Shown: piece after piece, positions 1-64,000 of the stretch
Position numbering within the stretch: the first letter of the stretch is position 1
Layout: every line of letters begins with the position of its first letter
Source: Thalassospira sp.
GTDB lineage: Bacteria > Pseudomonadota > Alphaproteobacteria > Rhodospirillales > Thalassospiraceae
NCBI RefSeq assembly: GCF_030690045.1
Contig: NZ_JAUYHK010000001.1
Span: 1 to 64,000, forward strand
Direction: 5' to 3'
Length of the DNA: 64,000 nucleotides
The notes under the pieces: model-generated
The model's database searches: none
What the model was told of the DNA's origin: nothing
What the model saw: the letters and a program-made list of their open reading frames with translations, nothing else
Made by a program: the position numbers and the translations under genes

Positions 1-2010
1 TTCGTTACCAGACACATTGGAAGTTTCCAAGGTTGGCGCATCAGCCACACCGGTAACATCAATCGTGATCGTATCGGAGACAGAAGCTACGTCCTCACCA
101 TCAACCGAAGTCGCCGTGACACTCAAATCGAACGAACCCGAATAATCAGCCGGTGGCGTGATCGTCAAACCGTCAAGATCGGTTGGCGACAATGTCCAGC
201 TACCGTCACCGTTATCGGTACCTGCCGAAAGGGTCGCACCGTCAGGAACGCCAGAAATGGTGATGCTCAGAACTTCCGATGCATCTATCAGCGCTGCATC
301 GATATCGAGTGCAATGGCTGTATCTTCGGCCCCTGTTGCATTACCAGCCTCAAGCGTCGGTTCATCCGCCACACCGGCAACATCCACCGTAATCGTATCC
401 GAAACAGAAGCTACGTCCTCACCATCAACCGAGGCCGCGGTAACACTCAAATCAAACGAACCCGAATAATCAACCGGTGGCGTGATCGTCAGGCCGGACA
501 ACTGATCCGACGTCAGTGACCACGATCCGTCACCGTTGTCCGTCCCGGCGGACAAGGTTGCACCTTCCGGCACATTGCCAATCGTGATGCTCAGAACTTC
601 GCTGCTATCCGTCAGCGCCGCATCAATGTCGAGTGCAATTGCACTGTCTTCCGTGCCGCTGGCGTTTCGCACATCCAGCACCGGCACATCTGCAACACCG
701 GTAACATCCACCGTGATCGTATCCGACATCGACGCAACATCTTCACCATCCACCGAGGTCGCGGTGACACTCAGATCAAACGAACCTGAATAATCAGCCG
801 GTGGTGTAATCGTCAGGCCGGATAGCTGGTCCGGTGTCAGCGACCATGAGCCGTCGCCATTGTTGGTCCCGGCTGAAAGAATCGCACCATCAGGAACACC
901 AGAAAAGGTAATGCTCAAAACTTCCGATGCATCGGTCAGGGCAGCATTGATATCGAGTGCTATCGCACTGTCTTCCGTGCCGCTGGCATCGGAGATATCC
1001 AGCACCGGCGCATCAGCGACACCGGTAACATCCACCGTGATCGTATCCGACACCGACGCAACATCTTCACCATCCACCGAGGTCGCGGTGACACTCAGAT
1101 CAAACGAACCTGAATAATCAGCCGGTGGTGTAATCGTCAGGCTGGATAGCTGATCCCGTGTCAGCAACCATGAGCCATCGCCATTGTCGGTCCCGGCGGA
1201 CAAGACCGCACCATCCGGAACACCAGAAAGGGTAATGCTCAAAACTTCCGACGCATCTGTCAAAGCTGCATCGATATCAAGGGAAATCGCTGTATCTTCC
1301 GCGCCGCTGGCATTACGCACATCCAGCACCGGCGCATCAGCCACCCCGGCCACATCAACCCGCAACACATCCACCACAACAGCACTATCCGCGCCATCGG
1401 TTGTGGTGACCGAGATAGTCAGGTCAAAATTGCCGCTGTAATTGGCGGGGGGTGTCAGGGTCAGCCCCGTGAGGTCGGCAAGGTCGAGCGTCCAGTTGCC
1501 ATCTCCCATATCAGTCCCGGCAGAAAGATCCGCCCCATCCGGCACGCCGGAGATTGTCACACTGATGTTTTCCGAGCCATCCAGAAGTTCGGTATCAATG
1601 GCAAGGGCAATCGCCGAGTCTTCTGATCCGCCCGCATTTTCAACGGCAAGCGTCGCGCCGTCGGCAACCCCGGTAACCTCGACCGCCATATCGGCGGTTA
1701 CAGAACGGACCGAACCATTTCTTTCCGTGCTGGTTGCAATGATTGTCAGATTAAAATCGCCCGAGAAATTTTCCGGCGGCGTCAGGGTCAGCCCGGCCAG
1801 ATCATTGGCAGACAGGCTCCATGTCCCATCGCCATTATCCGTTCCCGCCGACAAAGTGGCCCCTTCGGGCACACCCGAAATCGTCACCGACAGGGTTTCA
1901 GAACCACCATCACGGTCATCAAGGGCCGCCCGAATATCGAGCGCAATCGCAGTGTCTTCGGCCCCGGTAACGTTATTGATCTGCAAAATCGGCGCATCGG
2001 CAACTTTTGG
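1..2010 (-). repeat. Tandem 324-bp (108-aa) repeats inside the surface protein
   Basis: The coding sequence repeats every 324 bp. The left-hand units (about 100-1440) are very close at DNA level and share long identical blocks such as the stretch encoding SVDGEDVASVSDTIT. The two or three units nearest the N-terminus (about 1440-2010) are more diverged and slightly different in length. Near-identical copies next to diverged copies suggest recent expansion or homogenisation of the left-hand units. Copy number beyond the window is unknown. Confidence 0.85.
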
Positions 2011-2634
2011 CACGATTTCAGCGATCACGTTTTCGGCGGTTTCCGTCCGATCTGACGGTGCATTCTGGTCGCTTTGCGATGCCGGGGCGGTGTCCTGACG
2101 GGCGATCGGTGCCTCAATCGCACTGTTCGCACCAAAACCGATATCAAGCGGTGCGGCCGCCCGGCCGCCACGCCCGACCGGAACAGGGGATGCCCCGGCG
2201 GCATCATCGGCAACAATCGGGTCCCGGTTCAGCGATAGCGGATCAGGAACAGGTGTCGGCAGTGCCGTTTCCGACGTCGAATCGAAAGTCTCTGCCGCAT
2301 TCTCGTTTCCGGTATCGTCGGGAAGAACCAGAGGCCGTGTATCACCAGAAAGCGCACGTTCTTCGGCCTGCTGTTCGGACATATTGCGGCGGCGGAATTC
2401 CTGTTGCTGTTCGCTTTCAGCAACATCGACCTGGGTGCCATAATGGACCGATCCCAGTTGCTGGTTTTCACGCGGAGTATCGTCAACACCTTCGCGCTGC
2501 AACTCGATCAGTTCGCCATTACCGTCAAGCGGGCTGTCTTCGCGCAGCAATTCCTCACGGGCGGCCGCGTCGTTGGCCTCTCCGTCTGTCGAAATGCCGT
2601 CACGGCTTTGCGTATCTGAAAATTTGTCCGCCAT
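1..2634 (-). CDS. Giant repetitive type I secreted surface protein (N-terminal part)
   Basis: Partial gene: it starts at ATG 2634 and stays open to the left edge (878 codons seen), so the C-terminus is missing. Residues 1 to about 200 are charged, Gln/Glu-rich and low in complexity, with no signal peptide. From about residue 205 the protein is built of tandem Ig/cadherin-like units of about 108 residues carrying the recurring motifs GAEDTAIALDI, GVPDGATLSAGTDNGDGSW, LTITPPADYSGSFDLSVTAT and DVTGVAD. This is the plan of large RTX/LapA-type adhesins exported by type I secretion, where the secretion signal is C-terminal. It lies just downstream of the two ABC transporters and HlyD protein and probably is their substrate. 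The exact function (adhesin or biofilm matrix protein) is inferred from architecture. Confidence 0.82.
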   Translation of the reverse strand, partial: MADKFSDTQSRDGISTDGEANDAAAREELLREDSPLDGNGELIELQREGVDDTPRENQQLGSVHYGTQVDVAESEQQQEFRRRNMSEQQAEERALSGDTRPLVLPDDTGNENAAETFDSTSETALPTPVPDPLSLNRDPIVADDAAGASPVPVGRGGRAAAPLDIGFGANSAIEAPIARQDTAPASQSDQNAPSDRTETAENVIAEIVPKVADAPILQINNVTGAEDTAIALDIRAALDDRDGGSETLSVTISGVPEGATLSAGTDNGDGTWSLSANDLAGLTLTPPENFSGDFNLTIIATSTERNGSVRSVTADMAVEVTGVADGATLAVENAGGSEDSAIALAIDTELLDGSENISVTISGVPDGADLSAGTDMGDGNWTLDLADLTGLTLTPPANYSGNFDLTISVTTTDGADSAVVVDVLRVDVAGVADAPVLDVRNASGAEDTAISLDIDAALTDASEVLSITLSGVPDGAVLSAGTDNGDGSWLLTRDQLSSLTITPPADYSGSFDLSVTATSVDGEDVASVSDTITVDVTGVADAPVLDISDASGTEDSAIALDINAALTDASEVLSITFSGVPDGAILSAGTNNGDGSWSLTPDQLSGLTITPPADYSGSFDLSVTATSVDGEDVASMSDTITVDVTGVADVPVLDVRNASGTEDSAIALDIDAALTDSSEVLSITIGNVPEGATLSAGTDNGDGSWSLTSDQLSGLTITPPVDYSGSFDLSVTAASVDGEDVASVSDTITVDVAGVADEPTLEAGNATGAEDTAIALDIDAALIDASEVLSITISGVPDGATLSAGTDNGDGSWTLSPTDLDGLTITPPADYSGSFDLSVTATSVDGEDVASVSDTITIDVTGVADAPTLETSNVSGNE

Positions 2635-2753
2635 TTATCCTGAACTCCCGAAAGCGGGCAGGGATTCCCACCGCGCTCTTTTGACAAATATCAAAAGACA
2701 CATTCGGCCAGGCAGTAGGAACGGGTATGACCATTCCCAGCGGGACCAGATAT

Positions 2754-4127
2754 TCAACGTTCGCTAAATGCTTGATCCAGCGAAACATATACCGGCTTTA
2801 GCAAGTATTTCAGCAGCGACCTCTCCCCGGTCTGGATGTCCGCCTGAACGGTCATGCCCGGGATGATTTGCTGCCGCAGGCCGCCGGAACCGACAAAGTC
2901 GTTTTCAAGCGCCACCCTGCCTTTATAATAGGGTCTGCCTTCATCATCAATATAGGTTGATGCAGAAATTGATACCAAAGTGCCATTTATACTACCATAT
3001 CGTATATAGTCAAACGCACTGACCTTGACCGTCACTGCCTGCCCGACATGAACATGACCGATATCCTCGGTCGAAATCCGGGTTTCGGCTAGCAACACAT
3101 CATCCACCGGCACCAGTTCCGTCACCAGTTGTCCCGGGGCAATCACCCCGTCCACCGTGGTAAAAACCAGCCCCTGAATATAACCGCGTGCCGGTGCAAC
3201 AATTTCAAGGCGCGACACCCGATCCCGCAGCTTGCGGATCAGTTCACGGGCCTGCGCCAGTTCGGAGCCAATTTCGCCAATGCGGCTCAGGGCTTCTTCA
3301 CGCTGACTGTTGCCCAGTTCGATCAGGCGCAATTGCGCCTCGGCAATCGATTCGCGTGCCCGGCCCATTTCCGCCGTCACGCCTGAAAGATTACCCTGTG
3401 CCTCATTCAGTTCACGCTGGATATTGAGGAACAGCACCTTGGAATTCAGGCCTTGTTCATAAAGCGAACGGCGCATGGTGACTTCTTCGTCCAACAGCGC
3501 CAGCGACCGTGCAAGGGTTCCGCGTTGCTGTTCAAGTTGCACCAGTTCGGCGTTGCGTTCCTTGATCTGAACTTCCAAAATTTCCCGTTGGCTGGATTCA
3601 AGTTCGGTCTTGATCCGATAGATCGCCGCCTGATTATCCGCCAGTTCACCATATTGTTCACGCAACAGGCTGAAATCGGGTTCGGTACCGCGTGCGAGGC
3701 TGCGATAGCGTTCCGCTTCGAGCATCAGGCTGGCTAGGCGGGTTTCGGCCTGGCTGAGTTCGGCTTGGGCGGCATCAGGTTTCAGACGCAGCAAGACCTG
3801 ACCGGCCTCGACCAGATCGCCATCGCGCACCAGAATTTCGGCAACGATTCCACCTTCAAGATGCTGGATCTTGTTGACCGAGCCAATTGGCGTCACCTGA
3901 CCAAAGGTAATGGCCGATTCCTTGATTTGCGTGGTAGCGGCCCAGCCGATCATCGCCAGAAACCCGACAGAAAGAATAACCATCGCCGCGCGGACAAAAA
4001 CCGAAATGCCACCTTCTTCCAGCAAAACAGCATGCGACAGATAGCGCGCCATACGGCGCGACTTGCGAAACCGCGCAAGGGCCGTATCGGTTTGCGACTG
4101 CGGCAAGCCGGACACTGCGTCACTCAT
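2754..4127 (-). CDS. HlyD-family type I secretion membrane fusion protein
   Basis: 457 residues. A cytoplasmic N-terminus of about 45 residues is followed by one membrane helix (about 45-66), then a lipoyl-like half (HLEGGIVAEI), a long coiled-coil hairpin rich in Glu/Gln/Arg/Leu (about 115-300), the returning lipoyl half (APARGYIQGL) and a beta-barrel domain with the family motif GMTVQADIQTGER near the end. This is the usual layout and length for the periplasmic adaptor linking an inner-membrane ABC exporter to TolC. Its ATG overlaps the stop of the upstream ABC gene (ATGA), so the two are translationally coupled. No tolC-like gene is in the window; the outer-membrane channel is presumably encoded elsewhere. 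Confidence 0.93.
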   Translation of the reverse strand: MSDAVSGLPQSQTDTALARFRKSRRMARYLSHAVLLEEGGISVFVRAAMVILSVGFLAMIGWAATTQIKESAITFGQVTPIGSVNKIQHLEGGIVAEILVRDGDLVEAGQVLLRLKPDAAQAELSQAETRLASLMLEAERYRSLARGTEPDFSLLREQYGELADNQAAIYRIKTELESSQREILEVQIKERNAELVQLEQQRGTLARSLALLDEEVTMRRSLYEQGLNSKVLFLNIQRELNEAQGNLSGVTAEMGRARESIAEAQLRLIELGNSQREEALSRIGEIGSELAQARELIRKLRDRVSRLEIVAPARGYIQGLVFTTVDGVIAPGQLVTELVPVDDVLLAETRISTEDIGHVHVGQAVTVKVSAFDYIRYGSINGTLVSISASTYIDDEGRPYYKGRVALENDFVGSGGLRQQIIPGMTVQADIQTGERSLLKYLLKPVYVSLDQAFSER

Positions 4128-6262
4128 AGGAAACCTCCGTCAAGCACTTGCTGCCTGATACGGGCCGGGGGTGCATCCGCACGCAATTGTCCGGCCTCAA
4201 GAACAAGAATACGATCCGCAAGATCAAGATGGCTGGGACGATGGGTAATCAGGAAAATCGTCGATCCCCCGCGCAGACGATTGATCGTCTGCTGAAATGC
4301 CCGGTCGGCCTTTTGATCCAGCCCGTTGGTGGGTTCGTCAAACAAAATGATCGGCGCTTCGCGGACAAAAGCCCGCGCCAGCGCCAGACGTTGCAGGAAA
4401 CTGGCCGAAAAATGCCCGGAATGCTGATCACCCAGCCGGGTGCCAAAACCATCGGGCAGGGCTTCAACCTCGGCCAGAACCCCGGCCGACATGCAGGCCA
4501 TGCGCAATTCATCCGGTGTCGCCACCGGATTGGCAAGGCGCAAATTCTGGGCAATGGAGCCCCGAAAAAATTCAACATCCTGCGGCACATAGGAAATCGA
4601 TTGCCGCAAGACCTGCGGGTCCATCTGCCGGATATCGGCCCCGTCAATCAGCACCGCCCCCGCCTGTGGCTGATACATTCCCGCAATCAGTTTGATCAGT
4701 GACGATTTGCCCGCCCCGTTCGCCCCGACCAGCGCCACCACCTCGCCCGGCGGGATGTCAAAACTGACCCCCATCAGGGCCGGATCGGCATCCGGGCTAT
4801 AACGGAAACTGACCCGTGAAAAGGTGATGTGCCCCTCAAAACGACGATACCCGACCGACCGTGGCACCAGATCCCGTTCGGGCTTCAGCGACATCAGCCG
4901 GTTGATCTGCCGCACACTGGACCGCAATTGCGCCAGACGCGGCAAACCGACAAAGCCGCTATTGATCGGGCCCAAAACCCGCCATGCCAGCATCATTGAT
5001 GCCACCAACGCGCCGATGGTCATCGTGCCCGACATCACACCCATCGACCCAACCACCAGCACCAGCGCACCGGCTGAGATCATCAACATCTGCGCCAATG
5101 TGCTGACGACATTGTTCATCATCGCGGCACGATATCCGGCATGGGCCGCATCGGCAGACAAATCGCGAAACCGCCCCATCCAGCGATCTTCAAGCCCGGT
5201 ATATTTCAGGGCCTGCATCTTGCCGACAGTTTCAACAAGGAATTCCTGACGCTTGGCCCCGGCCTGTCCCAGTTCGGACACCCGGCGCGCAATCACCGGG
5301 AAAAACACCATGCCCAACACAGCAAAAACTGCAATCAGGGCCAGCGGCACCGCCGCCACCCAACCGCCCAGAACCGCCATGACAATCAGGAAAATCGGCA
5401 CAAACGGCAATTCCAGCATCACCAGCGCCATCGGCCCGGTAAAGAAATCGCGCACACTTTCAAAATCCCGAATACGCGAAATTTGTACCCCGACCGGGGC
5501 GCGTTCGGTATAGGCAGGCGGCAGGGACAATAACCGTTCAAAAATCGCGTTGCTGACCAGCGTATCAAGCCGCGCCCCGAAATGCGCGACAATCTGGCTG
5601 CGCAGGGTGCGCAACACCCAATCGAGAATCAGAACAATCGCCATGCCAATTCCGAATTGCACCAGCATCGGGATGGATCGCGTGCCAATCACCCGGTCAT
5701 AAATCCCCATGACAAAAATCGGGGTCGCCAGCGCCAGAATATTCAGCACCAGCGTCATGGTTAACAATTGTCCGCCCAGACGCGAAAACCGGTCAACAAT
5801 CCCCCCGAACCAGCCACGCGGGTCGGTTTCAAAATGGCGTTCCTGTGCATCGGCACGGGTAAACTGATACAGTTTCCCCGCAAAGGATTGTGCCCGGATC
5901 ACCCGTTCGCGCCCGGTGCCGCCGTCAAACACCCGCACGCCATTGCCGTCAAATCGCAACACCACCAAAGCATTGCCATGATCAGGCACAAACAGGCAGG
6001 GCATCATCCGGTCATCAATCCGGTCAAATGCCGTTTCGATTTCGCGTGACCGGAAATTCAGATTGGCAAACACATTGCGAAAATCCGTCAGATCCAGCGC
6101 ATCATCAAGATGCGGCAGCGCCTCGGCCACCTGACGCGGCAAACCGCGCCAGCCCAATGCCTGCAACAAGGGCCACAGGCAAGCGTCAAAATCCGATTGT
6201 TCTTCGGTGACTTCAAGCCCCATGCGGTAATTCAGCGAGAATGCCATGTTTTCAAGGGTCAT
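4124..6262 (-). CDS. Type I secretion ABC transporter with C39-like N-terminal domain
   Basis: 712 residues from ATG 6262, preceded by an AAGGGGG ribosome site and overlapping the upstream stop (ATGA). Residues 1-140 resemble the C39 peptidase-like domain of LapB/HlyB-type exporters but show no catalytic Cys-His pair, so it is likely a substrate-docking domain. Transmembrane segments span about 160-440. The ATPase domain has Walker A GANGAGKS (513-520), Q-loop YVPQ, Walker B IILFDE (638-643) and the switch His (THRPS). The signature, normally LSGGQ, reads FSASF (618-622), so one composite ATP site may be weak. It probably pairs with the 577-residue ABC protein encoded just upstream. Confidence 0.9.
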   Translation of the reverse strand: MTLENMAFSLNYRMGLEVTEEQSDFDACLWPLLQALGWRGLPRQVAEALPHLDDALDLTDFRNVFANLNFRSREIETAFDRIDDRMMPCLFVPDHGNALVVLRFDGNGVRVFDGGTGRERVIRAQSFAGKLYQFTRADAQERHFETDPRGWFGGIVDRFSRLGGQLLTMTLVLNILALATPIFVMGIYDRVIGTRSIPMLVQFGIGMAIVLILDWVLRTLRSQIVAHFGARLDTLVSNAIFERLLSLPPAYTERAPVGVQISRIRDFESVRDFFTGPMALVMLELPFVPIFLIVMAVLGGWVAAVPLALIAVFAVLGMVFFPVIARRVSELGQAGAKRQEFLVETVGKMQALKYTGLEDRWMGRFRDLSADAAHAGYRAAMMNNVVSTLAQMLMISAGALVLVVGSMGVMSGTMTIGALVASMMLAWRVLGPINSGFVGLPRLAQLRSSVRQINRLMSLKPERDLVPRSVGYRRFEGHITFSRVSFRYSPDADPALMGVSFDIPPGEVVALVGANGAGKSSLIKLIAGMYQPQAGAVLIDGADIRQMDPQVLRQSISYVPQDVEFFRGSIAQNLRLANPVATPDELRMACMSAGVLAEVEALPDGFGTRLGDQHSGHFSASFLQRLALARAFVREAPIILFDEPTNGLDQKADRAFQQTINRLRGGSTIFLITHRPSHLDLADRILVLEAGQLRADAPPARIRQQVLDGGFL

Positions 6263-7992
6263 GCCGATGCCCCCTTTGCGCCACTGGCCCTTTGGCGAGG
6301 CGACGTTTCGGGGGCAGTTGCTACAACCGCCCGGCGTTTGAGAACCGGCACCAGCCGTTTGTCGATCAGGCGATATTTGCGATCCGCCAGCGCAATCAGC
6401 GACGGGCGGTGCGACACCAGCACCAGCGTACAATGCGCACGCAATTCGGTCAGGACGTCGGCCAGAATATTATCACCGGCGATATCAAGCGAACTGTTGG
6501 CTTCGTCAAACAGCACGATGCGCGGATAATCAATCAAGGCGCGGGCAATGGCGATGCGTTGCTTGATTCCGCGCGGCATGCTTTCGGATGCCTGCCCGCC
6601 GACTTCGGTGTCATAACCTTCGGGCATGCGCATCACAATGGCGTCCAGCCCCAGCCTGCGCGAAATTTCCACCACCCGTTCCGGGCTGATATCCTTGCGG
6701 AACGAGGTAATGTTATCAAGGATCGATCCCTTGAACAGCACGCCATGTTGCGGCAGATAGGCGATCTGATGACGGACTGACACGGCGGCATAATCCTGCG
6801 GCGATTTGCCATCCAGCAACACCGCACCCGATTGCGGGCGCAAGGCCCCCATCAACATCCACAAAAGCGTTGTCTTGCCTGTGCCGTTATCACCGGTAAT
6901 CGCCACGGTTTCGCCCGGTTCGATCACCAGATCAAGGTGGTCAAATACCGTATCGCTGGCATCGTTATAACGGAATGTCACATCGCGCAGTTCGATCTTG
7001 CCTTCAAGCTGCGGCATGACCGGGGCGTGGTCGGGATTTTCCGGTGCCAGTTCATAAAGTTCGCGGCAACGATCCCGGGCAACCCGGATATTCTGGAACT
7101 GCGTCCATAGACCCATTGACCGTTGCAAAGGCTGGATCGCCCGCCCCGCCAACATGGTGCAGGCTGCAAGTCCACCAACCGTCAACCCGCCCTGAATCAC
7201 CAGCAAACTGCCAAACCCGGCGACCAGAACCATGGTGCCGGTTGAAAACAGCGCACTGACATTGATCGCCGCATGGGCACTGCGCGCCGCGACAAGATCA
7301 TCGGCGGCACACTGTATTTGTAACTGGTCATGACGGCGGATCATCAGGTTTTCCATCGCCATTGCCTTGATGGTGTGAACCCCGCTGAGCGTTTCGATGA
7401 TAAAATTATAACGCCGTTCATCGGCCTGGCTGCGTGCATCCAGTGCCTTGCGCAATCCGCGGCCCAAAACCGCCGCCATCACCAAAAACGCCACCAGAAT
7501 GCCGGCAGGCACCAGCACCAGCGGCCCGCCAATCAACGCAATCAGGGCCAGAAACAGTACAATGAAGGGCAAATCAATGACCGCGCCAATCGCCTGCCCG
7601 GCATAAAAATCCCGCAGGGCATTCAAGCTGTTAAGACGTTGCAAATGAATACCCGATGCGACTTTTTCATAATCATTCAGGCTGGCCGATACCAGATGAT
7701 GCAGGGCCGACACCATGCTTTCATGCTCAAACCGTGCCGCCGACAGAGAAGAAATATAGGCCCGACCAAGCCGCAGGAGCGATTCCAGCACCAAAGCCCC
7801 GAACACCCCCAGAATCAAAAGCGTCAGGGTCGGGATGGAATGGTGGGGCAAAACCCGGTCATAGATTTGCAGCAGGGTAACCGGCAGCGCCAACGACAGC
7901 AAATTGATCGACAGCGCACCAATAACGACAGAAAACCGACCAGATCGCAGGTGCGAGAGGGCACCGATTTGCAATTTTTTACGTCGTGCCAT
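6259..7992 (-). CDS. Type I secretion ABC transporter (PrtD/LapB-like half)
   Basis: 577 residues, first gene of the secretion operon. There is no N-terminal peptidase-like domain; transmembrane helices cover about 18-300. The nucleotide-binding domain shows Walker A GDNGTGKT (367-374), Q-loop YLPQ, Walker B IVLFDE (492-497), the D-loop SSLD and switch His (SHRPS). The signature motif is SMPRGIK (471-477) instead of LSGGQ, as degenerate as in its partner. Two consecutive, clearly different ABC genes suggest a heterodimeric exporter rather than the usual homodimer. The C-terminal 30 residues are basic and Ala-rich. Upstream lies an AT-rich region with a palindrome. Confidence 0.9.
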   Translation of the reverse strand: MARRKKLQIGALSHLRSGRFSVVIGALSINLLSLALPVTLLQIYDRVLPHHSIPTLTLLILGVFGALVLESLLRLGRAYISSLSAARFEHESMVSALHHLVSASLNDYEKVASGIHLQRLNSLNALRDFYAGQAIGAVIDLPFIVLFLALIALIGGPLVLVPAGILVAFLVMAAVLGRGLRKALDARSQADERRYNFIIETLSGVHTIKAMAMENLMIRRHDQLQIQCAADDLVAARSAHAAINVSALFSTGTMVLVAGFGSLLVIQGGLTVGGLAACTMLAGRAIQPLQRSMGLWTQFQNIRVARDRCRELYELAPENPDHAPVMPQLEGKIELRDVTFRYNDASDTVFDHLDLVIEPGETVAITGDNGTGKTTLLWMLMGALRPQSGAVLLDGKSPQDYAAVSVRHQIAYLPQHGVLFKGSILDNITSFRKDISPERVVEISRRLGLDAIVMRMPEGYDTEVGGQASESMPRGIKQRIAIARALIDYPRIVLFDEANSSLDIAGDNILADVLTELRAHCTLVLVSHRPSLIALADRKYRLIDKRLVPVLKRRAVVATAPETSPRQRASGAKGASA

Positions 7993-8035
7993 TACGTCGC
8001 GTTACCTTTGGCGTCTGGAAAAAGTATAATTAAAA

Positions 8036-8050
8036 GTATAGTTACTATAC
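8036..8050. promoter_or_regulatory. Palindrome in AT-rich promoter region of the secretion operon
   Basis: GTATAGT-T-ACTATAC is a perfect 7-bp-arm inverted repeat about 44 bp upstream of the first ABC gene. It sits in the most AT-rich stretch of the area (about 8018-8075), which also carries AAAGTATAAT and AAAAGTATAG. It is a plausible operator or promoter for the operon; the cognate protein is unknown. Confidence 0.4.
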
Positions 8051-8155
8051 GATAAGTGGGATCATATATACTTATTGCAAGACCAACACAAGGCAAAGCC
8101 TGCCTGCGGGAACATTTGCAGATAGAAGACCTGCACCTTGTGTTTCCACGCCGAA

Positions 8156-8581
8156 TCAACCCTGATCATCGTCGTCTGGCCTCAGGCGGTCAATCGCCCG
8201 GCGGTCAGCCTTGGTCGGGCGACCTGATCCGGCTTCGCGTTGCGCGGTCGGAGCGGTACGGATGTCCGATGCCGTTTCCTGCCGCGTCACACGCGGCGGG
8301 GAATGGTCGCAATACAGGGTCTGGGCTTCGGGGGCCGGGCCGCGACGGGTGCCGGATTCCAGAATTTCGACAATCCGCAAATGGGTGCCCTGAAAAAACT
8401 GCACCCGGTCGCCGGGCTTGATGGCGACGCTGGGTTTGGAAACCGCATCACCATTCAAAACGATCTTGCCCGCCTGACAGGCCTTGCTGGCCAATGACCG
8501 GGTTTTGAAAAACCGGGCAAACCACAACCATTTATCGATGCGGACCTTGCCATTATCGGCGGGTTTTGCAGTGTCGTTCAT
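8156..8581 (-). CDS. hslR: S4-domain RNA-binding protein, Hsp15-like
   Basis: 141 residues. Residues 12-60 form an S4 domain (VRIDKWLWFARFFKTRSLA, then VLNGDAVSKPS and GDRV), close to heat-shock protein 15, which binds 50S subunits carrying stalled nascent chains. The C-terminal half is basic and probably disordered. GGAAACGAT precedes the ATG. It follows the SUV3-like helicase gene by 64 bp on the same strand, a pairing common in alphaproteobacteria, so both probably share a transcript and act on RNA or ribosomes. Hsp15 role is by family; it is not shown here. Confidence 0.85.
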   Translation of the reverse strand: MNDTAKPADNGKVRIDKWLWFARFFKTRSLASKACQAGKIVLNGDAVSKPSVAIKPGDRVQFFQGTHLRIVEILESGTRRGPAPEAQTLYCDHSPPRVTRQETASDIRTAPTAQREAGSGRPTKADRRAIDRLRPDDDDQG

Positions 8582-8645
8582 ATCGTTTCCAACGCAAACG
8601 GCGACCCTGCGAGGCAGGATCGCCGTGCTTTTACATCCCCAAAGA

Positions 8646-11288
8646 TTATCCCTTGGCAGCCATCATTTCTTTCAGTCTGGCAAACGGGGAATCCTCATTA
8701 ACCGTGGCGGGCTTGGCCGCCGCAGGGGCGCGGTCCTGTGCCGGTTTCCCGGCATTGCCCCGTGGGCCACCTTTTTGTCCCGGCTTGCCGGATCGTGCGG
8801 CATTGCGCGGGCCGCGGCCCTTGTTTTCGCCCGACGCATCGCGTTCAGGGCGAGGGGCCGGGTTGCGTTTGCGCCGATCAACACGAACAAAAAATTTCGC
8901 ACCTTCGGCATCTTCTTCCGCCCGCCAGCCCAGCGAGACAAACACGCCTTCGGCCTGTTCAACCGTACAGCCCAACAAGGATAACAGATCGGGCTCGGGT
9001 TTGACCTTGCCTTCGTTTTCCCGCGCCTTTTGGCGCAGAAGGGCGGCAAAGCGTTCCAGCATATCAACACGCGCTGCTAGTGGCCCGACCGGCATGTAGC
9101 CCGCTGCCAGATAAAATCCCTTGGAATTTTCGCGGTCATTAGGGACCGAGGTCCGACCCGCAGGCGGCAATTCCGGACGTTCGGGCAATTCGCGGGCCAC
9201 AGCCCACAAAATACCGCGCAATTCAACCGGATCGGGTTTCAGCGCATCAAGCACATGCACCGTTTCAACCCCCAGACGCACGCCCAGTTTGGCCAGCGCC
9301 TTGCGGTCTTCGTCGGACAAATCCTTGATCAGGCCTTCCAGTTCGGCACGCGGCACACAGCCAAGACCTTCGTTTAACTGGAACAGCAAACCGCGAATCG
9401 CGCCCGACAACTGACAATCGCGCAGGCGCGTCAGCATCTTCAGGCGGGTTTCGATATGGTCGTTCAGCCAGGTCTGCACGCGGACGCGCACACGTTCACG
9501 GATGGGCCCGTCAAAAAATTCACTGTCGATCACAGTAATCTCGGGGGTCAGAACAGTGTCCCCCTTTTTGAGGGTCGCAACCGGGGCATCACGCCACAGG
9601 ATTTCAAGTTTGCCATTAACGGCGAACGAGACGTCCTCGTCGGTTTCGAGTTGTTTGACCCGTTGGGCGATTTCGCCGGTCAGGGCACGCCGTGCGGCGC
9701 TGGCGATGGCCTTGCCTTCAAAGGCGGCATCGGTTTCGTCGGCGATGAAGCGGAATCCTTCAAGACGACCAACAAATTCACCTTCAACCTGGACTTCACC
9801 ATTCGCAGTGATGGAAGACATGAGTTCAGACTTGTCCTTGAGACTTTTCAATAAAACCGAGGTTCGCCGATCAACGAACCTTTGGGTAAGACGTTCGTGT
9901 AGCACATCTGACAGCCGATCCTCAATGGCGCGCGTGCGTTCCTGCCAATGATTTGCATCATGCAGCCAGTGATGCTTGTGCGACACATAGGTCCAGACGC
10001 GAATTCCCGCCAAACGTGACGACAACTGATCAATATCACCATCATAACGGTCCTGGCGCAAGACCTGTTCGCCCATCCAGTCGGTTGGCAGTTTGCCAAT
10101 GCCCCGCGTCAGGAAGGTATAGATGGCCGTCAAAAGGCGCGGATGGGCGTCGGTATGGATGTTGCGAAAGTCCGGAATCTGGCAGACTTCCCACAATAAA
10201 CGCACCCGGTCGGGCGTATTGGCGACCTTTGCCACATCCTCGTTGCGCGCCAGATATTCCAGCATGATTTCATCGACTGGTTCGCGCACCCGGATCAGGG
10301 TCGGATTATCGGGCAAGCGGCGCAACGATTTTTGCAACGCGCCGACCGACCGGAAATCCGGATTGGCGGCCCGCCAGTAAACTTTAGACAGCGGTTCAAA
10401 CTGATGGGCTTCGATCTGCTCGATAATATCGGGATCAATCCCCACCAGATTGCCGGTCACACCGAAACTGCCATCATTCATATGCCGTCCGGCCCGCCCG
10501 GCGATTTGCGCCAGTTCGGCGGGCGACAGGCTGCGATTGAACTGGCCGTCATATTTATGCAGGGCGGCAAAGGCAACATGTTGCAAATCAAGGTTCAGGC
10601 CCATGCCAATGGCATCGGTGGCGATCAGATGTTCGACCTCGCCATTCTGGAACATTTGTACCTGGGCATTGCGGGTGCGCGGGCTAAGCGCGCCCAGAAC
10701 CACCGCCGCCCCGCCTTTCTGGCGTCGGACCAGTTCGGCGACGGCATACACTTCCTGGGCGGAAAATGTCACCACCGCCGATTGCGACGGCAGGCGTTGA
10801 ATTTTCTTTGCCCCCAGATAGGACAGAGTCGAAAATCGCGCCCGGCTATCAAATTCAACATTTTCAATCAGGCGGCAGATGACCGGGCGAATGGTTTCCG
10901 CCCCCATAAACATGGTTTCGCTGGTGCCGCGCGCATTGAGCAACCGGTCGGTAAAAACATGGCCGCGTTCCGGGTCGGCGCACATCTGGATTTCATCAAC
11001 CGCCAGAAATGCCACCTGAAGATTGACCGGCATTGCTTCGACCGTACACAGATAATAGCGCGCATTTTTCGGCAGGATGCGTTCCTCGCCGGTGATCAGG
11101 GCCACCGCCCCCACTCCAACACGTTTGATCGCCCGGTCATAATTTTCACGCGCCAGCAATCGCAACGGAAAACCGATCATGCCCGATGTGTGCGCCAGCA
11201 TCCGTTCCATTGCCAGATGCGTCTTGCCGGTGTTGGTCGGCCCCAATATGGCAAGGATACGGGGACCGCTTCGGGTTGAAATCTGCAT
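8646..11288 (-). CDS. SUV3-like DEAD/DExH RNA helicase
   Basis: About 880 residues. The N-terminus opens directly with Walker A GPTNTGKT (16-23), followed by DEIQM (motif II) and the SUV3-type motifs GFPLRLLAREN and IAGRAGRH (motif VI). The remaining 450 residues hold the SUV3 C-terminal helical region and a basic low-complexity tail rich in Arg, Gly, Pro and Ala (final 90 residues), probably RNA binding. Mitochondrial SUV3 is an RNA helicase of RNA decay; the alphaproteobacterial homologues are less studied. The chosen ATG at 11288 has a weak ribosome site; a GTG at 11294 is equally possible. No terminator separates it from hslR. Confidence 0.9.
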   Translation of the reverse strand: MQISTRSGPRILAILGPTNTGKTHLAMERMLAHTSGMIGFPLRLLARENYDRAIKRVGVGAVALITGEERILPKNARYYLCTVEAMPVNLQVAFLAVDEIQMCADPERGHVFTDRLLNARGTSETMFMGAETIRPVICRLIENVEFDSRARFSTLSYLGAKKIQRLPSQSAVVTFSAQEVYAVAELVRRQKGGAAVVLGALSPRTRNAQVQMFQNGEVEHLIATDAIGMGLNLDLQHVAFAALHKYDGQFNRSLSPAELAQIAGRAGRHMNDGSFGVTGNLVGIDPDIIEQIEAHQFEPLSKVYWRAANPDFRSVGALQKSLRRLPDNPTLIRVREPVDEIMLEYLARNEDVAKVANTPDRVRLLWEVCQIPDFRNIHTDAHPRLLTAIYTFLTRGIGKLPTDWMGEQVLRQDRYDGDIDQLSSRLAGIRVWTYVSHKHHWLHDANHWQERTRAIEDRLSDVLHERLTQRFVDRRTSVLLKSLKDKSELMSSITANGEVQVEGEFVGRLEGFRFIADETDAAFEGKAIASAARRALTGEIAQRVKQLETDEDVSFAVNGKLEILWRDAPVATLKKGDTVLTPEITVIDSEFFDGPIRERVRVRVQTWLNDHIETRLKMLTRLRDCQLSGAIRGLLFQLNEGLGCVPRAELEGLIKDLSDEDRKALAKLGVRLGVETVHVLDALKPDPVELRGILWAVARELPERPELPPAGRTSVPNDRENSKGFYLAAGYMPVGPLAARVDMLERFAALLRQKARENEGKVKPEPDLLSLLGCTVEQAEGVFVSLGWRAEEDAEGAKFFVRVDRRKRNPAPRPERDASGENKGRGPRNAARSGKPGQKGGPRGNAGKPAQDRAPAAAKPATVNEDSPFARLKEMMAAKG

Positions 11289-11403
11289 GCACACAAAATC
11301 CGGCGGCGGTGCCGGGAATCGAAACCGCCTGTGTAAGGCCTTTCAACACCCGCACAGCCATCTGTCAAGCAATCCGGCAGACCGACGGGCCAATAAAACA
11401 GAT

Positions 11404-11865
11404 TTATGAAATGTCCAGCAATCGCGGCCCGGGCCCGTCTTCGCCCAATTCATCCCACGGATTGCGCAACGGGCAATCTTTCATCGACAGGCAGCCACAG
11501 CCGATACAATCACCCAACTGATCGCGCAGCCGTGTCAGGCGGGCAATACGGGCGTCCAGATCGTCGCGCCAGCGGGCCGACAATTTTTGCCAGTCCCCCG
11601 CCGACGGCGATCGGCCATCGGGCAGATTCGCAAGGGCATCGCGAATTTCGGCCAACGGAATGCCGGTGCGTTGCGCCACCTTGATGATCGACACCAGACG
11701 CAAGACATCACGGCCAAAGCGCCGCTGGTTGCCTTCGCTGCGGATGCTGTGGATCAGTCCCTTGCGTTCGTAAAAATGAATCGCTGAAACGGCAACGCCA
11801 CTACGTCTGGCGACCTCGCCAACACTTAAATAACGTTGGAATTTTGCGGACAGGGTCCCGGCCAT
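11404..11865 (-). CDS. soxR: SoxR redox-sensing MerR-family regulator
   Basis: 153 residues from ATG 11865 with a strong AAGGAGG site. It has an N-terminal MerR winged helix ([20 protein letters not shown]), a dimerisation helix, and the [2Fe-2S] ligand motif [12 protein letters not shown], spacing C-x2-C-x-C-x5-C as in SoxR. SoxR activates transcription when its cluster is oxidised by redox-cycling compounds. It is divergent from a flavin reductase/monooxygenase pair and there is no soxS-like gene here, which matches the non-enteric mode in which SoxR controls enzymes directly. Confidence 0.95.
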
Positions 11866-11875
11866 CAAAACCTCC

Positions 11876-11906
11876 TTGACCTAAACTATAGTTAAGGTTT
11901 TATAGA
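11876..11906 (+). promoter_or_regulatory. SoxR-controlled promoter with 19-bp spacer
   Basis: The -35 box TTGACC (11876-11881) and -10 box TATAGA (11901-11906) are 19 bp apart, the overlong spacer typical of MerR-family promoters. The spacer holds the near-perfect dyad CCTAAACTATAGTTAAGG (11880-11897), similar in layout to known SoxR boxes. It faces the flavin reductase gene, and the dyad also lies just upstream of the soxR start codon, so autoregulation is possible. Confidence 0.85.
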
Positions 11907-11945
11907 AGGACTCCTGATCGGGCAACACCCGCAAAGGAGAACATC

Positions 11946-12536
11946 ATGAAAGAAAAACTCAATATCGCCGTCATATATGGCAGTGCCCGCGAAGGGCGGT
12001 TTTGCGACACAGTCGTCAATTGGGCATTATCACGCCTGCAAACCGATCCTGATCTGTGCATCGACACAGTTGACCCCGCCCGGCTGAATTTGCCCGCCCG
12101 CCATGTTGGCGACAGCCATCCGGGCATTGATGAATTATGCACGGCGATTGGCGAGGCCGACGGCTTTATCGTCGTCACTCCCGAATATAATCACAGCTTC
12201 ACCGGCGAACTGAAATTGCTGATTGATGCCGTTCGCACCCCTTGGAAAAACAAACCGCTGGCCTTTATTTCCTATGGCGGGATTTCCGGCGGCTTGCGGG
12301 CGGTGGAACATTTGCGGCTGGTCTTTGCCGAACAACATGTCGCGACCCTGCGCGAAACCGTCAGTTTTCATAATGTCTGGGACAAATTTGGTACGGATGG
12401 CGAACCGGTTGATCCGGTCAATGCCGATGCCGCCCTGCTGCGTCTGACCGCCGATTTGAAATGGTGGGGCTGTGCATTGCGCGAAGCCCGCTATCCACAC
12501 GTCACATCCCGCCCGTTGGAGGCCGCCGCATCATGA
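11946..12536 (+). CDS. NADPH-dependent FMN reductase family protein
   Basis: 196 residues, flavodoxin-like fold. It has the N-terminal phosphate loop IAVIYGSAREGRFCD, the family motif VVTPEYNHSFTGELKLLIDA and YGGISGG. Members reduce FMN or quinones with NAD(P)H (ChrR/ArsH/YieF group). AAAGGAG precedes the ATG. The gene sits directly behind the SoxR-type promoter and overlaps the next gene by ATGA, so the two form a redox-stress operon. Substrate (flavin, quinone or chromate) cannot be told from sequence. Confidence 0.9.
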   Translation: MKEKLNIAVIYGSAREGRFCDTVVNWALSRLQTDPDLCIDTVDPARLNLPARHVGDSHPGIDELCTAIGEADGFIVVTPEYNHSFTGELKLLIDAVRTPWKNKPLAFISYGGISGGLRAVEHLRLVFAEQHVATLRETVSFHNVWDKFGTDGEPVDPVNADAALLRLTADLKWWGCALREARYPHVTSRPLEAAAS

Positions 12537-12859
12537 CAATTGCCCATCAGGACGACACCAGCATTGTCACCGTCAGTCACGTCATTCCCAAATCCGGCCA
12601 GTTCGATACCTTTATCGACATCCAACGACGTTTTCAGGAAAGCATGGCAGGCAAAATTCCGGGGCTTCTGGGCGGGCGGCTGTTGCGGGCCGAAGACGGC
12701 AAATCCTTGATCATCATGGCACGCTTTGAAAGCCGCGATGATCTTGAAAACTGGAAAAAATCCGATCTTTTTGCCGAACATCTGGCGCGGGTCCGCCTCC
12801 TGATCGAACCGCCATCGCCCGGCCTGTTTCAGGCGATCTGGCGATCCGGCGAGGTTTGA
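12533..12859 (+). CDS. Antibiotic biosynthesis monooxygenase (ABM) domain protein
   Basis: 108 residues; ATG 12533 overlaps the stop of the flavin reductase gene. A single dimeric alpha-beta barrel (ABM) domain: SHVIPKSGQFDTFIDIQRRF, FPGLLG-like PGLLGGRLLRAED, and the ending helix with FARFES-type ARFESRDDLENW. Small ABM proteins often oxidise quinones or dissipate reactive metabolites, and homologues belong to SoxR regulons in other non-enteric bacteria. Coupled expression with a flavin reductase supports a detoxification role; actual chemistry is not known. Confidence 0.85.
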   Translation: MTIAHQDDTSIVTVSHVIPKSGQFDTFIDIQRRFQESMAGKIPGLLGGRLLRAEDGKSLIIMARFESRDDLENWKKSDLFAEHLARVRLLIEPPSPGLFQAIWRSGEV

Positions 12860-12877
12860 AAGGATCTTGCAAACACT

Positions 12878-12906
12878 AACGGGGCGGCCCATGACCGCCC
12901 CGTTTT
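12878..12906 (+). terminator. Terminator after the SoxR-controlled operon
   Basis: A 10-bp GC-rich stem (AACGGGGCGG with CCGCCCCGTT) with a 7-nt loop is followed by TT. It lies 18 bp after the ABM stop codon and 20 bp from the convergent hibernation-factor gene. Confidence 0.75.
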
Positions 12907-12926
12907 CCGACATTCTGCACAATATG

Positions 12927-13253
12927 TCAGTGATTGCGCATTTTCTCGACATAGTCCTTCAGCTGCCGCCGTGCAGCCTGATAACTGTTTTTCAGCGCGA
13001 TATAGACATCTTCATGCGCGTGATCGGCACTGTCGCGCCGGACCATGATCTCCTTGCCCGGCACCTGAATGCCAAAATGCACCGAATAGCGGTTGCCCTG
13101 TGCGTGGGACGAATGGGGTTTTTCCACAACGACATGACAGGATGTCATGCGGTCAAAGGTTTCTTCCAGTTTCTGCACCTTGAAATGGATGCGTTCATCC
13201 AATGCATCCGACTGATCAACGTCACGATAGGTGATTTGAACGGGAACCTTCAT
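12927..13253 (-). CDS. hpf: Ribosome hibernation promoting factor, short form (HPF/RaiA family)
   Basis: 108 residues from ATG 13253 behind an AGGAGG site. It shows the beta-alpha-beta-beta-beta-alpha plan of the family: VQITYRDVDQSDALDERIHF, a central HVVVEKP strand and the final helix (DVYIALKNSYQAARRQL). It lacks the C-terminal dimerisation domain of long HPF. Such proteins bind the 30S decoding region and inactivate ribosomes in stationary phase. The RMF-like fusion protein elsewhere in this window could be functionally related, but the genes are not linked. Confidence 0.85.
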   Translation of the reverse strand: MKVPVQITYRDVDQSDALDERIHFKVQKLEETFDRMTSCHVVVEKPHSSHAQGNRYSVHFGIQVPGKEIMVRRDSADHAHEDVYIALKNSYQAARRQLKDYVEKMRNH

Positions 13254-13515
13254 GTGTGGCCTCCTATAGAGCCTTTTTGACGGGCACAAGGCATTGCACC
13301 TTGCGTAGAACCGGGAAAATCATCCCGGGGCAGAATGCGGGGCAGCAGTTTAACCGTCCCCCCGCGACAAACCGGCTATTCTTTCATGTAGGATACAGGA
13401 CTTGCGTTGCAAGGTGTGTTGACGCATATCAAGCGCGGTTCGGGTTTCAGGAAAACACCCTGAACCCCATGCAATATTTTCGTCAATTCGTTGAAATACA
13501 GGAGAAAAAGAGGTC

Positions 13516-15402
13516 ATGACGGAAGAAAAGATGCGGTTCGAGGCCGAGGTCAGCCGCCTGCTCGATATCGTTGTCCATTCGCTTTATTCCAACAAGGACA
13601 TCTTCCTGCGCGAGCTCATTTCCAATGCCTCGGATGCTTGCGACAAACTGCGTTACGAAGCAATTGCCAATCCCGACCTTCTGGAAGGTGACAGCGAATT
13701 CAAGGTGCGGCTTCTGACCGACAATGTGCGTCATGTCCTGACCATTATTGATAATGGTATCGGCATGAACCGCGATGATCTGGTCGCCAATCTGGGCACG
13801 ATTGCCAATTCCGGCACTGCCAAATTTGTCGAGGCCCTGTCAAAATCCGACAATGCCAAAAATGTCGATCTGATCGGGCAGTTTGGCGTCGGGTTCTATT
13901 CCGCCTTCATGGTCGCCGACAAGGTCGAGGTCGTCACCAAAAAGGCCGGTGACAGCCAGGCATGGAAATGGGCCTCGGATGGCAAGGGTGAATACACGAT
14001 TGCCGAGGCCGACATGGAAGGCCACGGCACGCAAATCACCCTGCATCTGAATGACGACTCGAAAGATTTTACCGAGGAATTCCGCCTGCGCCACATCGTC
14101 AAAACCTATTCCGACCATATCGGCATTCCGGTAATTTTGATGAAGGGCGACGGCCAGGATGAAACCCTGAACGAAGCATCCGCCCTGTGGACACGCCCGA
14201 AATCGGACATCACCGACGAACAGTATCAGGAATTCTACAAACACAATTCCCACGCCTTTGATGATCCGTGGAAAACCATCCATTATCAGGCCGAAGGCGC
14301 AATTGAATATACCGGGCTTTTGTATATCCCGACCATGCGCCCGTTCGATCTTTATGACCCGGCCCGCAAGGGTCATCTGAAACTGTATGTCCGCAAGGTA
14401 TTCATCACCGAAGGCGCCGATGAATTACTGCCGCCATGGTTGCGGTTTGTGTCGGGCGTGGTGGACAGCCAGGATTTGCCGCTCAACATCTCACGCGAGA
14501 TGTTGCAGCATAATCCGGTCCTGACCAAAATCAAAAACGGCCTGACCAAAAAACTGCTGTCGGAACTTGAAAGCAGCGCGACCAAGGATGCCGACGGTTT
14601 TGCCAAATTCTGGGAAGCCTTTGGTTCTGTCGTCAAGGAGGGGCTGTATGAAGATTATACCAATCGCGACCGAATCCTGAAACTGGCACGGTTCCGGTCT
14701 ACGGGCGTTGATGGCTGGACCAGCCTTGCCGATTATGTCGTCCGCATGAAAGAAGGCCAGAAGGCCATTTATTACATCAGCGGCGAAGACGTTGCCGCCC
14801 TGAAACGCAGCCCGCAACTTGAAGGCTTTGCCGCCAAGGGGGTTGAGGTTCTGCTGTTTACCGATCCGGTCGATGAGTTTTGGCTGCAATCGATCCCGTC
14901 CTTTGACGAAAAAGATTTCAAATCGGTCACGCGCGGCGGGGCGGATTTGAACGAGGTCAAGGCCGAAGACAAGGCAGAAGCGGATGCCGATGACAAAAAA
15001 GACGATGCGGCCAAAGACGCATCGCTCGATATCCTGATTGCCGCCATCAAGATCGCGCTGGGCGAAGGGGTCAAGGATGTTCGGGAATCGGACCGCCTGA
15101 CCAGTTCTGCCTGTTGCCTGATTGCCGATGAAACCGGCATGGATTTGCGGATGGAACGGTTGATGAAACAGCATAACCGGGTCGATGATATCAGCCCGCG
15201 CATTCTGGAAATCAACCCGAAACACAGCCTGATCAAAAAACTGTCGGACCTTGCCGCCACCGATGCCAAGGCCGCTATCCTGCATGATGCGGCATTTTTG
15301 TTGCTGGATCAGGCCCGCATTCTGGAAGGCGAAGCCCTGCCCGATCCGGTGGCCTTTGCCCGCCGCCTTGATCTGGTGATGGAAAAAGGTCTGGGGGCCT
15401 AA
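13516..15402 (+). CDS. htpG: Molecular chaperone HtpG (Hsp90)
   Basis: 628 residues, normal length. The GHKL ATPase domain contains NASDACDKLR (Asn/Asp of the ATP site), IDNGIGM and GQFGVGFYSAFMV; the middle domain contains ISREMLQ with the catalytic Arg; the C-terminal dimerisation domain ends about residue 625. An acidic Lys/Asp/Glu/Ala linker (about 475-500) separates the middle and C-terminal domains. It is monocistronic between a 260-bp upstream region and a strong terminator. Heat regulation is usual for the gene, but I could not find a convincing RpoH promoter. Confidence 0.97.
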   Translation: MTEEKMRFEAEVSRLLDIVVHSLYSNKDIFLRELISNASDACDKLRYEAIANPDLLEGDSEFKVRLLTDNVRHVLTIIDNGIGMNRDDLVANLGTIANSGTAKFVEALSKSDNAKNVDLIGQFGVGFYSAFMVADKVEVVTKKAGDSQAWKWASDGKGEYTIAEADMEGHGTQITLHLNDDSKDFTEEFRLRHIVKTYSDHIGIPVILMKGDGQDETLNEASALWTRPKSDITDEQYQEFYKHNSHAFDDPWKTIHYQAEGAIEYTGLLYIPTMRPFDLYDPARKGHLKLYVRKVFITEGADELLPPWLRFVSGVVDSQDLPLNISREMLQHNPVLTKIKNGLTKKLLSELESSATKDADGFAKFWEAFGSVVKEGLYEDYTNRDRILKLARFRSTGVDGWTSLADYVVRMKEGQKAIYYISGEDVAALKRSPQLEGFAAKGVEVLLFTDPVDEFWLQSIPSFDEKDFKSVTRGGADLNEVKAEDKAEADADDKKDDAAKDASLDILIAAIKIALGEGVKDVRESDRLTSSACCLIADETGMDLRMERLMKQHNRVDDISPRILEINPKHSLIKKLSDLAATDAKAAILHDAAFLLLDQARILEGEALPDPVAFARRLDLVMEKGLGA

Positions 15403-15428
15403 ACCCGCCCATCCTGCCTGATTTTGAC

Positions 15429-15462
15429 AAACGGCGCGTCATTCGATGCGCCGTTTTCTTTT
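15429..15462 (+). terminator. Terminator after htpG
   Basis: A 12-bp stem with one G-U pair (AAACGGCGCGTC with GATGCGCCGTTT), 4-nt loop ATTC, followed by TTCTTTT: a classic Rho-independent terminator 26 bp after the stop codon. Confidence 0.92.
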
Positions 15463-15549
15463 GGTACAGGATAAATTTAAAACGGTTCTTTACCAAAGCC
15501 CGGCATATAACTGGCGGATTGCGATATTTCCAGACGAAAGACCTGATCC

Positions 15550-16872
15550 ATGATGAACTGGCAAAAACTGCTTTCCCCGGTCCGGCTTGGCACCCGGCAC
15601 TCGGCGGTCGGGTCTTTTGGCCGGTCGGATTTCCACAAGGATTATGACCGCATCATTTTTTCGTCGGCATTTCGCCGCCTGCAACGCAAGACGCAGGTGC
15701 ATCCCCTACCGGAAAATGACAATATCCATACTCGCCTGACCCACAGCCTCGAAGTTTCCTGTGTGGCGCGGTCGATGGGCCTGACGGTTGGCCATCATCT
15801 GGCAGAAAACAAACGCCTGCCCGACGGGATTGATCCCGACCATCTTGCCGCCATTCTTCAGGCGGCCTCCCTTGCCCATGATATTGGCAATCCGCCCTTT
15901 GGCCATGCCGGGGAATATGCCATCCGCCAATGGTTCGCCGAGGCCGACCCGAAATTTCTGGCCCCGCTGACCACTGCTCAGTGCGCAGATTTGCTGACAT
16001 TTGAAGGCAATGCGCAGGGGTTCCGGTTATTGACCAACAAACGCACCGGGCTTTATGACGGCGGCATGCGCCTCACCTATGGCACTCTGGCCAGTTTTGT
16101 GAAATATCCGTGGTCGGCCAGTGCCAGCCCCGACAAAATCACCCGAAAATTCGGTGCCTTTCAAAGCGAAATGCCCCTTCTGGCCGAGGTCGCAAACGCC
16201 ACCGGCCTGATCAAGGTTGCCCCGGATCGTTATTGCCGCCATCCACTGGTCTATCTGGTCGAGGCGGCCGATGATATCTGTTATGCCCTGATTGATATCG
16301 AAGACGGCATTGAACTGGAACTGGTGGATTTTTCGGTGCTGGAAGGGTTGCTGAAACCCTGCATGAAGGACGTTTCCCTGCCCGCCGAATATCACCGCGA
16401 AACCAGCCAAAGCCGCAAAATGAGCTTTTTGCGCGGGCGGATCATGACCGGCCTGATTCAGGCATTATCGGATTGTTTCGTCACCCACGAAGAACAGATG
16501 ATGGCGGGTGAAATGACCGGCGATCTTCTGTCACAGGTCGGCGGGCCATATAATGACATGATTCTGGAGGCCAAGGCCTTTTCAACCCAACAGATCATCC
16601 TCAATCGCCGCAAGGTCCAGATTGAGGTCGGGGCCTTTGCCTGCCTTGCCACCCTGCTGGATATTTTCTGTCAGACCGCCCTGGAAATCCATCAGGCCAA
16701 CGGCATTGATGATTTGTCCTATCGCGCCACACGGGTGCGCGAACTGATCGGGGCCGATGCCCTGCCATTGGATGCCGGGCTGTATGAATTGTATCTGGCA
16801 ATCCTTGATTACATTTCCGGCATGACCGATGATTTCGCCACCCGTCTGGCACACGATATTCGCGGCGGATAA
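15550..16872 (+). CDS. dgt: Deoxyguanosinetriphosphate triphosphohydrolase family protein
   Basis: 440 residues. An HD-domain dNTPase: the N-terminal DYDRIIFSSAFRRLQRKTQV motif, then HTRLTHSLEV (first His), the HD pair ASLAHDIGNPPFGH and a later Asp in EAADDICYALIDIEDG. Length and motif order fit the Dgt type that hydrolyses dNTPs to deoxynucleosides and triphosphate, helping balance nucleotide pools. Two adjacent ATG codons (15550 and 15553) could start the protein. It is convergent with the pmp3-ompA-like genes. Confidence 0.93.
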   Translation: MMNWQKLLSPVRLGTRHSAVGSFGRSDFHKDYDRIIFSSAFRRLQRKTQVHPLPENDNIHTRLTHSLEVSCVARSMGLTVGHHLAENKRLPDGIDPDHLAAILQAASLAHDIGNPPFGHAGEYAIRQWFAEADPKFLAPLTTAQCADLLTFEGNAQGFRLLTNKRTGLYDGGMRLTYGTLASFVKYPWSASASPDKITRKFGAFQSEMPLLAEVANATGLIKVAPDRYCRHPLVYLVEAADDICYALIDIEDGIELELVDFSVLEGLLKPCMKDVSLPAEYHRETSQSRKMSFLRGRIMTGLIQALSDCFVTHEEQMMAGEMTGDLLSQVGGPYNDMILEAKAFSTQQIILNRRKVQIEVGAFACLATLLDIFCQTALEIHQANGIDDLSYRATRVRELIGADALPLDAGLYELYLAILDYISGMTDDFATRLAHDIRGG

Positions 16873-16874
16873 GA

Positions 16875-16901
16875 AAATGGCGGACCAAAGGTCCGCCATT
16901 T
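16875..16901. terminator. Bidirectional terminator between dgt and the Pmp3 gene
   Basis: A perfect 12-bp stem (AAATGGCGGACC with GGTCCGCCATTT) around a 3-nt loop begins 2 bp after the dgt stop and lies 33 bp from the convergent gene's stop. T-rich sequence follows it on the minus strand. Confidence 0.82.
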
Positions 16902-16934
16902 CCATACCATTATATCAGAATATCAGGATCGCAA

Positions 16935-17132
16935 CTATCCGCGACCACCGCCCATTGCGGCATCGATTTTCTTGTCCGTGTGATACTGACTCAGGGCATA
17001 GGTCGCCCAGATTGCAGCCGGAATCCAGCCAATCAGGGTTAGTTGCAGGATCAGGCAAATGATCCCGGCAATCGGCCTGCCGATGGTAAAAAACAGCAAA
17101 AACGGCAGAAAAATCGCAATCAAAAGACGCAT
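16935..17132 (-). CDS. YqaE/Pmp3-family small membrane protein
   Basis: 65 residues with two membrane helices (about 3-24 and 28-48) and the family signature GRPIAGIICLILQLTLIGW, then PAAIWATYALSQYHTDKKI. Pmp3 proteins are small stress-responsive inner-membrane proteins that affect membrane potential in yeast; the bacterial role is unclear. AGGAAAG precedes the ATG. It is 33 bp downstream of the OmpA-like lipoprotein gene and probably shares its transcript. Confidence 0.9.
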   Translation of the reverse strand: MRLLIAIFLPFLLFFTIGRPIAGIICLILQLTLIGWIPAAIWATYALSQYHTDKKIDAAMGGGRG

Positions 17133-17165
17133 TCAGATATCTTTCCTGTTGCGGGGAAACCCCCG

Positions 17166-18026
17166 TTACATATCGTTGGTGAATTCCACGACGACGACCC
17201 GGTTGCCCTGTTCACGCACGCCATCGGCGGTCGGCACGGGAACATCGGCTTCGCCGCTGATGCTGATTTCCAGACGGGCGGGACGAATACCATTGCTCCA
17301 CAAGGCCTTTGCGACGGCATCAACCCGCGATTTTGCCAGAATATCGTTATAGGTGGCATCACCAGCCCGGTCTGTATAGGCGGTCAATTTGACCTTTTTC
17401 GGGCTGAATTTCTTGTCCGCCTCCAGAATACCGTTAATCACGGCCTGTGCCTTGCCATCTATTTCCGCACTGTTAAAGGCGAAATAAACATTCATCGGCA
17501 CCGGCATATCCATCGGTGTGGTTTCGGTCATCGGGGATACCGGGGCAAGGGCCGCCTGTACCAGCGTCATCGCCTGATAGAAACGGTCACGGCACCACGC
17601 GATGTCTTCGGGCTGGAAATTTTCTTCCTGTTCCTGCAACCAGCAATCCAACATCGCCTGTGCATGGGCGGCATCCTGCGGGACAGTGGTTTTCGCACCC
17701 CCCTCAAGGGCCGCAACAAGATCGGCCCGCGCAACGCCCAGTTCGGCCTTGCTGTCCTCGGGCAAATCACGATCTGCCAACAATTGCGGGCCATTATCGG
17801 CCCCTGCCGCTGCCATCTTGGCGCGGTTGGTGAAATAACGCGCATCCGACCAATCGGCTTCATCATATTCCATCTGGGCAAGATCGGCATAATGCGCCTG
17901 AAGGGCGGCGTCAAAGCTGCCACCCGATGCCGGCATGTTGCGCACGCCATCAATATTCATATTGGCGCAGGCCCCCAAAAAAGCCACGGCACCAACAGCA
18001 AGGAAAAGTTTTGCTTTCACAGTCAT
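17166..18026 (-). CDS. OmpA-family outer membrane lipoprotein
   Basis: 286 residues. A lipoprotein signal with lipobox FLGAC (Cys about 20), a mostly helical middle region (about 30-175) and a C-terminal OmpA/MotB peptidoglycan-binding domain (about 178-284) with YFAFNSAEIDGKAQ and the loop SRVDAVAKALWSNGIRPARL. The usual FDS motif reads FNS. The protein would tether outer membrane to peptidoglycan. AAGGAGACG precedes the ATG. It lies between the AsmA-like gene (38 bp upstream) and the Pmp3 gene, suggesting an envelope-stress unit. Confidence 0.9.
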   Translation of the reverse strand: MTVKAKLFLAVGAVAFLGACANMNIDGVRNMPASGGSFDAALQAHYADLAQMEYDEADWSDARYFTNRAKMAAAGADNGPQLLADRDLPEDSKAELGVARADLVAALEGGAKTTVPQDAAHAQAMLDCWLQEQEENFQPEDIAWCRDRFYQAMTLVQAALAPVSPMTETTPMDMPVPMNVYFAFNSAEIDGKAQAVINGILEADKKFSPKKVKLTAYTDRAGDATYNDILAKSRVDAVAKALWSNGIRPARLEISISGEADVPVPTADGVREQGNRVVVVEFTNDM

Positions 18027-18064
18027 CGTCTCCTTGAAAAGGTTACAGTCTGATTGTGGAATGT

Positions 18065-18871
18065 TCAGTCCGAAGACCCGCCAAACAACCCTTTTACAGC
18101 GCCATCAAGCGCATTTCCAACAGCCCCGCCACCACTTGACGCAGCCCCGCCCAACGTATCAATAACCCCCATACCAAGGCCACCAACCCCCTGAAGCAGC
18201 CCATCAACATTCAGGCTGGCGACCGATTTGAACACCGCGCCATTCAGGGCCGTAATCACTTCTTCGGCCACCTGTGCCGGGGTTGCCCCGCCATCCTGTT
18301 TGCCAATGTCTTTCAGGTGCAAATCCGGCAGGCCCGATGACAATGAACGCCCGTCCAGAATGGCCGCCGATACATTGACCGCCCCACCACGGACATACAG
18401 ATTGTCGATAACGATTTTGGTATCACCCTCGTCCGATGTGGTCTGGGAACTGCCCGCCCCGCCCGCCATGCGGGCGACGAAACTTTCGACATTGCGCTGA
18501 ATGGTCGCGATGTTCGAGGTGTTCTGTGCCAGTTCATAGGTCACACGCGGGGATTCGATCACCACTTCTTCAATGCGGATGGTGCTGCTGGTCAGGGTCG
18601 AACCGTCAATCCGTACCCGGATCATGCCCAGCGAAAAGGCCTCGTCGGTTTTGAACCCATCGGGATTGCCAATCACCAGACCGGAAATCGATGCCGAATT
18701 TTGCGTGGTTTCAATCAATACGGAATCAACGCTGACATCGGCAAGCGTCACCCGTTTTCCCGCTTCTTCGATGGTGCTTTTGACGATGCTGTCAAGATTG
18801 GCATAAACATAGACAAGCCCGGCCACGACCAGCAGAACGATAACCGTCAAACCAATCAGGATTTTTTTCAT
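18065..18871 (-). CDS. AsmA-like single-pass membrane protein
   Basis: 268 residues. One N-terminal membrane helix (about 4-26), then a periplasmic domain beginning YANLDSIVKSTIEEAGKRVT and containing beta-rich strands typical of short AsmA/Mdm-like proteins (ISGLVIGNPDGFKTDEAFSL, IRIEEVVIESPRVTYEL). The tail is Gly/Ser-rich with four short GG-containing repeats. AsmA-like proteins are linked to outer-membrane lipid homeostasis; this short form has no defined role. The following two genes on the strand are also envelope proteins. Confidence 0.7.
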   Translation of the reverse strand: MKKILIGLTVIVLLVVAGLVYVYANLDSIVKSTIEEAGKRVTLADVSVDSVLIETTQNSASISGLVIGNPDGFKTDEAFSLGMIRVRIDGSTLTSSTIRIEEVVIESPRVTYELAQNTSNIATIQRNVESFVARMAGGAGSSQTTSDEGDTKIVIDNLYVRGGAVNVSAAILDGRSLSSGLPDLHLKDIGKQDGGATPAQVAEEVITALNGAVFKSVASLNVDGLLQGVGGLGMGVIDTLGGAASSGGGAVGNALDGAVKGLFGGSSD

Positions 18872-18986
18872 TTGTCCGTTCCGTTCTTTTTACCGGAAAA
18901 TTTCTGAAGGATGCCGCGAAACTTTCCCACATTTACCAGACGGTTAAAACCAAATTCCGCCCGGTCTGGCAATCTGGCCCGACCGG

Positions 18987-19781
18987 TTAAAAATTGAATT
19001 CGGCAATCACCGGCGCATGGTCGGATGGCTTGTCCCAGTCGCGTGCCCCGTCATAGACCGATGCACGGGTCACTGTGCCCGACAGATTGGGCGTCATCCA
19101 GACATGATCCAGACGCCGCCCGCGATTGGATTCGCGCCAGTCCTTGGAACGATAGCTCCACCAGCTAAACAGTTTTTCCGGTTCCGGCACGACTTCGCGT
19201 ACCGAGTCGATAAAATCACCGGCCTTGCGGAACCGTTCCAGCGCCTCGACCTCGACCGGGGTGTGACTGACAACTTTCAAAAGCTGTTTGTGCGACCAGA
19301 CATCATTTTCCGATGGCGCAATGTTGAAATCCCCGACCAGAACCGCCTTGCGGTCGCCTGCCGCACGCTGTTCACCCCACCATTGGGTCATTTCCTGCAA
19401 GAATGACAATTTGTGGGCGAATTTCACATTAATCGCCGGATCGGGTTCATCGCCCCCGGCCGGGATATAGAAATTGTGCAATTCCACGCCGTTTTCAAAT
19501 TTTGCCATGCAATGACGGCGGTCATCCTTGTCGCAAAAGGATTTGGTCGTGGTTTCGACAAAGGGCAGGCGCGACAGGATCGCGACCCCGTTATAGCTTT
19601 TCATGCCATGCACATGACGATGGGTATAGCCCAGCGCCTCGAATGCTTCGTGCGGGAAAAACTCGTCCGGGCATTTCAGTTCCTGCAAACACAGGGCATC
19701 GGGTTGTTGATCCTGCAAAAAACGGCCAACCTGTTCGATGCGCAATCGCACCGAATTGATGTTCCAGCTTACGATTTTCAA
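18987..19781 (-). CDS. xthA: Exodeoxyribonuclease III
   Basis: 264 residues. Complete endonuclease/exonuclease/phosphatase fold: SWNINSVR (metal Asn), CLQELKCPDEFFP (catalytic Glu), the YNGVAILSR loop, LVGDFNIAP, RLDHVWMT and the closing SDHAPVIAEF (catalytic His). It repairs abasic sites and degrades 3' ends of duplex DNA. The start codon is TTG at 19781, preceded by GGAGCAGGAT; no ATG in frame fits the family start. It is 25 bp downstream of the FAH-family gene, so likely co-transcribed. Confidence 0.95.
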   Translation of the reverse strand: MKIVSWNINSVRLRIEQVGRFLQDQQPDALCLQELKCPDEFFPHEAFEALGYTHRHVHGMKSYNGVAILSRLPFVETTTKSFCDKDDRRHCMAKFENGVELHNFYIPAGGDEPDPAINVKFAHKLSFLQEMTQWWGEQRAAGDRKAVLVGDFNIAPSENDVWSHKQLLKVVSHTPVEVEALERFRKAGDFIDSVREVVPEPEKLFSWWSYRSKDWRESNRGRRLDHVWMTPNLSGTVTRASVYDGARDWDKPSDHAPVIAEFNF

Positions 19782-19806
19782 AATCCTGCTCCGTCCCGGC
19801 TAAGGT

Positions 19807-20493
19807 TTATTTCAGGGTGACCGACAGGGCACCGACATGTTCGATCACAACATCCATCCGGTCCCCGCGATGGACCGCGCCCACCCCTTCGGGGGTGCCG
19901 GTATACAGCAAATCACCGGCTTTCAGTTCAATCAGGGTGGAAAGATGCATCAGGGCATCGACAACCGGCCAGATCATTTTCGCCGTGGTGTCGTTTTGCC
20001 TGACCGCATCATTGACCGACAATTTCAAATTGGTTGCCTGCGGATTGTCGCAATCTTCCTTGCGACGGATGGCGGAAATGGCGGCACAATCATCGAATGA
20101 TTTTGCCATATCCCACGGCAGACGACGATCCTTGAGGTCGGCCTGCACATCGCGCCGGGTCATATCCAGACCGGCGGCATAACCAAAAATCGCGGCTTCG
20201 GCAGCGGCACGGTCCATGTTCTTGCCCCCCGCCGACAGGGCCACCACCAGTTCGCCTTCATAATGCAGGTCATCGGTGGCCGATGGATAGGCCAGATCGC
20301 CATCGCCCACTTTCAGGCAATCGGACGGTTTCATAAAAATGCAGGGCGGCGTGGTCGCCGGGTCCGATCCCATTTCGCGCACATGATCGGCGTAATTCTT
20401 GCCGATACAGAAAATACGGCGAACGGGGAAAACGGCATCACTGCCATCAACCGGAACGGTGGTGATCGGCCAAAGGGGAAAGATTTGGGGCAC
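19807..20493 (-). CDS. Fumarylacetoacetate hydrolase family protein
   Basis: 228 residues. The FAH beta-roll motifs are present: RRIFCIGKNYADHVREMG, IFMKPSDCLKVGDG, the metal-binding DLHYEGELVVAL and GDLLYTGTPEGVG near the end. Family members hydrolyse or decarboxylate acylpyruvates and related 2-oxo acids. GTG at 20493 is chosen because GGAGA lies 7 bp before it; an upstream in-frame TTG at 20514 is less likely. The size and motif set resemble acylpyruvase/fumarylpyruvate hydrolase (FAHD1-like), but substrate is not provable. Confidence 0.88.
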   Translation of the reverse strand: MPQIFPLWPITTVPVDGSDAVFPVRRIFCIGKNYADHVREMGSDPATTPPCIFMKPSDCLKVGDGDLAYPSATDDLHYEGELVVALSAGGKNMDRAAAEAAIFGYAAGLDMTRRDVQADLKDRRLPWDMAKSFDDCAAISAIRRKEDCDNPQATNLKLSVNDAVRQNDTTAKMIWPVVDALMHLSTLIELKAGDLLYTGTPEGVGAVHRGDRMDVVIEHVGALSVTLK

Positions 20494-20616
20494 GCTGTTT
20501 CTCCGGCGTTTCAATCGGGGACAGAATTATAAGTCCTGTGTAGCCAATTGACGCCCAAAAGGAAATGCCCGCGACACACAAGCCGTCCGTTCCCCCCGCT
20601 GTCCTGTCAGGAACTG

Positions 20617-23385
20617 TCAGGAAGAAGATGGCCCTAACAGCTTGCGCACCATTTTTTCAATTTCCAGAATGACAAACAACGCCACACCAACCCCGATGAT
20701 CATCATGCCCTGCACCATTGTGATCGACCGACTGTCAAACAGCATCTGCATGACCGGTGTCCATGTAAAGAAGGCCTGCAATACCAGAACAATGCCAACG
20801 GCAATCAGGACCGGCCGCGTGCCTTTGATCCCGGTCAGGGTCAGCGACGTCCCGCCGAGATACCGCACACTGAACAGATAAAAAACCTCCATCGACACCA
20901 GGGCATTGACCGTCAGGGTCCGTGCCGTTGCCTCGTCCAGCCCATAGGCGGTGGCGGTGGTGAAAGTCGCAAAAATCCCGGTGACAAACAGCATCGACAC
21001 AAAAACAATCCGCCAGACCAGAAACCCCGACAGGATCGGTTCGCCTGCCGGGCGCGGCGGCCGTTGCATGACATTTTCTTCGGTCTTTTCAAAGGCCAGC
21101 GCCAGGGCCAGCCCAATCGAACTGACCATATTGACCCACAGAATTTGCAAGGGCGTAATCGGCAAGGTCAGTCCCAGCAGAATGGCAATGATAATGCCCA
21201 GAGATTCCCCGCCATTGACCGGCAACAAAAAGACAATCGCCTTTTTCAGATTGTCATAAACCGTACGGCCTTCGCGCACCGCATTGACGATGGAGGCAAA
21301 ATTATCATCGGCCAGCACCATTTCGGCGGCTTCCTTGGCCGCCTCGGTGCCAGAAATCCCCATTGCAATGCCCACATCGGATCGTTTCAGCGCCGGGGCA
21401 TCATTCACCCCATCCCCGGTCATTGCCACCACATGTCCTTCGGCCTGCAAGGCCATGACAAGACGCAATTTGTTTTCCGGGCTAGTGCGGGCGAAAACAT
21501 CCGTTTCCACCGCACAGGCACGCAATTGCGCATCATCCAGATCGTCAATCTGCGGGCCGGTCAAAACATCCAGTGTATTGATCAGGCCCAGCCTTGCGGC
21601 AATGGCGCGTGCCGTGCCGCCATGATCACCCGTGATCATTTTGACCCGCACCCCGGCGGCATGACAATCGCCAACGGCGGTGATCGCCTCGTCACGCGGT
21701 GGATCAATCAGGCCAATCAGGCCCAGCATCACCAAACCACCGCTAACATCGTCAAAATCCAGTTCACGTTTTCCCGATGACACCGGTTTGACGGCAACTG
21801 CCAGCACCCGCTGACCAAATTTTGCCAGATCATCAATCGCCGCCAGCCATTTTTGCGCATCGACCGGATGATCACCATCCGCCCCCCGTTGTGTCGCGGA
21901 CATGGCAATCAGTCTTTCGGGCGCACCTTTCACAAAAATCATGCCATTACCGGCATGATCATGATGCAGGGTCGCCATGAATTTATATTCGGAATCAAAC
22001 GGCACCACATCGGTACGCGGGCATTTTTCGTCTTCGATATGGCGATCAAATCCGGCCTTCATCGCCAGAACCTGTAACGCGCCTTCCATCGGGTCGCCTT
22101 CAACGCGCCACTGGTCGTCCTGCCCGATCAGATGGGCATCATTGCACAGGGCCGCGGCCCGGATCATCTCCATCAATCCCGGGACGGCATCGGGGGTAAC
22201 ATCATGATCCCCGATGGTAAATCCGCCATGTGGTGCATATCCAATACCATCAACCCCGACCGTCTCCAGACCGCTGGCGCCTGCGCATATGACATTTTGC
22301 ACCGTCATTTCATTGCGGGTCAGGGTGCCGGTCTTGTCCGAACAGATGATCGATACCGACCCCAAAGTTTCCACCGCCGGAAGACGGCGAATAATGGCGT
22401 TGCGTGACGCCATGCGTTGTACGCCAATCGCCATCGCCACCGTCAGGATCGCGGGCAGGCCTTCGGGAATGGCGGCAACCGCCAGACTGACCACCGCGAT
22501 AAAGGTCTCGTCAATGCCAAGCCCCCGGCCCCAGACACCAAACCCAAAAACCGCAAGGCCCAACGCCAAAATCACGCCGGTCAAACCCTTGGCAAAATGC
22601 GACATTTGCCGCAAAAGCGGGGTGGTCAGGTCGGTAACATCCCGCAACAGGGCATTGATCCGGCCAATTTCGGTTTTCGCCCCGGTGGCAACCACCACAC
22701 CACGCGCCTGCCCGCTGGCAATCAGGGTGCCGCCATAGGCCATTGATGTCCGGTCGCCCAATGCCGCCCCGGCATCGACAGCGGCGCTGTGTTTCCCCAC
22801 CGCAACCGATTCGCCCGTCAGGGCGGCTTCGAGAACCCGCAATCCCTTGACCCTGAAAAGCCGGATATCGGCAGGCACCCGGTCGCCCGGTTCCAGCAGC
22901 ACCACATCGCCCGGAACAAGTTCACCGGCATCAATACTGCAACGATGACCATCGCGCAGAACCACAGCCTTGGGGGCCAACATATTGCGAATGGCACGCA
23001 GGGTTTCCTCGGCCTTGCCTTCCTGCACAAATCCGATAATGGCATTAAGGAAACACACTGCCAGAATAACGACCGTATCGATCCAGTGCCCCATCAGGGC
23101 CGTCACACCCGATGCCACCAGCAACACATAAATCAGCAAATTGTTGAACTGCGCCAAAAAACGCATGATGGCCGGACGCGGGCGTGGTTGGGGCAGGCTG
23201 TTGGCACCAAACCGGATCAGGCGCTGTGCCGCCAGATCATCCGACAGGCCATCTTCCAACGACGCAATTCCGTCAAAAACGGCGTCAACTTCCTTTGCAT
23301 GCCATGGAATATCACCGACGCCTGCGGGATGGATTTCCGGACCGGTTGTCTTCTGGTCTGACATTGCATTACCCGTTTCTGTCAT
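20617..23385 (-). CDS. P-type (IIA-like) cation-transporting ATPase
   Basis: 922 residues. An N-terminal cation ATPase domain, the actuator motif TGES, the membrane motif AAIPEGLPAIL, the phosphorylation motif CSDKTGTLT, nucleotide domain with KGAPERL, the hinge MTGDGVNDAPALK and six C-terminal helices. PEGLP in helix 4 places it with Ca2+- or Na+/K+-type pumps rather than heavy-metal pumps. It lacks N-terminal metal-binding domains. ATG 23385 has no clear ribosome site and ATG 23364 is an alternative. The transported ion (Ca2+, Mn2+ or Na+) cannot be fixed from motif reading. Confidence 0.9.
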   Translation of the reverse strand: MTETGNAMSDQKTTGPEIHPAGVGDIPWHAKEVDAVFDGIASLEDGLSDDLAAQRLIRFGANSLPQPRPRPAIMRFLAQFNNLLIYVLLVASGVTALMGHWIDTVVILAVCFLNAIIGFVQEGKAEETLRAIRNMLAPKAVVLRDGHRCSIDAGELVPGDVVLLEPGDRVPADIRLFRVKGLRVLEAALTGESVAVGKHSAAVDAGAALGDRTSMAYGGTLIASGQARGVVVATGAKTEIGRINALLRDVTDLTTPLLRQMSHFAKGLTGVILALGLAVFGFGVWGRGLGIDETFIAVVSLAVAAIPEGLPAILTVAMAIGVQRMASRNAIIRRLPAVETLGSVSIICSDKTGTLTRNEMTVQNVICAGASGLETVGVDGIGYAPHGGFTIGDHDVTPDAVPGLMEMIRAAALCNDAHLIGQDDQWRVEGDPMEGALQVLAMKAGFDRHIEDEKCPRTDVVPFDSEYKFMATLHHDHAGNGMIFVKGAPERLIAMSATQRGADGDHPVDAQKWLAAIDDLAKFGQRVLAVAVKPVSSGKRELDFDDVSGGLVMLGLIGLIDPPRDEAITAVGDCHAAGVRVKMITGDHGGTARAIAARLGLINTLDVLTGPQIDDLDDAQLRACAVETDVFARTSPENKLRLVMALQAEGHVVAMTGDGVNDAPALKRSDVGIAMGISGTEAAKEAAEMVLADDNFASIVNAVREGRTVYDNLKKAIVFLLPVNGGESLGIIIAILLGLTLPITPLQILWVNMVSSIGLALALAFEKTEENVMQRPPRPAGEPILSGFLVWRIVFVSMLFVTGIFATFTTATAYGLDEATARTLTVNALVSMEVFYLFSVRYLGGTSLTLTGIKGTRPVLIAVGIVLVLQAFFTWTPVMQMLFDSRSITMVQGMMIIGVGVALFVILEIEKMVRKLLGPSSS

Positions 23386-23452
23386 CAAAATTCAGAAACC
23401 AATAGTAGAATGCTGCGCCCGCACATGGCTTGTGCCAGATCAATCCAGTTTG

Positions 23453-23491
23453 GAAAAAAACCAAAACCCGCCAGTACGGCATGGCGGGTTT
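23453..23491 (-). terminator. Terminator after the 2-hydroxyacid dehydrogenase gene
   Basis: On the minus strand CCAAACCCGCC pairs with GGCGGGTTTTGG (one bulge) and is followed by a run of eight T. It lies 33 bp after the stop codon at 23524 and about 70 bp upstream of the P-type ATPase start. Confidence 0.85.
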
Positions 23492-23523
23492 GGCTTTTCA
23501 ATCGATGATCCCGAAAGATTTGG

Positions 23524-24510
23524 CTACAGCAACCCTTCGATCACCCGGTCGGGCGGGGTATGACCATCGACAAAGGTTTTGATATTGATCAGAACCTTTT
23601 CGCCCATATCAACCCGGCCTTCGATGGTTGCCGATCCCATATGCGGCAGCAATACGGCATTGTCGAGTTCCAGCAATTTCGGGTTTACCGCCGGTTCATG
23701 TTCAAACACATCCAGCCCCGCCCCGGCAATTTCACGATTGGCCAGCATCCGGGTCAAAGCTGTTTCATCAACCACTTCGCCGCGTGCCGTATTGACCAGA
23801 ATCGCATGGGGTTGCAACAGTTTCAAACGACGGGCCGACAATAAATGATAGGTCGCCGGGGTATGCGGACAATTGACCGAAACAACATCGACATGCGCCA
23901 ACATCTGATCAAGGCTTTCCCACCAGGTGGCCCCCAGTTCTTCCTCGATATCTTCGTGTACCCGGCGGCGGTTATGATAATGCACCGACAGGCCAAACCC
24001 CCGTGCGCGCCGGGCCAAAGCACGGCCAATCCGCCCCATACCCAGAATGCCCAGACGTTTACCCCAAATGCGATGGCCCAGCATAAAGGTCGGCCCCCAA
24101 CCCGCCCAGTCACCACTGCGGATCAGGCGTTCACCCTCGCCAATACGACGCGAAACCGAAAGGATCAGTGCCATGGTCATATCGGCGGTGTCTTCGGTCA
24201 GGACATCGGGGGTATTGGTGACGGTAATGCCGCGTGACCGCGCCGTTTGCAGATCGACATGATCAACCCCGGTGCCAAAATTGGCGATCAGGCGCAAATT
24301 CGGGCCGGCATGGGCCAAAATCGCCGCGTCAATCCGGTCGGTAACAGTTGGCACCAGAACATCGGCCTGTTTCACGGCCTCAATCAGGGCGGCCTTGTCC
24401 ATTGGCGCATCGTCAATATTCAGACGGGCGTCAAACAGTTCCATCATCCGGGTTTCTATCGCTTCCGGCAGTTTGCGGGTTACGATGACGAGCGGTTTTT
24501 TCTTGGTCAT
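23524..24510 (-). CDS. D-isomer-specific 2-hydroxyacid dehydrogenase (glyoxylate/hydroxypyruvate reductase-like)
   Basis: 328 residues. Substrate-domain motif NFGTGVDHVDLQTAR, Rossmann loop GILGMGRIGRALARRA, catalytic Arg in VNTARGEVVDE, Glu in GLDVFEHEP and His in LLPHMGSAT. The family reduces glyoxylate, hydroxypyruvate or similar 2-oxo acids; the closest general match is the GyaR/GhrB-type D-glycerate dehydrogenase. AGGAACGGCAG precedes the ATG. Divergent from the SH3-like gene. Confidence 0.9.
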   Translation of the reverse strand: MTKKKPLVIVTRKLPEAIETRMMELFDARLNIDDAPMDKAALIEAVKQADVLVPTVTDRIDAAILAHAGPNLRLIANFGTGVDHVDLQTARSRGITVTNTPDVLTEDTADMTMALILSVSRRIGEGERLIRSGDWAGWGPTFMLGHRIWGKRLGILGMGRIGRALARRARGFGLSVHYHNRRRVHEDIEEELGATWWESLDQMLAHVDVVSVNCPHTPATYHLLSARRLKLLQPHAILVNTARGEVVDETALTRMLANREIAGAGLDVFEHEPAVNPKLLELDNAVLLPHMGSATIEGRVDMGEKVLINIKTFVDGHTPPDRVIEGLL

Positions 24511-24683
24511 CTGCCGTTCCTATGCGGTCTTTTAACTCTTTTGCGGGCATGATGGTTTTTTCGGCCCAAAACATCATGCCGCAATGCAGTGATGCCATGC
24601 CACAAGGTACGAAAGCAAGTATTTTGACGTCTTTTTTGTAATTTTATTTCTTATCCATATCCATATCAAGGGACCAAAATCGC

Positions 24684-25196
24684 ATGCCTTCCGGAATACG
24701 CAAATTCCTCGCCGTCATCATATTGGGCAGTTTCATTTTCCCTTTCTGTACGGTGATGGTCGCAACCGCACAGGAATCGGGCTTGCCGATTCCGCGGTTT
24801 GTGACCTTGCGGTCCGACAAGGTTCATCTGCGGTCCGGTCCCGGCCTGCGCTATCCCAAGGTCTGGATATATCAGCGACGCAATTTGCCAATGGAAGTTA
24901 TTTCCGAATTTGATACATGGCGCAAATTGCGCGACTGGGAAGGCAGCGAAGGCTGGGTGCATCAAAGTCTTTTGATCGGGGCGCGTTCGGTCATTGTGAC
25001 GGCGGAAACCATCACGATGTATGCCGCCGCCGATGAAAAGGCCCGCAAAATCGCCCTGATCGGTCAGGGCATGAATGGCCGGATCGATACCTGCCCGAAA
25101 TCCACCGACTGGTGCAAAATCCGTTTTGGTGACTTTGAAGGATGGGTACCCCGCACCGGCTTTTGGGGCGTCTATGATCAGGAAGTGATCGAATAG
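24684..25196 (+). CDS. Exported SH3-like domain protein
   Basis: 170 residues. Signal peptide about 1-29 (hydrophobic core AVIILGSFIFPFCTVM) ending near TAQES. Two bacterial SH3-like repeats follow: VHLRSGPGLRYPKVWIYQRR with the WRKLRDWEGSEGWVHQSLL segment, then the second with WCKIRFGDFEGWVPRTGFWG. Such proteins sit in the periplasm and are thought to bind cell wall or protein partners. The arrangement divergent from a 2-hydroxyacid dehydrogenase is one I associate with other alphaproteobacteria, from memory. Confidence 0.85.
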   Translation: MPSGIRKFLAVIILGSFIFPFCTVMVATAQESGLPIPRFVTLRSDKVHLRSGPGLRYPKVWIYQRRNLPMEVISEFDTWRKLRDWEGSEGWVHQSLLIGARSVIVTAETITMYAAADEKARKIALIGQGMNGRIDTCPKSTDWCKIRFGDFEGWVPRTGFWGVYDQEVIE

Positions 25197-25202
25197 GCGT
25201 AA

Positions 25203-26177
25203 TCAGGCGGTAATCGAAACCGCCGCCCCGATATTTTTGGACACCCCGCCAGACGAAGACATCTTCACATTTGCCGCAGGCTCAAAAGAAGGCCGGGGAT
25301 TGTTTTTCTCTGCCGTCTTGTCATCGGAAACGATCGATGTCAGGGCATCCTGCGGTTTGGGTTCGGGCAAGGTCGGGACACCCGGCAATGTCAGGGACTG
25401 AACCGCAATCGTACGGGCAATGGTCGCCAGAAAACCTTGCAAGGCATCGGTGATTTCCTGTCGATTAAGGTCCATCGGGCTTTCGCGCCCTGCGGCCAGT
25501 TGGGCCTCGATCACTGTGGCCCCGCCCAATTGCGAAAAACCGGTCTGGGAACGGGCACTGGCCAGACGAAGCTGATCTGCTTCCATCCGCGAAATCCGCC
25601 CGCCCACTTCGACCGTCACCGCATCGACAAGGGTGCGGGCATTCGCCACCGCCACCCCGTCATCAAGGCGAATTTCCGACAGCCCCGCCTGCAAGGACTC
25701 ACTATCGGCTGCCTGAAAATCAACGCTGATACGGTTGTTCCCATCTGTTCCGGCGCCGACCTGAAATTGCAGTTGCCGGTCTTCGGCCAAAACCGTGATG
25801 CCGTCTTGCGTTGTGCGTCCGGCAATCGCATCAATATCGGCCAGATATTGCGACAGGGTATCGTTCAGAATCGCCCGGTCGGTCCGCGACAGCGTATCGC
25901 TTTCTTCGGCGATGGTAACAAGACGATCCATCTCATCTAGCACCGATGCAATATCGGTCAGGCCATCGATTGCCGTCGAGACAAGGGCGGTGCCTGCCCC
26001 AGCATTGTTGCGTCCGCTATTAAGGGTTTCGCCCGCATTGCGCAGGCTGTTGATCCGCAAGCTATCGGTAACCGGCGGACGGGCATCATGGGTTTCAGAG
26101 GCAAAATACCGGTTATACGGCGCGATGGCGCGTGCCGTGGCTGTTTGAAAGCCAATGGAATGACCCGATAGCTGCAC
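25203..26177 (-). CDS. Orphan flagellin-like protein lacking the flagellin C-terminal domain
   Basis: 324 residues from a GTG start with GGAAA upstream. Residues 60-165 read like the flagellin N-terminal D1 region: alternating heptads in DEMDRLVTIAEESDTLSRTD, then LADIDAIAGRTTQDGITVL and FQVGAGTDGNNRISVDF. The helix around 195-240 resembles the returning D1 helix, but the conserved C-terminal flagellin end (the AQANQ-type coiled coil) is absent, replaced by a Pro/Lys-rich tail. No flagellar genes are nearby. It could be a decayed flagellin, a hook-associated relative or a repurposed surface protein. Confidence 0.6.
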   Translation of the reverse strand: MQLSGHSIGFQTATARAIAPYNRYFASETHDARPPVTDSLRINSLRNAGETLNSGRNNAGAGTALVSTAIDGLTDIASVLDEMDRLVTIAEESDTLSRTDRAILNDTLSQYLADIDAIAGRTTQDGITVLAEDRQLQFQVGAGTDGNNRISVDFQAADSESLQAGLSEIRLDDGVAVANARTLVDAVTVEVGGRISRMEADQLRLASARSQTGFSQLGGATVIEAQLAAGRESPMDLNRQEITDALQGFLATIARTIAVQSLTLPGVPTLPEPKPQDALTSIVSDDKTAEKNNPRPSFEPAANVKMSSSGGVSKNIGAAVSITA

Positions 26178-26289
26178 GTTTCGTTTCCGCTGCGAACAAG
26201 CCGGTATCTACGGCTACGTGCCTGTCTGTCGGGCCCCTGCCCGACAGGATCGGCCTTCCTGGCGTCCGGCGGAAAATCAATACGTCTAT

Positions 26290-26308
26290 ACAGGTATGAT
26301 ATACCTGT
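26290..26308. promoter_or_regulatory. Perfect palindrome upstream of the flagellin-like gene
   Basis: ACAGGTAT-GAT-ATACCTGT has two perfect 8-bp arms and a 3-nt centre. It lies about 115 bp upstream of the flagellin-like start and 20 bp after the stop of the RNA methyltransferase gene. There is no T-run beside it on the minus strand, so an operator is more likely than a terminator. Confidence 0.45.
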
Positions 26309-26328
26309 TCTATCCAGGGTTAAACAGT

Positions 26329-27726
26329 TTATGCGGCCTTGCGCGTACGATGCAGCACGGCAAAAAGTTCAAGATGCGGCGACCATAAAAACTGATCAAC
26401 CGGAATCACCTGTGACAATTCGTAACCACCATCCCGCAATTCCTTGATATCGCGGGAAAAAGTTGCCGGATTGCATGATACGGCAATGATCCATTCCGGC
26501 CCGGAAACTGCCAGAATCTCACATTGTGCCTGCGCCCCGGCCCGCGGCGGGTCAAACAGCACAAGATCAACCCCCTTGAAATCATCGGCATTCAGCGGAC
26601 GGCGAAACAGATCGCGTTGCAGCACATCAATCGTCGCCTTGGACTGCCCGGCGGCAGATTGCAGATTTCGTACCGCCGCCAGATCGCTTTCGACCGCCAT
26701 CACCCGGCGACGGTCGCCTGCCAGTGCCAGCGTAAAGGTAAAACTGCCAATCCCGGAAAACAGGTCAATCACATGGCGGGCCGGAATATCGCGCAGGGCA
26801 TTGGAAATCGCAGTGGTCAGGGCGGTTTCCCCGTCCTGTGTCGCTTGCAAAAATCCGCCCGCCGGGAGCGGCACGGCAATGCCGGAAAAATGCACCTGCG
26901 GGGTGCGGCGCATTGCAACCGGTTCGGGCACGCCATTCCCGATTTTCCAGCTTAACCGTGCCAGATCCTGTTGTTCGGCCAGTTCGGCCAACCCCTGACG
27001 CAGGGTTAAATCCGGTTCGCCCGAGGCACTCAGCACCACATCCAGACCGTTTTCACACAAGGTTACAAAGGCCTCGGAAACCTGTTTGGCTGCCGCCGGT
27101 TCACATGCCGACAAAAAAGCCTGCAACGCCCCGCGAAACACCATCAGGGCCGGATGCAACACGGCGCAATCCTGCAAATCAACCACATGATGACTATAAC
27201 GTTCGGCGAAACCGACACTAACCCCGGTTTGGCCGCAATGAACTGAAAATCCGGCACGACGACGGGTTGCCGGGGCCGACACCGCCAGTTCGCCGACAAT
27301 TTTTTCCGCCTGTTCATGGTTGGCAATACCGGCACGCATCACCGCCTGCAAGGCACGGCTGCGTTTCCATGTGCGGTAATCGGCATCGGGCAGATGTTGC
27401 AGGGCGCACCCGCCGCATTTTTCATAATGGCTGCAATGGGCGGCGGCATGGGGGTGCGGGCGGTTGTGAACCGCCACCACATTGGCACCATATCCATCGC
27501 CGCGCCGCTGCGTCAGGCGCAGGCGCACATGATCGCCGGGCAGAACATGGTCGGTATAGGCGATGATTTCCTTGCCATCGGCCAGCGTGACATGGGCAAT
27601 GCCGTCGCCCCGACCGCCGATTTCGGCGATGATGGCATCGGTTTCCGTCCCGATCAAAGGGTCACGTTTGGTCTGGCGTCCTCGTTTGCCGCCCCGTAAA
27701 CGGGGGGCACGCTGGCGGGTCATCAT
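26329..27726 (-). CDS. rlmD: 23S rRNA (uracil-5-)-methyltransferase RumA/RlmD family
   Basis: 465 residues from ATG 27726. It starts with a basic tail and a TRAM domain (about 25-90), then the [4Fe-4S] motif C-x5-C-x2-C in CSHYEKCGGC (with a further Cys later), SAM loop DLFSGIGSFTF, and the catalytic segment VSCNPATFSRD with DPPRAGA before it. This set is diagnostic for m5U methyltransferases of 23S rRNA; which uridine is methylated cannot be read off. GAGAG precedes the chosen ATG; an in-frame GTG at 27756 is less convincing. Confidence 0.92.
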   Translation of the reverse strand: MMTRQRAPRLRGGKRGRQTKRDPLIGTETDAIIAEIGGRGDGIAHVTLADGKEIIAYTDHVLPGDHVRLRLTQRRGDGYGANVVAVHNRPHPHAAAHCSHYEKCGGCALQHLPDADYRTWKRSRALQAVMRAGIANHEQAEKIVGELAVSAPATRRRAGFSVHCGQTGVSVGFAERYSHHVVDLQDCAVLHPALMVFRGALQAFLSACEPAAAKQVSEAFVTLCENGLDVVLSASGEPDLTLRQGLAELAEQQDLARLSWKIGNGVPEPVAMRRTPQVHFSGIAVPLPAGGFLQATQDGETALTTAISNALRDIPARHVIDLFSGIGSFTFTLALAGDRRRVMAVESDLAAVRNLQSAAGQSKATIDVLQRDLFRRPLNADDFKGVDLVLFDPPRAGAQAQCEILAVSGPEWIIAVSCNPATFSRDIKELRDGGYELSQVIPVDQFLWSPHLELFAVLHRTRKAA

Positions 27727-28110
27727 GGCTGGCTCTCTATCCTGTCGGGCCGACACTCCCGCGGGCGGAGGTCTGGCCGGTTTTGTCGGGTTTTATAGGG
27801 TGCCGGGGCGCTTCTGCCTAGGGCATTACGCAAAAACCGGCCTGTTCTTGTGCAATATCCATGTGCAAACCATGTTTTTTTGCTCTTATGGCGTTTCAGG
27901 GGCTTTAATTTCGCGACAAAAGACCCAATAAATCCGATAAGATCAGGAATGCTTCGGGGGCATTGTTTTCCGTTTTGACCGATTTGACACCAACCGGCCG
28001 AATGTCGGAGCGGCATTGTCGCGGCACGACATTTATGATCCAGTTCAGGTCAGTGAGATCGGGGAACCGGAAACACTTTGATAAAAAGATAAAAATATCG
28101 CAGGGAAATC
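27727..28110. other. 384-bp intergenic region before the GGDEF-EAL gene
   Basis: This stretch separates two divergent genes. It contains several T-rich segments, a short ATAAAAAGATAAAAATATC patch just before the ribosome site (GGGAAATC) and no open frame with coding character. I recognise no known riboswitch or ncRNA. It may carry both promoters. Confidence 0.5.
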
Positions 28111-30717
28111 ATGGAAGAAACCGACCAGACACCGGACGAAGAACGCCGTTCCGAAACCCCGCGCATCCGGGTACAGGCGGTGTTGGCCGCCTTGCTCAGT
28201 TGTCTGGTCATTGCCAGTGCGACATGGGTTGTCTGGCGCAATGTGCAGGATACCCGCAATACATCTCTGACATCATCCGCACGCATACTGGCCGACAGTC
28301 TGGGACAGCAGATCGCACGGGTGGTACAGAACAATATCTATCTGCTCGAAAGTTTTGCCGATAACTGGCAGGCTGGCCCGCCGGTCGATGAACGCAGCTA
28401 TCTGAGCATCGCCACCCCGCTTCAGTCCCGGTTTCCGGCCTTGCAGGCGATCAACTGGATCACCCCGAATTACATCATTCTCTATGTCGCTCCGATCAAG
28501 GGCAATGTTCCGGCCATGGGGGCCGATTTGAAACGCCATCCGGTTGCCGGACCGGTTCTGGACATGGCATTCGATCAGCGCCGCACCCAGGTCACCCCGA
28601 CCATCGAACTGTTGCAGGGCGGGCGTGGTTTTGCCACCTATATTCCGGTACTGTCCGCCGAAGGTCAGGTGATTGGCATCATCAATGGTGTGGTGCGCAT
28701 TCGCTCGTTGCTGGGCGAGGTTCTGAATGAAAGCTATGTGTCCAATCATACAGTCCGCATTCGCGAAAAGGACACCGTGCTGTTTGAACTGATCAGCGAA
28801 GGGCAAAACGACTCGATCATTGAAACCGCAACCATTGATGTCGCCGGGCGCATCTGGCACATTGATGTCTCAACCGATCCGGCCTATCTGGCCGAAGGCA
28901 GCCTGACGCCCGACATGATTGGCGTGGGTGGCGGCGTCCTCAGCATCCTGTTCGGGGTATTTGTGTTTTGGCTGGCCAATCGCATGCCCTCAACTGATCG
29001 GCGTAAACTCCATCATTTTCGGCCCCACGAAAATATCAGCGATTTGGCCATGACCCTGACCCGGGCCGACGGCCATTTGAAATTTATGTCACCGGAAACT
29101 GCCGAATTTTTTGATTTGCGCGAAGAAGATTATGGCTTTATCCGGCTTTACAATCTGGCCCCGGAATTTCAAACCGATGGGACGGCATCGCGCCGCGCCC
29201 AGGAAAAAATGTTGCTGGCGATTGGCAACGGTGAAGATGAAATCCGCCGTGAATGGGTGGTCCGAAGTGCCGAGGGAATTCATGTCGTCTGTGATCTGGC
29301 GATTACCCCGTCAAAACATTTTCCCGATTGCGTGGATATCGTTCTGCATCACAATCCAGCGGCCAATGCGGCTGTAAACCGGCTGCGTTATCTTGCCACC
29401 CACGACCCGCTGACCGGATTGCCCAACCGGGCGCTGTTTGATGATCGCCTCAATCAGGCAGTGGCACATGCCAAACGTTATGAAAAACTTTTGGCCGTTC
29501 TGGTGGTTGATATCGACAATTTCCGCGCCATCAATGATCGTTTCGGGTCCGCTGTCGGGGACGAGGCCCTGCGCACCATTTCCGGGCGGCTGCGGGCGAC
29601 CGTCCGTGAAAAAGACACCTGTGGGCGGTTTGCAGGCGACATGTTTGCCATCATCGCCACCGACCTGTCCGAGGCCGAAGGCGCCGCCCTTGTAGCCGAA
29701 CGGATTGTCGAGGCGGTATCGCAACCGATCCCGGCGGGCACCAATGAAATCCGCCTGCATGTCAGTGTCGGTGTGGCCCTGTATCCCAATGATGCGCGTG
29801 CGCCGTCGCAATTGCTGGCCAATGCGGATGCCGCCATGTATCGCGCCCAGAAATCGGCGGAATCGTCTTATTGTTTCTTTGTCGAGACCATGAACAATGT
29901 GATGCATGCCCGCCTGTCGATGGAAACGCAGTTGCGCCGTGCGGTGGATGAACACCGTTTTGTTCTGGAATATCAGCCGCGTTTCCGGATTTCGGACCGC
30001 AGCCTCACCGGGTTCGAGGCCTTGTTGCGCTGGATAGATGACAGCGGCAAATTGCGTCTGCCCGCCGATTTCCTTGCCGTTGCCGACCGTACCGGCCTGC
30101 TGGCCCCGATGGGACGCTGGATCGTCACAACAATCTGTGAACAGATCGCCACATGGCGCGACGAAGGATATGTCGAGGTACCGATTGCCCTGAATGTATC
30201 GGGACGGCAATTTATCCAGGCCGATCTGGTCAAAACCATTGTCGAGACCACCACCCGCACCGACATACAACCGGGCATGATTGAAATCGAGGTTTCCGAA
30301 GAAATCGCGATGCGCGACCCGGAACGTTCGCTGGGCCAGTTTTATCGCTATGCCGAGGCTGGCATTGGCCTGACCCTGGATCAGTTCGGGGCCAATTCGT
30401 CGTCGCTGCGCTATCTGAAACGGTTCCCGGTACAGCGGATCAAACTGTCCAAGACCCTGTTTGACATGGAACTGGACGAGCAGCCGGAAAACGGTGTTCT
30501 GAATCCGGCCATCCGCCTGTGCAAAAGCCTTAATCGCCGGGTGGTCGCCGTCGGGGTTGAAACCGAGGATCAGTTGGCAATGTTGAAATCCGCTGATTGT
30601 GATGAATTGCAGGGATTTTTGCTGGCCCGCCCGGTCAGCGGCGATGAAACCACATCGTTTCTCACCAAAATTTCCGCGCCAGACATCAAGCCCGCAAAGA
30701 AAACCAAGCCTGCCTAA
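28111..30717 (+). CDS. Membrane GGDEF-EAL protein with both catalytic motifs degenerate
   Basis: 868 residues. N-terminal membrane helix (about 22-44), a periplasmic CHASE-like sensor (about 45-265), a second helix (about 268-290), a PAS-like region, then GGDEF and EAL domains. GGDEF reads AGDMF (508-512). EAL itself is intact (636-638, EALLRW), as is the Asn of ALNVSG, but DDFG reads DQFG (757-760), the downstream KID reads KLS and AEGVE reads AVGVE. The protein is therefore likely a non-catalytic c-di-GMP effector or sensor rather than a cyclase or phosphodiesterase. What it regulates is unknown; the nearest genes are rlmD and mgtE. Confidence 0.9.
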   Translation: MEETDQTPDEERRSETPRIRVQAVLAALLSCLVIASATWVVWRNVQDTRNTSLTSSARILADSLGQQIARVVQNNIYLLESFADNWQAGPPVDERSYLSIATPLQSRFPALQAINWITPNYIILYVAPIKGNVPAMGADLKRHPVAGPVLDMAFDQRRTQVTPTIELLQGGRGFATYIPVLSAEGQVIGIINGVVRIRSLLGEVLNESYVSNHTVRIREKDTVLFELISEGQNDSIIETATIDVAGRIWHIDVSTDPAYLAEGSLTPDMIGVGGGVLSILFGVFVFWLANRMPSTDRRKLHHFRPHENISDLAMTLTRADGHLKFMSPETAEFFDLREEDYGFIRLYNLAPEFQTDGTASRRAQEKMLLAIGNGEDEIRREWVVRSAEGIHVVCDLAITPSKHFPDCVDIVLHHNPAANAAVNRLRYLATHDPLTGLPNRALFDDRLNQAVAHAKRYEKLLAVLVVDIDNFRAINDRFGSAVGDEALRTISGRLRATVREKDTCGRFAGDMFAIIATDLSEAEGAALVAERIVEAVSQPIPAGTNEIRLHVSVGVALYPNDARAPSQLLANADAAMYRAQKSAESSYCFFVETMNNVMHARLSMETQLRRAVDEHRFVLEYQPRFRISDRSLTGFEALLRWIDDSGKLRLPADFLAVADRTGLLAPMGRWIVTTICEQIATWRDEGYVEVPIALNVSGRQFIQADLVKTIVETTTRTDIQPGMIEIEVSEEIAMRDPERSLGQFYRYAEAGIGLTLDQFGANSSSLRYLKRFPVQRIKLSKTLFDMELDEQPENGVLNPAIRLCKSLNRRVVAVGVETEDQLAMLKSADCDELQGFLLARPVSGDETTSFLTKISAPDIKPAKKTKPA

Positions 30718-30735
30718 ACCTGAAGAAGACCGGAG

Positions 30736-32142
30736 TTACAGCAGGAAAATCGCCGCCAGCCCCAGAAAGGCGAAAAATCCGACCACATCGGTGATCGTGG
30801 TCAGAAACACCGACGAGGACACCGCCGGGTCAACCCCGGCGCGTTCCAACCCCAGTGGAATCAGCGCCCCGGACAATCCGGCGACCACCAGATTGATGAT
30901 CATCGCCGCCCCGATCACCGCCCCCAGCTGCACATCATCAAACCACCACCATGTGATCCCCCCGGCCAGAATGGCAAAGGCAATACCATTCAGCGCCCCG
31001 ACCGAAAGTTCCTTGCGTACCACCCGCCACGCATTGGTTTTGGTCAATTCACGGGTGGCAATGGCACGCACTGCCACTGTCAGGGTTTGCGTCCCGGCAT
31101 TACCGCCCATCGAGGCAACAATCGGCATCAGAACGGCAAGGGCGACCAGACGCTGAATCGTGCCTTCAAAGGCACCAATCACCGCCGATGCGGCAATCGC
31201 CGTGCCCAGATTAACCAAAAGCCAGGTAAAGCGCGATTTGGTGGTATCAAAAATGGCACTGGAAAGGTCATCTTCCTCGCCGACACCGGCCATACGCATC
31301 ATGTCTTCTTCATATTCTTCGTCAATCACGTCCACCACGTCATCGACCGTAATCACCCCGACCAGACGACCGCTGTCATCGACCACCGGTGCGGAAATCA
31401 GGTCGCGTTGCCGGAACAGATGGGCGACATTTTCCTGTTCATCGGTAACGATGATCGTCCGCATATTGTCGGTTTCCATGACATCGCGGATCAGCACCGG
31501 GCGGTTGGTCCGAATGGCACGCGACAGCGGCACCATCCCCACCGGGCGATAGCGCGGATCAACGACAATGATGTCATAAAAATCTTCGGGCAGGTTTTTG
31601 GCCGACCGCAGAAAATCGATGGTCTGGCCGACCGACCAGTAATCGGGAATCGCCACCAGTTCGCGCTGCATGATGCGCCCGGCGGTATATTCCGGATAAG
31701 ACAGCGCTTCTTCAATCCGGGCGCGTTCCAGATCGGACAACGCGCCCAGCAATTCCCGCTGGTCTTCTTCTTCCATATCCTCGATGACTTCGACCACGTC
31801 ATCGGAATCCAGCTCGGAAATCGCCTCGGCAACGGCCTGTGTGCCCAGTTGCCCAATGACTTCCTCGCGCAGTTCATCATCAAGTTCGGTCAGAAGTTCG
31901 GGATCGAAATCGGCACGGATGATTTCGACAAGTTGCTGGCGTTGCGCACTGCCTGCCCATCCCAAAAGATCGGCGATATCGGCAAAATGCAGTTCACCCA
32001 CCAGTTCCTCGACCCGGACAAGATCCTCGTCATACAGGGCATCCAGAATCTCGCGGGCATATTCCGGGGTCAAATCGACATAATCGTCGCCGGATGCGGG
32101 CGCAGTCGTCGCGCGATCTGCTTGTGTGACATCATCGGTCAT
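30736..32142 (-). CDS. mgtE: Magnesium transporter MgtE
   Basis: 468 residues. Acidic N-domain of about 130 residues (helical, AREILDALYDEDLVRVEELV), two CBS domains (RIMQRELVAIPDYWSV and IRDVMETDNMRTII), then five membrane helices with the family motif PIVASMGGNAGTQTLTVAVR and the C-terminal ALIPLGLERAGVDPAV. Fits the Mg2+ channel-type transporter whose cytoplasmic domains gate by sensing Mg2+. It is convergent with the GGDEF-EAL gene, with only 18 bp between their stops. Confidence 0.96.
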   Translation of the reverse strand: MTDDVTQADRATTAPASGDDYVDLTPEYAREILDALYDEDLVRVEELVGELHFADIADLLGWAGSAQRQQLVEIIRADFDPELLTELDDELREEVIGQLGTQAVAEAISELDSDDVVEVIEDMEEEDQRELLGALSDLERARIEEALSYPEYTAGRIMQRELVAIPDYWSVGQTIDFLRSAKNLPEDFYDIIVVDPRYRPVGMVPLSRAIRTNRPVLIRDVMETDNMRTIIVTDEQENVAHLFRQRDLISAPVVDDSGRLVGVITVDDVVDVIDEEYEEDMMRMAGVGEEDDLSSAIFDTTKSRFTWLLVNLGTAIAASAVIGAFEGTIQRLVALAVLMPIVASMGGNAGTQTLTVAVRAIATRELTKTNAWRVVRKELSVGALNGIAFAILAGGITWWWFDDVQLGAVIGAAMIINLVVAGLSGALIPLGLERAGVDPAVSSSVFLTTITDVVGFFAFLGLAAIFLL

Positions 32143-32283
32143 CTGCGCCCCCTGATTATTGTTGATCCGGTGTCGATTTGCGACAAACAGCCGTGCCCGA
32201 CATAACTGTCCGGCACGGCTGTTTCTGCGCTATCGCTGCGAACGGGTCAAGCCCTGACCCGTGGCCGGGGTCCGTTACACGAT

Positions 32284-34575
32284 TTAATGACTGCCCTGTT
32301 CCCGCCCGACGGCATCAACCACGGCAATCGCACTCATATTGACCAATCCCCGCACGGTGATTGACGGACTGACGACGTGGGCCGCCTTGGCCGCCCCGAC
32401 CAGAATCGGCCCGACCGGCAACCCATCCCCCAGCATCTTGACCATATTATACGAAATATTGGCCGCATCCAGGGTTGGCATCACCAAAAGATTTGCCGTC
32501 CCCTTCAACATCGAATTGGGGAAAATACGGTCGCGGATTTCCTGGGAAATCGCCGCATCGGCATGCATTTCCCCGTCAATTTCCAGATCGGGGGCCTGAA
32601 TGCGAATCAGTTTGAGCGCATCACGCATCTTGCAGGAAGACGCATTTTCGTGGCTGCCGAAATTGGAATGCGAAATTAGCGCCGCCTTGGGCGTGATCCC
32701 GAACCGTTTGACAACATCGGCCGCCATGATGGCGGTTTCGGCAACATGTTCAGGCGTCGGATCGACCGACACATAGGTATCGGTCAAAAAGAACGTACCG
32801 TGTTTCATGATCATCATATTGACGGTCGAGAAATCCGACACACCCTTTTGCACGCCGACCAGATTGCGGACATAGCGCAAATGGCGCAGGAACCCGCCCT
32901 GACAGCCACATACCATCGCATCGACTTCGCCCCGGCGCAGCATCAGACAGGCAATCACCGTCGGACGGGTCCGGACAATCGCCCGCGCATATTCCGGATT
33001 GATGCCGCGACGGCCCATGATGGTGTGGAAATCCTGCCAATCCTGTTCAAAATGGCGGTTATCCTCCGGATCATGAATTTCGACCTGCACATCAGGCACA
33101 ATACGCAGCCCCAGTTCGGCAATCCGTTCCAGAATGACATCACGCCGCCCGATCAGAACCGGATGGCACACCCCGTCATCGACCAGAACCTGACAGGCCT
33201 GCAAGACACGGCGCGATTCGCCTTCGGGATAAACCACCCGTTTTTTGTGGCTGCGTGCCACATCAAACACCGGTTTCATCACCAGACCGGACCGGAACAC
33301 AAAACCTTCCAGTTGCTGGCGATAGGCATCGAAATCGGTAATCGGGCGTTTGGCAACCCCGCTATCCATCGCCGCCTTGGCGACACGCGGCGGAATTTCC
33401 AGCATCAAACGCGGGTCAAACGGCTTGGGAATCAGATATTCCGGGCCAAATTTCAAGGCTTCGCCGCCATAGGCGGTTGCCACGATATCGGAAACCTCGG
33501 CGGTGGCCAGATCGGCAATCGCCTCGACCGCGGCGATTTTCATCGCCTCGTTAATCTCGGTCGCCGCCACATCCAGCGCGCCCCGAAACAGAAACGGGAA
33601 ACACAGAACGTTATTAACCTGATTTGGGTAATCGGTCCGCCCGGTCGCCATCACCGCATCGGGGCGAATTTCACGCACCAGTTCCGGCGAAACTTCCGGT
33701 GTCGGGTTGGCCAACGCCATGATGATCGGACGTTCGCCCATTTTCATCAATTGTTCCGCACCCAGCACATTGGGCGCCGACAGACCCAGAAAAATATCCG
33801 CCCCTTCGATTACGTCATCCAGGGTTCGGGCATTGGTTTCAATGGCATAGACATCTTTCCACGGGTCCATTTCCTCGACCCGGCCCTTGTGCACCACGCC
33901 AAAACGGTCGGTGACCGTAATGTTTTCCCGCGACAATCCCATCGATACCAGCAAATTCAGGCAGGCCAGCGCCGCCGCCCCGGCACCCGATGTCACAAGG
34001 CGCACATTGGCAATATCCTTGCCCACCACGCGCAGGGCATTGCGCACCGCCGCCGCGACACAAATCGCCGTACCATGCTGGTCATCATGGAAAATCGGAA
34101 TGTTGCAGCGCTTGCGCAATTCTTCTTCAATGATGAAACATTCCGGGGCCTTAATGTCTTCCAAGTTAACGCCCCCGAATGTCGGCTCAAGGGCGGCAAC
34201 AATATCTATGAATTTTTGCGGATCAAGTTCGTTCACTTCCAGATCGAACACATCGATATTGGCGAATTTCTTGAACAGAACCGCCTTGCCTTCCATCACC
34301 GGCTTGGAGGCCAGCGACCCGATCGCACCAAGACCCAAAACCGCCGTACCGTTGGTAATTACGCCCACCAGATTGCCACGCGCGGTATAAAGCGATGCCG
34401 TTTCCGGGTCCTTGACGATTTCCTCGCAGGCAAAGGCCACCCCCGGCGAATAGGCCAAGGCCAGATCGCGCTGATTGGCAAGCATGGTGGTTGCCGTGAC
34501 AGACAATTTCCCCGGCGTGGGATACCGGTGATAATCCAGGGCCGCTTCACGCAGCTTGTCATTTCTGTTGGCCAT
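32284..34575 (-). CDS. maeB: NADP-dependent malic enzyme with phosphotransacetylase-like C-terminus
   Basis: 763 residues. The N-terminal 430 residues are malic enzyme: GNLVGVITNGTAVLGLG, HDDQHGTAICVAAAVRNAL and the dinucleotide loop SGAGAAALACLNLL. The C-terminal 320 residues match a phosphate acetyl/butyryltransferase domain, probably regulatory. It decarboxylates malate to pyruvate with NADP+, supplying NADPH and linking C4 acids to the pyruvate pool; a malyl-CoA lyase gene is also in the window. It has its own promoter region containing an inverted repeat. Confidence 0.96.
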   Translation of the reverse strand: MANRNDKLREAALDYHRYPTPGKLSVTATTMLANQRDLALAYSPGVAFACEEIVKDPETASLYTARGNLVGVITNGTAVLGLGAIGSLASKPVMEGKAVLFKKFANIDVFDLEVNELDPQKFIDIVAALEPTFGGVNLEDIKAPECFIIEEELRKRCNIPIFHDDQHGTAICVAAAVRNALRVVGKDIANVRLVTSGAGAAALACLNLLVSMGLSRENITVTDRFGVVHKGRVEEMDPWKDVYAIETNARTLDDVIEGADIFLGLSAPNVLGAEQLMKMGERPIIMALANPTPEVSPELVREIRPDAVMATGRTDYPNQVNNVLCFPFLFRGALDVAATEINEAMKIAAVEAIADLATAEVSDIVATAYGGEALKFGPEYLIPKPFDPRLMLEIPPRVAKAAMDSGVAKRPITDFDAYRQQLEGFVFRSGLVMKPVFDVARSHKKRVVYPEGESRRVLQACQVLVDDGVCHPVLIGRRDVILERIAELGLRIVPDVQVEIHDPEDNRHFEQDWQDFHTIMGRRGINPEYARAIVRTRPTVIACLMLRRGEVDAMVCGCQGGFLRHLRYVRNLVGVQKGVSDFSTVNMMIMKHGTFFLTDTYVSVDPTPEHVAETAIMAADVVKRFGITPKAALISHSNFGSHENASSCKMRDALKLIRIQAPDLEIDGEMHADAAISQEIRDRIFPNSMLKGTANLLVMPTLDAANISYNMVKMLGDGLPVGPILVGAAKAAHVVSPSITVRGLVNMSAIAVVDAVGREQGSH

Positions 34576-34608
34576 TATAATACCTTTATTTTCAGGTACT
34601 TAATACAC

Positions 34609-34629
34609 CTTAACCTTTTAATGGTTAAG
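34609..34629. promoter_or_regulatory. Inverted repeat upstream of maeB
   Basis: CTTAACC-TTTTAAT-GGTTAAG: perfect 7-bp arms with a 7-nt AT-rich centre, 34 bp before the maeB start codon. Candidate operator; its protein is unknown. Confidence 0.4.
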
Positions 34630-34690
34630 TCCTGATTTTGTTACATAAGCGGGGCTGTCAGCCTAGTCCTGCAAAAGGCAGCACGCAAAC

Positions 34691-34723
34691 GAAAAAACCC
34701 GCCATTTCTGGCGGGTCTTTTTC
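34691..34723 (-). terminator. Terminator after tRNA-Leu
   Basis: The 8-bp stem ACCCGCCA/TGGCGGGT with loop of four is followed on the minus strand by six T. It lies about 32 bp past the CCA end of the tRNA. Confidence 0.82.
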
Positions 34724-34754
34724 ACGAGGGGTCTGGTAGGAACCCCCTGTCATA

Positions 34755-34841
34755 TGGTGCGGTCGAGAAGACTCGAACTTCCACGGTATTTCTACCACAG
34801 CGACCTCAACGCTGCGCGTCTACCAATTCCGCCACGACCGC
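34755..34841 (-). tRNA. tRNA-Leu (anticodon GAG)
   Basis: 87 nt including an encoded CCA. Acceptor arm GCGGTCG pairs with CGACCGC; the anticodon stem CAGCG/CGCTG holds loop TTGAGGT (anticodon GAG); a long variable arm and the T-loop GTTCGAGTC are present, as expected of a class II tRNA. Confidence 0.95.
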
Positions 34842-34961
34842 ATAATATGTTTATCAAAGTCCGCCAAAGCGTATCATAGCGGGCTTGCCTCCCGGCGCAA
34901 AGGGAGATAGCAAAAAGCCCCCCCCTGATCAAGGGGAGTTTTCATTTATTTGTCAGGAAAG

Positions 34962-35639
34962 ATGAAAAGCATCATAATACCCGCACAAAAGCCCGAATGG
35001 CGCATCGCTCCGGCACAGGTTCCCTATCCCGATGCCCTTGCGCAAATGGAAGCCCGCGCCGATGCCATTTATGGCGGAACGGCCGGCGAACTGGTCTGGC
35101 TGGTCGAACATCCACCGCTTTATACCGCTGGCACCAGTGCCGCCCCGGACGATCTGGTCGATCCGGACCGTTTCCCGGTCTATGACGCCGGGCGCGGCGG
35201 GCAATATACCTATCACGGCCCCGGCCAACGCACCGCCTATCTGATGATGGATTTGCGGGTGCGCGGGCGCGATGTACGGGCCTATGTCCATAATCTGGAA
35301 GAATGGATCATCCGCACACTGGCGCTGCTGGGCGTTACCGGCGAACGGCGCAATGGAAGGGTTGGCATCTGGGTGGTGCGCGATGACGGGCGCGAGGAAA
35401 AAATCGCGGCCATCGGGGTGCGTGTGCGCCGCTGGGTGACATTTCATGGCATTGCGATCAATGTGAACCCGGATTTATCCCATTTCGGCGGCATCGTGCC
35501 CTGTGGCATTGCCGGACATGGCGTGACCAGCCTTGCGGATCTGGGCCTGCATGTCACAATGGCAGAACTGGACCATGTGTTGCAGCAAACCTTTGCCGAT
35601 ATTTTCCCGGGAATCCCCGATGACCGCCAGACAGAATGA
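34962..35639 (+). CDS. lipB: Octanoyl-[acyl carrier protein]-protein N-octanoyltransferase
   Basis: 225 residues from ATG 34962 behind AGGAAAG. LipB motifs are in order: [30 protein letters not shown], catalytic Lys in [19 protein letters not shown] and catalytic Cys in [15 protein letters not shown]. It moves octanoyl groups from ACP to lipoyl domains of 2-oxoacid dehydrogenases and the glycine cleavage H protein. The 3' end overlaps the start of the following diguanylate cyclase gene by 20 bp, so the two are translationally coupled. Confidence 0.96.
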
Positions 35640-36651
35640 TCCCTCAGGGCATCCCGGCCCCAAAAACCGGGGCACCGAAATGCCCGACAGCATCGCACGC
35701 GGCAATATGGCGGATGCCGACCGCGACATTCTGGTCGAACTCGATACGGCCCTGTCCGAACATATTGCCTTGCTGCTGGCGTGGAACCGGCGGTTGCTGG
35801 TTGACCCCAACAGCGATACCGCCCCGGACAAGGTGCCGGAAAGGGATTTTGGCGATCATGATCCTGAAAGTCAGGGCGATCATGATTGCAATTTTGGCGC
35901 ATGGTATGCGTTGAATGCCCATAACGGCCTGATTGATCAACCCGCCATGCGGTCCCTTGCCACCACCCACGATCAACTGCATGGCAGCGCCCGACGCCTT
36001 TTGGCCCATCACGACGCCACCGGTCAGGTTGATGCCAGTGAATATGACCAGATGGCCCTGCGCGCCGAATCGTTTTTCGCCCAGATCCGCCGCCTTGAAC
36101 GCGCCTTTCGCATTGCCCGGTCCGATGTCGATCCACTGACCGGCACCTATAACCGCCAGACAATGATGGCCGATCTGGACAGCGAACGCGAACGCGCCAT
36201 CCGCAATGGCACGGCGGCGGCAATTGCCCTGGTCGATCTGGATCATTTCAAGGCCGTCAACGATACCCACGGCCATCAGATTGGCGATATGGTGCTGCAA
36301 ACCGTCGCCGGAATATTGCAATCCCATGTCCGGCCCTTTGACAAGGTGTACCGGTATGGCGGTGAGGAATTCCTGATCAGCCTGCCCAATGCCGATATGC
36401 GGCAAGCCGCCCGGATTCTGGAGCGCTTGCGCCGTGTGATCGAAGCCACACCGGTCCAGCCGGGCAATGGCCTGATTTTGCCGGTCACGGCCTCGATCGG
36501 TGCATCGCCGGTGGCCAACAATCGCAGCACCGCCGAAACCATCGAAAAGGCCGACAAGGCGCTGTATGCCGCCAAACAGGCCGGTCGCAACCGCGTGCGC
36601 GTCTGGCGCAGCGCCAGGGATCGCGGCCAGACTCCTCAAAGCACCCCGTAA
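35620..36651 (+). CDS. CZB-GGEEF diguanylate cyclase (DgcZ-like)
   Basis: 343 residues, soluble. The N-terminal domain (about 25-160) has the zinc-binding CZB pattern: His48 in [11 protein letters not shown], the C-x-F-G-x-W motif at Cys90 (CNFGAWY), then His117 and His121 (THDQLH). The GGDEF domain has the active GGEEF (247-251) and an inhibitory RxxD at 238-241, five residues before it. In E. coli DgcZ, zinc at CZB suppresses c-di-GMP synthesis; the same is likely here. Overlap with lipB links its translation to lipoate metabolism, which is unusual. Confidence 0.9.
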
Positions 36652-36834
36652 ACAATCCCCATCCTGTTTGCGATAAAACCGGCCGCTTCACCAAAAAGTG
36701 CGCTTGGTGACCTATTGTTCTTCACAACTTCGCAACATATCTGCAAACTATAATAACAAAAAAGCAACCGGGGCGTTTGATCGCGTCACCCGGTTTCCGG
36801 GAGGAGAGTCGTTTACATCAAAACGGAGGACGCC

Positions 36835-37374
36835 ATGTCCACAGCAACCGATTTTGTTCCAGGCGAACCCGCCCTGATGCTGACGGTGTTGCGCACCGCC
36901 AGCGACCATCTTGATCATGCTGTTTTGTTTGAACGTGTTCTGGCGCTGTTTTGCAGTGACGAGGACGGGCGGCAAATCACCGTCACCGACACCCCCGATT
37001 TACGCCGCCGGATTGACAATGCCATTGCCCATTTGCAGATGGCCGGTCTGATCCGCGTTGCAGATGGCGGTTTTTTGTCGATCACGTCTTTGGGACAGGC
37101 GATGATGATGGCCTATCCGCTGGGTATTGATGACGGCGTTTTGTGTTCGCTTCCGGCTTTTCGCAACCGGATTTATACGGATAATGCCCCGACAATTCAG
37201 GGACGCCCAACGCCCAGCCCGGCTTGTGGATCGGGCTTTTCGGCCGGAATTCATGCCATGCGTCTGACCGAAAACCCCTATCCATCCGATTGCCGCGATC
37301 ATGAAGACTGGCTGATGGGATGGGACGAGGCACTGGATCAGGCCAAGCGCGAACGCGAAACACTCGACAGTTAG
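36835..37374 (+). CDS. Winged-helix protein with C-terminal RMF-like domain
   Basis: 179 residues behind a strong GGAGG site. Residues 10-95 look like a winged helix (heptads in RRRIDNAIAHLQMAGLIRVADGG, with strand ITSLGQ). Residues about 130-168 read GFSAGIHAMRLTENPYPSDC then DWLMGWDEALDQ, matching the ribosome modulation factor pattern G-x-x-A-G-(x)-PY-(x)-W-x-x-GW-x-E-A. RMF dimerises ribosomes to 100S in Gammaproteobacteria. A regulator/RMF fusion could bind either nucleic acid or ribosomes; function is inferred. Confidence 0.6.
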   Translation: MSTATDFVPGEPALMLTVLRTASDHLDHAVLFERVLALFCSDEDGRQITVTDTPDLRRRIDNAIAHLQMAGLIRVADGGFLSITSLGQAMMMAYPLGIDDGVLCSLPAFRNRIYTDNAPTIQGRPTPSPACGSGFSAGIHAMRLTENPYPSDCRDHEDWLMGWDEALDQAKRERETLDS

Positions 37375-37388
37375 GTCAAAACACCCGA

Positions 37389-37712
37389 TCAGCCTGCCGG
37401 GACGTCATCATCGTCGGCGTCACCCTTCCCGTGACGCCCGGTAAACGGCACGATGGCAGCCTCGGTCAGCACTGGCATTTCAAGGGAAATGTCTGTCGCG
37501 CCGGACGCTGGCGCAACAGTATCACCGGGAATTTCGGCCACATCGCGCAGATGCCCGTCCAGCCGTCGCGCCGCCAGATCGCGTTCTGCCTGCTGTTTGT
37601 CACGATCCGATTTACGGCGGCCAAAAACCGCACGATTATGATCCGCCTGCCGGGATTTTTCATCACGGGCCTTGCGCTTGCGCACCTGCCGCAGATTGAC
37701 AAGATCAGCCAT
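37389..37712 (-). CDS. DUF4169 family small basic protein
   Basis: 107 residues. The N-terminal half matches the alphaproteobacterial DUF4169 family: MADLVNLRQVRKRKARDEKS, NRAVFGRRKSDRDK and the ARRLDGHL ending. The C-terminal 45 residues are low in complexity with an acidic tail. GGGGGAG precedes the ATG. No function is known. It is convergent with the RMF-like gene (14 bp between stops). Confidence 0.8.
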   Translation of the reverse strand: MADLVNLRQVRKRKARDEKSRQADHNRAVFGRRKSDRDKQQAERDLAARRLDGHLRDVAEIPGDTVAPASGATDISLEMPVLTEAAIVPFTGRHGKGDADDDDVPAG

Positions 37713-37803
37713 GAAAAATCTCCCCCTTCAGACAAAACGGGCGCTTTGTCACCAAAGCACCCGTTTCAGGCCGTTCACAGATATTTAAATTACATACTCC
37801 GTC

Positions 37804-38913
37804 CTAGCGGACGAAAATATGCACTTCGTTGGCCGATGCCGACGGGCTGGTGGCATCCGAGACACGCACCCGGCTGGCGGGCATGCCCATATCGGTCAGC
37901 GACCGCAACACGCTTTGCGCATGGCGTTTGGATTTGTTGCTGTTCAGCGCGACCTGTGCCGGGGTACCCCGGTTCGGGGTGACGGCAACAACGTCAAAGG
38001 TGGCTTCCGGGCGACGTTCCAGCGCCCGGTTGACCGCATTATAAAGCGCCTGTTCGTATTTAACGCTTTCGCTGTCAAAGCGGATCACAACCAACGGCTT
38101 GTCATTTGCGGTCGGCATGGCGCGGTTCGAGGCGCTCGGTTGCGCCTGCATCGACCGTTTGGCAAGCGATTCGCCAAAGATTTCACCATTCTTGATTGCA
38201 AGGGCCAGCGCATTCAGATTGGACCGCTCGTTGGAAATATAGCCGGTCTGGCGGGCCAGATCGTCGCTGATTTCATTCAGAAGACGATCAATCTGCACCG
38301 TCGTGCGGTTGGTTTCGTCTTCCAGAAACGCCAGTTGACGGTGATCTTCGTCCACCGCACCGGAAACCTGATAGGCCGAGCGAACCGATTCCAGAAGGAA
38401 GGTCGAAAGAGTCGAGTCTGCCGACACATTATTCGCCAGCGAATTCATCGCCGCAATGTCGTCATTGACGTGATCCAGTTCGGTCTGGGCCTGATTCCAT
38501 TGTTGCACCAACACCGGGTTGCCCGGCGTTGTGCCAACTTGCAGGCGCGCACTGATCGCGGCAACCGTACCGTGATAGGCCTGCGAATTGCGCACCGTCT
38601 GGGCGCGCAATTGCTGCAAGGTGTTGTTGTGGGTATCCAGCGCAGTCTTGAGCCGGTTCAGTTCGACCTGCATGCTGTCAACACGGGTGCCGACAAAGGT
38701 CCCGGTCTGCGACATGCCGACAAGCGGCTGCGAACTGCGATCCATCCCGGCGGACCCCACCGCCGGGGTGCTGCTGCCATCGGCAGCCATTGTTTCCTGG
38801 CTGCCCGTCGGCTCGCCACTCAGTGACGGCCACAGGGCCTCGGAAGAAAATGAGCACCCGCCCAGCATCAGGACGGCGCCAATAACGGCGAGATAGGTTT
38901 TGCGAACGGCCAT
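37804..38913 (-). CDS. Lipoprotein with coiled coil and OmpA-like C-terminus
   Basis: 369 residues from ATG 38913. Lipobox LGGC (Cys about 20), a Ser/Gly-rich spacer (25-75), a long helical region with coiled-coil character (about 75-230), then a C-terminal domain (about 265-369) with a beta-alpha pattern like OmpA (VVIRFDSESVKYEQALYNAV, SKRHAQSVLRSLTDMGMPAS, VRVSDATS, VHIFVR). I recognise no specific family name; the layout suggests an outer-membrane protein that contacts peptidoglycan. The region upstream holds no other gene. Confidence 0.6.
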   Translation of the reverse strand: MAVRKTYLAVIGAVLMLGGCSFSSEALWPSLSGEPTGSQETMAADGSSTPAVGSAGMDRSSQPLVGMSQTGTFVGTRVDSMQVELNRLKTALDTHNNTLQQLRAQTVRNSQAYHGTVAAISARLQVGTTPGNPVLVQQWNQAQTELDHVNDDIAAMNSLANNVSADSTLSTFLLESVRSAYQVSGAVDEDHRQLAFLEDETNRTTVQIDRLLNEISDDLARQTGYISNERSNLNALALAIKNGEIFGESLAKRSMQAQPSASNRAMPTANDKPLVVIRFDSESVKYEQALYNAVNRALERRPEATFDVVAVTPNRGTPAQVALNSNKSKRHAQSVLRSLTDMGMPASRVRVSDATSPSASANEVHIFVR

Positions 38914-39244
38914 TTCGATCAATTACCTAAACTAGGAATAAGCGAATCTCCCAAGGCCTGCATTCTTATAGTGAAAACAAGCCCCTGCTCCCCCGGGATT
39001 GGGTGCATCTTAATAGACGACTCCTTGAGGAACAAGACGCATTTGCCGCTTTTTTATCCGGGCATTGGTATAATGGTCATATTATGATGATCGGACCATC
39101 AGAATGGCTGAATATTTGGGCTTTTTGAACTGTCAGGAAAAAATACGGTTTTTTGAAATTTACCGCTTGCAATGCCCCGGCGCTTTGCATAAGTTCCGCT
39201 CCGCCGACGGGGAGCACTGCAAACCGGTGGAAACACAAGGCAAA
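38914..39244. other. 331-bp region between the lipoprotein gene and tRNA-Arg
   Basis: No convincing gene. It holds a perfect TATAAT at 39069-39074 and the tRNA promoter candidate noted separately. A plus-strand open frame starting at 39104 runs through the tRNA and is not real. Confidence 0.55.
39167..39193 (+). promoter_or_regulatory. Possible promoter of tRNA-Arg
   Basis: TTGCAA (39167-39172) and CATAAG (39188-39193) with a 15-bp spacer lie about 52 bp before the tRNA. The match to alphaproteobacterial stable-RNA promoters is approximate. Confidence 0.35.
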
Positions 39245-39321
39245 GCGCCCATAGCTCAGCTGGATAGAGCATCTGACTACGAATCAGAAGGCCGGAGGTT
39301 CGAATCCTTCTGGGCGCACCA
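39245..39321 (+). tRNA. tRNA-Arg (anticodon ACG)
   Basis: 77 nt including encoded CCA. Acceptor GCGCCCA pairs with TGGGCGC; anticodon stem TCTGA/TCAGA encloses CTACGAA (anticodon ACG, expected to be inosine-modified); T-loop GTTCGAATC is intact. Confidence 0.96.
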
Positions 39322-39325
39322 TTTT

Positions 39326-39362
39326 CAAAGGCCTGACGTTAGCGCGTCGGGCCTTTGTCATT
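39326..39362 (+). terminator. Terminator after tRNA-Arg
   Basis: A 13-bp stem with one G-U pair (CAAAGGCCTGACG with CGTCGGGCCTTTG), loop TTAGCG, then TCATTT; 4 bp after the tRNA. Confidence 0.85.
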
Positions 39363-39390
39363 TCCAGAATATCCAATCCCCGGCCATCCC

Positions 39391-39424
39391 TAAAACAAAA
39401 CGACCCCGGTATTGCCAACCGGGG
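39391..39424 (-). terminator. Terminator after the fasciclin gene
   Basis: CCCCGGT/ACCGGGG with a 7-nt loop; on the minus strand it is followed by TCGTTTTGTTTTA. It sits 47 bp after the fasciclin stop codon. Confidence 0.75.
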
Positions 39425-39471
39425 CCGCGACAAGGATTGCAGGAAATCAGGGCAAAAACCCGCCGTGCAAA

Positions 39472-39960
39472 TTACATACCCGGCATGATCACGGTATCGA
39501 TCACATGGATCACACCGTTATCGGCCTCGACATCCGCCGTGACCACGGTGGCATTGTCCACCATCACACCATTGGTCGCATTCACATCAATGATATCGCC
39601 CTGCACGCTGGCAACGGCCATTTCCTTGCCTGCGATGTCCGCGGCCATCACCTTGCCCGGCACGACGTGATAGGTCAGGATCGCCACCAGCTTGTCCCTG
39701 TTTTCCGGTTTCAGAAGGCCTTCAACCGTTCCGGCGGGCAATTTGGCAAAGGCTTCGTCGGTCGGGGCAAAAACCGTAAACGGGCCTTCGCCTTTCAGGG
39801 TATCGACCAGCCCGGCGGCCTGAACGGCGGCAACCAGCGTATTGAACGACCCGGCGGCAACCGCCGTATCTACAATATCGGCGGCCTTTGCCGGAAGGCT
39901 CGCCAGGACGGTTGCACCGGCAACAAGGGTGGCTGCGAAAAGTTTTTTAAATCCAGACAT
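39472..39960 (-). CDS. Secreted fasciclin-domain protein
   Basis: 162 residues from ATG 39960 with AGGAG upstream. Signal peptide about 1-26 ([20 protein letters not shown]). One FAS1 domain follows with both conserved boxes: [20 protein letters not shown] and [10 protein letters not shown], ending [15 protein letters not shown]1 domains mediate adhesion and extracellular or periplasmic interactions. It is a single-gene unit with its own terminator. Confidence 0.92.
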
Positions 39961-40210
39961 TGTCGTCTCCTGTTTGCGTTGGGGTTTCTGTCGGTCACGG
40001 CACTGCGTACGCCGCCCCACCTGCAAACAGTTCATTCATATAAAAGTGATCATGCCCCGGCCATCGACCTTCTCCGGCACCCCGTACAGGTATCTTATGG
40101 GGTCAAACCATGTTGCCGCACCGCCCGCTTGCGCAACATCAATACATCCCGTCTTTTCAATGCTATGATCAAATATCAGATATTCCCCGCGTCCAGTGAA
40201 CGAGGCCAGC

Positions 40211-40732
40211 ATGAACGCCAATACCCGCATCACCGTTTCCTGCACCGACCGGGTCGGTCTGATTTCCGACATTACCGGGCGGCTGTTTGACATTGGGGCC
40301 AATCTCGGCGCGACCAGTTTTGTGCTGGATCACGGGCGCGCCGGTTTCGCCACATCGTGCGAATTGCCCGACACCTGCCCGCTGGCCGAATGCGAGGCCG
40401 CCTTGCGGGAATTACCCATGGAAAAAGCCGACATCACGGTAGAATCCATGCCCGAAACCGCGCCACTGACCAGCGCACCGGGGGCAACCCATCTGATTGA
40501 ATGTTCCGGCGTGGATCAGCCCGGCCTGATTGCACGGCTGTCGGAAATCTTTATCGAATATCACGCCAATATCGTGCAACTTTCCGCCAGCGCCAGCAGC
40601 GAAAAAGACACCCGCGTCTATACCGCCCGCTTTGCCGTCGCCATCCCGACAGACCGTGCGGCCAATTGTCTGGCGACCCTTGCCAATACGGCCGGATCGT
40701 TGCGGCTGGTGTTCCGGTTTGTTGAACTCTGA
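40211..40732 (+). CDS. GcvR-like ACT-domain regulatory protein
   Basis: 173 residues from ATG 40211 (an upstream GTG at 40196 is also possible). Two ACT domains: the first ITVSCTDRVGLISDITGRLF, the second IECSGVDQPGLIARLSEIFI with HANIVQLSA. This is the plan of the glycine cleavage transcriptional repressor GcvR and related amino-acid sensors; there are no DNA-binding elements. No gcv genes are near, so the specific role is tentative. Confidence 0.8.
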   Translation: MNANTRITVSCTDRVGLISDITGRLFDIGANLGATSFVLDHGRAGFATSCELPDTCPLAECEAALRELPMEKADITVESMPETAPLTSAPGATHLIECSGVDQPGLIARLSEIFIEYHANIVQLSASASSEKDTRVYTARFAVAIPTDRAANCLATLANTAGSLRLVFRFVEL

Positions 40733-40764
40733 CCCTTTTGCCCTCAAGACAAGGCAAAAGGGTC
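40731..40764. terminator. Hairpin between gcvR-like and RTX genes
   Basis: A 12-bp perfect stem (GACCCTTTTGCC with GGCAAAAGGGTC) with a 10-nt loop contains the gcvR-like stop codon and lies 20 bp from the convergent RTX stop. There is no clear T-run, but position suits a bidirectional terminator. Confidence 0.55.
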
Positions 40765-40784
40765 AGACCGCGCCCCAATCATCA

Positions 40785-42620
40785 TCAAATATCTTCAAAG
40801 ACGACATTGCCTTCGTCCAGATCGGCAATCTCGATCCCGTCGATCTGCAAGCCATAACCGTAATGCCGCCCGTCGGCAAAATCGATGTAAACGCCCGTGT
40901 CGTTCTGTTGCGCATGGGCAATGAAATCATCGAAATCATCGATACCGCTTTTTTGCTGGAAGGTTTTGCCAAGCAGAACCCGGTCGCCATTCTCGCCTGT
41001 CTGAAAGTCGGTAATGCGATCACGTTCCGCCCCGCCTTCAAAATGGGTCCAGATGAAATCATCCCGCCCGCCACCACCCGTCATAAGATCGTTACCATCT
41101 CCACCCTGAAGACGGTCATTGCCGGCTTCACCATATAAAACATCGTGGCCGTTTTCACCGTGAAGCCAGTCATTGCCACTGCCACCCGTCATAAGATCGT
41201 TACCATCTCCACCCTGGAGACGGTCATTGCCGGCTTCGCCATATAAAACATCGTGGCCGTTTTCACCGTGAAGCCAGTCATTGCCACTGCCGCCATACAT
41301 ATGGTCGCGGTCATCACCGCCATACAGAAGGTCGTCGGCAACATCGCCATAAAGCTTGTCGTTGCCTTCATTCCCGTACAAATATGTCCTATCGGCCTCG
41401 AAAAAATCATCGTAGTGAATGTTGTTGGCGATCAGGATATCATCACCTTCGCCCCCGATCAGGCTGTCCCCCTCATCATTGCCATAAATGATGTCGTCCC
41501 CGGCACCTCCATCAAGGATGTCCCGACCATCCATGCCGTGCTGCCTGCCGTAAAGAATATCATCACCGTCGCCGCCGAAAACTTGCGCACCGGACAGGGT
41601 ATCGTCCCCGCCATGGCCATAGATGGTATCAATGCCAAAAAAACCATCAATCACGTTATTTCCGTCATCACCGATCAGCACATCATGGTGCTGCGATCCG
41701 GTAATATTCTCGACATTCCGGATAACATCGCCTTCGGCATCACCGCCATTCGCTGTACCGTTCCGCAGATCTATTTCCACGGCTTCACTTGATCCCAGAT
41801 ACTGAACCTCGTCAATTCCGTCACCGCCATCCATGAAATCCGCACCGCTTCCCCCGGTCAGGGTGTCATCACCGCCATGCCCCAAAAGAACATCGTTGCC
41901 CCATTCGCCATTCAACTCATTGCCACTGCTGCTGCCGATCAGCAAATCATCACCACCTGCCCCCAGAAGAACACCTTCGCGGTCTTCCCCGGCGACAAGG
42001 ATGTCATCGTGGTTCGATCCGCGTACATTCAGACGATTCAAGTCGCCGCTTTCTTCTTCACCGACAAAGGAAATTCGGTCTCCGTCGGCATGACCGCCAA
42101 AGCCGGTCATGCTATCCTGATCGAAATAAACCGCCTCATTCGACGAACCATAGGCGACGCCCGGCTCGATAAGCGTGGAATGCACGTCGCGATGGTCAAA
42201 AACGATGGTATCTGCCCCGGCACCTCCTTCGACCATTACCATTTCACCCTCAAAATAATCATCCGCACTGGTGCCGATCACCCCGACCTTCTGCTCCACA
42301 TGAACGCGGTATTCATGGACGACCAGCCGGTCACCCGCCGCATCGCCCCCACTGACATCAAGCTGCGCCACCTGTTCGCCGGGCGGGACATCTTCATTAT
42401 TGTAAAACCGGAAATTCACGGGCGCATCGGACCCGGCATAAGACAGGGTAAACGTCCCACTTTCACTGACCATAAAGGTATCAGCCCCGGCTCCACCAAT
42501 CGCGGTATCTCCGCTGCCGAGATGAATCTGATCATCTCCGTCCAGGCCATAGATGACATCCCGCCCGCGTGAGGCCTGATGCAGTATGTCGTTTTCATTG
42601 GTACCGATGATACGTGCCAT
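40785..42620 (-). CDS. RTX calcium-binding repeat protein
   Basis: 611 residues from ATG 42620 behind AGGAGTTCCCC. Runs of the nonapeptide GGxGxDxLx repeat (for example GGAGADTFMV, GGDGDDILYG, GGAGDDIIYG) fill most of the chain in four or five blocks, each forming Ca2+-binding beta rolls. The end is typical for type I secretion (an aspartate-rich unit, then hydrophobic FEDI near the C-terminus). There is no catalytic domain and no signal peptide, so export by a type I system, possibly the one in this window, is likely. Two tandem 36-residue segments are near-identical. Confidence 0.9.
   Translation of the reverse strand: MARIIGTNENDILHQASRGRDVIYGLDGDDQIHLGSGDTAIGGAGADTFMVSESGTFTLSYAGSDAPVNFRFYNNEDVPPGEQVAQLDVSGGDAAGDRLVVHEYRVHVEQKVGVIGTSADDYFEGEMVMVEGGAGADTIVFDHRDVHSTLIEPGVAYGSSNEAVYFDQDSMTGFGGHADGDRISFVGEEESGDLNRLNVRGSNHDDILVAGEDREGVLLGAGGDDLLIGSSSGNELNGEWGNDVLLGHGGDDTLTGGSGADFMDGGDGIDEVQYLGSSEAVEIDLRNGTANGGDAEGDVIRNVENITGSQHHDVLIGDDGNNVIDGFFGIDTIYGHGGDDTLSGAQVFGGDGDDILYGRQHGMDGRDILDGGAGDDIIYGNDEGDSLIGGEGDDILIANNIHYDDFFEADRTYLYGNEGNDKLYGDVADDLLYGGDDRDHMYGGSGNDWLHGENGHDVLYGEAGNDRLQGGDGNDLMTGGSGNDWLHGENGHDVLYGEAGNDRLQGGDGNDLMTGGGGRDDFIWTHFEGGAERDRITDFQTGENGDRVLLGKTFQQKSGIDDFDDFIAHAQQNDTGVYIDFADGRHYGYGLQIDGIEIADLDEGNVVFEDI
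41076..41291 (-). repeat. Two tandem 108-bp near-identical units in the RTX gene
   Basis: The unit encodes MTGGSGNDWLHGENGHDVLY followed by GEAGNDRLQGGDGNDL. The two copies differ at only a couple of positions seen by eye, a sign of recent duplication. Confidence 0.85.
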
Positions 42621-42739
42621 GGGGAACTCCTGCTGATGTGATGAAATCACCACAACGCTACCCCTTTAAGGCGAGTGAAAAAAGGTAAATAACACTTAAA
42701 ATTAAGTACAATTTTCGATCAAAATTGCAAATTCTTTGC

Positions 42740-42757
42740 GGTGACTGTCACGTCACC
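42740..42757. promoter_or_regulatory. Inverted repeat upstream of the RTX gene
   Basis: GGTGAC-TGTCAC-GTCACC has perfect 6-bp arms, about 120 bp upstream of the RTX start. The half-sites recall CRP/FNR-type sites (GTGA/TCAC), but the spacing is 8 rather than 6, so binding by such a protein is uncertain. Confidence 0.35.
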
Positions 42758-42820
42758 AGCACATCACCGCTTCAAAGAAGGCACGACCTTCCTTAACATC
42801 TTGATTTCGCCAATCGGGCT

Positions 42821-43981
42821 TTAAAGGACCACCCGGTTCCGCCCGGCCTGCTTGGCGGCATAAAGTTTCTGATCGGCTTCTTTCAGCACCGCCCACGGAT
42901 CGGTAACATCATCGGTGCGTTCGGCAATGCCGACGGAAATCGTCACCGAAACGGTTTTGTTTTTATCGGGCGGGCTGATTTTGATGGCAGCAATACGCTT
43001 GCGCAAATCTTCCAGCGGGGATTTGGCCCGATCTGCCGGACGACCCGGGAAAATCACGGTAAATTCTTCGCCGCCATACCGGAACGCCTTGCCCCCGCCA
43101 CCCACACGGGCCAGTTCGCGGGCCACCCGGCGCAACACGATATCGCCAACATCATGGCCATAGGTATCGTTGAATTTCTTGAAATGATCGACATCCAGCA
43201 TCGCCACCGCATATTGATTGCCCAGTTCGGCCAGCGCATGGCCAAGGGCACGCCGCCCCGGCAGGCCGGTCAGATCATCAACAAAGGCCATCCGCCACGC
43301 TTCTTGCGCCAACCCGGCCAGAACCACCCCGGTTGCCCCCAGATAGCCAAACCGTAAATAACCCGGCCCGGCAAGGGTGGCGGCGACAATGGCGATGATG
43401 GCACTGGCAAAGGCGATTTCAAGCGGACGGCGGCTGGCGATCAAAATCCCGACCGACAACAGGGCAAGGATAAAGGCCGGTTGCGGCACATCGGCAAATA
43501 ACGGCCCGGCATCAACCAGTTGAAACGCCAGAATGGCCCGCAATGCCGCCCCGACATCGGCCTGCCCGGCCAGCATCACCATGATGAACAGTTGCAGTCC
43601 CAAAAACAGCATGCGGGCAATACCGCGCGGGTTAAGCACCCCGCGTTCGGCAACAAACCCCAACACCACCAGATTGACCGGCACCAGATACAATGTCGCC
43701 AACCGCAAAAATGCCAGACCCTCTGCCGAAAATCCGCCGCCATTGGCAACCAGAACGCCATAACAGACTAACAGCAACACCATGACAAAAACAGCGCGTC
43801 CCCGCCCGAACCACAGGCCAATCGCCGCCCCCAGCACCGCCAGAACAAACGGGCCATGCCGCACCAGACCGGACAAATCATCGGGCACCAGACCGGGCGA
43901 CAGCGCCAGCATCAGGCAAGAGCCCAGCACAAGCAACGGCGCAAAACTGGCAGAAATCAGACTGGTGAATGATTGACGCAT
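42821..43981 (-). CDS. Membrane-bound diguanylate cyclase
   Basis: 386 residues. Six or more hydrophobic helices fill about 10-225, then a GGDEF domain with the intact GGEEF active site (FRYGGEEFTVIFPG), DDLTGLPGRRAL at its start and the [11 protein letters not shown] ending. No RxxD inhibitory motif lies before GGEEF (the position reads GGGGKAF), so product inhibition may be weak. It should be enzymatically active. It is the next gene upstream of the RTX gene on the same strand, with a 200-bp gap, so a joint role in surface behaviour is possible. Confidence 0.92.
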   Translation of the reverse strand: MRQSFTSLISASFAPLLVLGSCLMLALSPGLVPDDLSGLVRHGPFVLAVLGAAIGLWFGRGRAVFVMVLLLVCYGVLVANGGGFSAEGLAFLRLATLYLVPVNLVVLGFVAERGVLNPRGIARMLFLGLQLFIMVMLAGQADVGAALRAILAFQLVDAGPLFADVPQPAFILALLSVGILIASRRPLEIAFASAIIAIVAATLAGPGYLRFGYLGATGVVLAGLAQEAWRMAFVDDLTGLPGRRALGHALAELGNQYAVAMLDVDHFKKFNDTYGHDVGDIVLRRVARELARVGGGGKAFRYGGEEFTVIFPGRPADRAKSPLEDLRKRIAAIKISPPDKNKTVSVTISVGIAERTDDVTDPWAVLKEADQKLYAAKQAGRNRVVL

Positions 43982-44295
43982 GGGCCCGATGATTGCCTTT
44001 TATTCCCCCGATCCGCAATGACACGCGGAATCCCGCCAATCTAGCGACAGGACCGCCGGGGAGCCATTGCTTTATCCATCCATCGCACAGTTTTATCGGC
44101 CAACAGCCAAAAATCCGGGCGCGACCATTGTCTTATTGGACGACAGGGCGGCATGTCTGTTAGCATCCGCGCAAATTATCCTGCGGCGCAAAATGATCGC
44201 AGGCAAAAATGCTGTCACGGCGGCCACGGTTAAAATCATCACGCCAGACGGGTTTGCCCATGCAAACCCGAAGAACAGGTTTTTGGAGAATAATC
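43982..44295. other. 314-bp region between the membrane cyclase and the lyase gene
   Basis: Divergent promoter region with no gene that I can support. Its right end carries the inverted repeat reported separately. Confidence 0.55.
44249..44270. promoter_or_regulatory. Perfect inverted repeat upstream of the malyl-CoA lyase gene
   Basis: CGGGTTTGC-CCAT-GCAAACCCG: two 9-bp arms and a 4-nt centre, 25 bp before the start codon. It could be an operator or an RNA hairpin near the ribosome site (GGAG at 44284). Confidence 0.45.
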
Positions 44296-45282
44296 ATGAG
44301 TTTCACCATCCCCCGCACCGCCCCGGCCCGCCTCAACCGGTCCGAACTGGCCGTGCCCGGCAGCCGGATCGAATTGTTTGAAAAGGCCGCCAAATCAAAG
44401 GCGGATGCCATTTTTCTGGATCTGGAAGACGCGGTCGCCCCGTCGGACAAGGAACAGGCCCGCAAAAACATCATCGCCGCGATCAATGACATCGATTGGG
44501 GCGACAAGGTTTTATCGGTGCGGATCAACGGCCTTGATACCCATTATATGTATCGCGATGTGGTGGATGTGCTCGAACAGGCAGGCGACCGTCTTGACCT
44601 GATCATGATCCCCAAGGTCGGCACGGCATCGGATGTTTATGCCCTGGATATGCTCGCCACCCAGATTGAAATGGCCAAGGGCCGCAAAAAGCGCATCGGC
44701 TTTGAACTGATCATTGAAACCGCGCTGGGCATGCAGAATATCCATGAAATTGCCGCCGCCTCGCCCCGCAACGAATCGCTGCATTTCGGGGTGGCGGATT
44801 ACGCCGCCTCGACCAAGGCAATGACAACCGGCATTGGCGGCCCCAACCCGCATTATGGTGTTCTGACCGACAAGGACGGCGATACCGAACGGCAATATCA
44901 CTGGGGCGACATGTGGCATTACGCCATTGCCCGCATGGTGGTCGCCGCCCGTGCCAATGGCTTGCGCCCGATTGACGGCCCGTTTGGCGATTTTTCCGAC
45001 CCCGAAGGCTATCGGGCGCAAGGGGCGCGGGCAATGGTGCTGGGCTGCGAAGGGAAATGGGCGATCCATCCCAGCCAGATCACCCTTGCCAATGATGTCT
45101 ATTCCCCGTCCGACGCCGAAATCACCAAGGCCAAACGCATTCTTGAGGCCATGGCAAAGGCCCAGTCCGAAGGGGCAGGCGCCGTTGCCCTTGATGGCCG
45201 CCTGATCGACATCGCCTCGATCAAACAGGCCGAAGTCATGGTCCGCCAGGCCGAGGCGATTGCAAAAAAGACCGCCGGTTAA
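44296..45282 (+). CDS. L-malyl-CoA/beta-methylmalyl-CoA lyase family (CitE-like)
   Basis: 328 residues from ATG 44296 with GGAG upstream. HpcH/HpaI aldolase family: FLDLEDAVAPSDKEQAR, the Mg2+ Glu in ELIIETALGMQNI and Asp in FGVADYAAS, GPFGDFSDPEGY and GKWAIHPSQ. The size and the PNPHYG insertion match Mcl1-type lyases, which split malyl-CoA to acetyl-CoA and glyoxylate (or the methyl version) in the ethylmalonyl-CoA and related pathways. No other genes of that pathway are adjacent. Confidence 0.9.
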   Translation: MSFTIPRTAPARLNRSELAVPGSRIELFEKAAKSKADAIFLDLEDAVAPSDKEQARKNIIAAINDIDWGDKVLSVRINGLDTHYMYRDVVDVLEQAGDRLDLIMIPKVGTASDVYALDMLATQIEMAKGRKKRIGFELIIETALGMQNIHEIAAASPRNESLHFGVADYAASTKAMTTGIGGPNPHYGVLTDKDGDTERQYHWGDMWHYAIARMVVAARANGLRPIDGPFGDFSDPEGYRAQGARAMVLGCEGKWAIHPSQITLANDVYSPSDAEITKAKRILEAMAKAQSEGAGAVALDGRLIDIASIKQAEVMVRQAEAIAKKTAG

Positions 45283-45290
45283 TAACGCAG

Positions 45291-45313
45291 GAGGGGGCCA
45301 TCATCGCCCCCTC
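45291..45313. terminator. Hairpin between convergent lyase and oxidoreductase genes
   Basis: GAGGGGGC pairs with GCCCCCTC across a 7-nt loop, 9 bp after one stop and 11 bp before the other. The T-run is short, so strength is uncertain. Confidence 0.6.
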
Positions 45314-45323
45314 TTGCCCGGTC

Positions 45324-46349
45324 CTAAACGCCGATACCGTGCAGCACGATTTTACCTATCGACGCCCCGGATTCCAGCATTGCATGTGCCTTGCGCAGGG
45401 TTTCTGCCGACAGGGTGCCGTAATCGGCCTGCAAGGTGGTGGTGATTTTGCCCTGATCCACCAGATGGGCGATATGGCTTAGCAAATGATGCTGTTCGAT
45501 CATGTCTGGGGTCTGAAACATCGAACGGGTGAACATCATTTCATAGACAAATGTCACCGATTTCATTTTCAAAAGATCAATATTCTGCGGAAGGGCGGAT
45601 TCGACAATCACGCAAATCTTGCCCTGCGGGCAAATGATGTCGGTCATGGCCGCGAAATACGGGTCGGTATCGGCGGCACACAGGATGTAATCCACATCGG
45701 CAAACCCGGCTTTTGCCAGTTCGTCCTTTAACGGATTACGGTGATTGATCACATGATCCGCCCCCAGATCACGGACCCAGCGTATGGTTTCAGGCCTTGA
45801 TGCTGTGGCAATCACCGTCAGTCCCGCCAGTTTGGCAAGCTGGATTGCAATCGACCCCACCCCGCCTGCGGCCCCGATGATCAGCAAGGTTTTGCCTGCA
45901 TTACCCGCCATATCGGAACGATCCAGCGCCAGCCGTTCAAACAGCGACTCCCACGCCGTAATCGCGGTCAGCGGCAGGGCAGCCGCCCCGGCAAAGGACA
46001 GGCTGCGGGGTTTTAACGCCGCAATACGTTCATCAACCAGCTGATATTCGGCATTTGATCCGGGTCGGGTGATATCCCCGGCATAGAAAACTTCATCACC
46101 CGGCTTGAACAGGGTGACATTTTCGCCCACCGCCTCGACAATCCCGGCGGCGTCCCAGCCCAGAATGCGCGGGATTTCTTCAACCGCATCTTTGGGGCGG
46201 CGCACCTTGAAATCAACCGGATTAACTGCAACCGCATGAATGCGCACCAGAATGTCGCGGCCCGCCGGTGCAGGTGTCACCACCTCGACATCCAGAAAGG
46301 ATTGCGGGTTATCAATCGGCAGGTAACGGGTCAGACCAACAGCTTTCAT
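45324..46349 (-). CDS. Zinc-type alcohol dehydrogenase-like / quinone oxidoreductase (MDR family)
   Basis: 341 residues. GroES-like half with VNPVDFKVR and GWDAAGIVEAVGENV, then Rossmann loop GAAGGVGSIAIQLAKLAG and the GADHVINHR sequence. No zinc-ligand cysteines are where classical ADH has them, so it belongs to the zinc-free quinone oxidoreductase branch (adh_fam_1-like). It is divergent from an HxlR-type regulator with a 131-bp shared promoter region, the layout of quinone/aldehyde stress-response pairs. Confidence 0.88.
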   Translation of the reverse strand: MKAVGLTRYLPIDNPQSFLDVEVVTPAPAGRDILVRIHAVAVNPVDFKVRRPKDAVEEIPRILGWDAAGIVEAVGENVTLFKPGDEVFYAGDITRPGSNAEYQLVDERIAALKPRSLSFAGAAALPLTAITAWESLFERLALDRSDMAGNAGKTLLIIGAAGGVGSIAIQLAKLAGLTVIATASRPETIRWVRDLGADHVINHRNPLKDELAKAGFADVDYILCAADTDPYFAAMTDIICPQGKICVIVESALPQNIDLLKMKSVTFVYEMMFTRSMFQTPDMIEQHHLLSHIAHLVDQGKITTTLQADYGTLSAETLRKAHAMLESGASIGKIVLHGIGV

Positions 46350-46440
46350 TACAAAAATCCTTATCGTGAAATTGCACTATGGCTCTTGGTGTAGGGAATT
46401 ATGTTGGATATGATAAGTACGCACAATTTTAGCATATAGT

Positions 46441-46461
46441 GTCAATTTGTATACTGTTGAC
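46441..46461. promoter_or_regulatory. Candidate HxlR operator
   Basis: GTCAA-N11-TTGAC inverted repeat with an off-centre GTATAC between the arms, 20 bp before the regulator start and 90 bp before the divergent oxidoreductase. Assignment rests on position. Confidence 0.4.
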
Positions 46462-46480
46462 CTTTTAAAGGGATCAAACG

Positions 46481-46837
46481 ATGGAAAGATGCCCACCCAA
46501 TCACAGCCTTGGCTGCCCGGTTGAAGGAACGCTGGAAATAATTGGCGGGAAATGGAAAGGCGTTGTGCTGTTTCACCTGATGCAAGGCACCAGACGGTTC
46601 AACGAATTGCGTCGATCCATGCCTGGTGTCACCCAACGCATGCTGACCCGGCAATTGCGCGAACTGGAATCAGCCGGGCTGATCCATCGTGAAGTTTACG
46701 CCGAAGTCCCGCCGCGTGTGGAATACAGCCTGACGGCCAAGGGCGAAACCCTGCGGATGATCATTCTGTCGCTAAAGGATTGGGGCGAAACCCATGTGCC
46801 TTATTATGCCCGGAAACCTGAAACAGAGATGGCCTGA
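46481..46837 (+). CDS. HxlR-family transcriptional regulator
   Basis: 118 residues. HxlR winged-helix family: [40 protein letters not shown], the wing [19 protein letters not shown]. Cys4 and Cys12 lie near the N-terminus; in the YodB/HypR relatives a Cys near this spot senses quinones or disulfide stress. It probably controls the divergent quinone oxidoreductase. GGATCAAACG precedes the ATG. Confidence 0.9.
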
Positions 46838-46842
46838 TCCGA

Positions 46843-47346
46843 TCAGACCTCATTGATCAAAAGCAACGACCGTGCCATTTTCCAGAATGTCGTGCGGTCA
46901 TAACCTTCATGAACCCCTTCACCGACAATCGCAAAACCCTGCGATTTGAAAAACGCGATATTCCCCGTCAGTTCAACCCGGACATGCAGGCGTATTGCCT
47001 GCTTTCCGGCACGGGCCGCATGATCACAGGCGGCCCGCACCAATGCGGTTCCGATGCCACCCCGCGCAATGTCGGGATCGACCGACAATTTATACAGATA
47101 GGCATCCTGCCCCGTATCTTCGATCCAGATCTGACCGATGATGCGGTTTTGATCATCGCGGGCCAGCAACAAAACATCCCGCGCAAACCGCCCTTGCAGT
47201 TCGGCAATATCGACCGATTTGGCCGAACTGGGCGGATCAACAATGCCGTCCTGCACCGCAAAGGCGGTATGCAGAATCGCAACAAGGCGGTCAAACGGGA
47301 CTTCTGCCGGGCTTTCCGGCCGGAAAATCATATAATTGGGCAACAT
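46843..47346 (-). CDS. GNAT-family N-acetyltransferase
   Basis: 167 residues. The acetyl-CoA motif reads LYKLSVDPDIARGGIGTALVRAACDHA, followed by VELTGNIAFFKSQGFAIVG. Substrate unknown. The ATG at 47346 has no clear ribosome site, and the next Met is at residue 6. It is convergent with the HxlR gene (5 bp between stops). Confidence 0.85.
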   Translation of the reverse strand: MLPNYMIFRPESPAEVPFDRLVAILHTAFAVQDGIVDPPSSAKSVDIAELQGRFARDVLLLARDDQNRIIGQIWIEDTGQDAYLYKLSVDPDIARGGIGTALVRAACDHAARAGKQAIRLHVRVELTGNIAFFKSQGFAIVGEGVHEGYDRTTFWKMARSLLLINEV

Positions 47347-47503
47347 TATAAACCGTATGAAATGGGTGATGATGCAGTGCAGAATATGCTTTATACAGGA
47401 TCGGTGTTTGTAATTTATGAGGGTTTAAATCCTCAACCCTTGACGTGGCGTGTCGATCACGTATGTTCCGCCCCATTGTTTCCCAGCCGGATTTGATGCC
47501 CAG

Positions 47504-48460
47504 ATGCACAACTTTCTGGATTTTGAAAAGCCGATCGCCGAACTTGAAGGCAAGATCGAAGAATTGCGCCACCTGACCGGCAATGATGAAGTCAACATCG
47601 CCGATGAGGTTTCACGCCTGCAAGACAAGCTGACCAAACTGCTGCAAAGCACGTATGGCCGCCTGACACCGTGGCAGCGTACCCAGGTCGCCCGTCACCC
47701 GGATCGTCCGCATTTTGTCGATTATATCAAACATCTGTTTGACGGCTTTACGCCGCTGGCAGGGGATCGCCTCTATGGCGAAGACAAGGCGATCATTGGC
47801 GGGCTGGCACGGTTGCGCGGACGCAGCGTCATGGTCATCGGCCATGAAAAGGGCCACGACACCGAAACCCGCGTCAAACACAATTTCGGCATGGCAAAGC
47901 CCGAAGGCTATCGCAAGGCGATCCGCCTGATGCGGATGGCCGAACGGTTTGGCATTCCGGTGATTACGCTGGTCGATACCGCCGGTGCCTTTCCCGGTGC
48001 CGACGCCGAAGCCCGCGGCCAGTCCGAAGCCATCGCCCGGTCAATTGAAACCTGTCTGGATATCAAGGTGCCGCTGGTAACCGTGATCATCGGCGAAGGC
48101 GGGTCGGGCGGGGCAATTGCGCTGGCGGCAGCCAATACCGTCCTGATGCTGGAAAACTCGATTTATTCGGTGATTTCGCCCGAAGGCTGCGCCTCGATCC
48201 TGTGGCGGTCCGGCGACGAGGCCAAAACCGCCGCCGAGGCGCTGCGCCTGACCGCGCAGGATTTGCAACAACTGGGCGTGATTGACGATATCATCCCCGA
48301 ACCGCTGGGCGGCGCCCAACGCGCCCCGCATGATGCCTGCCAGAAGGTGGGCGATGCGATTGAAAAAGCCCTGATGTCGATGAACGATCTGGAAGGCGGG
48401 GTTTTAAAAGCCCGCCGTCGCCAGAAATTTATCGATATGGGCCGTCACAGCCTGAACTGA
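47504..48460 (+). CDS. accA: Acetyl-CoA carboxylase carboxyltransferase subunit alpha
   Basis: 318 residues from ATG 47504, the normal start ([20 protein letters not shown]). Contains the helical N-terminal part, [38 protein letters not shown] and the [20 protein letters not shown] oxyanion segment. With AccD it transfers carboxyl from biotin to acetyl-CoA for fatty acid synthesis. It is followed by a hairpin. Confidence 0.97.
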
Positions 48461-48469
48461 TCCCGGAAA

Positions 48470-48500
48470 AACGGCGCGAATCCTGATGGTTCGCGCCGTT
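48470..48500 (+). terminator. Hairpin after accA
   Basis: AACGGCGCGAA pairs with TTCGCGCCGTT over a 9-nt loop, 9 bp after the stop. There is no T-run, so termination may be incomplete and some readthrough to the channel gene is possible. Confidence 0.65.
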
Positions 48501-48529
48501 AATCTGTCGCACCGTAAACGGATGTCATC

Positions 48530-49336
48530 ATGCATGTCTTGCGTCGGATTGTGGAATCATCACAGTTCCAAAAATTTATCATCGCCGTCATTGCCCTGAA
48601 TGCCGTGATATTGGGCATGGAAACATCCCCAACCATCATGGATGTTGCGGGCCCGGTTCTGGTCGCGCTGGACCGGATTGCAGTGGCGATTTTTGTCATT
48701 GAACTGTTGATGAAACTTGCGGTTTACCGGTTGCGGTTTTTCACCAGCGCATGGAACGTCTTTGATTTTATCATTGTCGGCATAACCCTGATGCCGGTGG
48801 GCGAAGGATTGTCGGTGTTGCGCGCACTGCGCATCCTGCGTGCCTTGCGCCTGATTTCCGCCGTACCGTCGATGCGCAAGGTGGTCGAAGCCCTGATGCG
48901 CGCCATTCCCGGCATGGTATCGGTCCTGACCCTGTTGATGTTGGTGTTTTATGTCAGTGCGGTGATGGCGACCAAGCTGTTTGGCGCGACCTATACCGAC
49001 TGGTTTGGCTCTATCGGTGCATCGTTTTACTCGCTGTTCCAGATCATGACACTGGAAAGCTGGTCGATGGGGATCGTGCGCCCGGTGATGGAAACATACC
49101 CGCTGGCGTGGTTGTTCTTTGTGCCTTTCATTCTGGTGACGACATTTGCGGTACTGAACCTGTTTATCGCCATTGTGGTCGATGCCATGTCCACCCATGT
49201 CGATGTCGAGGAAGAAGAAACCCGCGAGGTCATCACGATTGACCATGCCGAGGTCATGCGGGAATTGCGCGCCCTGCGCGAAGAAGTTTCCCGTCTGGCG
49301 GATCATCGCGATGCCAATCGCCCCGATCTGCCCTGA
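48530..49336 (+). CDS. Voltage-gated sodium channel (NavBac)
   Basis: 268 residues, a single six-helix domain that would assemble as a tetramer. S1 begins about residue 12; S4 holds Arg every third residue (VLRALRILRALRLISAV, about 95-112); the pore has selectivity filter TLESWS (174-179), the same core as NaChBac and NavAb; S6 ends near LNLFIAIVVDAM, followed by a charged, coiled-coil C-terminus (EEEETREVI to REEVSRLAD). It should conduct Na+ in response to depolarisation; in alkaliphiles such channels support motility and pH homeostasis, but here the role is unknown. Confidence 0.95.
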   Translation: MHVLRRIVESSQFQKFIIAVIALNAVILGMETSPTIMDVAGPVLVALDRIAVAIFVIELLMKLAVYRLRFFTSAWNVFDFIIVGITLMPVGEGLSVLRALRILRALRLISAVPSMRKVVEALMRAIPGMVSVLTLLMLVFYVSAVMATKLFGATYTDWFGSIGASFYSLFQIMTLESWSMGIVRPVMETYPLAWLFFVPFILVTTFAVLNLFIAIVVDAMSTHVDVEEEETREVITIDHAEVMRELRALREEVSRLADHRDANRPDLP

Positions 49337-49439
49337 TTTCGCCCGTTCTTTGCAAGGAAAATGCCCCAATCTGATAAAGGGGGTGGTCCTTTGCCCCGTT
49401 CCTCGTCTAATCTTGCGATAAAAGGATTGGAGATCGGGG

Positions 49440-50225
49440 ATGAAGATCACTTTTGCCGGTACGGGGTCGGCATTTTGTATGGGTGCCGACAATTTCCAAA
49501 GCAACATGGTTCTGGAAGTGCCGGTGGCAAAAACCGGCAAAGCCAGGCCACAGCGGTTGCTGATTGATTGCGGATCGGATGCGCGTCATTCGTTGCGACG
49601 GATGGGGCTTGCGCCCAACGATCTGGATGCCATTTATATCAGCCATCTGCATTCGGATCATATTGGCGGTCTGGAATGGGTGGCGCTGTCGAATTATTTT
49701 CTGTGCGGCGGCCATCGCACCAGCCTTTATGCCATGCAGGAATTACTGGAACCATTATGGGAGCATAGCTTGCGCGGCGGCCTTGAAATCAGCGATCAGG
49801 GCAACAGCACCCTGGCCACCTATTTCGATGTTCATGCGCTTGCGGCCGACAGCGGTTTTGATTTCCACGGTGTCGCCATGACGATTGTGCCCTGCGAACA
49901 TGTTGTCACACCCCAGGGGGTCATGCTGTCTTATGGTCTGTTTGGCGATTGCGGGTCAAAACGGTTTTTCCTGACCACCGATGCCCGGTTTAGTCCCGAA
50001 ATCCATATGCCGTATTATCGCAAGGCCGACATCATTTTTCAGGATTGCGAACTGGGCCCGCGCCATTCCGGGGTCCATGCCCATTATGATCAGATTCGCA
50101 CCCTGCCCGACGATATCAAAAACAAAATGTGGCTTTACCATTATCAGGCCTATGATCAACCCGATGCAAAGGCCGATGGCTTTTGCGGGTTTGTTCAACC
50201 TCGACAAAGTTTTGATCTGACCTGA
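49440..50225 (+). CDS. MBL-fold metal-dependent hydrolase
   Basis: 261 residues. Metallo-beta-lactamase fold with the metal motif SHLHSDHIGG, an earlier Asp in LLIDCGSD, His in CEHVVTPQG, Asp in FFLTTDARF and a late His in HSGVHAHYDQ. The set is typical of small-molecule or nucleotide phosphodiesterases as well as RNase Z relatives; the substrate is unknown. GGAGATCGGGG precedes the ATG. It directly precedes the ABC/cyclic-nucleotide fusion gene (45 bp), so a common pathway is conceivable. Confidence 0.85.
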   Translation: MKITFAGTGSAFCMGADNFQSNMVLEVPVAKTGKARPQRLLIDCGSDARHSLRRMGLAPNDLDAIYISHLHSDHIGGLEWVALSNYFLCGGHRTSLYAMQELLEPLWEHSLRGGLEISDQGNSTLATYFDVHALAADSGFDFHGVAMTIVPCEHVVTPQGVMLSYGLFGDCGSKRFFLTTDARFSPEIHMPYYRKADIIFQDCELGPRHSGVHAHYDQIRTLPDDIKNKMWLYHYQAYDQPDAKADGFCGFVQPRQSFDLT

Positions 50226-50270
50226 CGCTTTTTCGCACCGTCAGGACTGCGTAACAAACGGAACCCGTAT

Positions 50271-53200
50271 ATGCCAAAGTCGGTCTTTGCCTATATCTGG
50301 CGATATAGCCGCCTCCAGCAGATTTTTCTGACAGCAATCACCTTGCTGTCTTTTCCGTTTTTGTATTATTCGCTGGACCTGCCGAAAATGATCGTCAACG
50401 AGGCGATTGGCGGGGCGGGCGAGCCATATCAGATTCTGGGCATCGATTTCAGCCAGATTGAATATCTGTTTGTGCTGTCGGGGATTTTCCTGGCCCTTGT
50501 GTTCGTCAATGGCGGCTTCAAATATTTCATCAATGTCTATACCGGCATCATGGCCGAACGGCTGTTGCGGCGTATTCGCTATATTCTGTTTGAACGCATG
50601 TTGCGGTTTCCGGTGCCGCATTTCCGCAAAACCAGTCAGGGCGAAATCGTTTCCATGATCACCGCCGAAGCCGAACCGCTGGGCGGTTTTTTCGGCGAGG
50701 CCTTTTCATTGCCGCTGTATCAGGGCGGGATGCTGATCACGATTTCCGCCTTTATTTTCATTCAGGACCCCTTGATGGGTCTGGCGGCTGTCGCGTTTTA
50801 TCCGCTGCAAGGTTATGTGATCCCGAAATTGCAACGCCGGGTCAACAAACTGGGCAAGGACCGCGTGCAGAATGTCCGGCGTCTGTCCGAACATATTGGC
50901 GACAGTGTCACCGGGGCAACCGATATCCGCGCCCATGAAACACAGGGTTTTGAATTATCGCATTTCACCCAGCGCCTGGGCCGGATTTTTGAAATCCGCA
51001 AGGAAATCTACCTTCGCAAATTTTTTATCAAATTCCTCAATAACTTCATCTCGCAAATCACGCCGTTCTTTTTCTATTCGATTGGCGGTTATCTGGTGAT
51101 CATGGGCGATCTGTCGTTTGGCGCCCTGGTCGCGGCCCTTGCCGCCTACAAGGATATGTCGGCACCGTGGAAAGAATTGCTGGCCTATTATCAACGGCTT
51201 GCCGATGCCATCATCAAATATGAACAGTTGCATGAACAGTTTGAATTGCCTGATCTGGCCCCCGAACACCAAATCATCACACCCCCGGCAGAACGTCTTG
51301 CCGGGCCACTGGATGTCAATGCCCTGTCATGGGTGGATGATGATGGCACCCGCGCGGTTGAAAATGTGTCCTTTAACATGCCGCTGCCCGGCAGTGCCTT
51401 GCTGACCGGCTCCTCAGACAGCGGCAAATCGCAACTGGCGCGGTTGCTGGTGCGTCTGCTGACCCCGACCACTGGCCGCATTCAGTTTGACAATACCAAT
51501 CTTGCCGCTCTGCCCGATGCCGCCATCGGGCAACGCATGTCCTATGTCGGGCCCGATGCCTATCTGTTTCGCGGATCGATTGCCGATAATCTGTTGTATG
51601 GTTTGAAACACCGCCCCTTGCCCGAACCGGTTGCCAATGAGGGTGAAAATCCGTCTGGCGAAATCAAGTTACTGGCACCGCCCCCGAAACTGGTCGATAG
51701 CATCACCCTGGCATCGCCCACCGATTTGCCGCCGAACATGACCGCCGTGTGGCTGGATGAAATCCACGAATCGGGCAATATCCCGCATGATCCCGCCGGG
51801 CAATGGCTGGATTATATCGGGCCGGGATATGAATCGCTTGACGCCCTGCATGCCGAATTGTTGCGGCTTCTGGCGGTGGTCCATCTGGATCGCGATGTTT
51901 ATCGCATCGGTCTGCAACGGCGTATCAATCCGGCGACAAGCCCCGATCTGGCCAAGGCCGTTCTGGTCGCCCGTCCGCGCCTGCGCGAGGTTCTGGCCGA
52001 ACGCGGCCTGTCGGATCTGGTCGAACCCTATGACATCAACCGTTATAACGACAACGCATCGGTTGCCATCAATCTGGTGTTCGGTGTGGCCACCAATCCG
52101 GATTTTCAACGGCTTGATTTTCTGACCGATCCCTATTTCCTGAAAGTTTTGCGCGAAAACGATCTGTATGAACTCCTGATCGAAATGGGCCGCAAAACGC
52201 TGGAACTGATGATCGATTTGTTTACCGGCCTGCCACCGGGCCACGACTTTTTCGACCGTTACAGTTTCGTCTCGGCCGATGAATTGCCCGATATCAAAAA
52301 TATGCTGAAACGCATCAGCGGCAAGAATGTCGATGATATCAGCGATCAGGACCGGACAAAATTGCTGGACGTCGCCATGACCCTGACCCCGGCGCGTCAC
52401 CGCCTGCGGGTGATTGATGACGAATTCCGCAATCTGATCCTTAAGGCACGATCCAAATTCCATCAGGATTTACCGCCGGAACTGGCCGACAGGATCGACT
52501 TTTTTCAGGCCGACACCTATACCGCCGCCGCCCCGGTGCTCGATAACCTGCTTTATGGCCGCTTTGCCTATGGCCGCGCCCATTCCGAGGAACGGGTGGG
52601 GGATGTTCTGTTTGAAATCGCCCGCGATGGCGGCCTGTACGAAGCCCTGGTTTCGCTTGGCCTTGAATCCGATGTCGGTGTCGCCGGAAGCCGCATTCCC
52701 CAAAGCCTGCGCCAGAAAATCGCGCTGGTGCGCGCCCTGATCAAGAACCCGGATGTTCTGGTCATTGACGAGGCCCTGTCGGCACTGGACCGCGAAACCC
52801 GCAATCAGGTCATCGCGTTCCTCACCCGGCAATCCGACACGCGCAGCATCATCTGGGTCGATGGTGACGAAATTGAAAATGACGGATTTTCAACCTTCCT
52901 GCATATGTCGAACGGCAAGATCGTCCGGCGCAAACAGGCCGGGGACGATCAGGGTGAAGAAACCGTCAATGGCACGACAACGGGCAATGGCAGCGACACA
53001 CCCGAAAGCCCGGTTGATGATGGTTCGATTGACGAGGAAGTCCGGCTGTTGCGGACCATCCCGCTCTTTTCCGGTCTTGATCCCAATGTCTTGAAACTTC
53101 TGGCCTTTACCAGCCCGCGCCTGACCTATAAACGCGGTGAAATCATTGTGCGGCAGGGGGAACCGGGCGATGCCGCCTTTGTCGTGATTTCGGGCAAGGG

Positions 53201-53480
53201 TGAAATCTGGCTGACCACCGAAGAAGCCAAAACCATCAAGCTGCGCGATGTTCTGGCCAAGGAAGTCATTGGCGAGATTGCCCTTCTGGTCGATGCACCG
53301 CGTTCCGCCACCATTCGCGCCACCGAGGATATGACCGTCCTGAAACTCGATAAAACCGAATTTCTGGGTCTGATCCGCGATGACCAGGCCGTATCCCTGC
53401 AATTGCTGCGGGTTCTGGCCGGGCGGCTGGACCAAACCACCAAACAGCTTGTCAACCGGAACCAGCCCCCCGAAAAATAG
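50271..53480 (+). CDS. ABC transporter with split nucleotide-binding domain and C-terminal cyclic-nucleotide-binding domain
   Basis: 1069 residues. Exporter-type transmembrane domain about 15-330; Walker A GSSDSGKS (380-387); Q-loop position YVGP (no Gln, 425-428); DNLLYG at 439-444. A segment of about 315 residues (445-757), rich in charged, helical sequence, is then inserted before a second DNLLYG (758-763). The signature reads QSLRQK (811-816) and Walker B is VIDEALSALD (from 831). Residues about 930-1060 form a cNMP domain with the phosphate cassette GEIALL (from 1001) followed by PRSATIRA. It may be a transporter gated by cAMP/cGMP; whether it still hydrolyses ATP is uncertain because Q-loop and signature are altered. 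Confidence 0.88.
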   Translation: MPKSVFAYIWRYSRLQQIFLTAITLLSFPFLYYSLDLPKMIVNEAIGGAGEPYQILGIDFSQIEYLFVLSGIFLALVFVNGGFKYFINVYTGIMAERLLRRIRYILFERMLRFPVPHFRKTSQGEIVSMITAEAEPLGGFFGEAFSLPLYQGGMLITISAFIFIQDPLMGLAAVAFYPLQGYVIPKLQRRVNKLGKDRVQNVRRLSEHIGDSVTGATDIRAHETQGFELSHFTQRLGRIFEIRKEIYLRKFFIKFLNNFISQITPFFFYSIGGYLVIMGDLSFGALVAALAAYKDMSAPWKELLAYYQRLADAIIKYEQLHEQFELPDLAPEHQIITPPAERLAGPLDVNALSWVDDDGTRAVENVSFNMPLPGSALLTGSSDSGKSQLARLLVRLLTPTTGRIQFDNTNLAALPDAAIGQRMSYVGPDAYLFRGSIADNLLYGLKHRPLPEPVANEGENPSGEIKLLAPPPKLVDSITLASPTDLPPNMTAVWLDEIHESGNIPHDPAGQWLDYIGPGYESLDALHAELLRLLAVVHLDRDVYRIGLQRRINPATSPDLAKAVLVARPRLREVLAERGLSDLVEPYDINRYNDNASVAINLVFGVATNPDFQRLDFLTDPYFLKVLRENDLYELLIEMGRKTLELMIDLFTGLPPGHDFFDRYSFVSADELPDIKNMLKRISGKNVDDISDQDRTKLLDVAMTLTPARHRLRVIDDEFRNLILKARSKFHQDLPPELADRIDFFQADTYTAAAPVLDNLLYGRFAYGRAHSEERVGDVLFEIARDGGLYEALVSLGLESDVGVAGSRIPQSLRQKIALVRALIKNPDVLVIDEALSALDRETRNQVIAFLTRQSDTRSIIWVDGDEIENDGFSTFLHMSNGKIVRRKQAGDDQGEETVNGTTTGNGSDTPESPVDDGSIDEEVRLLRTIPLFSGLDPNVLKLLAFTSPRLTYKRGEIIVRQGEPGDAAFVVISGKGEIWLTTEEAKTIKLRDVLAKEVIGEIALLVDAPRSATIRATEDMTVLKLDKTEFLGLIRDDQAVSLQLLRVLAGRLDQTTKQLVNRNQPPEK

Positions 53481-53506
53481 CCAGACTGCACATAAATAAA
53501 CTGCAC

Positions 53507-53752
53507 ATGAACAGACTGCTCGCCTTCCTGATTGCCGGTATTTTCGCCCTGCTGATCCTTGGCGGGATCGGTCTGGCGGTGGGCGGTGGCCTTCTGGGGG
53601 CCGTAATGTTTGTCATCGGATTGCCACTGGCTTTTCCCATGACAACATCGCTGATTGCCCTGTTTTTTGCGATTATCCTGATCCGGGCCGGACGCGCAAA
53701 ATATCGCAAGCGCCACCAATATCGGGCGTTTGACGATGATGATCCGGACTGA
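53507..53752 (+). CDS. Small membrane protein, two helices
   Basis: 81 residues: helix about 5-33 (Gly/Leu/Ile-rich), helix about 40-61, and a basic-then-acidic C-terminus (RAKYRKRHQYRAFDDDD). 26 bp after the ABC fusion gene, probably co-transcribed. No family recognised. The ribosome site is weak, so translation is plausible rather than sure. Confidence 0.6.
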   Translation: MNRLLAFLIAGIFALLILGGIGLAVGGGLLGAVMFVIGLPLAFPMTTSLIALFFAIILIRAGRAKYRKRHQYRAFDDDDPD

Positions 53753-53910
53753 TCACAGAAAAAATCATCGTTTTTCCACCCCTGTTGCCAAAAAAAACAC
53801 ATCAAATCGTGCTGTCTTCGGACACCTCCTCTGCCGTGCTGTTGGTACTCTGCATGCAGTTCAAAACCGATGCGGGTCTGAAACAGGTCGGCAATCACAG
53901 GAGACACGCG

Positions 53911-55392
53911 ATGACGGCACAATTGAAAGAACAGCGTTGCATCCATCTGGGCGACCTGTCCGACCTGCGCCTGTTGCGCGAACATGCCTATATCAACGGG
54001 CGCTGGTGTTCGGCCGATAATTTGCAGGTGATCGACGTCACCAATCCGTTTGACGGCAGCTTTCTGGGCACCGTCCCCAATATGGGCGTGGCTGAAACCC
54101 GAAATGCGATTGCCGCCGCCCGTGATGCCTTCCCGGCATGGGCCGCCCTGTTGCCACAGGACCGGGCTGCCCGCCTGCGCCGCTGGCATGATCTGTTGCT
54201 GGAAAACCGCGAAGATCTGGCGCTTTTGATGACACTGGAACAGGGCAAACCGATTGCCGAATCCCGTGGTGAAATCAACTACGCCGCCAGCTTTATCGAT
54301 TTTTATGCCGACGAAGCCAAACGGGTGAATGTCGAAAACATCACATCGCATCTGCCCGACCGCGCCATGACGGTGCGGCGCGAACCGATTGGGGTCACCG
54401 CCGCCGTCACCCCGTGGAATTTCCCCTGTGCCATGATCACGCGCAAGGCCGCCGCCGCCCTTGCCGCCGGATGTACCATGATTGTCCGCCCGGCCGCCGA
54501 AACACCCTTTTCGGCCACCGCCCTGGCCGAACTGGCCGAACGTGCGGGCATCCCCGCCGGGGTTTTTAACGTTGTTACCGGCGACCCGGTGCCGGTTGTC
54601 GGGGAATTGTGCGGCAATTCCGATGTTCGCGCCCTGTCCTTTACCGGCTCCACCCGTGTCGGGCGGCTGTTGCTGTCGCAAGGGGCGCAGACCATCAAAA
54701 AAATGTCGATGGAACTGGGCGGTCATGCGCCTTTCATCCTGTTTCCCGATTGTGATCTGGATCAGGTGGTCAATCACGCCATCAACGCCAAATTCGCCAC
54801 CAGCGGGCAGGACTGCCTTGCGGCGAACCGCATTTTTGTTCATCGCGATATCTATGATGATTTTGTCGCGCGTTATGCCACGGCAATTGGCAAATTGCGG
54901 GTTGGCAATGGTCTGGATGACACCACCGATATCGGGCCGCTGATGCATGAACAGGCGGTTGCCAAATGCGACGAACATGTCAGTGATGCCCGCGACAAGG
55001 GCGCACGGGTGATTGTTGGCGGCAAAAAACTGGGCGGGCTGTTTTATGCCCCGACCCTTTTGGCCGATATCGACGACACCATGCAGATTTACCGCGAGGA
55101 AACCTTTGGCCCGGTTGCCGCCGTCCTGCCCTTTGACGACGAATCAGATGTGATTGCCCGCGCCAATGACAGCGAATATGGCCTGTGCGCCTATCTGTTC
55201 ACCAACGATCATTCCCGTGCCAACCGGGTGGCGAATGCGCTGGAACATGGCATGGTGGCATTAAATTGCGTGAAAATCACCGGCGCGCCGATCCCGTTTG
55301 GCGGCGTCAAACAATCGGGTCTGGGCCGCGAAGGATCGCGCCACGGCCTCGAAGAATTTACCGAACTGAAATATGTCTGCGCTGCGATCTAG
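53911..55392 (+). CDS. NAD(P)-dependent semialdehyde dehydrogenase (SSD/DoeC-like)
   Basis: 493 residues from ATG 53911 with GGAG upstream. Complete aldehyde dehydrogenase: TPWNFPCAMITRK, FTGSTRVGR, catalytic Glu in MELGGHAPFILF, catalytic Cys302 in SGQDC, and EETFGPVAAVLPF. It resembles succinate-semialdehyde dehydrogenase (GabD) and the aspartate-semialdehyde dehydrogenase of ectoine breakdown (DoeC/Ssd). Neighbourhood (next gene aminotransferase, then ectoine uptake) supports the ectoine role: oxidising aspartate semialdehyde to aspartate. The 31-bp gap to the aminotransferase suggests an operon. Confidence 0.88.
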   Translation: MTAQLKEQRCIHLGDLSDLRLLREHAYINGRWCSADNLQVIDVTNPFDGSFLGTVPNMGVAETRNAIAAARDAFPAWAALLPQDRAARLRRWHDLLLENREDLALLMTLEQGKPIAESRGEINYAASFIDFYADEAKRVNVENITSHLPDRAMTVRREPIGVTAAVTPWNFPCAMITRKAAAALAAGCTMIVRPAAETPFSATALAELAERAGIPAGVFNVVTGDPVPVVGELCGNSDVRALSFTGSTRVGRLLLSQGAQTIKKMSMELGGHAPFILFPDCDLDQVVNHAINAKFATSGQDCLAANRIFVHRDIYDDFVARYATAIGKLRVGNGLDDTTDIGPLMHEQAVAKCDEHVSDARDKGARVIVGGKKLGGLFYAPTLLADIDDTMQIYREETFGPVAAVLPFDDESDVIARANDSEYGLCAYLFTNDHSRANRVANALEHGMVALNCVKITGAPIPFGGVKQSGLGREGSRHGLEEFTELKYVCAAI

Positions 55393-55423
55393 GCCCCGGC
55401 ACATCCATTAACGGAGAAGACCA

Positions 55424-56824
55424 ATGAACATGATCAAAAACACCACTGCCGATCTGCAAAAGATGGACCGCGCCCATTTCATGCACCCGTCCACCCATAT
55501 GCGTCAGCATGCCGACGGCGAATTGCCCAACCGCATCATTTGCGGCGGCAAGGGCATTTACATTCACGATACCGAAGGCCGCGAAAGCCTGGATGCCTTT
55601 GCCGGGCTGTATTGTGTCAATATCGGCTATGGCCGCACCGAAATCGCCGAGGCGATTTATGCACAGGCCAAGGAACTGGCCTATTACCACACCTATGTCG
55701 GGCACGGGAACGAACCGGTCATCCGCCTGTCGGACCGCATCGTCAAATCCGCCCCCAAAGGCATGCAGCGCGTCTATTATGGCATGTCCGGGTCGGATGC
55801 CAACGAAACCAACATCAAACTGATCTGGTACTACAACAATATTCTGGGTCGCCCGGAAAAAAAGAAAATCATCTCGCGCTGGCGCGGTTATCACGGATCA
55901 GGCATCATGACCGGCAGCCTGACCGGCCTTGCCGCGTTCCATAATGCGTTTGATCTGCCGCGTGCGCCAATCCTGCACACCACCTGCCCGCATCATTACT
56001 GGAACGCCGAATCAGGTGAATCCGAGGCCGATTTTGCCAAACGTTGTGCCGACGATCTGGAAAAAATGATCCTGCGCGAAGGCCCGGAAACCGTTGCCGC
56101 CTTTATCGGCGAACCGGTGATGGGAACAGGCGGCATCATCACCCCGCCCGCAGGATATTGGGAGGCGATCCAGAAAATCCTGAACAAATACGATATCCTG
56201 CTGGTTGCCGATGAAGTCGTGACCGCCTTTGGCCGTACCGGCAGCTATTTCGGATCGGATCATTACGGCATGAAACCCGACCTGATCACGATTGCCAAGG
56301 GTGTGACATCGGGCTATTTGCCGCTGTCGGGTGTGATCATTGGCGAACGGGTGTGGAAGGTTCTGGAACAGGGATCGGACAAAATGGGGCCGATTGGTCA
56401 TGGCTGGACCTATTCCGCCCATCCGGTCTGTGCGGCGGCGGCCAATGCCAATCTCGATATCGTCGATGGCGAGGATCTGACCGGCAATGCGCGGGATACC
56501 GGCGGCTATATGCAAAAATTGCTGCGCGAAACCTTCAATGATCACCCGCTGGTGGGCGAAGCCCGCGGGGTTGGCCTGATGGCCGCCCTTGAATTCGTCG
56601 CCGACAAGGACAAAAAGACACGCTTTGACCCCAATGCCAAAATCGGCCCGCGGGTTTCGGCGGCCTGTCTTGAACGCGGCATGATTGCCCGTGCGATGCC
56701 GCATGGCGACATTCTGGGCTTTGCCCCGCCATTGTGCATTACCAAAGCCGAAATCGACAAGGTGATCGACATCGCCAAACAGGCGGTGGATGCGGTGGCA
56801 AACGAAGTCGCCGCAGGTAAATAA
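55424..56824 (+). CDS. Class III aminotransferase (ectoine diaminobutyrate transaminase, DoeD/Atf-like)
   Basis: 466 residues. Omega-aminotransferase fold with GMSGSDANETNIKL, WRGYHGSGIMTGSLTG, LLVADEVVTAFGRTG and the PLP Lys292 in LITIAKGVTSGYLP. In ectoine breakdown this enzyme converts 2,4-diaminobutyrate to aspartate semialdehyde, feeding the preceding dehydrogenase. GGAGAAG precedes the ATG. It is convergent with uehA and ends before a strong bidirectional terminator. On sequence alone other omega-amino substrates (such as putrescine) are possible. Confidence 0.88.
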   Translation: MNMIKNTTADLQKMDRAHFMHPSTHMRQHADGELPNRIICGGKGIYIHDTEGRESLDAFAGLYCVNIGYGRTEIAEAIYAQAKELAYYHTYVGHGNEPVIRLSDRIVKSAPKGMQRVYYGMSGSDANETNIKLIWYYNNILGRPEKKKIISRWRGYHGSGIMTGSLTGLAAFHNAFDLPRAPILHTTCPHHYWNAESGESEADFAKRCADDLEKMILREGPETVAAFIGEPVMGTGGIITPPAGYWEAIQKILNKYDILLVADEVVTAFGRTGSYFGSDHYGMKPDLITIAKGVTSGYLPLSGVIIGERVWKVLEQGSDKMGPIGHGWTYSAHPVCAAAANANLDIVDGEDLTGNARDTGGYMQKLLRETFNDHPLVGEARGVGLMAALEFVADKDKKTRFDPNAKIGPRVSAACLERGMIARAMPHGDILGFAPPLCITKAEIDKVIDIAKQAVDAVANEVAAGK

Positions 56825-56843
56825 TTCCCGGCGACCAAATGCA

Positions 56844-56874
56844 AAACCCCCGCAAGGTCAACTTGCGGGGGTTT
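56844..56874. terminator. Bidirectional terminator between doeD-like and uehA genes
   Basis: Stem AAACCCCCGCAAG/CTTGCGGGGGTTT with a 5-nt loop, flanked by T-runs on the plus strand (TTTTT) and A-runs read as T on the minus strand. Both genes end within 25 bp of it. Confidence 0.92.
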
Positions 56875-56897
56875 TTAATATCTGCCGACAGGCCGGA

Positions 56898-57917
56898 TTA
56901 CATGTCGGTGCCAAATTCCTTGCGCAGGGCTTCAAGCACTTCGGCGGTGTCGCCACCAACCATCTCAACCAGCTTGTCGCCAATGCCGCTGGAGGCTTCG
57001 GCAAATTTGGCACGCTGTTCTTCGTCAAGACGGATCACTTCAATGCTGGGCTTCGCAGCCTGAATGCGTTCAAGAGACGCCGCATTGGCCTCTGCCTGGG
57101 CATCAAAAATGAAATCATCCAGTTCGGATTTCACATCGGCCAGAAGCGCTTTGTGTTCGTCCGACAGGCCGTTATAGAAATCGGCGTTCGAGACCACGGT
57201 GGTGGTGTATTCCTGCTGACCGGCATAGATCAGATAATCGGTCACTTCATAAAATTTGGCACTTTCGATGAAGAAAATCGGATTTTCCTGCGCATCAATC
57301 ACGCTGGTTTGCAGACCCGAATAAACTTCACCCCACGGCAGGGCCGTCGGATTGGCACCAAAGGATTTATAGCTTTCGATCAGGATCGGCGAGGTCATGA
57401 CGCGGAATTTCACACCGCTGAAATCGGCGGGTTCTGTCACCGGTTTTTTGGTGGTCCAGACCATTTCACCTTCCGGATACATGGTATAGAGCTTCAGGCC
57501 CTGGCTTTCAAAATCCGGTCCGATTTTTTCGTAAATTGTCGGGCTGGAAGACAGAACCTTTTTGTTGACTTCCGGATCCTGCGACAACAGATACGGCACG
57601 CCAAACACCTGAATTTCCGGAACGAAGGTGCCCAGATGCCCCGGCGATGCATTCGAGAACTGCACCGCCCCCGATGCCGTCAGTTCGGTAATGTCGTTTT
57701 CCGTCCCCAACTGACCATAGGTGTAGATGGTCACCGTCACATCGCCGTCGGTCTTTTCTTCGACCAGACGCTTGAATTCCTGGGCATAGATATCCTGCAC
57801 ATCGCCCGGGCTTTCTTCATGGGCGAATTTCCATTCCTCGGCCTGGGCCGCCATGCCCGACGCGATCAGAAGGGCCGTCGCAGACAGCGATGCCGTCAAA
57901 AACTTTTTCATACTCAT
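56898..57917 (-). CDS. uehA: TRAP transporter substrate-binding protein for ectoine (DctP family)
   Basis: 339 residues from ATG 57917 (GGGAGA upstream). Signal peptide about 1-25 (FLTASLSATALLIASGMAAQA). DctP family: WKFAHEESPGDVQDIYAQEF, VQFSNASPGHLG, the Arg-containing GVKFRVMTSP and LPWGEVYSGLQTSVIDAQEN. It delivers solute to the UehB/UehC membrane pair. Context (enuR, uehBC, eutABC) identifies ectoine/hydroxyectoine as ligand. Unusually it points away from uehBC and is divergent from enuR, whereas uehABC is co-directional in the described clusters I recall. Confidence 0.87.
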   Translation of the reverse strand: MSMKKFLTASLSATALLIASGMAAQAEEWKFAHEESPGDVQDIYAQEFKRLVEEKTDGDVTVTIYTYGQLGTENDITELTASGAVQFSNASPGHLGTFVPEIQVFGVPYLLSQDPEVNKKVLSSSPTIYEKIGPDFESQGLKLYTMYPEGEMVWTTKKPVTEPADFSGVKFRVMTSPILIESYKSFGANPTALPWGEVYSGLQTSVIDAQENPIFFIESAKFYEVTDYLIYAGQQEYTTTVVSNADFYNGLSDEHKALLADVKSELDDFIFDAQAEANAASLERIQAAKPSIEVIRLDEEQRAKFAEASSGIGDKLVEMVGGDTAEVLEALRKEFGTDM

Positions 57918-57999
57918 GATAAGAAGTCTCCCTGTTTTGCCGCTACGATCACGGTGCAACAAAGCAGGACCGGCGGCGTTTGGTGGAACGTCGTATGTA

Positions 58000-58011
58000 T
58001 TGAACGTTCAA
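58000..58011. promoter_or_regulatory. Palindrome in uehA-enuR intergenic region
   Basis: TTGAACGTTCAA is a perfect 12-bp palindrome about 85 bp upstream of uehA. Its regulator is unknown. Confidence 0.4.
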
Positions 58012-58046
58012 AGTTTTGAAATGTTCCTGCATCAGGTCAATGTCCG

Positions 58047-58069
58047 TTTTGTATCATGACAAAAATACA
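58047..58069. promoter_or_regulatory. Candidate EnuR operator 1 (uehA/enuR region)
   Basis: TTTTGTATCATGACAAAAA with outer arms TTTTGT/ACAAAA. The core TTTTGT-n-TCATGACA recurs just upstream of uehB (see 59536). It lies between the divergent uehA and enuR genes. Confidence 0.55.
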
Positions 58070-58137
58070 AGCCCCCTACCCAAATCCATCGGCTTTGTGT
58101 TAGGGTCAGGACAAAATTATTGGGTGGAAATAGAAAT

Positions 58138-59535
58138 ATGTGGTTGCCTACAACCAATATGAGCGGCGACAACGGCCCGAAATACAAGGCGTTGGTCGAG
58201 GCCATTATCACCGATATCGAGTCGGGGCGATTGCGCCACGATGTCCGCATGCCCACCCACCGCGATCTGGCCTTTCGGGTCGGCGTCAGTGTCCAGACAG
58301 TCAGTGCCGCCTATAAGGAAGTCGAACGACAGGGCTATTTACGGTCCGAACGACGACGCGGCACCTTTGTTCAGGCCCGCCTGACCGACCGGGCATCCTC
58401 CTTTATCCTCGATAACCGCCAACCCGACCTGATTGATCTGTCGATTGTCCGCGCCGCCTATACCGAATTTCATAATGACCTGTCCCGGCAAATCCATGCC
58501 CGTCTGGCCGAAGAACCTCATCATGGCTGGATGGAATCCTGCCGCCCGGTGGCCGGTTTTGAATATCATCGCGAAATCGGGGCCAAATGGTTGTCAGGCA
58601 TGGGCATGAATGCCGATGTGCCGCAAATCCTGATCACCAATGGCGCGGCACAGGGGGTTTTCACCGCCCTTGCCTCGATCGTGCAGCCCGATGATGTCGT
58701 CCTGACCGAAAACCTGACCGATCATGGCGTGATTGGCACCGCCAGCGTCCTGCGCTTTAAACTGGGGGCCCTGCCAACCGATGACGAAGGCATTCTGCCC
58801 GAAGCATTTGAGAAAGAATGCCAGAACCGCGCCATCCGCGCCCTTGTCATCACCCCGATCTATACCAACCCGACCAATTGCCTGATGGGGCTGGAACGGC
58901 GCAAACGCATTGCCGAAATCGCCGGGCAACATGGGGTTTATGTGATCGAGGATGATGTCTACCGGCCCTTGCTGGAACAAAACCTGCCCCCGGTCACCAG
59001 TTTCCTGCCACGTCTGGGGTTTCACGTCACCAGCCTGACCAAAATCGTCATGCCCGGCCTGCGCACCGGTTTTCTGGTGGTGCCGCCGCATTTGTCGATC
59101 CGGGCCAGCAGCGTCTTGCGCGTGACCGGCTGGATGGGCACGCCGTTAATGGCGGAAATCGGGGCACGCTGGATCGCCGATGGCACCGTCGATCAGGCCG
59201 TGACCGTCCAACGCGCCCTGATGCGCGAACGCCAAAGCCTGGTTGCCGATATTCTGGGCGATGCCGTGATCCGTCATCATCCGACATCGCTTAGCGCCTG
59301 GGTGCGCATTCCACCACACTGGCAGGAAGAATGGTTTGCCTCGGAATTGCGTAAAAACGGTGTTGCCGTCACCATTTCCGACCCGTTCATGACCATCAAG
59401 ATGCCGCGCCCCAATGCGATCCGCATTTGTGTCGGCGGTGCCCCCGATACGCCTTCCCTGCATCATGCCCTGCTGCAAATCCGTCAGAATATGGATCAGA
59501 TGCCCGGTGTTCACGCCTTCGACGTCATGTATTGA
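58138..59535 (+). CDS. enuR: EnuR-type MocR/GntR regulator with aminotransferase-like domain
   Basis: 465 residues from ATG 58138. GntR winged helix (about 25-85: SGRLRHDVRMPTHRDLAFRV, VQTVSAAYKEVERQGYLRSE), then a fold-type I PLP domain with TNGAAQGVFTAL, ITPIYTNPTN and VIEDDVYR; the PLP lysine is Lys302 (SLTKIVMPGLRTGF), the number I recall for Ruegeria EnuR. EnuR represses ectoine genes until PLP with an ectoine breakdown product releases it. Divergent from uehA and upstream of uehBC-eutABC. Confidence 0.93.
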   Translation: MWLPTTNMSGDNGPKYKALVEAIITDIESGRLRHDVRMPTHRDLAFRVGVSVQTVSAAYKEVERQGYLRSERRRGTFVQARLTDRASSFILDNRQPDLIDLSIVRAAYTEFHNDLSRQIHARLAEEPHHGWMESCRPVAGFEYHREIGAKWLSGMGMNADVPQILITNGAAQGVFTALASIVQPDDVVLTENLTDHGVIGTASVLRFKLGALPTDDEGILPEAFEKECQNRAIRALVITPIYTNPTNCLMGLERRKRIAEIAGQHGVYVIEDDVYRPLLEQNLPPVTSFLPRLGFHVTSLTKIVMPGLRTGFLVVPPHLSIRASSVLRVTGWMGTPLMAEIGARWIADGTVDQAVTVQRALMRERQSLVADILGDAVIRHHPTSLSAWVRIPPHWQEEWFASELRKNGVAVTISDPFMTIKMPRPNAIRICVGGAPDTPSLHHALLQIRQNMDQMPGVHAFDVMY

Positions 59536-59557
59536 TTTTTGTCTCATGACATAAATC
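59536..59557. promoter_or_regulatory. Candidate EnuR operator 2 (uehB region)
   Basis: TTTTTGTCTCATGACATAAA starts right after the enuR stop, about 130 bp before uehB. It shares TTTTGT-n-TCATGACA and the flanking AAAT with operator 1. Confidence 0.55.
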
Positions 59558-59687
59558 TGATTGAACCGTTTCAAAGCGTGTTTCTATTCTGATTTTCTGG
59601 CGCGAAGCGGGCAAGGTGCGCGGAGGGAACATTTGGTCTTCACCAGACGTTCAAACAGATAACCCGCGCGCGCATCAAGGAGGTCGT

Positions 59688-60281
59688 ATGTCAGGAACAC
59701 ACGGGGAGGCCCCTGCGCCGACAGGCGGGGCACTAGCCATTCTCAAACGAATCGACGGCGGATTGTCGGTGATCGAGCGTCAGCTTCTGGGCTGGAGCAT
59801 CATCATCATGGCGGTCAATACCATTGCCAATGTCATTATGCGGCTGGTGTTTGATTCAAGTCTGTTTTTTTCCGAGGAACTCAACCAGTTCCTGATCATT
59901 CTGGTGACCTTTGTCGGCATCAGCGAGGCCGCCCGCATGGGCCGCCATATTCGCATGTCGGCCTTCACCGATATGCTGGGCCCGAAATCGGGCAAGGTGA
60001 TGATGATCATCATCACACTGGGCACCGCGTCCCTGATGTTTTTGCTGGCATGGTATGCGGTCGGCTATGTGTCATCGCTTGCCACATCAAACCGCGTAAC
60101 GCCTGCCCTGCGGGTTCCGGTCTATATCACGCTGCTGTGGGTGCCGTTTGGTCTGACCATGACCGGTATCCAGTTTCTGTTCGCCGCTGCGACGAACATT
60201 CTCAAACCGGGGGTGCATTTATCCTACCGGGTTGAGGACAAGTTCGCCGATGTGGACGATATCGACGAAATCCATATTTAA
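59688..60281 (+). CDS. uehB: TRAP transporter small membrane subunit (DctQ)
   Basis: 197 residues from ATG 59688 behind AAGGAGG. Four membrane helices with the DctQ pattern: FFSEELNQFLIILVTFVGIS and AARMGRHIRMSAF. It joins the substrate-binding protein to the large subunit in Na+-coupled import of ectoine or hydroxyectoine. 14 bp upstream of the DctM gene. Confidence 0.92.
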   Translation: MSGTHGEAPAPTGGALAILKRIDGGLSVIERQLLGWSIIIMAVNTIANVIMRLVFDSSLFFSEELNQFLIILVTFVGISEAARMGRHIRMSAFTDMLGPKSGKVMMIIITLGTASLMFLLAWYAVGYVSSLATSNRVTPALRVPVYITLLWVPFGLTMTGIQFLFAAATNILKPGVHLSYRVEDKFADVDDIDEIHI

Positions 60282-60295
60282 AGGGGGCAGCGACA

Positions 60296-61579
60296 ATGGA
60301 TCTTGGAACAACCATATTAATCGTGATGCTGGTCCTGCTGGTATCGGGATTTCCGATGATGGTGCCGCTGGCCACGGCCAGCGTTGTCGCCTTTGCCTTT
60401 TTCATGCCGATCAAAACCGACATCATCATCCAGCAAATGATCAGCGGCATCAGCCCGGTCGCCCTGATCGCGGTGCCGATGTTTATCTTTGCCGCCGACA
60501 TCATCACCAAGGGGCATACCGCCAACCGGCTGATTGATCTGGCGATGACCTTTGTCGGCCATATGCGCGGCGGCCTTGCTGTTACCACCGCCCTTGGCTG
60601 TACATTGTTTGGTGCGGTGTCCGGCTCCACCCAGGCGACCGTGGTGGCAATGGGCGGCCCGTTGCGACCCAAAATGTTGCAGGCCGGATACAAGGACAGC
60701 TTTACAATGGCGCTGGTGATCAATGCCAGCGACATCGCCATGCTGATCCCGCCCTCGATTGGCATGATCGTCTTTGGCGTGGTCGGCAAGGTATCGATTG
60801 GCGAACTGTTTCTGGCCGGGATCGGGCCGGGGATTTTGATCCTGATCCTGTTTTCGGCCTATTCGATGTATTACGCCACCGTCAACAACATCCCGACCAT
60901 CCCGCGCATTGGCTGGAAAGACCGGATGATTGCGGTGCGCAAGGCCGGACCGGCCATCATGTTCCCGGTGCTGATTGTCGGCGGAATTTACGGTGGCTGG
61001 GTCAGCCCGACCGAAATCGCCGCTGTTTCCGTGCTCTATGCCGTCATCCTTGAAGTCTTGATTTTCCGGTCGGTCAAATGGGGTGAATTGCTCCATATCG
61101 CCCGGTCCACCGGCCTCATCACCGCTGTTGTGTTTATTCTGGTCGGGGCGGGAACGACATTTTCATTCGTGATTTCCTTTGCCCAGATTCCGCAGGCGGT
61201 GATCGGCGGTCTTGGCCTTGATGACGCCAGCCCCTATCTGGTCTTGCTGGCGATTTCGGCGGCCTTTTTTATCGGCTGCATGTTTGTCGATCCGATTGTG
61301 GTGATTTTGGTCCTGACGCCGATTTTCATGCCGCTTGTGCATATGGCGGGGCTGGACCCGGTTCTGGTCGGGACCCTGATCACCCTTCAGGTTGCCATCG
61401 GATCGGCAACGCCGCCCTTTGGCTGCGATATTTTCACGGCGATTGCGATTTTCCGACGACCTTATTTCGAGGTGATCAAGGGAACGCCGCCCTTCATCCT
61501 GATCCTGCTTCTGGTCGGGGTTTTGATGGTGCTGTTCCCCGATATTGCCCTGTTCCTGCCGACGATGGCGTTCCGCTAA
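60296..61579 (+). CDS. uehC: TRAP transporter large membrane subunit (DctM)
   Basis: 427 residues with about 12 membrane helices. DctM motifs: IAVPMFIFAADIITKGHTAN, FGAVSGSTQATVVAMGG, NASDIAMLIPPSIGMIVFGV and a C-terminal ATPPFGCDIF. It carries the transport path. AGGGGGCAGCGAC precedes the ATG. It ends 74 bp before eutA, which probably continues the operon. Confidence 0.95.
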   Translation: MDLGTTILIVMLVLLVSGFPMMVPLATASVVAFAFFMPIKTDIIIQQMISGISPVALIAVPMFIFAADIITKGHTANRLIDLAMTFVGHMRGGLAVTTALGCTLFGAVSGSTQATVVAMGGPLRPKMLQAGYKDSFTMALVINASDIAMLIPPSIGMIVFGVVGKVSIGELFLAGIGPGILILILFSAYSMYYATVNNIPTIPRIGWKDRMIAVRKAGPAIMFPVLIVGGIYGGWVSPTEIAAVSVLYAVILEVLIFRSVKWGELLHIARSTGLITAVVFILVGAGTTFSFVISFAQIPQAVIGGLGLDDASPYLVLLAISAAFFIGCMFVDPIVVILVLTPIFMPLVHMAGLDPVLVGTLITLQVAIGSATPPFGCDIFTAIAIFRRPYFEVIKGTPPFILILLLVGVLMVLFPDIALFLPTMAFR

Positions 61580-61653
61580 CGCCCCCGTCCGGCAGACACG
61601 GCGAAACCAAAATTTGTTGATGATAACCCTCTTCGTTCAAGGATCTCAGAACG

Positions 61654-62454
61654 ATGCCCGTTACCCCTGTGGTTGCGCCAGAAATGGTTGATCTTGCCTT
61701 TCGTCCCGATCCGGTCGCACCGGGCGGGCGGATTGGCCTGATCACGCTGGCCACCGATTTTAACAGCGAAGATGATTTGCGCCGCATCCTGCCCGGCGAT
61801 GTCGGCCTGTTCACCACCCGCATTGAAAACGCCAATCCGGTCACGGTCGATCATTTGCGCGCCATGGCCGATGATTTGCCGCGTGCCGCCCGCACCCTGT
61901 TACCCGGATACGGCGTTGATGTGGTCATTTTCGGCTGCACATCGGGAACGGCGGTGAATGGATCCGCACGGATTGCCGGTCTGATCGGGCAAAGTCTGCC
62001 CGATTGTGCCGTGACCAACCCGTTATTGGCATCACAACTGGCGTTGCGTGCCGTCGGGGCTCGCAAAATTGCGCTGGTTGCGCCTTATATCCCGGCGGTC
62101 ACCCAATCGGTCGCCGATGGCATGACCGCCGACGGGTTTGCAATCACCCGCATTCTGACATTCGGGCTGGAAACTGACCCGGATATGACCGCCCTGCCCC
62201 CCGATGCCTTGCTGGCCGCCGTCTTGCAGGCCAATTCTGACGATGCCGATGCGGTGTTTGTGTCCTGCACTGCCATCCGTGCCGCCGAAATGGTCGAACG
62301 GGCCGAACGCCTGATCGGCAAACCGGTGATCACCAGCAATCAGGCATTGGTCTGGCACGCCCTGCATTTGCTGGCCTTTGACAAACCGGTTACCGGCTTT
62401 GGCCGCCTGTTTGACCATGCCCCCGAAACCTCCGGCCGTGCGAGTTCCCGATGA
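61654..62454 (+). CDS. eutA: Ectoine utilization protein EutA (Asp/Glu racemase-like)
   Basis: 266 residues. Asp/Glu racemase/arylmalonate decarboxylase fold: TRIENANPVTVDHLRAMADD, the Cys of VIFGCTSGTAVNG and the second Cys of VFVSCTAIRAAEMV. EutA is needed in the hydroxyectoine branch, where EutABC are thought to turn hydroxyectoine into ectoine. AAGGATC precedes the ATG; the stop overlaps the eutB ATG (ATGA). Confidence 0.9.
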   Translation: MPVTPVVAPEMVDLAFRPDPVAPGGRIGLITLATDFNSEDDLRRILPGDVGLFTTRIENANPVTVDHLRAMADDLPRAARTLLPGYGVDVVIFGCTSGTAVNGSARIAGLIGQSLPDCAVTNPLLASQLALRAVGARKIALVAPYIPAVTQSVADGMTADGFAITRILTFGLETDPDMTALPPDALLAAVLQANSDDADAVFVSCTAIRAAEMVERAERLIGKPVITSNQALVWHALHLLAFDKPVTGFGRLFDHAPETSGRASSR

Positions 62455-63461
62455 AAGACCCGATTACCCTTGGCGATATCCTGTCGGCCCGCAAAAGCAT
62501 TGCCGGGCAGATTGTCCGCACCCCGTTGCGGCCTTCGGCATCCCTGTCCGATGTCGTCAACAGCCCGGTCTGGGTCAAATGCGAACATCTGCAATATACC
62601 GGCAGTTTCAAGCTGCGCGGGGCGCTGAATGCGGTTTTGAAACTGACTGATGACCAGAAACACAAGGGCGTTGTCGGCGTTTCCACCGGCAATTATGGCC
62701 GGGCCCTGGCCTATGCCGCACAAAGAACCGGGGTGCGGGCGGTAATTTGCATGTCCGAACTGGTCCCCGCCAACAAGGTCGATGCCATTCGTGCCCTTGG
62801 GGCCGAAATTTGCATCACCGGCAAAAGCCAGGACGAAGCCCAGCACGAAGTGGATCGTCTGGTCGCAACACACGGCATGACGATGTTGCCGCCCTTTGAC
62901 CATGCCGACATTATCGCCGGGCAAGGCACACTGGGCCTTGAAATTCTCGAAGACTTGCCCGATGCCGAAACCCTTCTGGTGCCGCTTTCCGGGGGCGGCT
63001 TGCTGGCCGGGGTGGCTTTGGCGGCCAAATCGGTCAATCCGGCAATCCGGGTCGTGGGGATTTCGATGGAACGCGGCTGTGCGATGATCGAAAGCCTTCA
63101 GGCCGGACAACCGGTGTCGGTCGAAGAACTGCCGACACTGGCCGATTCACTGGGCGGTGGCATTGGCCTGAACAATCAATATACCTTCGATATGTGCGCC
63201 GATCTGACCGATGATTTTGTTCTGGTCAACGAAACCCAGATCGCCGATGCCATCCGGGCCGCCTATCAGGATGACCAATATGTTCTCGAAGGTGCCGGGG
63301 CGGTCGGCATTGCCGCCCTGCGCGCCGGATTGATCGACAATCCCGGTCGCACGGTGGTTCTGGCAACCGGATGCAATATCGACATGGCCCTGCACCGGCG
63401 CATTACCGGCGGCGAAAATGTCGATCTTGGCACCGCCAAAGGGGCAGGAGCCACAACATGA
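62451..63461 (+). CDS. eutB: Ectoine utilization protein EutB (PLP threonine-dehydratase-like)
   Basis: 336 residues. Fold-type II PLP enzyme: the Lys in YTGSFKLRGALNAVL, SGGGLLAGVALAAKS for phosphate binding, VLEGAGAVGIAALRAG and a C-terminal ATGCNIDMALHRRI. Close to threonine dehydratase in layout but sits in the eutABC order, so it is assigned to hydroxyectoine degradation. Overlaps both neighbours by 4 bp. Confidence 0.92.
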   Translation: MKDPITLGDILSARKSIAGQIVRTPLRPSASLSDVVNSPVWVKCEHLQYTGSFKLRGALNAVLKLTDDQKHKGVVGVSTGNYGRALAYAAQRTGVRAVICMSELVPANKVDAIRALGAEICITGKSQDEAQHEVDRLVATHGMTMLPPFDHADIIAGQGTLGLEILEDLPDAETLLVPLSGGGLLAGVALAAKSVNPAIRVVGISMERGCAMIESLQAGQPVSVEELPTLADSLGGGIGLNNQYTFDMCADLTDDFVLVNETQIADAIRAAYQDDQYVLEGAGAVGIAALRAGLIDNPGRTVVLATGCNIDMALHRRITGGENVDLGTAKGAGATT

Positions 63462-64000
63462 CCCATCTCAAAATCCTGACCGAAAGCGACTTGCGCAATG
63501 TCGTCACCCTTGATGGTGACGTGATCGACTGCATCGAAAAGGCCTTTGTCGCCCTTGCCGGGGGCAAGGTCAAAATGCCGCCGATCCTGCGGCTGGATAT
63601 CGACGAATTCAACGGCGAGGTCGATGTCAAAACCGCCTATGTGCCGGGCATCGACAGCTTCGCCATCAAAATCAGCCCCGGCTTTTTTGACAATCCCAAA
63701 CTGGGTCTGGCATCGGTCAACGGTTTGATGAATTTGTTTTCGGCCCGCACCGGCCTGTTGGAGGCGGTGATGCTCGATAATGGCTATCTGACCGATATCC
63801 GTACCGCCGCCGCAGGCGGGGTTGCCGCCCGTCATCTGGCCCGCCCCGATGCCCGCCATGTCGCCATTTTTGGCGCCGGCATGCAGGCGCATTTGCAACT
63901 GCATGCCCTGACGCTGGTGCGCAATATCGCATCGGCCACCATCTGGGCCCGCGATGTCGCCAAGGCGCAAAAAACCGCCGATGCCCTGTCGGCACAACTC
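63458..64000 (+). CDS. eutC: Ectoine utilization protein EutC (ornithine cyclodeaminase-like), 5' part
   Basis: The first 181 codons are seen; the gene runs off the right edge. Mu-crystallin/ornithine cyclodeaminase family: VDCIEKAFVALAGGKVKMPP-like start, DVKTAYVPG, SFAIKISPGFFDNPKLGLAS, TDIRTAAAGGVAARHLA and the NAD loop FGAGMQAHLQL. The ATG overlaps the eutB stop. EutD/DoeA (hydrolase) and EutE/DoeB genes would be expected next. Confidence 0.9.
   Translation, partial: MTHLKILTESDLRNVVTLDGDVIDCIEKAFVALAGGKVKMPPILRLDIDEFNGEVDVKTAYVPGIDSFAIKISPGFFDNPKLGLASVNGLMNLFSARTGLLEAVMLDNGYLTDIRTAAAGGVAARHLARPDARHVAIFGAGMQAHLQLHALTLVRNIASATIWARDVAKAQKTADALSAQL

Follow-up and report, generated by a model that had tools for sequence, protein, structure and literature searches.

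Cyclic-nucleotide-binding (cNMP) domains have been described in ABC exporters before: HetC of Nostoc carries one that is essential for its function and is reported to be protected by GDP/GTP and to bind ppGpp (Kd 59 uM), whereas cAMP gives no protection (PMC10986499). On the side of signal removal, Apyc1 enzymes cleave cNMPs and might also have a part in the cNMP signalling of the host, a possibility put forward in PMC9117128. In Sinorhizobium meliloti, SMb20813 has been called an msbA homologue (PMC10945364) and may be the S. meliloti relative of the protein presented below.

Here, we have analyzed a window of 64,000 nucleotides from Thalassospira sp., in which one gene unites an exporter-type membrane domain, a nucleotide-binding domain (NBD) in two separated halves and a C-terminal cNMP domain (Table 1). 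The order of an ABC_membrane domain followed by an NBD corresponds to the ABCB/MsbA-type layout, and AlphaFold2 models the whole protein with a mean pLDDT of 85.8 and a pTM of 0.76. The ABC_tran match in Pfam comprises the first part of the family alone (profile 2-79 of 137), and exporters in the PDB table match the second NBD part, starting around residue 778-797. When profiles are compared with those of four ordinary exporters encoded in this genome, residues 345-446 correspond to NBD columns 11-111 and residues 764-893 to columns 108-235. Since the two halves thus align as neighbours with nothing lost, about 318 residues have been inserted in the NBD, just after the first DNLLYG; the first-pass annotation had given about 315.

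Table 1. Features of the ABC-cNMP gene and its neighbours (positions in the window; residues of the ABC-cNMP protein).
Feature	Position	Strand	Basis
ABC-cNMP protein, 1069 aa, single intact ORF	50271..53480	+	ORF reading, Pfam
Exporter-type transmembrane domain, residues 1-330	50271..51260	+	Pfam ABC_membrane 66-290; long helices in AF2 model
N-terminal NBD half, residues 345-446	51303..51608	+	Pfam ABC_tran 364-440; HHalign against ordinary NBDs, prob 99.8
Walker A GSSDSGKS, residues 380-387, canonical K-S	51408..51431	+	motif alignment
Q-loop region YVGPD, residues 425-429, without glutamine	51543..51557	+	motif alignment
First DNLLYG, residues 439-444	51585..51602	+	sequence
Inserted segment between NBD halves, ~residues 446-757	51606..52541	+	profile comparison, AF2
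Second, diverged Q-loop/ENI copy RYNDNASVAINLVFG, residues 591-605	52041..52085	+	HHalign half A against B, prob 98.4
Third Q-loop/ENI copy TYTAAAPVLDNLLYG, residues 749-763	52515..52559	+	motif alignment, HHalign
C-terminal NBD half, residues 764-893	52560..52949	+	HHalign against ordinary NBDs, prob 99.9
Altered signature IPQSLRQK, residues 809-816	52695..52718	+	motif alignment
Walker B LVIDE, residues 830-834, intact	52758..52772	+	motif alignment
cNMP domain, residues 951-1037	53121..53381	+	Pfam PF00027 (cNMP_binding), E=2e-20
Cyclic-phosphate-binding cassette GEIALLVDAPRSATIRA, residues 1001-1017	53271..53321	+	cNMP-domain alignment
MBL-fold hydrolase, Apyc1 cyclic-nucleotide phosphodiesterase family, 45 nt upstream of ABC start	49440..50225	+	PF23023, E=5.7e-30
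Small membrane protein, 81 aa	53507..53752	+	seen at Thalassospira loci only

The split NBD with its cNMP domain is real and no artefact of frameshift or assembly at the insert ends, an objection that the first-pass annotation had itself raised. A search with the insert alone, as it had proposed, detects the segment in 131 of the 385 class genomes, among them 118 of the 315 of good quality, with relatives in more than 100 genomes carrying it without stops and no internal stop in any listed match. With the insert alignment as query, 31 of 398 genomes of a phylum sample are positive, all from the own genus or the same class. Among the matches listed, Thalassospira sequences are the closest named relatives, reaching 70-76% identity in their best segment, and rhizobia and Azospirillum also belong to the family. 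A scan of genome contigs confirmed at least 578 of at least 591 pattern stretches; six of its best 80 loci stem from metagenome-assembled genomes labelled Gammaproteobacteria or Granulosicoccus, labels that we take as given. We recognized no description of the insert or of a split ABC/cNMP pair in listings and abstract openings of the open-access literature, a body of work mostly without subscription papers. An ABC-cNMP architecture with altered NBD motifs is thereby supported as real and widespread.

The inserted segment appears to be made of the protein's own material. DNLLYG does occur twice, at residues 439-444 and 758-763 as first reported, but a third, diverged copy of the element at residues 591-605 (RYNDNASVAINLVFG) had been overlooked; the three look-alike stretches read SYVGPDAYLFRGSIADNLLYG in the NBD proper, followed by LVEPYDINRYNDNASVAINLVFG and IDFFQADTYTAAAPVLDNLLYG in the insert and adjoining NBD. 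Because the motif is duplicated, the insert boundary is ambiguous. Halves A and B of the insert repeat each other with an HHalign probability of 98.4 over 48 columns, and the NBD start matches them with 64.8 over 17 columns (N-A) and 73.3 over 32 columns (N-B). The best of the remaining pairs among the 28 segment pairs compared are A-C (16.8), B-C (6.2) and T1-T3 (6.1), with all others at 2.2 or below and pairs involving membrane or cNMP segments at 6.1 or below. Against four ordinary NBDs of the same genome, B scores 38.2, A 11.1 and the membrane and cNMP segments at most 0.8. As the N-A and N-B matches are short, a relationship between insert and NBD motif is less well supported than the duplication that gave A and B. 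Since the insert halves repeat each other and, more weakly, the Q-loop/ENI element, the insert probably arose by internal duplication.

The insert alone is confidently predicted by AlphaFold2 (mean pLDDT 88.1, pTM 0.79), in line with separate folding, which the first-pass annotation had proposed to check. Searched against Pfam and PDB sequences it gave chance-level matches only, and its model found no PDB match at E<=0.001 in Foldseek (55 at E<=10, the best at 1.4), so that the predicted models and this one search program point to a new fold. A foreign domain as its source was discarded, given that Pfam, PDB and Foldseek yield no significant match whereas the profile comparison within the protein is positive. 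Most likely, the insert is a self-grown helical extension and no captured domain; the long charged helical insert of unknown type in the first reading gives way to what looks like repeats of the Q-loop/ENI element plus helices.

At the other end of the protein, the best PDB relatives of the cNMP domain are domains of cGMP- and cAMP-dependent protein kinases. The reported GEIALL...PRSATIRA cassette is present at residues 1001-1017, and the window protein combines the PF00027 match with a phosphate cassette holding its Glu and Arg, as in CRP/PKA-type domains. Across 124 cNMP domains, G1001 is kept in 124, E1002 in 117, R1011 in 124 and A1013 in 118. Judged by these residues, the C-terminal domain is a putative cyclic-nucleotide binder.

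The coupling of ABC protein and cNMP domain extends across the family. We examined 135 class-sample loci collected with the insert-only query; this set excludes the window, includes some gene fragments at contig ends and counts two loci in five genomes. Orthologues with ordinary NBDs and no cNMP domain had been named as an argument against the architecture. A cNMP domain is fused or encoded next door at 123 of the 135 loci, but usually as a separate next gene: it lies in the same ORF at 12 loci and in the next gene at 107, and profile search adds 4 more adjacent cases. At 9 loci no neighbouring cNMP gene is present despite a continuing contig, and 3 end at a contig edge. The ranking of the best 80 loci of the contig scan was based on the entire query, its cNMP part included, and these loci were therefore kept out of this tally. 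In most relatives the separate partner is a small protein of about 150 residues. A FastTree phylogeny of the membrane domain plus first NBD half, unrooted and with long branches, places a single change between fused and split forms, or two for the fused group when the loci without a cNMP gene and those at a contig edge are included. The fusion in the window is consistent with a system of two genes that takes this form in a single lineage, the direction of the change being left unproven by the tree.

The canonical Walker A, Walker B, Q-loop, signature and H-loop motifs serve as the textbook reference for the ATP site. In the window protein, Walker A and Walker B are intact, and the LSGGQ signature, the Q-loop Gln and the H-loop His (IIWVDGD at the H-loop) are gone; the YVGP Q-loop (residues 425-428) and QSLRQK signature of the first reading are both in place, and the motif alignment bears out its altered NBD. 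Our motif counts cover 125 sequences, i.e., the window and those 124 of the 133 class-sample loci with a blastp-found insert whose ORF exceeds 800 aa. Of these, 118 retain Lys or Arg in Walker A, and 97 have D/E at the position after this Lys. The Walker B Asp is found in 19, Q-loop Gln in 25 and H-loop His in 42, and the signature has the consensus LSxAQ with eroded glycines. Five divergent loci (L048-L052) lack the Walker A Lys, with Arg in four and Ala in one, and the glycines of the motif. Across the relatives, the ATP motifs are thus eroded while the cyclic-phosphate pocket stays conserved. An ATP-driven pump is not assured, since these motifs are degenerate in most relatives; ATP binding may nevertheless persist because of the Walker A Lys/Arg.

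One could read this erosion as a sign that ATP has become vestigial and that the ABC frame now supports a cNMP-gated translocator, flippase, channel or glycosyltransferase scaffold, with cNMP binding driving the conformational change. The loss of the Walker A Ser/Thr, Walker B Asp, signature, Q-loop and H-loop residues next to an invariant cyclic-phosphate Arg would fit such a protein, and so would the five divergent loci. The intact GSSDSGKS and LVIDE of the window protein and the Lys/Arg count speak against it, and degenerate-site exporters of type I form a recognized class according to PMC7756269. We regard this as unlikely, though as the least unlikely of the alternatives to an ATP-using exporter controlled by a cyclic nucleotide.

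Evidence on the ligand comes from the gene next to the ABC gene. The MBL protein, flagged in the first-pass annotation as a possible part of the system, proved informative: it scores 105 bits to PF23023, above the 50-bit cut-off, its closest solved structure is Apyc1 (PDB 7u2s, E=2e-30, residues 3-260), and the HxHxDH motif is kept in 8 of 8 Thalassospira sequences including the window. Based on this similarity it belongs to the Apyc1 family as a candidate cyclic-nucleotide phosphodiesterase. Among the best 80 loci, the MBL gene directly upstream and the small membrane protein directly downstream flank the ABC gene at 7 of 7 other Thalassospira loci (a set that excludes two further Thalassospira genomes of the phylum sample, G705 and G708), with gaps of 0-94 nt between the called MBL and ABC ORFs. 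In the class sample, this three-gene order recurs at only 1 of the 135 loci, itself Thalassospira. Among the loci read, an Apyc1-type gene lies directly upstream of the ABC gene in Thalassospira only, and the Apyc1-like family is rare in the class: at E<=1e-12 it appears in 3 of the 385 genomes, 2 of which are Thalassospira. The small membrane protein matched no family in searches including Pfam and PADLOC. An ion channel gene is located upstream in 4 of the 7 other Thalassospira loci.

The placement of a phosphodiesterase-family gene before the ABC gene in one lineage lends independent support to a cyclic-nucleotide ligand. It also bears on the idea that the protein is an ordinary ATP-driven exporter whose cNMP-type domain binds another effector such as ppGpp, or nothing, and acts in assembly. 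The ligand could indeed be another nucleotide, since the HetC domain bound ppGpp and was left unprotected by cAMP (PMC10986499). Against this, the phosphate-binding cassette with its invariant Arg is retained and the upstream phosphodiesterase-family gene is present, which leaves this explanation improbable in our judgement, ranking just after a vestigial ATP site.

The same neighbour could be taken as the off-switch of a Pycsar-like anti-phage effector, in which a cyclic nucleotide made upon infection opens a membrane protein; the PADLOC models PycTIR, PycC and three TIR effectors match the window protein. Yet these five matches all fall within residues 939-1066, i.e., the shared cNMP domain, and mad3 and mad8 fall in the NBD halves. 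The ten class III cyclase matches of the genome all lie on contigs other than that of the window (C23), so that none of them is a dedicated cyclase beside the effector. Moreover, the ABC gene recurs in numerous families across the class, accompanied by a biosynthetic operon, which differs from the patchy occurrence of a defence island. A defence role is therefore very improbable.

This biosynthetic operon is the family-wide partner of the insert ABC. Outside Thalassospira, frequent neighbours of the ABC gene encode glycosyltransferases (two with Glyco_tran_28_C, two of GT group 1) and a histidine phosphatase, and some loci also carry an ABC importer of the dipeptide/oligosaccharide type, the binding protein of which has solved relatives annotated as oligopeptide- and alpha-galactoside-binding. 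A 253-residue operon protein matched no family or PDB chain; by eye it looks like a polysaccharide deacetylase. The neighbour clusters were built from our own ORF choice and Louvain grouping and contain some wrong-strand frames (cluster 7 overlaps glycosyltransferase genes on the opposite strand), and linkage was therefore taken from the glycosyltransferase gene count. At 92 of the 135 loci the fetched stretch contains a GT28 or GT4 gene from this set; at the other 43, among them every one of the 12 fused loci in the class sample, it contains none. In L069, L072, L078, L083 and L109, a fused ABC-cNMP gene stands in line with the operon. In Thalassospira the operon is unlinked to the ABC gene, and in the genome of the window it forms one run on one strand of another contig (C2).

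ABC gene and operon are paired even in genomes that keep them apart, this one included. In the same 385 genomes, the insert ABC occurs in 131, a GT28-type glycosyltransferase in 129 (E<=1e-20) and both in 126, with five genomes having the ABC without a GT28 match and three the reverse when all matches are kept. A Fisher test leaving out three weaker GT matches (G210, G071, G070; 124 shared, 7 and 2 alone) gives p=1.6e-89, a value that overstates the association because genomes share ancestry. The co-occurrence cannot separate an exporter from a regulator.

Taken together, we propose, at roughly even odds, that the window protein is a homodimeric glycan exporter gated by a cyclic mononucleotide at its C-terminal domain. 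Each chain would contribute one membrane domain and one NBD, and the dimer would carry a glycan or glycoconjugate, the product of the conserved glycosyltransferase operon, through the inner membrane. Exporter activity would be set by binding of a cyclic mononucleotide to the C-terminal domain; in most relatives the separate cNMP protein would act as a subunit, and in the window's lineage it is fused to the same chain. The NBD would have grown its helical extension of about 318 residues by repeated duplication of its own Q-loop/ENI element. In ordinary exporters, the region beside the insert site contacts the membrane domain. The extension may thus relay between the cyclic-nucleotide domain and the NBD, permitting or blocking NBD movement, and in Thalassospira the Apyc1-family phosphodiesterase would remove the signal. 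A more far-reaching version is that the cyclic nucleotide replaced ATP as the switching ligand: the ATP site decayed, the Q-loop/ENI element tripled into a relay and the cNMP subunit, fused in one lineage, gates glycan export. We consider this version doubtful, and place it behind both the vestigial ATP site and the other effector.

If the proposed cyclic-nucleotide gating is true, much of the Alphaproteobacteria would use cyclic nucleotides to control a glycan exporter itself, with no transcription factor in between. The data suggest a widespread, unstudied signal-controlled sugar exporter. Its split and fused forms, eroded ATP site and tripled coupling element provide a natural test of NBD re-purposing, and the linked glycosyltransferase operon is a concrete place to seek the substrate.

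In comparison with known systems, the ABC exporter MsbA2 of S. meliloti (SMb21191) has been connected with glycosyltransferases and with an unknown polysaccharide (PMC3687685, PMC12239276). It was considered as the orthologue in that species and set aside: its first operon gene maps near 938 kb of pSymB and the relative of the window protein at 842-845 kb, and with these differing positions they are not the same gene. In the case of Apyc1 (PMC9117128), the difference lies in context, as the window MBL gene adjoins the ABC-cNMP gene at every Thalassospira locus read. HetC has its cNMP domain at the N-terminus together with a C39 peptidase, whereas the cNMP domain of the present system is C-terminal or encoded by a separate gene; the window protein matches no peptidase family in Pfam (E up to 0.01) and hence differs from a HetC-like cNMP-PCAT, and an NBD insertion of the present type is not mentioned in the text consulted on HetC (PMC10986499). 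The MsbA/ABCB-type exporters (type IV fold) are matched by sequence in the membrane domain and both NBD halves and are the best Foldseek matches of the whole model (E 2.9e-17), with low whole-chain TM-scores of 0.22-0.35 by query length among the rows shown. From these exporters, the window protein is set apart by the insertion of about 318 residues after the ENI, an altered Q-loop and signature, and a cNMP domain or neighbouring cNMP gene.

The partner of the ABC-cNMP system in the genome of the window is a run of eleven genes at a separate locus (L272), which encode GT28, two GT group 1 proteins, a histidine phosphatase, a further GT28, a deacetylase-like protein of 253 aa, a 205 aa protein, a double-NBD ATPase, SBP_bac_5 and two permeases, one of them placed by similarity alone. 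In the window itself, an Ion_trans gene precedes the MBL gene; such a gene is also present at four of seven other Thalassospira loci.

Features located in the window, its genome and S. meliloti
Feature	Location	Strand	Remark
Eleven-gene run	L272 (G000 contig C2 503000-522500), 114-12879	-	
Ion_trans gene (voltage-gated channel type)	window 48530-49336		between accA and MBL gene
Relative of ABC-cNMP protein	L059, 8001-11220		S. meliloti 1021 pSymB

Nine class-sample loci carry the insert ABC without a neighbouring cNMP gene (L148, L176, L184, L244, L250, L252, L253, L254 and L256), four of which (L250, L253, L254 and L256) stem from a single family, f89. In S. meliloti 1021 a cNMP gene lies downstream of the ABC relative. 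Since this relative is matched in two pieces and its main ORF counts just 762 aa, the gene may be broken in this strain.

At L122, a Granulosicoccus MAG locus, the fused ABC-cNMP gene is immediately followed by an additional, separate cNMP gene, and a set of GT clusters lies downstream. A divergent group of fused proteins (L048-L052; genomes G331, G022 and G154), of which a single genome holds three copies at most, lacks the Walker A lysine, and paralogous specialisation of this group is possible.
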